In this document: in pieces, positions 1 through 20,517 of the stretch
How the letters are laid out: every line of letters starts with the position of its first letter
How positions within the stretch are numbered: the first letter of the stretch is position 1
From: a virus
IMG/VR virus record: IMGVR_UViG_3300024059_000041
Coordinates: 1 to 20,517 of that record
Reading direction: 5' to 3' (one strand)
Length of the DNA stretch: 20,517 nucleotides
The notes under the pieces: model-generated
Databases searched by the model: none
What the model was told of the DNA's origin: nothing
Seen by the model: the letters and a program-made list of their open reading frames with translations, nothing else
Program-made: the position numbers and the translations under genes

Positions 1-356
1 AGGCCGCATCTGATTTGGACTTTTTGGAAAAGAAGTCGCAGAAGCCGCCACTGTACAAAATGTTTAGCGACAATGAGGCCAACGCTCTTGAGATATGGTC
101 GCAAAAGCAGAAATTGGCTGAATATCGAGAAGACCTACGAAGCCATATTTCATGGCATTACGGGCCAAGCGCTTGGGAGGCCATCGTAAAAATTGAGGGG
201 CAGCAACGCAAGCGCCAGCAAGAGCTGGTATATAAAAAGCAAGAGTTTATTGACAACTGTATAAACTGGGCGGTCGGAATAGCTCTATTGGTTGCTGGGT
301 TTGGTTCGCTGATTGCGGTCTTGTTCTTCTTAGGCGTAAAGCACGGTAAATGGTGA
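1..356 (+). CDS. 3' end of membrane-anchored phage protein (5' partial)
   Basis: The reading frame is open from the left edge; codons before the TTG at position 15 are also coding-compatible, so the gene probably starts outside the window and TTG is not a convincing start. The visible part has a basic, charged, probably helical region rich in K, E, Q and R (for example KRQQELVYKKQE), then one hydrophobic segment near the C-terminus (about WAVGIALLVAGFGSLIAVLFFLG), ending in a short basic tail. This looks like a C-terminal membrane anchor. It sits directly upstream of the holin/endolysin cassette, only 4 nt before the next start. It could be the end of an internal virion protein, a spanin-like protein or a holin-like protein. 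I do not recognise the family. Confidence 0.6.
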   Translation, partial: AASDLDFLEKKSQKPPLYKMFSDNEANALEIWSQKQKLAEYREDLRSHISWHYGPSAWEAIVKIEGQQRKRQQELVYKKQEFIDNCINWAVGIALLVAGFGSLIAVLFFLGVKHGKW

Positions 357-360
357 TGTG

Positions 361-525
361 ATGTATCTACTTCTTTGGTTCCAGCTAACGGCGCAGGTTA
401 TACACTTTGAGGTGGGCCAGTATGGCAGCGAGAAAGAGTGCTTTGACGCGCTGGGCAAGGCGTCTGTTTTAGTAACTAAAAATAACGAATATCTGCAATG
501 CTTTAAAATTGGAGTTAGCCAATGA
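361..525 (+). CDS. 54-aa exported Cys-containing lysis-cassette peptide (DUF1482-like)
   Basis: A 54-codon frame fills the gap between the upstream gene and the holin, ending in a TGA that overlaps the holin start (ATGA at 522-525). It begins with a hydrophobic stretch (MYLLLWFQLTAQVI) that could act as a signal peptide or anchor. A short domain follows with the pattern Y-G-S-E-x-E-C about midway and Q-C-F-K-I-G near the end, giving two cysteines that could form a disulfide in the periplasm. The same pattern recurs in the gene at 1162-1350, so the two appear to be diverged paralogues. The layout (hydrophobic start, Tyr-x-[ST]-E-x-E-Cys, late Cys) resembles phage DUF1482 peptides, whose function is unknown. 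The ribosome site is weak. A real gene is supported by tight packing and the paralogue. Confidence 0.7.
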   Translation: MYLLLWFQLTAQVIHFEVGQYGSEKECFDALGKASVLVTKNNEYLQCFKIGVSQ

Positions 526-821
526 CTGAATATGACCTTAACGGCAATGGCAAGATTGACGTAGATGAGCGTGAGCTGATGCTAGAAGACCGTCGCCTCC
601 GCATGGAAGACGCCGACCACAAGCGCGATGCGCAGCTGCGGATGACGTGGTTTGCTCTGTTTGGGTTGCTAATATACCCGTTTGGCATAGTAGCGGCTGA
701 CATCTGGGGCTATGACACCACAGGGCAGCTTTTAGCTACAATCGCCCCCACATACTTCATAGCTATATCTGGCCTTGTTGCTGCGTTCTTTGGGTTTAGC
801 GCTATGGGAGCTAAGAAATGA
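522..821 (+). CDS. Holin-like two-TM protein with N-terminal EF-hand
   Basis: This 99-residue protein opens with a canonical calcium-binding EF-hand loop at residues 5-16 (DLNGNGKIDVDE: D, N, N, G, I, D and E at loop positions 1, 3, 5, 6, 8, 9 and 12). A long charged helix follows (about 17-41), then two hydrophobic segments (about 42-62 and 72-94) and a short basic tail. Size, two TM segments and location before the GTA-type holin and endolysin support a holin or lysis-regulator role in the inner membrane. The start follows GGAG by 7 nt. The stop overlaps the next gene as ATGA, implying translational coupling. The EF-hand suggests calcium or another divalent ion influences folding or timing, but that is inference. 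A membrane-anchored virion protein is an alternative. Confidence 0.75.
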   Translation: MTEYDLNGNGKIDVDERELMLEDRRLRMEDADHKRDAQLRMTWFALFGLLIYPFGIVAADIWGYDTTGQLLATIAPTYFIAISGLVAAFFGFSAMGAKK

Positions 822-1162
822 TCGGTCAAATAATCGGCTCACTCGGCGGTCTTGCGGCAAGCTACATTGACGGCAAGACTGCCGTGAAGAAAGCTGAAGC
901 CGAGACCAAGATGAAAATCGCCACGGGTGAAATTAGCTGGGAGCAAGCCGCCATTGAGGCCAGCAATAATTCGTGGAAAGACGAGGCGTGGACAGTGGCC
1001 TTCATAGCCATTGTTCTGGGCAGCTTCATACCGGGCATACAGCCTTACATGGCGCAAGGTTTCGCCAATCTGGACGCTGCGCCTCAGTGGTTCCAATGGG
1101 CAATGTATGCAAGCATTGCGGCGAGCTTTGGCATCCGCACAGTGAGAGGGCTGAAAAAATAA
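818..1162 (+). CDS. GTA-type 3-TM holin
   Basis: This 114-residue protein has a glycine-rich N-terminus (MIGQIIGSLGGLAASYIDGK), a charged helix, then SWKDEAWTVAFIAIVLGSFIP followed by a second hydrophobic segment containing W and Y and a basic C-terminus (GIRTVRGLKK). The S-W-K-D-E-x-W-T segment at a membrane boundary and overall size match the 'holin of 3TMs, for gene-transfer release' family, described from alphaproteobacterial gene transfer agents and many marine phages. Holins of this type permeabilise the inner membrane so that endolysin reaches peptidoglycan. A GGGAG ribosome site lies upstream. The start overlaps the preceding stop (ATGA) and the stop overlaps the next ATG by one base. 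Family assignment is from recalled pattern. Confidence 0.85.
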   Translation: MIGQIIGSLGGLAASYIDGKTAVKKAEAETKMKIATGEISWEQAAIEASNNSWKDEAWTVAFIAIVLGSFIPGIQPYMAQGFANLDAAPQWFQWAMYASIAASFGIRTVRGLKK

Positions 1163-1350
1163 TGTTTCTCGCGGCCATCCTGATATGCCAGACGCTAAAC
1201 TCGAAGTCTTGCACGGTAATCGCAAACTCAAACAATATATGGTATAGCGAAGCTGAATGCCAAGCCGACGCGATGAACTTTGCGATGGAGCTGGCTGACA
1301 AAGGCTTTTTAGTCAAACCGTATTGCTTCAAGGTTGGAGAAAACACATGA
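1162..1350 (+). CDS. 62-aa exported Cys-rich peptide (DUF1482-like paralogue)
   Basis: The frame starts at the ATG overlapping the upstream TAA (taATG) and encodes 62 residues. The N-terminus MFLAAILICQTLNSKSC is hydrophobic and carries two cysteines. Then comes W-Y-S-E-A-E-C-Q-A-D-A and, near the end, Y-C-F-K-V-G. This matches the 361-525 peptide in both order and key residues ([YW]xSE-x-EC and CFK[IV]G), indicating a duplicated gene pair bracketing the two holins. The layout is like DUF1482 phage peptides. Export to the periplasm with disulfide formation is a reasonable inference; a role in lysis timing or spanin-like function is speculative. A longer frame reading back to 973 lies inside the holin gene and is not needed. 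Confidence 0.75.
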   Translation: MFLAAILICQTLNSKSCTVIANSNNIWYSEAECQADAMNFAMELADKGFLVKPYCFKVGENT

Positions 1351-1607
1351 GTAAAGCTACACCCGCGAAGGGCAAAGCCCGAGTTAAAGTAACATCCAGC
1401 GGCAAAAAAGTTAGCTACGGCCAAGCTGGCAAAGCGAAGGGCGGTGGCCCTCGCGTTAAGCCCGGCACGTCAAAGGGTGACGCATACTGCGCACGCTCTG
1501 CCGCTCAGAAAAAGAAGTTTCCAAAGGCTGCGGCTGATCCAAACAGCCCGCTAAATCTTTCACGCAAGCGCTGGAACTGCAGCGGCACTAAATCGAAGAG
1601 GACTTAA
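1347..1607 (+). CDS. Basic conserved phage protein (DUF6321-like)
   Basis: Start chosen at the ATG overlapping the upstream TGA (ATGA) with GGAG 9 nt upstream, giving 86 residues. The protein is very Lys/Arg-rich with a central GKKVSYGQAGKAKGGGPRVK segment, then G-D-A-Y-C-A-R-S-A, and ends with NPNSPLNLSRKRWNC-like residues (here DPNSPLNLSRKRWNCSG). This composition and the YCARS and PLNLSRKRW signatures match a small protein common in marine phages that I recall as DUF6321; function unknown. The two conserved cysteines and high positive charge would allow nucleic-acid or metal binding. It lies between the holin group and the endolysin. Confidence 0.75.
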   Translation: MSKATPAKGKARVKVTSSGKKVSYGQAGKAKGGGPRVKPGTSKGDAYCARSAAQKKKFPKAAADPNSPLNLSRKRWNCSGTKSKRT

Positions 1608-1611
1608 TGAG

Positions 1612-1761
1612 ATGGCAAAGCTCACACCTGCACAAAAGGCTAAGGCCAAAGCAATGTCTGCTAAAAGGGGTGTTAAATATCCAAACGCTTGGAGCAACCT
1701 TGCCGTGGCCAAGGGCCAAAAGCCCAAGAAAAAGACAGCAACGAAAACGAGAACAGCATGA
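1612..1761 (+). CDS. 49-aa Lys-rich small protein
   Basis: A 49-residue frame starts four bases after the upstream TAA, has GAGG about 6 nt before the ATG, and ends in a TGA overlapping the endolysin ATG (ATGA at 1758-1761). The product is dominated by Ala and Lys with one ordered-looking patch (RGVKYPNAWSNLAVAKG) and a Lys/Thr-rich tail. Similar K-x-Y-P-N-x-x-x-N-x-A peptides occur next to basic proteins in marine phage genomes, in my recollection. No function is known. Coupling to the endolysin suggests it sets endolysin translation or is a small DNA-associated protein. It is too small for domain prediction by eye. Confidence 0.65.
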   Translation: MAKLTPAQKAKAKAMSAKRGVKYPNAWSNLAVAKGQKPKKKTATKTRTA

Positions 1762-2378
1762 GCAAAGCAATGGCTAACCTCCAGACTAAAATCGGGTCAA
1801 GTCCCGATGGCGAGTTTGGGCCGAATACAGCGCGAGCAATCGCAAAGTATTTTAATTTATCCCCAGCGCGAGGCGCACACTTAATGGGGCAGGCGTCACA
1901 CGAAAGCGGTGGCTTCAAGCGCACCCGTGAAAGCCTGTATTATAGCTCACCAGAGCGCATACAGGCTGTGTGGCCCTCGCGCTTCCCAACAGTTGAGGAT
2001 GCGGAGCCTTACGCCAAAAACCCAACCGGGCTTGCTGGCAAGGTCTACGCTGGCCGCATGGGAAACGAGAATGAAGCGCAGGCGAGTTTATTTATCGGTC
2101 GCGGATTTCTTCAGCTCACCGGGCGCGATAATTACCGCTCGTTTGCATCTGACATGGGCTTGCCGAATGTTATGACTGACCCAGACTTGGTGGCAGATGA
2201 TTATGCCTTTGAGACTGCGCTGTGGTTTTTCGAGAAGAATGGCTTGTTTAAGATTGCCGATGAGGGCGTGACGGATGACGCCATCAAGCGCATAACCCGC
2301 CGCGTGAATGGCGGCTATCACGGGCTGGAGGATCGAAGCAACCAGAGCAAGAAAATCCACACTTGGCTCATGGCTTAG
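1758..2378 (+). CDS. GH19 (chitinase class I-like) endolysin
   Basis: A 206-residue muralytic enzyme. Residues about 8-34 (LQTKIGSSPDGEFGPNTARAI) resemble a short peptidoglycan-binding helix pair. The catalytic domain follows: HESGGF places the likely general acid at Glu49, ESLYYS contains a second acidic residue at Glu58, then VWPSRFP, YAGRMGN, and GRGFLQLTGRDNY at about 114-126, the family's signature loop. GH19 endolysins cleave the beta-1,4 link between N-acetylmuramate and N-acetylglucosamine. The ATG at 1758 is preferred because it overlaps the upstream stop and gives the normal family length; in-frame codons back to 1689 lie within the upstream gene. There is no signal peptide, so release depends on the upstream holins. 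Confidence 0.93.
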   Translation: MSKAMANLQTKIGSSPDGEFGPNTARAIAKYFNLSPARGAHLMGQASHESGGFKRTRESLYYSSPERIQAVWPSRFPTVEDAEPYAKNPTGLAGKVYAGRMGNENEAQASLFIGRGFLQLTGRDNYRSFASDMGLPNVMTDPDLVADDYAFETALWFFEKNGLFKIADEGVTDDAIKRITRRVNGGYHGLEDRSNQSKKIHTWLMA

Positions 2379-2397
2379 TTTAGCTAGGTTAGCTAAG

Positions 2398-2784
2398 TTG
2401 CGCACCCAAGATCAGAAGGCCAGCGCGGCAGTAGGCAGAGCGGGCGAGCATTTGGCACTCGCCCGACTTTCGCTTGCAGGTTATCTCTGCACCTTATGCC
2501 AAATCAAAGACCACGATGCGTATATACAGATGGATACACGCACTCTGACATTGCAGGTGAAGAGTGCCAGCAAAAAACATAAGAACAGCCAGAGGTACGC
2601 ATTCCACACAGTTAAAAAGAAGAACGGCCAGCGGTCAGACGTTTATGCCTTTGTCGCGGTGCATCTTGACGCTGTGATTTTTTGCCGTGGTGATGAGGTG
2701 ACAAGTGTCACAACATATATCTCACAGGAAGAACTTTTAAACGGAAGCCTGTCAATGCAAAAAACTTTGGACAGCTTCAAATAA
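2398..2784 (+). CDS. Small PD-(D/E)XK-like nuclease
   Basis: The best start is TTG at 2398, 20 nt after the endolysin stop; the frame stays open upstream inside the endolysin gene but has only that shadow there. The 128-residue product has the order G-R-A-G-E17-H, a G-Y turn, D38-H-D40, then L-T-L-Q53-V-K55 with a hydrophobic strand after it. This matches the small PD-(D/E)XK nuclease fold (E...D...QxK), as in archaeal Holliday-junction-resolvase-like and group I intron endonuclease families. It probably cuts DNA with Mg2+. It is the last gene of the rightward lysis operon and converges on the leftward operon. Whether it helps packaging, degrades host DNA or acts in recombination cannot be read from sequence. 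Confidence 0.6.
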   Translation: MRTQDQKASAAVGRAGEHLALARLSLAGYLCTLCQIKDHDAYIQMDTRTLTLQVKSASKKHKNSQRYAFHTVKKKNGQRSDVYAFVAVHLDAVIFCRGDEVTSVTTYISQEELLNGSLSMQKTLDSFK

Positions 2785-2823
2785 TCGCTTGTGGGTCGGC
2801 GTCGGTTTGATTAGAAAGTCTGA

Positions 2824-2895
2824 GTGGGTGGCTTCAACAATAACCGTTTATTGGTTTACGCGTTGCCAAATGTGCCAGCATTCACAGCCACCCAC
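2824..2895. terminator. Inverted repeat between convergent operons
   Basis: GTGGGTGGCT at 2824-2833 is the exact reverse complement of AGCCACCCAC at 2886-2895. Inside lies a second hairpin, CAATAA (2838-2843) CCGT TTATTG (2848-2853). The element sits in the 118-bp gap between the rightward nuclease gene and the leftward 36-aa gene, the expected place for a bidirectional transcription stop. No long T-run follows on either strand, so it is not a textbook intrinsic terminator; it may protect or process 3' ends instead. Nothing else is visible in the gap. Confidence 0.4.
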
Positions 2896-2902
2896 ACGAT
2901 TA

Positions 2903-3013
2903 CTAGAATATAATACCCACAGCCGCCATTAGGCCAGCGCCGCTGACGAAGCCAAAGATGGCTCCAATCAGACCTGCTGCGTTTATCATGCGCTCTACTT
3001 CCTTGTCATCCAT
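2903..3013 (-). CDS. 36-aa membrane microprotein coupled to dcm
   Basis: A 36-residue frame begins at an ATG lying 8 nt inside the end of the methyltransferase gene. The N-terminus is charged (MDDKEVERMINAAG), followed by one Gly/Ala-rich hydrophobic segment (LIGAIFGFVSGAGLMAAVGIIF) running to the stop. This is a single-pass membrane peptide, likely inner membrane with an inside N-terminus. It is the last gene of the leftward operon. The overlap implies it is translated by ribosomes finishing the methyltransferase. Function unknown; small membrane peptides of this kind can act as superinfection-exclusion or antiholin factors, but nothing in the sequence decides this. Confidence 0.6.
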   Translation of the reverse strand: MDDKEVERMINAAGLIGAIFGFVSGAGLMAAVGIIF

Positions 3014-4022
3014 CTAAATTCTCCACCATTTGTATTCTTTCGCCGATCCAGCGCATAACCGGGACGGCCATTGAGTTGCCCATTGCCTTATATCGAGGGC
3101 CATCTGGGCAGTCATCCGCTGATTTGTTGCGCCACGGTATTTGCGTGAAGTTGTCAGGGAAGCCTTGTAGGCGTTCGCATTCTGTTGGGGTCAGGCGGCG
3201 TACTTGCAAGTCATTCATAACCGCTGGCGTTTTGCTCTTATCCAGCGTTGGCGTGACTTCCGTTGACACGCTGTCGCCTTGGTTGGCGCTGTTTTGTGCG
3301 CCGAAAGCTATTGGCAAAGTCTCCATAAACGGATCATACATGCTGCCCGTGCGCGTTGTTAGGCACTGAGCAACGATAGCCTCCGCCTCTACTCGCTGGT
3401 TGCCTGTGCGACTGAATGGAGCGCCTTGTGTAACTGTGGGGGCAGTTTCTTGCCCCGCTTCTCTGCTCGGCGCAGGATGCCCTGACATGCTTTCGCGCTC
3501 AAATAGAACCGCTGCGGCACGTCGCCAGTCTCCAAGGTATCCGACAACGAACACACGGCGGCGTCGCTGGGCCACTCCGAAGTACTGAGCGTCAAGCACT
3601 CTGTAGGCGAACCCATACCCGAGCTGGCCCAACGCCCCGAGGAAGGTTCCAAAATCCCGTCCTCGTTGGCTAGACAAGACGCCGGGGACGTTCTCCCAAA
3701 CCAACCACTTGGGCTGATATTGTGCAGCAATGGCAAGATAGGTGAGCATGAGATTTCCCCTTGGGTCATCAAGTCCCTTGCGAAGTCCTGCGACTGAGAA
3801 ACTTTGGCAGGGGGTTCCTCCGACCAAAAGGTCAATTGATCTGTCAATGGGCCACTCCTTAAATTGCGTCATGTCACCAAGGTTAGGGACATCTGGGTAA
3901 TGATGCGCCAGCACGGCGCTTGGGAACTTTTCTATTTCGCTGAACCATTGCGGCTCCCAGCCAAGAGGATGCCACGCGGCGGTGGCTGCCTCAACGCCAG
4001 AGCATACTGAACCATATTTCAT
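3006..4022 (-). CDS. dcm: DNA (cytosine-5-)-methyltransferase
   Basis: A full 338-residue C5-MTase with all main motifs in order: motif I GSVCSGVEAATAAWHPLG (about 4-21), motif IV GGTPCQSFSVAG with catalytic Cys72, motif VI WENVPG (Glu110), motif VIII AQRRRRVFVVGY (about 151-162), a target-recognition region of about 100 residues (about 165-268), motif IX TPTECERLQGFPDNF, and motif X AMGNSMAVPV. It transfers methyl from AdoMet to cytosine C5 in a short DNA target; no restriction enzyme partner is adjacent, so it is most likely an orphan methylase protecting phage DNA from host restriction or marking it. The start overlaps the upstream stop (ATGA) and the next microgene overlaps its end. Target sequence cannot be deduced. 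The gene symbol is generic. Confidence 0.93.
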   Translation of the reverse strand: MKYGSVCSGVEAATAAWHPLGWEPQWFSEIEKFPSAVLAHHYPDVPNLGDMTQFKEWPIDRSIDLLVGGTPCQSFSVAGLRKGLDDPRGNLMLTYLAIAAQYQPKWLVWENVPGVLSSQRGRDFGTFLGALGQLGYGFAYRVLDAQYFGVAQRRRRVFVVGYLGDWRRAAAVLFERESMSGHPAPSREAGQETAPTVTQGAPFSRTGNQRVEAEAIVAQCLTTRTGSMYDPFMETLPIAFGAQNSANQGDSVSTEVTPTLDKSKTPAVMNDLQVRRLTPTECERLQGFPDNFTQIPWRNKSADDCPDGPRYKAMGNSMAVPVMRWIGERIQMVENLDG

Positions 4023-4786
4023 GTCTCACCCTCAAAACAGTTGTTCAACGGTTGAATAGGTTGCTTGCTAAACACCCAGCGCCATTGGTGCTTAGTGTAG
4101 CCCGGAACCTTGACAAAATCACGCACGCGGTAAACCTTGTTCGCCTGCCACATTTTCTTGAGATAGCTTGACGTGCGCGGCACGCTATCACCCAGCAACT
4201 CAGCCGCCTCTGCGGCGGTCACGCGCTGGTCATACGGGATCAAAGCAAACAGGCGGTTGCCTTGGTCTATACTGTGCTGCTTGCTGGCCTCAGCTGCTCT
4301 CTGCATAGATGGGGCCATAGTTGTCGCCCTGCGCGGGCCAGACGGCAGCGGGTCACGTTTGTGCTGGCGATACATGAGCGTTTCAAACTCCCATAGGCAG
4401 TGGCCGTATGTGATCTCAAAGCGCTCATGCTTATCTGTCACGCCTTCTAGCTTGGCGAGCAATCGCTCTGCTGCGTCTTTTGCATCTCGCGCTTTAGCAC
4501 GTCGATTAGCGCTTGCTGCTCTTCTAGTCGCTGCTTCAAGTTCGGCCTCATCTGAGTTTTCTGCTCCGTCAGCATTATGCTGTTGTTGCGCTCCAGCCTT
4601 TTTATAATAATCTGAGTTTGGTCCGTACTCACGTTTTTTCCTTTCAAGTTTTATGTTCGCAGCCGAACAAATACGATGTATTGTTGACGGTGACACCCGC
4701 AGCAATTCTGCTGTCTCGATCTGAGACATACCTTGCTGGGCGCAGTCAAGAACGTGGCGGGTGAGAGCTTCTGGGTCGTATTTCAT
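4019..4786 (-). CDS. Two-HTH DNA-binding protein
   Basis: The start at 4786 is chosen because its ATG overlaps the PP-loop gene's TGA (ATGA); an upstream in-frame ATG would lie within that gene. The 255-residue product has an N-terminal helix-turn-helix (about 15-46: GMSQIETAELLRVSPSTIHR), as in homeodomain-like or Trp-repressor-like folds. A low-complexity charged middle rich in A, E, K and R follows (about 60-115), then an ordered region and a second winged-HTH-like segment near the C-terminus (VTAAEAAELLGDSVPRTSSY). The two DNA-binding ends and charged linker suggest a regulator or replication-initiator-type protein. It lies between a PP-loop ATPase and a DNA methylase, and its stop overlaps dcm (ATGA). 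No specific family recognised. Confidence 0.7.
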   Translation of the reverse strand: MKYDPEALTRHVLDCAQQGMSQIETAELLRVSPSTIHRICSAANIKLERKKREYGPNSDYYKKAGAQQQHNADGAENSDEAELEAATRRAASANRRAKARDAKDAAERLLAKLEGVTDKHERFEITYGHCLWEFETLMYRQHKRDPLPSGPRRATTMAPSMQRAAEASKQHSIDQGNRLFALIPYDQRVTAAEAAELLGDSVPRTSSYLKKMWQANKVYRVRDFVKVPGYTKHQWRWVFSKQPIQPLNNCFEGET

Positions 4787-5517
4787 TCGTCTTCCTCGCA
4801 AAATAAGCCGCAGTCTGGCATGGTTTTAAGTGGGCGACCCTTGGCTTGGGGGTCAAGTTCGTCAAGAAAGATGCGCTGATTTCTTACGCGCACAAGCCTT
4901 GCGCCAAGCCTGCGCGATTGCTCTGCGCGCTGGTCAAATACATCTGGAAATTCACGGCGCACCAAGTTCCAATATGTCGGACTGGTGGCCTTTACGCAGC
5001 CAATGCAATTGGCGTTTGGAAAGCCTCGGCCATAAATCTCAGGCAGCTTTATGCCAGCAGAGCGGATCATATCCGCACAGTCGTTCTTGGTCATGTTGGC
5101 GTCAATCAGGATCGGCAATACATTGTCACGCTCAGTCATAACGAAACGATCATGCCTGTTACGCTCATCAACTGTGAAGCCAAGCACATGCCAATCCACA
5201 GGGTTGCTTTCCTCCCACTCTTGGCGGGCGCGTTTCTTCAACTCAACTGTGCATGGTGCGCCGTGAGGAAACGCCATACCCTTGCGGCGGTCAAACACGT
5301 CAACGACTGAAGCCAAGGGATATTTGGAGTTGACGGCATATTGGATGTCAATGCCAACCCAATTTGCAACGTCTTCAGCAAAGCGCTTGTTGTCGTGATG
5401 CTCCTCAATAACAGGATTGTTGACGGCATATACATTGTCAGCGCCGTACTTATCAACGGTGAGCTTGAGAGCTGCCGCGCTGGCGGCGCCACATGAGAAC
5501 CAGACTGCTATTTTCAT
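4783..5517 (-). CDS. PP-loop ATPase, PAPS-reductase-like, Cys-rich
   Basis: Start at 5517 is set by TTGGAGGAT 6-8 nt upstream and an ATGA overlap with the zinc-finger gene. The 244-residue protein begins MKIAVWFSCGAASAAAL, a PP-loop (SxGxxS-like, residues 8-13) of the adenine nucleotide alpha-hydrolase / PAPS-reductase superfamily. Further conserved blocks are FPHGAPCTVELKKRAR (Cys89), VLGFTVDERNRHDRF, and GRGFPNANCIGCVKATSPTYW with C171-x2-C174. The C-terminus has C236-x3-C240. Enzymes of this fold adenylate a substrate or handle sulfur; DndC and TtcA use such folds with Fe-S or zinc cysteines. Phage members are usually named PAPS reductase but lack proven activity. Its place between a Zn-finger peptide and HTH/methylase genes hints at nucleic-acid modification; unproven. 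Confidence 0.8.
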   Translation of the reverse strand: MKIAVWFSCGAASAAALKLTVDKYGADNVYAVNNPVIEEHHDNKRFAEDVANWVGIDIQYAVNSKYPLASVVDVFDRRKGMAFPHGAPCTVELKKRARQEWEESNPVDWHVLGFTVDERNRHDRFVMTERDNVLPILIDANMTKNDCADMIRSAGIKLPEIYGRGFPNANCIGCVKATSPTYWNLVRREFPDVFDQRAEQSRRLGARLVRVRNQRIFLDELDPQAKGRPLKTMPDCGLFCEEDE

Positions 5518-5681
5518 TGGTAATCCTCCAAGGGGTCGATCTGGCCTATGCCATTGCAAACTTCGCATTCTTCCATGTGACTTCCAAAGTCGCCGTGCCA
5601 AGTTGAGCTTTGCCTGACCCACACATCCCGTTCGACTTGGCCTTCGCCGTCGCATTCTGGGCAGTTAATCCAATCTTCCAT
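5514..5681 (-). CDS. DnaJ-type zinc-finger peptide
   Basis: Start at 5681 is chosen because AAGGAGGA lies about 6 nt upstream; a longer reading would run back into the helicase gene. The 55-residue product contains two CxxCxGxG motifs, CPECDGEG (7-14) and CEVCNGIG (39-46), the half-sites of a DnaJ central zinc finger. Together they should bind one zinc ion and form a small knuckle. There is no J domain. Such free-standing fingers are common in phages and may bind nucleic acid or a partner protein. Its stop overlaps the PP-loop ATPase start (ATGA), so the two are probably translated together and may interact. Confidence 0.8.
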   Translation of the reverse strand: MEDWINCPECDGEGQVERDVWVRQSSTWHGDFGSHMEECEVCNGIGQIDPLEDYQ

Positions 5682-5692
5682 GTCTTTCCTCC

Positions 5693-7606
5693 TTATAAGT
5701 TTTTGCATTTGCCTTCGCTATCAGTGAACCACACATGGCCGTCGTTCAAAACCATATGCCCAGCCCCAACAAGCGCATCCACAGCTTGCTTATAGACTTG
5801 GCTCTTGTTGGACGCAGTTGTGACCTTGCCCATGAAGTGATCTTTCAGAGTTTCCTCAGAGATAACCCAATACGTTCTAGGCTCTGGCCAACCAACCCCT
5901 CCGGGATTTGGCTGACCAACGCCCTCACCGCGCAACTGCGTGAACACCTTGCGGATTAGGACTTGGTTCTTGCCCTTGATGCGTGGCTTGTTGGCCTCTT
6001 CAATCTCGCTCTCTGTGGCTTGGATGACGGTACAGGTGGTTACGCTGTCACCATCCTCATCAAGCCCGAGGTCAACCACGTTCAGCTTGAACTGGAACGT
6101 CGCGCCTGTTTCCATGTCACGTTGCTTTGTGGCCTTAGCAATACGCAGGCCCGTGTTCTCATCGTGGTCAAGCTCAATCTCTGTATCGGTAGCAGCACGC
6201 AGGCTTGAGTGGCCACGCGCACCAGCGGCTTTATCCTTGCCGGAGTGGTGTACCACGTCCAAGTGTGCGCTTGTTATCTCGCGCAGCTTATCGCAGTTGC
6301 CAATGAACTTTGTCATATCCTCTGGCGAGTTTTCATTTCCGCCAGCCATTGATCTGCTTAACGTGTCCACGAATATGCACTTAACCTGACCGTGCTTTTT
6401 TGACACCTCGCGGCACAGCTTTTCAAGCACGGCCATGTCAACCTCGCCATCAAGCAAGTTGACCGGAGCCGGACGCACAGCCAGCTTCACGTTCTTATGC
6501 TCGGGATACTTCGCCTTGAGCGCAACAACGCGGTTGTGGAACGCCATGCCACCCTCTGTTGCGAGGTATAAGACAGAGCCGCCAATAACCTTGTGGCCGT
6601 TCCACTCCTGACCGCAGGCGATGTGCCACGCAAGGTCAAGGGCGAAGAATGACTTGCCCACGTTCGACGGGCCGTAGATCACAGACATTTGCCCCTCGCC
6701 AAGCCAGCCTTTCACAAGATAGTTTCGGCTAAGTTGGGGTATCGCGTCTTCCGGCATGAAAATCTGATCCATGACACTCTGCACGGTCAATGCCTTCTTT
6801 GCCGCTGCCGGGCCTTGGTTCACCCATACGTCGGAGTAATCCCAGCCCTCATTGTCTGGCAGGATGTACTCAACGCCAAGCTCAGAGAATGCACGCTCGC
6901 ACTCCTTACGCCCAGCATCATCATTGTCGCCTGCAATAACAAGCTCGGCTTCTGGCTTGGCTTGTTGCAGGTTGTCGATCACGGCCAAAATGTTCCCTGC
7001 ATTTAGAGCGAACACGCACGGCTTGCCCGTGGCCTCATGCACAGTCGCGGCTGTTGCCCAGCCCTCTGCAACATATGCAAAGTCTCGAATGGGTCCGCCG
7101 ATAACGCTAAAGTTGCCAATCACGGGGAGCTGGTAGGAAAACTTTTTCTTACCGTCAGCATCAATAAACTGAGCGCCAACACGCTTGCCGCGCACATCAA
7201 TGATAGGAATGGTCAGCGTGTCGCCGTCCACCTTGGCATTGTGCAGCTTAATCTTTTTCTTCTCAAGGTACGGGTGGTCGCTCATAGCGTCACGCTCTGG
7301 CCAATCAATGTCAACTCTTGCCACCTCCAGTTTGGGCGTATGTCCGGGCTGTGGCCACAATGACATATCGCGCAGTCTATCTTTAATTGATTTGTAATCA
7401 TTACACTTGCGGCAGTTGACCATAACTTCGCCGTGGAACTCTTTGATCCAAAATCTGTCTGTGCCAGCACATGAGGGGCATGGACCGTGATACTCGCCCT
7501 GCGCAGTCTTTTTAAGCTCAAGATTGCGTATGATGCTGTGACCAAACTCGCTCCACTGAGCGGCTGGAAACTTGCTTTCTGAGACTGTGTTCATAATTGG
7601 CCTCAT
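5693..7606 (-). CDS. Fused primase (zinc-ribbon + TOPRIM) and RepA-type helicase
   Basis: A 637-residue replication protein. An N-terminal zinc ribbon (C43-x2-C46 ... C65-x2-C68) is followed by a TOPRIM core with Glu181 (VAEGWATAATVH) and the acidic DNDDAGR block at about 227-233. A RecA/RepA-like ATPase comes next: Walker A GPSNVGKS at 312-319, then LYLATEGG, and Walker B IFVDTLSR at about 411-418. A conserved HHSGKDKAAGARGHSSL segment, sensor-like in AAA_25/RepA helicases, and a C-terminal winged-helix-like tail follow. It primes and unwinds DNA at the phage fork, like T7 gp4 in concept but with a RepA/RSF1010-type helicase. ATG 7606 overlaps the upstream stop; an ATG 12 nt further in is an alternative start. 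Confidence 0.9.
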   Translation of the reverse strand: MRPIMNTVSESKFPAAQWSEFGHSIIRNLELKKTAQGEYHGPCPSCAGTDRFWIKEFHGEVMVNCRKCNDYKSIKDRLRDMSLWPQPGHTPKLEVARVDIDWPERDAMSDHPYLEKKKIKLHNAKVDGDTLTIPIIDVRGKRVGAQFIDADGKKKFSYQLPVIGNFSVIGGPIRDFAYVAEGWATAATVHEATGKPCVFALNAGNILAVIDNLQQAKPEAELVIAGDNDDAGRKECERAFSELGVEYILPDNEGWDYSDVWVNQGPAAAKKALTVQSVMDQIFMPEDAIPQLSRNYLVKGWLGEGQMSVIYGPSNVGKSFFALDLAWHIACGQEWNGHKVIGGSVLYLATEGGMAFHNRVVALKAKYPEHKNVKLAVRPAPVNLLDGEVDMAVLEKLCREVSKKHGQVKCIFVDTLSRSMAGGNENSPEDMTKFIGNCDKLREITSAHLDVVHHSGKDKAAGARGHSSLRAATDTEIELDHDENTGLRIAKATKQRDMETGATFQFKLNVVDLGLDEDGDSVTTCTVIQATESEIEEANKPRIKGKNQVLIRKVFTQLRGEGVGQPNPGGVGWPEPRTYWVISEETLKDHFMGKVTTASNKSQVYKQAVDALVGAGHMVLNDGHVWFTDSEGKCKNL

Positions 7607-8043
7607 TTCTTCTGATCTAACTGGGCTGACTTCTTGGCCAATCCCTTGACGTGAGGATTGTTTACGCCAGTCCGAGACTTACAGTATTTAATGAACCTCG
7701 GCATATTGAGGTTCTCCTTTTGCGTACCCCATCTCAAATTGTCTGGCCTGTTATCAAGAGCGTCTTCATTGATGTGGATAACGATTGGCTTGTCTGCTGG
7801 TGGTGGTCCGTGGAATGCCTCACATATCAATCTATGAACTTTGTAATTTTTTCCCCTGTAGACGATGCCATAATACTTATGTTTAGCGGAGGATGACGCC
7901 TTAGTCTCAGTGCCTCTCACCCACCTTGTCTTATAGGTTCTAAATCCACCATTTGGCATTTGCTTCCTACTTTCTGGCCACTTCACCTCACCTAAATCGT
8001 TGGCTAAGGCACCGGGTACTTGATTTATTGTTCGTATCTGCAT
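7603..8043 (-). CDS. HNH homing-type endonuclease
   Basis: Start at 8043 is chosen for AGGAGG about 9 nt upstream, giving 146 residues. The core reads GIVYRGKNYKVHRLICEAFHGP ending in VIHINEDALDNRPDNLRW, the HNH_3 pattern (His in VHRL, then the H-x-N/D-x-x-x-x-D-N-R-x-x-N-L-x-W block). After it come MPRF and a TGVNNPHVKG-like tail resembling NUMOD3 DNA-contact repeats. These enzymes nick or cut specific DNA and spread their own gene. It separates SSB from the helicase within an otherwise tightly packed operon, consistent with insertion of a selfish gene between replication genes. Its stop overlaps the helicase start (ATGA), so it is well integrated. No intron boundaries are seen. Confidence 0.85.
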   Translation of the reverse strand: MQIRTINQVPGALANDLGEVKWPESRKQMPNGGFRTYKTRWVRGTETKASSSAKHKYYGIVYRGKNYKVHRLICEAFHGPPPADKPIVIHINEDALDNRPDNLRWGTQKENLNMPRFIKYCKSRTGVNNPHVKGLAKKSAQLDQKK

Positions 8044-8096
8044 GAGCAAAATCCTCCTGCCCATGCAGATACATTAGAAATGATACGGTATCAAGC

Positions 8097-8744
8097 CTAA
8101 AAAGGTATCTCGTCCTCAACGAATGAAGAGTTGGACGCTGGCGTGGAGACTGGCATAGCGAACGGGTCATTTGCCATTGGCACACCGTTCTCTGGCGCTT
8201 TTGCAGTTGCAGTAAATCCGCCTGACACAGAGTCAAACGGATCATCCGAACCCTGCATCTCAGCAAGGTCCAAGACCTGCACAGCACGCAGGCGCAGTGA
8301 AACGCCATTCAGGCTGCCTGTGTTGTATGGCACAACAACAACTGCGACGTTGACCTTGCTTCCGCTGGTCAGCATGAAATCATCCGGCAGTTTATTGCGT
8401 TGAGCGTCAACTTGCTTTGGTGGCTGTGTCTTGTCACCACCGTAGGCGCCTTTCAGCTTACACTTGCCGACGACTTCGCCGTCATCGTTGCGCTTGTATG
8501 GAAGCATTGCTGGCTTCTCTGGCCATTTGCGCTTTGTGTCCAGCGCCGCAGCGTTAGAATATGCCTCAATGCAGATGCGATGAAGCTCTTTTGCCTTCTC
8601 GTCGGACATTACAAAGCTCATCTCATATGCTGCACCGTCATCAAACGCATCGCATTTCACCGACTTGTTCTCATATGTATCGAACTTGTAAGTGGAATTT
8701 AGACGCGGATAACGCGCGGTGACTTCTGTAATCATGTGTTGCAT
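8097..8744 (-). CDS. ssDNA-binding protein, gp2.5/DUF2815-like
   Basis: Start at 8744 follows GAGAGGAG by 7 nt, giving 215 residues. The body has alternating strands and charged loops suited to an OB-like fold (for example GSKVNVAVVVVPYNTGSLNGVSLRLRAVQVLDLAE). The C-terminal fifth is disordered (Ala, Pro, Ser, Gly and Asn rich) and ends FVEDEIPF, the acidic-hydrophobic tip typical of single-stranded-DNA-binding proteins that recruit partners. Location next to a RecE-like exonuclease and the primase-helicase supports this role. The closest families I recall are phage DUF2815 and T7 gp2.5-like SSBs. It coats ssDNA during replication and strand annealing and may replace RecT, which is not visible here. 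Confidence 0.8.
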   Translation of the reverse strand: MQHMITEVTARYPRLNSTYKFDTYENKSVKCDAFDDGAAYEMSFVMSDEKAKELHRICIEAYSNAAALDTKRKWPEKPAMLPYKRNDDGEVVGKCKLKGAYGGDKTQPPKQVDAQRNKLPDDFMLTSGSKVNVAVVVVPYNTGSLNGVSLRLRAVQVLDLAEMQGSDDPFDSVSGGFTATAKAPENGVPMANDPFAMPVSTPASNSSFVEDEIPF

Positions 8745-8765
8745 TTTGCAACTCCTCTCAATGTT

Positions 8766-8782
8766 GTGCAGCACCCCTGCAC
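8766..8782 (-). other. Intercistronic hairpin between exonuclease and SSB
   Basis: GTGCAG (8766-8771) and CTGCAC (8777-8782) pair as a perfect 6-bp stem with a 5-nt loop in the 47-bp gap between the exonuclease stop and the SSB start. It lies upstream of the SSB ribosome site and could stabilise the downstream mRNA or slow read-through. No T-run follows. Confidence 0.35.
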
Positions 8783-8791
8783 CGGGATAAG

Positions 8792-9589
8792 TTAAAACGC
8801 CTCTTCACTGTCCAGCCACGCTGGCAAATGAATGGTGTTTAAGTCTGGCCAATTCGTGCCGTATTCCTCTGTCTCGACTGCGTGCTTGATGTCATGCAGC
8901 GCGGCAATCATTCGGTTGTGGGCGTGGCGCAGGTACATCTCAGAAAGCTCATGGCACGCAGTGACGTGCGGCGCGTCTTTCTCAATGCAGATGAAAATAA
9001 AATTCTCAACGCGAATGCCGTTTAGTTTTAGGACGTGCATGTAAAACGCAGCCTGCAAATCATAGCCGAACTGACGCACAGAACGATCAAAGCCCCTTGG
9101 TGATGCGTCTTGGGTCGTTTTGATGTCCAGTACAATGCCAGCTTGGCGTAGAAGACCATCTGGACGCGTCTTTAGGTCAATGTCAATGTCGGGGTCAGTG
9201 GCGAAGAACGAAGCCTCTGCAAGCATGTCCGGGTTTGTGAGCAAATGATTTGCCATGCGGTTTTGCAGGCAGGCGTCAGCCATATTATTTGCCAGCGTGT
9301 AATCCGCCTCGGTGAGCAATATCTTGCCAGCAGCATCGCACTCATCTTTCAGGTCGGACCACGCTTTGCCGCGCCGGGTCTCAGGCCCACGCACAATCAG
9401 GTCTTTCTCCGGCTCAAGCAACATAGCATGTACTGCGCTGCCCAATGCGAAGGCGTTGCTATCCTTACGCTCCGCGCCAAACAGATGCGCAATGCTTTTG
9501 TTTGCTGCGGTCTTGACCGACGTTGAGCCAAACGCATGATGCGCGTGATACTCTTCGTTTGTCATGTCTTCTGATTTGATAATTGTCAT
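8792..9589 (-). CDS. RecE/ExoVIII-like PD-(D/E)XK exonuclease (DUF3799-type)
   Basis: A 265-residue protein with the RecB/YqaJ-like layout: N-terminal Y-H-x-H segment, FALGSAVHAMLLEP (about 47-60), E125 helix, then KTRPDGLL (140-147), IVLDIKTT with D155 and K157 forming the D...xK core, and a conserved Q-F-G-Y-D-L-Q-A-A-F-Y helix (173-183) with Gln179. This is the putative exonuclease VIII family (PF12684). It degrades dsDNA 5' to 3' to give 3' ssDNA tails for annealing. With the downstream SSB it forms a recombination pair. The start overlaps the upstream stop (ATGA). The long Q-helix after the D-x-K core is a classic feature of this group, so confidence is high. Confidence 0.88.
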   Translation of the reverse strand: MTIIKSEDMTNEEYHAHHAFGSTSVKTAANKSIAHLFGAERKDSNAFALGSAVHAMLLEPEKDLIVRGPETRRGKAWSDLKDECDAAGKILLTEADYTLANNMADACLQNRMANHLLTNPDMLAEASFFATDPDIDIDLKTRPDGLLRQAGIVLDIKTTQDASPRGFDRSVRQFGYDLQAAFYMHVLKLNGIRVENFIFICIEKDAPHVTACHELSEMYLRHAHNRMIAALHDIKHAVETEEYGTNWPDLNTIHLPAWLDSEEAF

Positions 9590-9870
9590 TGTGCTTCCTT
9601 CTTTTTAGCCGCTTGCCTCTTGTCGTAATATTCCCTGTCCGCATCGAGGCATTTTTGATAATATTCTTCTGCGTCACCATCAATGTCCTTCCAGATGTCC
9701 ATTTTTGCTATATCTCTGCCAACCCAGATAGGATTAGTGATAAGGCAACCTTCAACGCTATCCATATTAGCAAGAGCAAGACCAACCAATACAACTCCTC
9801 TTGGAAGCTCGCAGTCAACTATTTCTTCGATAAAGTCGTAATCAACGTCTTTTTCCCAATCATATTCCAT
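9586..9870 (-). CDS. Acidic hypothetical protein
   Basis: Start at 9870 is set by GGAGGAA about 4-8 nt upstream; a longer frame reaching 9918 lacks a ribosome site. The 94-residue product is very acidic in its first half (EYDWEKDVDYDFIEEIVD) with a hydrophobic strand region (PRGVVLVGLALANMD), and ends in a charged helix (DAEEYYQKCLDADREYYDKRQAAKKK). No recognised family. It heads the exonuclease/SSB/helicase transcript, directly after the regulatory gap at 9871-10046, and overlaps the exonuclease start (ATGA). Acidity might suggest a DNA mimic or partner of a DNA-binding protein, but this is only composition. Confidence 0.7.
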   Translation of the reverse strand: MEYDWEKDVDYDFIEEIVDCELPRGVVLVGLALANMDSVEGCLITNPIWVGRDIAKMDIWKDIDGDAEEYYQKCLDADREYYDKRQAAKKKEAQ

Positions 9871-9890
9871 ACTTTCCTCCATTTCCTCAT

Positions 9891-9918
9891 TGTTCGCATA
9901 TATGTTTTGCATATGCAA
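9891..9918 (-). promoter_or_regulatory. AT-rich palindrome and ACATATAT-GAACA element upstream of exonuclease operon
   Basis: TTGCATATGCAA at 9907-9918 is a perfect 12-bp palindrome, and TGTTCGCATATATGT (9891-9905) is the reverse complement of an element found in two other non-coding regions (12322-12334 and 14892-14905). Both lie just upstream of the acidic-protein start. An operator or promoter function is inferred from position. No clear -35/-10 pair is recognised. Confidence 0.4.
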
Positions 9919-9933
9919 TATCTAATTCAGGGG

Positions 9934-9959
9934 GAACTTCTTTTATTTTTTAGAAGTTC
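9934..9959. repeat. 8-bp hairpin GAACTTCT/AGAAGTTC
   Basis: GAACTTCT (9934-9941) and AGAAGTTC (9952-9959) pair perfectly around a 10-nt T-rich loop. The flank GGGGG directly precedes it, as GGGGG precedes ACTTC in the next hairpin, so the two structures share a half-motif. The A-rich/T-rich loop makes it a possible operator or RNA hairpin. Confidence 0.55.
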
Positions 9960-9963
9960 TATT

Positions 9964-10005
9964 GTTAAGGGGGTAATGACTTCCCGAAGTTGTTACCCCC
10001 TTAAC
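9964..10005. repeat. 20-bp near-perfect hairpin in regulatory gap
   Basis: GTTAAGGGGGTAATGACTTC (9964-9983), two bases CC, then its complement at 9986-10005. Eighteen of 20 pairs are Watson-Crick; the two others are T-G and G-T, which still pair in RNA. It lies just beyond the leftward cold-shock/HTH gene and ahead of the exonuclease transcript. No T-run follows in the leftward direction, so a simple intrinsic terminator is unlikely. It could be a factor-dependent terminator, an RNase III processing site, or an origin hairpin. Confidence 0.6.
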
Positions 10006-10045
10006 GGACAGGCTGGACATGTCCGGACTTTGTCCGTGTCTGTCC
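10006..10045. promoter_or_regulatory. Array of five GGACA/TGTCC sites
   Basis: The pentamer GGACA or its complement TGTCC occurs at 10006, 10015, 10020, 10031 and 10041. The second and third overlap as the palindrome GGACATGTCC (10015-10024). Spacings of about 9-11 bp put most on one helical face, as in cooperative operator or initiator arrays. It abuts the 20-bp hairpin and ends just before the end of the cold-shock/HTH gene. The binding protein is unknown; the adjacent winged-HTH protein is a candidate. Confidence 0.5.
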
Positions 10046-10046
10046 A

Positions 10047-10559
10047 TCACGCCACCTCAATGAATGTCTTAGCAGCGGCAGCCCATAAGATAATTGTTGG
10101 CCTTTGCTGGCCTACACGATTAAACACGTCTGCCTTTGCAATCTTGCCAGCATTAAATAGGCGCTGGGCTGCGTTGCCTGCTGTTTTGTGGTCAATCTCG
10201 AAATAATCTGCCAACTCTGCGGTGGTGTAATACCCGGCAGAAAGAATATAGCTCAGCATCTCAGCGTCTAACCATTCATTATTTAATGTTTGCGAATTAT
10301 CTATGATTACTTTTTCGCAAACTTCATTATCATGCTGGTCTGACATGCTATCGCGCTGCAACTTCACAGCCTGCCAAGGCGTGCCTTTGTCCGACTTGTC
10401 TTGATAGTTAGGCACAAGCACAGCCTCAATCTCATCGCCCGGAGCAAGGTCAAAGCCCTCGGCAATGTGAACCGGGATGAAAACTTGCCCCTGTGTTTCT
10501 GTATCGCAGGCAAATGCAAAGCCATGAGCGTGCGCGTTTGTTATGATGATTTTGTTCAT
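10047..10559 (-). CDS. Cold-shock-domain-like plus winged-HTH protein
   Basis: Start at 10559 overlaps the upstream stop (ATGA) with AAAGGAAA about 5 nt upstream, giving 170 residues. Residues about 3-65 (GFAFACDTETQGQVFIPVHI, FDLAPGDEIEAVLVPNY) follow the beta-barrel pattern of a cold-shock/OB domain (G-F-A-F ... V-F-I-P), lacking a full RNP2 motif. A short acidic linker leads to a winged helix-turn-helix at about 110-155 (AEMLSYILSAGYYTTAELADYFEIDHKT). An OB plus HTH fusion would combine ssDNA/RNA and dsDNA binding, suiting a transcription or replication regulator. It lies immediately before the hairpin/TGTCC region and may act there. No named family recognised. Confidence 0.65.
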   Translation of the reverse strand: MNKIIITNAHAHGFAFACDTETQGQVFIPVHIAEGFDLAPGDEIEAVLVPNYQDKSDKGTPWQAVKLQRDSMSDQHDNEVCEKVIIDNSQTLNNEWLDAEMLSYILSAGYYTTAELADYFEIDHKTAGNAAQRLFNAGKIAKADVFNRVGQQRPTIILWAAAAKTFIEVA

Positions 10560-11065
10560 TTGCTTTCCTTTAGTTTTATGCTGCGGGCAATGCCCCACAA
10601 TTTCTCAAGCGGCAATAGATTTTCCTGATCCATTGCCCAGCCTTTGCCGTGGCCAAGGTCAATCTCATACGCCTGATCCATAAAATGCGTCTTGGGTATG
10701 TATCCCACAACGTGCATCCGGTCAGGCGATTGCTGGCAAACCAGAATAGAGCAGTCAGCCTTGAACGCCTCGCGCTTCTTAAACAGTAGCCGCCCGGTAG
10801 AGTAGAACGTGGCCTTAACGTCAACAGAAATATCATCCAGCCAAACGTCTCGACCATCATCTACGCCGACGGCGTGGATGTGGTCGAGACCAAACACCTT
10901 CGACACGGCCAACTCTGCCTTGACGCCTAGCAGATCCAAATCAGCGTCTGACCTACCCTTGTCCCTGCGCTGATTAACAACGCCAGAAGCACGGGCCAAT
11001 TGCCAGCGCATTGCTGCGGCTTGGTGGCATTGTGCGACCTCTTTTGGCGTCAGGTGTACAAGCAT
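10556..11065 (-). CDS. PD-(D/E)XK-like nuclease
   Basis: A 169-residue protein with the likely catalytic order Glu51 (LLGVKAELAVSKVFGLD), then D73 in RDVWL and D82-V-K84 (ISVDVKATFYSTGRLLF). The E...D...DxK spacing and the hydrophobic strand before the D-V-K fit a PD-(D/E)XK nuclease domain, similar in outline to the nuclease at 2398-2784 but not closely related. Later segments (CSILVCQQSPDRMHVVGYIPK) give the two C-terminal strands of the fold. The start follows AGGA by 7 nt and lies 12 nt after a small upstream gene. It overlaps the cold-shock/HTH gene (ATGA). Possible roles are host DNA breakdown or branched-DNA processing; not resolvable. Confidence 0.6.
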   Translation of the reverse strand: MLVHLTPKEVAQCHQAAAMRWQLARASGVVNQRRDKGRSDADLDLLGVKAELAVSKVFGLDHIHAVGVDDGRDVWLDDISVDVKATFYSTGRLLFKKREAFKADCSILVCQQSPDRMHVVGYIPKTHFMDQAYEIDLGHGKGWAMDQENLLPLEKLWGIARSIKLKESK

Positions 11066-11077
11066 AGCGCGTCCTAT

Positions 11078-11233
11078 CTAAAACGGTGGCTCTTCGTTTG
11101 GATGCGCCGGAACCCAGAAGGAACAAATAGGCTCCGGCGCAGCATTGGCGTGAGCATCGCCCCGGTTGTAAGCAGCAACAGGAGGGCCGAACATTTGTAG
11201 CAAAAATGTCGGCAGATACTCAGACCAAATCAC
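11078..11233 (-). CDS. 51-aa small protein with GTG start
   Basis: A frame opening with GTG that overlaps the upstream TGA (GTGA at 11230-11233) fills what would otherwise be an unexplained gap. GAAGG lies about 7 nt upstream. The 51-residue product is rich in Pro, Ala and aromatic residues (LPTFLLQMFGPPVAAYN, then AAPEPICSFWVPAHPNEEPP), ending just before the next ribosome site. It matches no family I know. The coupling to its neighbours is the main support. An internal ATG at 11194 would give 38 residues but has no ribosome site. Confidence 0.5.
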   Translation of the reverse strand: MIWSEYLPTFLLQMFGPPVAAYNRGDAHANAAPEPICSFWVPAHPNEEPPF

Positions 11234-11487
11234 TTGCGAGCCTTCGCGGCAGCTCGCGCAATTGCATCGTCAGCGGCTTGGGCTGCGCGTTCATCGTCGC
11301 GCATTTCAGCCTCAAGCATGGCATTTAAAACGCTTTCGCAAATATGAGCGCGTTTAGCGTGGTGAAGGTTAAATGCATCAAAAATTGTGCAAAAAACAGC
11401 GCCTAAATGGTGGCTGCTCATACTTTCGGGCAGGGCTTCCACAAAATCGTTCGTGCATTTGGCAATACTTTTTTCAGGTTCTTTCAT
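11230..11487 (-). CDS. Hypothetical 85-aa helical protein
   Basis: An 85-residue, mostly helical protein. The first half has three cysteines and several His (FVEALPESMSSHHLGAVFC, FNLHHAKRAHIC); the second half is a charged Ala/Arg helix (MLEAEMRDDERAAQAADDAIARAAAKARK), a likely coiled coil. No family recognised. It starts on an ATGA overlap with the upstream gene and ends on a GTGA overlap with the 51-aa gene. It is part of the small-gene leader block of the leftward operon, where phages commonly place host-takeover proteins. Confidence 0.65.
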   Translation of the reverse strand: MKEPEKSIAKCTNDFVEALPESMSSHHLGAVFCTIFDAFNLHHAKRAHICESVLNAMLEAEMRDDERAAQAADDAIARAAAKARK

Positions 11488-11762
11488 AGCCCTTGCTCCT
11501 CTTTTTCCAGCACAATGGAAATAATTGAGCGGTGAATGCCAGTGTCGCCATTCAAGTCAAGCCCATCCTTCACAAGCGCGTGATGTATCTTGCGCCGGGC
11601 AGAAACAGATGCACGGCTCAATCGCGTTTTCTGCGGGTGTTGCCAATCCCAAAACTGCGCAACACCCATATAATCTGGCGAGCCAATAAACTCGCGGTCA
11701 ATCTCTGTGATCTTGCACAAAGCATTAAACGTCACGTCGGGCAATCCAACCTTAATGCTCAT
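11484..11762 (-). CDS. Hypothetical 92-aa protein
   Basis: Start at 11762 is chosen because GGGAGGG sits about 8 nt upstream and the ATG overlaps the end of the preceding gene; a longer frame to 11939 would run inside that gene. The 92-residue product (MSIKVGLPDVTFNALCKITE ...) has a short helix-strand opening, a middle rich in aromatic residues (YMGVAQFWDWQHPQKT) and a basic helix (SRASVSARRKIHHALVKDG). It could be a small DNA-associated protein, but no family is recognised. The stop overlaps the next gene as ATGA. Confidence 0.65.
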   Translation of the reverse strand: MSIKVGLPDVTFNALCKITEIDREFIGSPDYMGVAQFWDWQHPQKTRLSRASVSARRKIHHALVKDGLDLNGDTGIHRSIISIVLEKEEQGL

Positions 11763-12228
11763 CGACTTCGCCCTCCCATGTGATGCCATGCTCGGCAAAG
11801 CGTTCCATTTGGAATTTGTTGGGGTGCGTGCGCAAAAGGCTAGTGATACGGGGATAAATGCCGCCAAAGTCTTTGGCTTGTCCGAAAGAAAGGCGCGGAC
11901 CATCGCCAGCATCGCCGCGCAAAGCCTCAGCAAGAGCAAGCGACTTTCTACCTATGTCGCGCTTGTCCTCATTTTCGGAGGTGTTCCAGCTATATTCCTC
12001 GCAAAGAAAATCTGCTGCGCGGCAAAATTCAATAACATCGCTATAGCTAAATTCCATGAGGTAGCAAACATCCTCGGACAAGGACATGCTTGTCCATTGC
12101 AATTCATGCAGCGCCTCACGCTCGTCATCGGCAAAGCCGGAAACCACGTCGGCTCGGTCAAGCATGTTTTGCTTGATGCTTTCCCAGCGGGCAACGTCTT
12201 GTGCGGATGGTTTGGTATCGTTTGTCAT
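11752..12228 (-). CDS. Hypothetical 158-aa acidic protein, first gene of leftward operon
   Basis: Start at 12228 follows AAAGGAA about 9 nt upstream; the frame also runs to 12282 but that part lies in the promoter. The 158-residue protein is acidic and helical (REALHELQWTSMSLSEDVCY, FCRAADFLCEEYSWNTSENE), with a conserved-looking C-terminal part (IYPRITSLLRTHPNKFQMERFAEHG). No family recognised. It is the first gene after the promoter at 12261-12290, so it should be among the earliest made; such positions often hold host-inhibitory proteins. That is inference from position only. Its end overlaps the next gene. Confidence 0.65.
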   Translation of the reverse strand: MTNDTKPSAQDVARWESIKQNMLDRADVVSGFADDEREALHELQWTSMSLSEDVCYLMEFSYSDVIEFCRAADFLCEEYSWNTSENEDKRDIGRKSLALAEALRGDAGDGPRLSFGQAKDFGGIYPRITSLLRTHPNKFQMERFAEHGITWEGEVDEH

Positions 12229-12260
12229 TTGTTCAATTCCTTTGTTTGTGTTGTGCCTAC

Positions 12261-12290
12261 AGTATAAACATAGAAAAAACATCTGTGCAA
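12261..12290 (-). promoter_or_regulatory. Sigma70-like promoter of leftward operon
   Basis: On the minus strand TTGCAC (12285-12290) and TATACT (12261-12266) are 18 bp apart. The -10 is followed at a fixed distance by CACAACACAAACA (12243-12255), a leader also present at 14844-14856 with the same 4-bp gap from ATACTG. The -35 is weak (three of six), the -10 good (five of six). Transcription would start near the leader and run into the 158-aa gene. Confidence 0.6.
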
Positions 12291-12321
12291 GTATATTTTT
12301 TACTGGCTCCCGATATTGTAA

Positions 12322-12334
12322 ACATATATAAACA
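12322..12334 (+). promoter_or_regulatory. ACATATAT...ACA element upstream of RHH gene
   Basis: ACATATATAAACA resembles the elements at 14892-14905 and (inverted) 9891-9905. It lies 6 nt before the first RHH start. It may include a rightward -10 (TATATA) or an operator; no good -35 is seen. Confidence 0.3.
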
Positions 12335-12340
12335 AATCAA

Positions 12341-12535
12341 ATGGAAAAGGTGGATATAAAGGTGGATAAAATGTCAGACAAAAAACGCTTGATTAACTTT
12401 GCCGAAGAATACGACCGGGTAATATCGGAGGCTGCGCGCCGGTCCGGGCTATCGTTTAGCGCGTTTTGCCGGAGCGCAGCGCTAGAAAAAGCCGCTGATA
12501 TTGTGAAGCACGTCGATCAACCGAGGGCCGATTGA
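12341..12535 (+). CDS. Ribbon-helix-helix (CopG/Arc-like) regulator
   Basis: A 64-residue protein (or 54 if the second ATG at 12371 is used, which has GGTGG about 5 nt before it). The segment KKRLINFAEEYDRVISEAAR followed by RSGLSFSAFCRSAALEKA gives a short beta-strand then two helices, the RHH fold: strand R-L-I-N-F, helix 1, a turn with S-x-S, helix 2 with F-x-R. RHH proteins dimerise and bind short repeated DNA sites. It is divergent from the leftward operon and precedes RuvC, overlapping its start (TGATG). Candidate targets are the intergenic region upstream or the iteron block downstream. Two GGTGGATA repeats precede the second ATG. Confidence 0.75.
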   Translation: MEKVDIKVDKMSDKKRLINFAEEYDRVISEAARRSGLSFSAFCRSAALEKAADIVKHVDQPRAD

Positions 12536-13008
12536 TGCTGATCTACGGATGTGATCCGGGATTTACCGGGGCCGTGGCGTTATACTGGACCGATACAGGC
12601 AAGCTGGAAGTGCATGACATGCCGGTAATGAAAAATCCAAAAGGTAAGGCGGTCATAAACTGCCCGGCATTATTGGACGTGCTACAGAACGAAAGCGGTG
12701 AGCGTTGCCTTGCCGTCATTGAGCAAGTGGCCGCAATGCGCGGGCAAGGTGTGTCCAGCATGTTTCGCTTCGGTGAAGGCTACGGGATGCTGCAAATGGG
12801 ATGCGCTGCAAACAGGCTGCCCGTGCAATTTGTGACGCCCGCAAAATGGAAAGGCTACTTTGGCTTGAGCCGTGACAAGGGTGTTTCTCGCGGCTTGGCA
12901 ATGCAGCGCTTTCCAGACAACGCCAGCGATTTTGGCCGAGCGAAAGATGACGGAAGGGCCGAAGCGGCCTTGCTTTGCCTATACGCGGCAGAAAATATGG
13001 TTTCATAA
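12535..13008 (+). CDS. RuvC-like Holliday junction resolvase
   Basis: A 157-residue protein with RNase H-fold catalytic residues in the RuvC order: Asp7 in YGCDPGFTGAVAL, Glu63 in AVIEQVAAM, and D138-D139 with Glu143 in KDDGRAEAALL. The phage group shows the same IEQ and DDGRAEA pattern, plus the intermediate region PVQFVTPAKWKGYFGL. It cuts four-way junctions with Mg2+, resolving recombination intermediates before packaging. The start at 12535 overlaps the RHH stop (TGATG); TTG at 12532 is also in frame but less likely. The iteron region follows its stop. Confidence 0.9.
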   Translation: MLIYGCDPGFTGAVALYWTDTGKLEVHDMPVMKNPKGKAVINCPALLDVLQNESGERCLAVIEQVAAMRGQGVSSMFRFGEGYGMLQMGCAANRLPVQFVTPAKWKGYFGLSRDKGVSRGLAMQRFPDNASDFGRAKDDGRAEAALLCLYAAENMVS

Positions 13009-13150
13009 TTGGATCATAATTGTGGAGCCATATAAATAAGGGGCTTGGTGGTGTAATTATGATAATTATGATGTAATTATGATTTAATTATTACTTTGGT
13101 CCAGTCACATCATAATATCATAAAATGCCTATAGGCATTATGATTATGAT
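13003..13150. repeat. ATTATGAT iteron cluster, possible origin or operator
   Basis: Seven exact copies of ATTATGAT or its complement ATCATAAT lie at 13013, 13056, 13065, 13076, 13109, 13137 and 13143, with near-copies at 13003 and 13117. Three direct copies at 13056-13083 are 9 and 11 bp apart. The region is strongly AT-rich against a balanced genome. It lies in a 171-bp gap between RuvC and an unknown gene. Iteron clusters of this sort act as replication origins or as arrays for RHH-type regulators; which applies is unknown. Confidence 0.6.
13124..13139. repeat. 16-bp perfect palindrome
   Basis: AATGCCTATAGGCATT is a perfect 16-bp palindrome set inside the iteron cluster between copies at 13117 and 13137. 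It is GC-richer than its surroundings, so it could form a cruciform or be a dimer binding site. Confidence 0.6.
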
Positions 13151-13179
13151 CTGGGACGGTGTTGATGGGAGTTAATGAA

Positions 13180-13452
13180 ATGGTTTTTGATTGGGCTAAG
13201 TGGGTCAGGCATAAGATTGAGAAGGGCGAGGCGGTCGTTCGCCCTGTAGGCTATCATAAAGGGGTCGAGCGGTTGCAGGGGTTTAGATCAAGGCTTGACG
13301 CTTGCCGGGATTTGGGGGAGCTGGAAGGCTTCGCCAATCGGCGCAAGTTTGATCCGACATTGCCGAAGTGGAATGCAAGTGAACGCGATGCAATATTGCG
13401 GCGCAAGTTTGAGATGGAGAATAATGGGAATGAACGACGCAAGAAAAAATGA
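13180..13452 (+). CDS. Hypothetical 90-aa basic protein
   Basis: Start at 13180 follows GGGAG by about 8 nt; earlier in-frame GTG and ATG codons at 13159 and 13165 are less well placed. The 90-residue product has an amphipathic N-terminal helix (VFDWAKWVRHKIEKGEAVV), a middle (GVERLQGFRSRLDACRDLGE) and a very basic C-terminus (RRKFEMENNGNERRKKK). The basic tail suggests nucleic acid contact. No family recognised. Its end overlaps the MazZ-like gene, so the two are coupled. Confidence 0.65.
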   Translation: MVFDWAKWVRHKIEKGEAVVRPVGYHKGVERLQGFRSRLDACRDLGELEGFANRRKFDPTLPKWNASERDAILRRKFEMENNGNERRKKK

Positions 13453-13759
13453 CCAAGGCAAGGAGCCAATCGAATTGATTGCGCCGGAGTTTATATTCGG
13501 CACGGCGCGAGTGCTGGGCTTTGGCGCAGACAAATACGCTGCGCGCAATTGGGAAAAGGGAATGCGCTGGGGCCGCGTGTTTGGCGCGTTAATGCGTCAC
13601 CTCTGGGCTTGGTGGGGTGGAAAGACTGCAACGCGGAATTTTGCGTTTAGCGAGCTGGATAGCGAAACGGAGGTATCTCACCTATGGCACGCCGCGTGCT
13701 GCCTCATGTTCCTGATAGCGTATGAGGAGCGCGGCACGGGTGAGGATGATAGGCCATGA
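13424..13759 (+). CDS. MazZ-like dATP/dGTP diphosphohydrolase (DUF5664)
   Basis: Start at 13424 (ATG, GGAG a few nt upstream) gives 111 residues; ATG 13430 is equally possible. The body reads FGTARVLGFGADKYAARNWEKGM, then RHLWAWWGG, LDSETEVSHLWHAACCLMFL. The G-A-x-K-Y-x-x-x-N-W block, R-H-L, and the D-x-E-T-x-x-x-H-L-x-H-A block match phage DUF5664, a MazG-related pyrophosphohydrolase fold (all-alpha, E/D/H metal ligands). Characterised members (MazZ) hydrolyse dATP/dGTP to dAMP/dGMP for Z-genome synthesis with PurZ; no PurZ is present here. Many members occur without Z-DNA and may clear dNTPs. It overlaps the upstream gene. Confidence 0.82.
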   Translation: MGMNDARKNDQGKEPIELIAPEFIFGTARVLGFGADKYAARNWEKGMRWGRVFGALMRHLWAWWGGKTATRNFAFSELDSETEVSHLWHAACCLMFLIAYEERGTGEDDRP

Positions 13760-13767
13760 TATGCCTA

Positions 13768-13784
13768 GGGCTTGATCTAAGCCC
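13768..13784 (+). other. Hairpin in MazZ trailer
   Basis: GGGCTT (13768-13773) and AAGCCC (13779-13784) form a 6-bp stem with a 5-nt loop 8 nt after the MazZ-like stop. No T-run follows. It may stabilise the 3' end ahead of the terminator at 13842-13878. Confidence 0.35.
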
Positions 13785-13841
13785 GGTTTAAGGGCTAGAA
13801 AGGCCTTGCGGGTACTTCTCCTCCCAATCGCTCGCAAACTA

Positions 13842-13878
13842 GCTCGGCACGGCTCCCAAACGTGCCGGGCGTCTTTTT
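13842..13878 (+). terminator. Intrinsic terminator
   Basis: GCTCGGCACG (13842-13851) pairs with CGTGCCGGGC (13861-13870) through nine standard pairs and one T-G, with a 9-nt loop, followed by GTC and TTTTT at 13874-13878. This is a good rightward intrinsic terminator for the RHH-RuvC-MazZ transcript. The next gene starts 16 nt beyond, so partial read-through or a separate start is likely. Confidence 0.75.
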
Positions 13879-13893
13879 ACAGGAGCCGGGCCA

Positions 13894-14094
13894 ATGTCTT
13901 TTCAGATTGACTTTCGTATGATGCTCACTTGCGAGGATACGGAGGCGCAGGAGATTGTGACGGGCGAGCTGATCGACCACGTTGAGGAGCAGCTATCTGC
14001 TGGCGTACCCGTTGAACGCCAAATCCAAGCGCTTGCCGAGGTCATCCTTGAGATGCACGAAATGATTAGCCCAGAGGGTGAGACCGTGCATTGA
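13894..14094 (+). CDS. Hypothetical 66-aa acidic protein
   Basis: AGGAG about 8 nt before the ATG gives a clear start. The 66-residue product is acidic (FQIDFRMMLTCEDTEAQEIV, then VERQIQALAEVILEMHEMIS), consistent with a strand followed by two helices. No family recognised. It is placed between the intrinsic terminator upstream and the GC-rich hairpin downstream, so it may have a separate weak promoter or depend on read-through. Confidence 0.6.
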   Translation: MSFQIDFRMMLTCEDTEAQEIVTGELIDHVEEQLSAGVPVERQIQALAEVILEMHEMISPEGETVH

Positions 14095-14118
14095 AAAAGC
14101 CCGGCGCGATGGCCGGGC
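14094..14118 (-). terminator. Intrinsic terminator of leftward small-gene unit
   Basis: GCCCGGC (14099-14105) and GCCGGGC (14112-14118) form a perfect 7-bp GC stem with a 6-nt loop. Read leftward it is followed by TTTTT (complement of AAAAA at 14094-14098), giving a classic terminator for the 14829-14141 unit. Read rightward there is no strong T-run, though it could still slow transcripts of the 66-aa gene. Confidence 0.8.
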
Positions 14119-14140
14119 GATTTGATTGAGAGGGCTTAGG

Positions 14141-14395
14141 TTAGGCTTGCAGGTCAATCATTACTTTGCGCAATGCCGTATCAATGTGCGTGTCGTCCAT
14201 GTAGTCATAAAGATTGTCACATATCCAAGCGGAAAGCCCGGCATAATAGAGCCAATCTTGACGCAGGCGCTTTTCAATGTCTTTTGCCTTGCCTTCATTG
14301 ACGATAAAGCTGCGGTGACAATCGTGCTTATCTTGCGTCCAGATTGCGGCGATTGAGCTTTTGATGTGGTCAAAGTGTTGTTGCGTGATTTTCAT
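14141..14395 (-). CDS. Conserved 84-aa phage protein of unknown function
   Basis: AAGGAAAT about 7 nt before the ATG supports this start. The product has an N-terminal MKITQQHFDHIKSSIAAIW helix, then RLRQDWLYYAGLSAWICDNL and YDYMDDTHIDTALRKVM. The pattern R-x-R-x-D-x-L-x-x-A-G-L-x-x-x-I-C-D-x-L-Y-x-Y-x-x-D-x-H-I-D-T-A-L-R is one I recognise as widespread in tailed phages, including enterobacterial ones, without a known function. It is the last gene of a three-gene leftward unit ending at the terminator 14094-14118. Confidence 0.75.
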   Translation of the reverse strand: MKITQQHFDHIKSSIAAIWTQDKHDCHRSFIVNEGKAKDIEKRLRQDWLYYAGLSAWICDNLYDYMDDTHIDTALRKVMIDLQA

Positions 14396-14407
14396 TTGCT
14401 TATTTCC

Positions 14408-14524
14408 TTATAGGTTGAGAAATAATACAGCTGCGATTGCAAGCCCGGCGGCAAAGCCTAGGCCAATCTGGATTAGTGCAGCTTTGACTTGCTGGCGAAT
14501 TGCTTTGCTTTGGCGGCGTGTCAT
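14408..14524 (-). CDS. 38-aa membrane microprotein
   Basis: The 38-residue frame starts on an ATG overlapping the upstream stop by one base (TAATG). A basic N-terminus (MTRRQSKAIRQQVKAA) leads into one hydrophobic segment (LIQIGLGFAAGLAIAAVLF) ending in NL. It is a likely inner-membrane peptide with the N-terminus inside. The tight coupling to both neighbours supports a real gene. Function unknown. Confidence 0.6.
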   Translation of the reverse strand: MTRRQSKAIRQQVKAALIQIGLGFAAGLAIAAVLFLNL

Positions 14525-14829
14525 TATGCTGCATCACTTTTTGTATTGCGTGAAAATGTCATGCCGTCCGTAAATAAAACAGTGTCACCATCTGGCATGT
14601 CAACAAACCAGGTATAATCCCTCTGGTACACACCGAATTCAAGGCCAAACTGCCAGCTTGCTTGGTTCATCTTGCGCTTAGTTGTGACCGTCTCCCATCC
14701 GCCGGAGCGGAGTGTGATTGTGTCGTCGTCCCATGAAACTATTGCGGTGTTGGTGTATATAACAGAGCCGACGCCGTTTGCGTCTTCTGTCCATGCTGTT
14801 TTATATGTGCTGAGTTTGTTATAGGCCAT
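14524..14829 (-). CDS. Conserved 101-aa phage protein of unknown function
   Basis: Start at 14829 has GGAG 9 nt upstream; a second in-frame ATG at 14844 lies in the leader. The 101-residue protein is mostly beta (SVIYTNTAIVSWDDDTITLR, then GWETVTTKRKMNQASWQFGL), with W, Y and T rich repeats reminiscent of phage proteins with TVTTKRKMNQ-type signatures. It could be a small structural or adhesion protein, but I recognise no named family. It is first in the leftward unit under the promoter at 14862-14890. Confidence 0.75.
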   Translation of the reverse strand: MAYNKLSTYKTAWTEDANGVGSVIYTNTAIVSWDDDTITLRSGGWETVTTKRKMNQASWQFGLEFGVYQRDYTWFVDMPDGDTVLFTDGMTFSRNTKSDAA

Positions 14830-14861
14830 TTTGTTTGTCTCCATGTTTGTGTTGTGTAATC

Positions 14862-14890
14862 AGTATCAGATATCTTGCGCATATATTCAA
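14862..14890 (-). promoter_or_regulatory. Sigma70-like promoter of leftward small-gene unit
   Basis: On the minus strand TTGAAT (14885-14890) and GATACT (14862-14867) are 17 bp apart. The CACAACACAAACA leader follows at 14844-14856 with the same 4-bp gap after ATACTG as at the 12261-12290 promoter. -35 matches four of six and -10 four of six consensus bases. Transcription would start near the leader and serve the 101-aa gene. Confidence 0.6.
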
Positions 14891-15177
14891 GACATATATC
14901 GAACATTTACAAAGTTACGTTACGTCACAAGCTGATTTATCTACCCACAACACACGGCGCGACACTGACACACCAGCGCGCTCGCGTAACTGAACGCTTG
15001 TTCAATTGCAATATATTGAATGTGTCGAGTGTTGGGCAGAGGTATGGCAGAGGTGTGGCGCAATGCTTAACATGTTAAACAAGTGCCTGTTTATATAAGG
15101 TGGCGCTTATGATTTACCCCCCCCGGTCAACGATTTGCCGGGTAGTGTTATTATTATACAATCCACACACACGGGTG

Positions 15178-15195
15178 CCACCCCACCCCACCCCC
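15178..15195 (-). other. G-quadruplex-prone repeat upstream of TerS
   Basis: The plus strand reads CCA CCCC A CCCC A CCCCC, so the minus strand carries G5-T-G4-T-G4-T-G2. Three runs are at least four G and one is two, so a two-quartet or bulged quadruplex is possible. It lies about 55 nt before the TerS start. Confidence 0.4.
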
Positions 15196-15249
15196 TTGCA
15201 ATTCACACCCCAAACAATGTAAAAAAAATATAAAATTGGAGTGAGACAA

Positions 15250-15753
15250 ATGGCAGGCAAGGCATTACGCAGGCGCATACTCGACGACATCAAGAAGCAG
15301 GGCGGCGCAGAATACATTTTTGACCAAGTGGCATCGGGCAAGACTATGACGCAGCTTGCAGCAGACTATGGGTGCAGCCGCCAGTATTTCAGCACATCAA
15401 TCAACTCCATCCCTGAGTATGCTTCTGTGCTGGTTAAGGCGAAGCAAGAGGCGGCAGACGCGTTGGTTGAGGAGGGCTTGGGCATGGTTGACGCGCTTGA
15501 CGGCGCTAGTACCACGTCGGAGATTGCGGCCACGCGTGAGAAGGTGCAGTGGCGCAAGTTTATGGCTGGCTCTTACAATCAGGAGCGTTACGGCAGCAGG
15601 CCCCAGACAAACGTGACCATATCTGTGAGCGACATGCACTTAGACGCGCTGCGCAAAGTTAATTCTGATCTTGCCGCGATTGATGCTGAGGACCGCCAGC
15701 GTGAGGCCCACGCAATTGACGTTGATTATGAGGATGTCACGGATGAGCAATGA
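15250..15753 (+). CDS. terS: Terminase small subunit
   Basis: Start at 15250 has GGAG 8 nt upstream; an in-frame GTG at 15241 is less likely. The 167-residue protein has an N-terminal DNA-binding region (RRRILDDIKKQGGAEYIFDQ, then MTQLAADYGCSRQYFSTSI, a Hin-like helix-turn-helix) followed by a helical body (KAKQEAADALVEEGLGMVD, then ATREKVQWRKFMAGSYNQE with R-x-x-V-x-W-R-K-x-x-A), and a C-terminal acidic tail. The W-R-K-[FLW]-[ML]-A block is common to phage terminase small subunits. It recognises phage DNA and recruits TerL. Its last 11 nt overlap TerL. Confidence 0.85.
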   Translation: MAGKALRRRILDDIKKQGGAEYIFDQVASGKTMTQLAADYGCSRQYFSTSINSIPEYASVLVKAKQEAADALVEEGLGMVDALDGASTTSEIAATREKVQWRKFMAGSYNQERYGSRPQTNVTISVSDMHLDALRKVNSDLAAIDAEDRQREAHAIDVDYEDVTDEQ

Positions 15754-17143
15754 TAACCCGCTTGAGGAGTTTGTGCTGCGTTACCGCGATGACCCTGCGT
15801 TATTTGTGACGGAGGTGCTTGGCGCAACGCCATACGACTATCAGGCCGAGTTTTTGAACGCGCTAGCGGATGGCGAGCGCAAGATGAGCGTCAGGTCTGG
15901 ACACGGCACGGGCAAGTCTACGACTGCATCATGGGCTATGCTTTGGTTTGTTCTGCTGCGCTTTCCGAATAAGGTTGTAGTCACGGCCCCCACGTCTGGC
16001 CAGTTGTTTGACGCGTTGTTTGCGGAGCTGAAGCGCTGGATTAATGAGCTGCCGGACCAGCTTAAAGTTTTGCTTACGGTTAAGTCAGACAGGGTTGAGC
16101 TAATGGCTGCTCCGAGCGAGGCGTTTATTTCGGCTAGAACAAGCCGGGCAGAGACGCCGGAAGCGTTGGCTGGGGTACACTCGGAGAATGTGCTGTTAGT
16201 TGTGGACGAGGCTTCTGGTGTGCCTGAGAAGGTATTTGAGGCTGCTGCTGGGTCAATGTCTGGCCACTCAGCGACTACGATTTTGCTGAGCAACCCGACG
16301 CGCTCATCTGGCACGTTTTACGAAAGCCAGACGCGCATGGCATCTAGTTGGTGGACTAGGCGCTGGTCGTGCGTAGATAGCCCACTTGTGTCTGACGAGT
16401 TTGTTGACGAGATGCGTTCAAGGTATGGCGAGGATAGCAATGCGTTTCGCATTCGTGTTCTTGGCGAGTTTCCCATGGCGGATGACGACACGATTATTCC
16501 GTTCCACTTGGTTGAGAGCGCTATTCGCCGTGATATTGAGGTCACGCCTGACGAGAAGCCTATTTGGGGCTTGGACGTGGCTCGGTTTGGTGCGGACAAG
16601 ACTGCGCTGTGTAAGCGGTATGGCAATGTTGTGACTGAGATTACGTCATGGCAGGGCTTGGACTTGATGCAGACTGTCGGGCGTGTGATGGCCGAATACG
16701 AAGGCTTGCCGCCTTCTATGCGGCCAAAGGAAATACTTGTTGACAGTATTGGCGTTGGCGGCGGTGTTGTTGATAGATTGCGTGAGCTTGGCGCTCCTGT
16801 GCGTGGTATTAATGTTGGCGAGGCCCCTGCTATGGGCAGCACATACATGAATTTACGCGCAGAACTTTGGTTTAAAACAAAGGGTTGGCTAGAGGATAGG
16901 TCATGCAAGCTACCGAACGACGATCAATTGCTAGCAGAGCTAACTGCGATACGCTACGGGTTTACTCCCGGCGGCAAGATGAAAGCTGAGAGTAAGGATG
17001 AGATGCGCAAGCGCGGGCTTCGCTCTCCTGACCTTGCTGACGCGTTATGCCTGACAATGGCCAGCGATGCTGCAACTGCATTGTCTGGCTCCATGTTAAG
17101 CTGGAAGCAAACTATTAAACGTAACTTAAAAGGTATTGCATGA
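15743..17143 (+). CDS. terL: Terminase large subunit
   Basis: Start at 15743 has GAGG 10 nt upstream and overlaps TerS; other in-frame ATGs at 15728 and 15734 lie earlier in TerS. The 466-residue protein shows Walker A SGHGTGKST (52-60), LLVVDEASG (151-159, Walker B plus catalytic Glu), and motif III LLSNPTRSSG (181-190), then an RNase H-fold nuclease with D278 (GLDVARFGADKTA), D334 (ILVDSIGVGGG) and D430/D433 (SPDLADAL). It pumps DNA into proheads and makes the headful or unit cut. The layout resembles phage terminases of the P22/Terminase_6-like groups. It is followed by a 62-aa gene overlapping as ATGA. Confidence 0.93.
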   Translation: MSNDNPLEEFVLRYRDDPALFVTEVLGATPYDYQAEFLNALADGERKMSVRSGHGTGKSTTASWAMLWFVLLRFPNKVVVTAPTSGQLFDALFAELKRWINELPDQLKVLLTVKSDRVELMAAPSEAFISARTSRAETPEALAGVHSENVLLVVDEASGVPEKVFEAAAGSMSGHSATTILLSNPTRSSGTFYESQTRMASSWWTRRWSCVDSPLVSDEFVDEMRSRYGEDSNAFRIRVLGEFPMADDDTIIPFHLVESAIRRDIEVTPDEKPIWGLDVARFGADKTALCKRYGNVVTEITSWQGLDLMQTVGRVMAEYEGLPPSMRPKEILVDSIGVGGGVVDRLRELGAPVRGINVGEAPAMGSTYMNLRAELWFKTKGWLEDRSCKLPNDDQLLAELTAIRYGFTPGGKMKAESKDEMRKRGLRSPDLADALCLTMASDAATALSGSMLSWKQTIKRNLKGIA

Positions 17144-17328
17144 AGCAAGTTCCGTTTCACAAACTATCGCCTAAGATGAAGAACATCCGCATGAACCAGT
17201 GGATCAAAACGTATATTGGTAAGGGATTGAGCTTGGAGGATGCGCAGTATGCGGCGAGGTGGCGTGCTGGACATTGGAAGCTAAACCACCGTATGCAGAA
17301 GGTTATGGATGATTTAGGCGAACTGTGA
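17140..17328 (+). CDS. Basic 62-aa hypothetical protein
   Basis: Starts on an ATGA overlap with TerL. The 62-residue product is Lys/Arg-rich and helical (FHKLSPKMKNIRMNQWIKTYIG, then EDAQYAARWRAGHWKLNHRM). It has aromatic residues spaced for a helical hairpin. No family recognised; basic nature and position next to TerL hint at DNA contact or a packaging accessory. No promoter is seen between it and TerL. Confidence 0.65.
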   Translation: MKQVPFHKLSPKMKNIRMNQWIKTYIGKGLSLEDAQYAARWRAGHWKLNHRMQKVMDDLGEL

Positions 17329-17403
17329 TATTGCGGGAAATACCCCCTGCATAGCCTTTGTCAAATAAATGTGCTAATGTGCAGAAAAATGAGGATTGAT
17401 GAT

Positions 17404-17484
17404 ATGACGCCATGTAAAGGTTGCCCCACCCCCGCCGCTTGCAAACGTGCTGGAACTTGCTTGAAGAAAAAATACGGAAAATAA
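17404..17484 (+). CDS. 26-aa four-Cys microprotein
   Basis: A 26-codon frame with GAGG about 11 nt upstream and the next ATG only 3 nt after its stop. The product is MTPCKGCPTPAACKRAGTC plus a Lys-rich tail. Cysteines are arranged C4-x2-C7-x5-C13-x5-C19, fitting a single zinc-binding knuckle. I recall very similar C-K-G-C-P-T-P-A-x-C peptides near structural genes in marine phage genomes. No function is known. Confidence 0.6.
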   Translation: MTPCKGCPTPAACKRAGTCLKKKYGK

Positions 17485-17487
17485 GTT

Positions 17488-18336
17488 ATGGGCATTTTTG
17501 ACTTTCTAGGCGATCTTTCGTCAAAGCGCAGCAAGGAGCTTGGCCTTGGCGGGTTACAGTCTTTGCTAGGCACACGCAGAGCAGCGCAGGCTGGCGCAAT
17601 TGGCGATGAGATGATTGGCATTACGAACAAAGATAGCTTGCCGGGTTACTTTAACGAGCAGACCCGAGAGTATGTTCCTTGGTACGTTGATTTGTTTGAC
17701 GGCGGTGGTTTGAACGCTTCTGGCACAGTAGCGGAGCAAGAGGCTGCGCAGTCTATGGCTGCTCGCACTATGCCCGGCAGCGCACCTATGGCCCAGCCGG
17801 GTTTGTTGGCGAATAACCAGTTTTCTGACATGGAAAGAGCAAACCGTAATCGTGCCGCTCAGATGACGCCAAGTTTAGGCAGCCAGTTTTCTGACATGGA
17901 AATGGCAAACCGTAATCGTGCGTCTCAGACGACGCCAAGTTTAGGTAGTCAGCTATCTGATATGGAAATGGCAAACCGTAGTCGTGCTGGAAGCAACTTT
18001 CTCCCGCGTGATGCAATTTATTCTGCAAGGCTCGACGAAGCCAAGCGTGGGGGTGCTAACGCAATAGCCAATCAAAGAGACCCTAGGTTAAAAATGCAAT
18101 CTACAGGATATGGACGTTCAGCAAATGTTGTAGATTTTTTAGAGAAAAAAACAGATTTAGGTGCTGCGGGTTATGGCCCTATGGGCCAAACCATGCAGTC
18201 GCCCATAATGCAGCACCCTGCGTTCCCGCAGTTTGTTGATATTATGAAAAGAATGGGCAACGAGTCTGTATTGCAGAACCCAGAGCAAGCCTCATTTGTA
18301 TTTAACAATTATCTCAAGCAGATAGGTTACAATTAA
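17488..18336 (+). CDS. Repeat-bearing 282-aa probable virion protein
   Basis: The N-terminus (MGIFDFLGDLSSKRSKELGL) resembles small virion or internal proteins. Residues 111-169 form three copies of a 22-residue repeat, QFSDMExANRNRAxQxTPSLGS, encoded by 66-bp units from 17818. After a linker there is VVDFLEKKTDLGAAGYG, then a Met/Pro/Gln-rich C-terminus ending FVFNNYLKQIGYN. No family recognised. It sits where a portal or scaffolding gene often lies in related phages but is too small and repetitive for a portal. It ends with TAATG, overlapping the adaptor start. Internal virion protein is the most likely, unproven role. Confidence 0.6.
   Translation: MGIFDFLGDLSSKRSKELGLGGLQSLLGTRRAAQAGAIGDEMIGITNKDSLPGYFNEQTREYVPWYVDLFDGGGLNASGTVAEQEAAQSMAARTMPGSAPMAQPGLLANNQFSDMERANRNRAAQMTPSLGSQFSDMEMANRNRASQTTPSLGSQLSDMEMANRSRAGSNFLPRDAIYSARLDEAKRGGANAIANQRDPRLKMQSTGYGRSANVVDFLEKKTDLGAAGYGPMGQTMQSPIMQHPAFPQFVDIMKRMGNESVLQNPEQASFVFNNYLKQIGYN
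17818..17994 (+). repeat. Three 66-bp in-frame tandem repeats
   Basis: Units 17818-17883, 17884-17949 and 17950-17994 (last partial) encode 22-residue copies with SDMEMANRNR core. Copies 1 and 2 are close at the base level, suggesting a recent duplication. Confidence 0.8.
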
Positions 18337-18956
18337 TGGCAATCACAACTTACGCAGAGCTGCAATCTAACATTACGGACTTTCTCAACCGTGATGATTT
18401 AGCTTCAGTTACTCCGACATTTATCTCGCTGGCCGAGGCTGACATGCAGCGTCAAGTGCGTCATTGGCGGCAAGAGAAGCGCAGCACTGCGGAGCTTGAC
18501 ACGCAGTACAGCGCAATCCCTGCTGACTTCCTTGAGGCTATTCGGTTTTACATTACGTCAGGCGAATCACGCCCGCTTGAATTAATCAGTCAGTTTCAGC
18601 TGCTTGACCGCAAATATCAGAGAGCTAACACCAGCGGCGAGCCAGCCTACTATGCGATTACTGCTGGTGAGATTGAGATCTTCCCTGCGCCCGCCGGCAC
18701 TTACACAGCGGAGTTGTATTACAACGCGCGCATTGAGCCACTGTCTGACAGCAATACATCCAACTGGATGCTGGAGTATTTTCCTGACGCATACTTGTAT
18801 GGCTCGCTTATACATTCCGCGCCATACTTAAAGGATGATGCGCGCCTGCAAATTTGGGCGGCTTTGTATCAAAGCGCGATTGATGCTATAAACATGTCAG
18901 GTGAAAAAGCTAAATTTGGCGGATCAGGCCGTCGCATGAAAATAAGGGCTTACTAA
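18336..18956 (+). CDS. Head-to-tail adaptor protein (SU10/P22 gp4-like)
   Basis: A 206-residue protein with the opening TYAELQSNITDFLNRDDLAS, PTFISLAEADMQRQVRHWRQ, a central IPADFLEAIRFYI and a later YYNARIEPLSDSNTSNWMLE and ALYQSAIDAIN. The early Y-x-x-L-x-x-x-I-x-D-x-L-N-R-x-D-L, F-I-x-L-A-E-x-D-M-x-R-x-V-R block and the central P-x-D-F-L-E block fit the short-tailed and marine phage adaptor family that sits below the portal. It starts on TAATG. The position after TerL fits the head completion module, although no portal precedes it in this window. Confidence 0.85.
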   Translation: MAITTYAELQSNITDFLNRDDLASVTPTFISLAEADMQRQVRHWRQEKRSTAELDTQYSAIPADFLEAIRFYITSGESRPLELISQFQLLDRKYQRANTSGEPAYYAITAGEIEIFPAPAGTYTAELYYNARIEPLSDSNTSNWMLEYFPDAYLYGSLIHSAPYLKDDARLQIWAALYQSAIDAINMSGEKAKFGGSGRRMKIRAY

Positions 18957-18957
18957 C

Positions 18958-19338
18958 ATGAGTTTTTCAAACACATTTGAGACCACAGTTTTAACTTGGG
19001 TCTTCACGACGAGCAGCGCAACACGCCCGACTGAGTGGCATATTGCACTTTACACTGCATCGCCATCTGATCCCGGCGGCGGAACTGAAGTATCTGGCGG
19101 CGGTTATGCGCGTCAGGCTGTTACGTTTGCTGTTTCTGGCAACACGGCTTCTAATACTGCCGCGATTGAGTGGCCAGTTGCCACAGCGGGTTATGGCACG
19201 GTGACTGACGTTGGCGTGTTTGACGCGGCGTCTGGCGGCAACTTGATTGCTTACGCAGCGCTGACCACCAGCAAAGCGATTGACACGGGTGATGTATTTA
19301 GGCTCCCGGCGGGTGATCTCGACGTTACGCTTGACTAA
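18958..19338 (+). CDS. Conserved phage virion protein (126 aa)
   Basis: A 126-residue beta-rich protein with the order WHIALYTASPSDPGGGTEVS, GGYARQAVTFAVSGNTASN, GYGTVTDVGVFDAASGGNL and DVFRLPAGDLDVTL. This G-G-G-T-E-V-S-G-G-x-Y-A-R-Q and G-x-x-D-x-x-x-G-G-N-L-x-x-Y-A-x-L-T pattern recurs in marine phage tail or capsid-associated proteins as I recall. It likely forms a beta-sandwich and could decorate the virion or form part of a fibre base. It is coupled to the next gene by TAATG. Confidence 0.7.
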   Translation: MSFSNTFETTVLTWVFTTSSATRPTEWHIALYTASPSDPGGGTEVSGGGYARQAVTFAVSGNTASNTAAIEWPVATAGYGTVTDVGVFDAASGGNLIAYAALTTSKAIDTGDVFRLPAGDLDVTLD

Positions 19339-20057
19339 TGGCTGAGTATCGTTCTGGCTACGGCAGGGCTACATACGGCTCGTATAACTACGGGCTTGAC
19401 GGCTTTGTCACTGACGGCGCTGGCACGATTATTATCACGACAACGACGGCTGCGGCTTCGGTTCGTGTTAGGTTAGACGCATCTATCGTTGTGAGCGTGT
19501 CTACGACCTCATCAGAGGCCGTTAGAGTGCGTGAAGCGTCTGCGTCCAGCACGACATCCACAACGGCGACTTCCGCAGCCCAGCGCGTGCGTGAAAGCGA
19601 TGCAGCATCAACCTGCGCCTCAACTACGTCTGCTGACTGTAACCGTGTTCGCACGGCAGATGGCTCAATTGCCGCTGCGTCAACCACCAGCGCTGACATA
19701 GTTCGCGTGAGGCCGACTTCGGCTGCAACATCTGCTGCGTGCAGCACGTCGGCTACAGCTGAGGCGATTTACATTAGCAGCGCTGACATTGCCTGCGTTC
19801 TAACATCTGTAGCAACGTGCAACCGCGTTCAGTCGGGCGGTGCTTTAATTAGCACTCTTTTAAGTACGACGTGCAATGCTGTTAAGAAGTGGGAGCCGAT
19901 CCCTGACACACCTGAAGTTTGGACTGGTGTTGATCCGTCAAGCAAAGTGTGGCAAGATGCAGGCAGCACGCCAGAAAGCTGGTCGGCTGTTCCCCCTACA
20001 TCAACGGACTGGACACCCGCCTCGGCTTCAAGCGAAACTTGGGCTGACGCCGCATAA
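19338..20057 (+). CDS. 20-residue-repeat virion fibre-like protein
   Basis: A 239-residue protein. After MAEYRSGYGRATYGSYNYGL comes a run from residue 23 to 182 that fits eight consecutive units of exactly 20 residues, most starting R-V-R and rich in S, T, A and D, with a conserved S-T-T-S-A-x block. The last 55 residues hold a second repeat with a Trp every 9-12 residues (EVW, KVW, SW, DW, TW). Fixed-length units suggest a beta-solenoid or beta-helix stalk followed by a Trp-rich adhesive or assembly tip. Low-complexity base composition matches. It is next to the tail-fibre gene and is probably a fibre or fibre-linker protein. Confidence 0.7.
   Translation: MAEYRSGYGRATYGSYNYGLDGFVTDGAGTIIITTTTAAASVRVRLDASIVVSVSTTSSEAVRVREASASSTTSTTATSAAQRVRESDAASTCASTTSADCNRVRTADGSIAAASTTSADIVRVRPTSAATSAACSTSATAEAIYISSADIACVLTSVATCNRVQSGGALISTLLSTTCNAVKKWEPIPDTPEVWTGVDPSSKVWQDAGSTPESWSAVPPTSTDWTPASASSETWADAA
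19404..19883 (+). repeat. Eight degenerate 60-bp coding repeats
   Basis: Residues 23-182 of the fibre-like protein divide into eight 20-residue units with constant length; encoded period is 60 bp. Most units begin R-V-R; the sixth begins A-I-Y and the first lacks it. Codon-level similarity is low, so the period is selected on protein level. Confidence 0.75.
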
Positions 20058-20087
20058 GGCTGACGCCGTACAGGCTAACGCCGCATA
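20042..20087 (+). repeat. Triplicated 15-16 bp motif before tail fibre
   Basis: GGCTGACGCCGCATAA, GGCTGACGCCGTACA and GGCTAACGCCGCATA lie in tandem at 20042-20087, spanning the end of the preceding gene and the leader of the tail fibre. The gene stop (TAA) lies in the first copy. Confidence 0.7.
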
Positions 20088-20097
20088 GGAGAATATC

Positions 20098-20517
20098 ATG
20101 GCTGATACAACGACCACAGCATATGGCTTAACGAAGCCAGAAATCGGTGCATCTGAGGATACTTGGGGCGAAAAGATCAACACTGATCTTGATACGCTTG
20201 ACACGGTTGTAAATGCGATTGGCGGTAAGACTGCTGCTGGTACGTTGTCTTATGCAGATAGCGCGAAGCTGGCGACGACTGCCACGGGTGTGGATGTGAC
20301 CGGGACAGTCACGATGGACGGCGGTTCTACATCTGCCGACTTTACCTTCGGCGACAACGACAAAGCCATCTTCGGCGCTGGGTCTGACCTGCAGATTTAC
20401 CATAATTCAGCAAATAATAAGTCATACATTGAGGAAAGCGGCACAGGAAACCTTGTTATTCGTGGCAGTGATATTGATATACTGGCTGGCAATGGTGAAG
20501 CAGCGATTAATGTAGCA
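20098..20517 (+). CDS. Tail fibre protein, N-terminal part (3' partial)
   Basis: GGAG about 7 nt before the ATG supports this start; no stop occurs before the window end, so at least 140 residues are seen. The opening [21 protein letters not shown] is the N-terminal segment of marine phage tail fibres, thought to attach to the tail. Later the sequence contains [20 protein letters not shown] and [13 protein letters not shown], a repeat type familiar from cyanophage and pelagiphage fibres that probably forms a beta-helix or beta-prism shaft. The receptor-binding tip lies beyond the window. It probably belongs to the late structural operon. Confidence 0.85.

Follow-up and report, generated by a model that had tools for sequence, protein, structure and literature searches.

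Comparison of an A+T-rich repeat block with its counterparts in related phages leads us to regard it as very probably a phage DNA replication origin, which would be bound by the winged helix of a one-polypeptide primase-helicase initiator encoded by the same phage. The block lies in a 20,517-base sequence (hereafter the window, i.e., the whole stretch of DNA analyzed), which is a complete IMG/VR virus record and probably itself a fragment.

The Repeat Block and Its Neighboring Genes

The ATTATGAT octamer is present in seven exact copies in the record, five forward and two reverse, all of them inside 13013–13150, and a scan of the whole 20.5-kb record found none outside this interval. Shuffling of the whole window gave a mean of 0.70 copies; when the 148-bp block alone was shuffled with dinucleotides kept, the mean was 0.14 with a maximum of 3, and no 8-mer reached seven copies in 5000 block shuffles. 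The core TTATGA/TCATAA occurs nine times in the block (starts at 13003, 13014, 13057, 13066, 13077, 13110, 13118, 13138 and 13144), whose G+C content is 28.4% as opposed to 51.0% for the window. These results are in line with the preliminary description, which had reported seven exact octamers in both orientations and an embedded 16-bp palindrome within an AT-rich stretch of 148 bp. The block is therefore both A+T-rich and occupied by several copies of a short word, as expected of iteron origins in general. Its parts and the adjacent genes are as follows (word classes are defined below):

12341–12535, plus strand: ribbon-helix-helix (RHH) protein of 64 aa, NikA-like/TacA1-like, upstream of RuvC; does not track the word
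12535–13008, plus strand: RuvC-like Holliday junction resolvase (phrog_1770), immediately 5′ of the array; does not track the word
13003–13021, minus strand: S1, two reversed words (TCATAATTGGATCATAATT), the first overlapping the RuvC stop codon, where the block starts; same position and orientation in relatives
13022–13048, plus strand: box X, single-copy GTGGAGCCATATAAATAAGGGGCTTGG between S1 and S2; kept between word classes A and B
13054–13092, plus strand: S2, direct words TAATTATGAT, AATTATGAT, GTAATTATGAT and TTAATTATT, spaced 9–11 bp; spacing kept in relatives with other words
13107–13151, no strand assigned: H2, imperfect inverted repeat of 45 nt composed of two reversed words, a tip and two forward words; capable of forming a hairpin or cruciform
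13124–13139, no strand assigned: H2 tip, AATGCC-TATA-GGCATT, the 16-bp palindrome AATGCCTATAGGCATT
13159–13452, plus strand: 97-aa gene of unknown function, immediately 3′ of the array, with its reading frame starting about 8 bp after the block

The 97-aa gene is followed by a dATP/dGTP pyrophosphohydrolase gene, within which the DNA at 13519–13732 matches that of Nostoc and Microcystis phages with 73% identity, a similarity across phyla that was not expected. The replication genes, encoding an exonuclease, a Gp2.5-like single-stranded DNA-binding protein (SSB) and the primase-helicase, run leftward on the minus strand. An HNH endonuclease gene (7603–8064, minus strand) is inserted between primase-helicase and SSB, which is the case in just 3 of 65 loci (L026, L029 and L036). 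The cumulative GC skew reaches its minimum near 12 kb, in agreement with an origin in this region, but the coding strand also switches at this position, so that the minimum is not independent evidence.

The Words Change as a Set in Related Phages

With the RuvC protein as query, 65 viral loci were retrieved, and the DNA behind RuvC was then compared. Around 40 relatives share one layout, namely S1 with its two reversed words, the single-copy box X, the four direct words of S2 about one helical turn apart, and the hairpin H2; the S1–H2 block is absent from the more distant RuvC relatives L054–L063. Within this layout, the word is exchanged as a set, from AATTATGAT to AATTAATACA, AATTCATACA or AATTAGTATC. 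Class A (AATTATGAT) comprises the window, L004, L006, L017, L018, L022, L027, L035–L038 and L040, with L009 being degenerate; class B corresponds to AATTAATACA/AATTCATACA, class C to AATTCATACA and class D to AATTAGTATC. The conservation in relatives that the preliminary description had proposed as a check thus holds for the spacing and orientation of the octamers, but not for their letters.

Word class does not follow RuvC identity, be it 97% or 70%, and therefore the modules have recombined. More generally, close relatives exchange word classes without a matching change in any of the genes that separate helicase and array. The place of box X in many relatives matches the IHF consensus WATCAANNNNTTR, with two mismatches in the window copy; the exact WATCAANNNNTTR was found between S1 and S2 in 14 of 65 arrays, compared with 1.4 expected in shuffles. 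A DNA pattern search of viral contigs with the word pair yielded 10 matches, which were judged to be chance and unrelated to the phage.

The Primase-Helicase C-Terminus Tracks the Word

G001 (class B) and G002 (class A) are near-isogenic contigs whose RHH, RuvC, SSB, terminase and primase-helicase proteins are 97–100% identical; their words differ. The C-terminus of the primase-helicase differs by class, with GKVTTASNKSQVYKQAV accompanying word A, GKVSSAANPRSTYKQAV word B and GKVSSSSNPRSVYKQAM word C. Alignment columns of 15 genes were then tested in five class-A and six class-B phages, for which four extra helicase C-termini were fetched. Seven columns separated A from B perfectly, all of them in the primase-helicase (residues 596, 597, 599 and 601–604), while no such column was found in the 14 other genes, including those for RHH, RuvC, SSB, exonuclease and terminases. 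The corresponding features of the window are:

5693–7606, minus strand: primase-helicase of 637 aa with zinc ribbon/Toprim, RepA-like helicase (AAA_25) and C-terminal winged helix; proposed initiator
5693–5971, minus strand: winged-helix domain of the primase-helicase, residues 546–637; proposed origin-binding domain
5795–5821, minus strand: primase-helicase codons 596–604 (TTASNKSQV), holding the sole A/B-separating residues among the 15 genes

The helix type NPRS was present in each of the 12 class-B and class-C members that could be read, among them G004, and NKSQ in five out of five class-A members. Class D, which was examined once the A/B/C pattern was known, combines the word ATTAGTA with a third helix type, NPSSIY, in its sole readable C-terminus (L264). 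Taken together, this covariation supports the view that the reader of the word is the winged helix in the primase-helicase that the phage itself encodes. It is also what points to a cognate replication protein as reader of the word, another feature of iteron origins.

In the AlphaFold model, the C-terminal region consists of a helix (546–560), a strand (579–583), two further helices (584–594 and 601–614) and a two-strand wing (618–627), and the domain predicted alone had a pLDDT of 91. As modeled, the C-terminus of the primase-helicase is a winged helix with a recognition helix, 601–614, that starts at the class-separating residues. A fold search with this domain gave weak winged-helix matches only (best E 0.005), and no specific relative is claimed. 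The helicase part matches RSF1010 RepA (1g8y, E 3e-8), and the entire primase-helicase resembles T7 gp4.

Two other candidates for the reader were discarded. A helix-turn-helix (HTH) protein encoded at 4019–4786 on the minus strand does not track the word among contigs that hold both the HTH gene and the array, and it is equally present in podoviruses in which the whole replication module, array included, has been replaced. The DNA ejection proteins, which differ between three class-A and two class-B contigs, were dropped as structural genes. With regard to the HTH protein itself (HTH_23/HTH_28), one recognition-helix residue is H, Y or A among relatives.

Arrays Are Found Directly behind Related Helicase Genes

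Cultured siphophages of Roseobacter, whose exonuclease/SSB/helicase module is the same, have the array directly 3′ of the helicase gene. Here, CRP-831 and CRP-821 combine the word TTTATAC with helix NPRS, and CRP-811 and CRP-823 the word TTTGTAG with helix NPDS; CRP-821 and CRP-823, whose words are different, are recorded on one host strain, FZCC0197. Arrays 3′ of the helicase were also observed in Alteromonas phage XX1924 (TGGTTCA), Idiomarinaceae phage 1N2-2 (GGTACA) and Salicola phage CGphi29 (GGGGACA). Among 76 viral loci encoding relatives of the CRP-831 helicase, 80% have a single 7-mer that occurs five or more times in the 250 nt following the helicase stop codon, compared with 0 of 630 background windows. 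The corresponding value for bacterial-genome loci (n = 74) was 34%, versus 0.8% in the background. A clear array is missing at 20% of the viral and 66% of the genome helicase loci, where either the origin is located elsewhere or the rule is not universal.

Further helix/word pairs were NPDS-CTACAAA, RPKK-GTCCTAA, NPHTPF-GTGTAAA, STATNKRQAW-CGTACCA, ATTNNKRQAW-CGTAACA and TATNKSQAY-ATACCAA. The Rhodospirillales bin L267 again combines helix RPKK with TAGGACA, and the Rhodobacteraceae bin L266 has NPSQ alongside ATTAGTA. Across 69 non-redundant helicase/array pairs, array similarity correlated with recognition-helix similarity once the similarity of the helicase body had been removed (partial r 0.54, permutation p 0.001), the permutation p-values being approximate since the phages are related by descent. 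When the 360-aa C-half of the helicase was scanned in windows of 10 columns, the recognition helix ranked first (0.49; median 0.04).

No array was found 3′ of the helicase gene of the window, where the array is 5.4 kb away. The best reading is that the array has been displaced by about 5.4 kb from the helicase gene in this family, while in relatives it adjoins the gene. Some podoviruses of the same virion type possess a different replication module that lacks both RuvC and the S1–H2 block and has five TGACGCA words close behind its own 773-aa helicase-like protein; thus, the array travels with the replication module. Such a replaced module, next to the same virion and lysis genes, spans 13916–16954 of L137 (in the window orientation) and also occurs in L092, L110, L116, L135, L139, L146, L149 and L166. 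In the L137-type module, the exonuclease and SSB genes are on the other strand, RuvC is missing and TGACGCA appears five times near 16602.

Several other arrangements were noted in these comparisons. An ACGTTCA array lies within, and not behind, the repA reading frame of L179 (MW202711; 34580–34800). In the more distant Roseobacter phage CRP-406 (L173; 280–490), GGCTGGA/TCCAGCC words and a hairpin, GGGAACCCTTAGGGTTTCCC, stand behind the primase gene. A second, upstream inverted word pair with a long hairpin precedes S1-X-S2-H2 in the first 130 nt 3′ of the helicase in L194, L197, L204 and L222. Finally, GC-rich words (CGGACA/CCGGACA/CGGGACA type) are present in 5–11 copies immediately 3′ of RepA-type helicase genes in alphaproteobacterial and other genome contigs, including Rhodobacteraceae (L268–L342); these arrays are probably prophage origins.

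The Palindrome Is the Tip of an Inverted Repeat, a Putative Hairpin

The palindrome forms only the tip of the 45-nt inverted repeat H2, the arms of which are built from the words themselves. As single-stranded DNA, the window H2 folds with −12 kcal/mol (z −4.3). In relatives, CC-TTTA-GG, TCT-GAA-AGA, GTGTGT-GAA-ACACAC and further sequences take the place of the tip CC-TATA-GG, and the loops measure 3–6 nt. Sixteen distinct tips were 91% paired over the first six positions, compared with 42% (SD 7, maximum 66%) when right arms were re-dealt, a pairing value that is biased upward because the tips, which share one alignment region, were located by a pairing-seeking search. Since odd or asymmetric loops of 3–6 nt interchange while the stem pairs stay, the palindrome is, on this comparison, better read as the tip of a putative hairpin (in a cruciform, single-stranded DNA or RNA) than as a site for a symmetric dimer. 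A function of H2 as an intrinsic terminator was rejected, as a T run after the hairpin was absent on both strands in the sequences read.

Proposed Mechanism and Alternative Explanations

We propose that the C-terminal winged helix of the primase-helicase would occupy some eight to ten sites, each with the word (core AATT, then the class-specific ATGAT), and that binding would set the RepA/T7-type hexameric helicase, along with its fused Toprim primase, onto the A+T-rich stretch. A host polymerase might then follow the primase-helicase; it is proposed because no DNA polymerase gene was recognized in the window. H2, exposed upon strand opening, may act as a loading or priming structure, in a similar manner to the ssi hairpins of RSF1010, and box X, which resembles an IHF site in most relatives and is degenerate in the window, could provide a bend. 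The iteron origin advanced in the preliminary description is, in this form, favored by the conserved architecture, the covariation of word and recognition helix and the arrays 3′ of related helicases, while the RHH protein, which it had named as a possible binder, is not supported.

Binding of this kind would make the array an operator or centromere of the omega/ParG type, belonging to the RHH protein encoded two genes upstream. The RHH gene is indeed 0.5 kb away, and RHH proteins recognize short repeats in either orientation. However, no RHH column tracks the word, either among 13 class-A and 25 class-B loci or among the 5 and 6 phages of the column test; moreover, RHH proteins that are 98% identical accompany different words, and the CRP phages have arrays and no annotated RHH gene, which makes this explanation very unlikely. 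A host protein as reader, with word class merely mirroring the host, would account for the wide differences in words between phages of different host groups. We attach a negligible probability to it, given that the word follows helicase residues and not lineage, and that CRP-821 and CRP-823 carry different words on one host strain, so that the reader is not a host protein.

It could also be argued that the array is bound by the helicase winged helix and yet serves as a regulatory site, for autoregulation or for control of the genes behind it, instead of as an origin. Its position in the window, between two co-oriented genes and ending about 8 bp before the next reading frame, would suit such a role, as would a conserved TATAAA-like stretch in box X. 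Nevertheless, quite different genes stand behind the arrays 3′ of the helicase in relatives, a replicative helicase is improbable as a transcription factor, and the hairpin, the IHF-like site and the A+T richness suit an origin; we therefore regard a purely regulatory site as unlikely. As for a packaging (pac) site, which headful-packaging phages need, the small terminase has no word-separating columns, and a functionless chance A+T-rich repeat is excluded by the shuffles and the conserved architecture, these two options together being extremely improbable. An origin read by the primase-helicase is by far the most probable explanation.

Significance

The replication origins of most uncultured phages are unknown. 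If the proposed reading is correct, sequence comparison alone indicates an origin, its expected reader and the residues that set specificity, and origins could be called in many phage genomes and prophages. Word and recognition helix swap jointly over a distance of more than 5 kb, and the other genes in this stretch do not change with them. This joint change constitutes a natural protein–DNA specificity experiment, for which more than ten word/helix pairs are listed. Somewhat more speculatively, a one-polypeptide initiator of the T7 gp4/RepA type may be widespread among marine phages and alphaproteobacterial prophages, which would form a class in which recognition helix and origin word diversify together as a natural recognition code, and in which co-infecting phages would fall into replication compatibility groups like plasmids. 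Whether co-infecting phages compete for each other's origin or are blind to it becomes testable.

Comparison with Known Systems

The same kind of array is located behind the primase/helicase gene of CRP-822-type roseophages (PMC12629253; PV211010–PV211014), which differ in their virion genes (tape measure, tail proteins). The main text of that paper contains none of the terms 'repeat', 'hairpin' and 'intergenic', and the array seems to be undescribed there. In the literature searched, limited to non-subscription sources, no description of the phage array or of the helicase covariation was found, and an earlier description is possible.

In the SaPI Rep and SCCmec Cch2 systems of Staphylococcus islands, short iterons lie immediately 3′ of the gene for the initiator helicase and are described as being read by the C-terminal domain of that helicase (Ubeda 2007, as cited in PMC7581432); Cch2 is reported to be a 3′-to-5′ helicase whose closest homologue is SaPI5 Rep (PMC7581432). 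The initiator-helicase C-terminal domain and the short iterons have parallels here, although iterons directly 3′ of the gene were found in relatives of the window phage and not in the window, where the array is 5.4 kb off. The phage helicase differs from the Rep/Cch type in matching RSF1010 RepA and T7 gp4 and in being fused to a Toprim primase, and the phage system further differs in its marine phage setting and its long hairpin.

Phage P4 alpha is described as combining primase, helicase and a repeat-binding winged helix, with ori and crr as origin sites (Yeo 2002; Ziegelin & Lanka 1995, as cited in PMC4234260). The phage primase-helicase likewise unites primase, helicase and a C-terminal winged helix, with predicted origin binding, in a single protein, and origin repeats and a Toprim-type primase add to the resemblance. 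P4 alpha has an SF3 helicase, and homology between the two was not detected, as P4 alpha gave no match to the primase-helicase in sequence or fold searches.

At the oriV of RSF1010 (IncQ), three proteins share the work: RepC reads iterons, RepB′ primes at ssi hairpins and RepA is the helicase (PMC4234260). The RepA-type hexameric helicase (1g8y, E 3e-8), the iterons and the origin hairpins correspond to those of the phage. H2 shows compensated stem changes and may serve in priming. In contrast, the phage would fuse iteron reading and priming to the helicase and has no separate RepC, the word tracking the fused domain.

In the pRN1 origin and in Bordetella phage BIP-1, a stem-loop lies 3′ of a gene for primase, helicase and C-terminal winged helix, and its structure is kept while the stem varies; the proteins have an archaeo-eukaryotic primase and an SF3 helicase, and the authors did not find an origin of the iteron type (PMC4234260). 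A stem-loop behind such a gene, conserved in structure and variable in stem sequence, is shared with the phages studied here, which differ in their Toprim domain, RepA-like helicase and dominant word arrays. The operators and centromeres of RHH proteins (omega, ParG) are unlike the array in that the RHH protein does not determine its word. In summary, the array and its initiator work like SaPI, P4, RSF1010 and pRN1 and, by helicase type, domain make-up and position, are a member of none of them.
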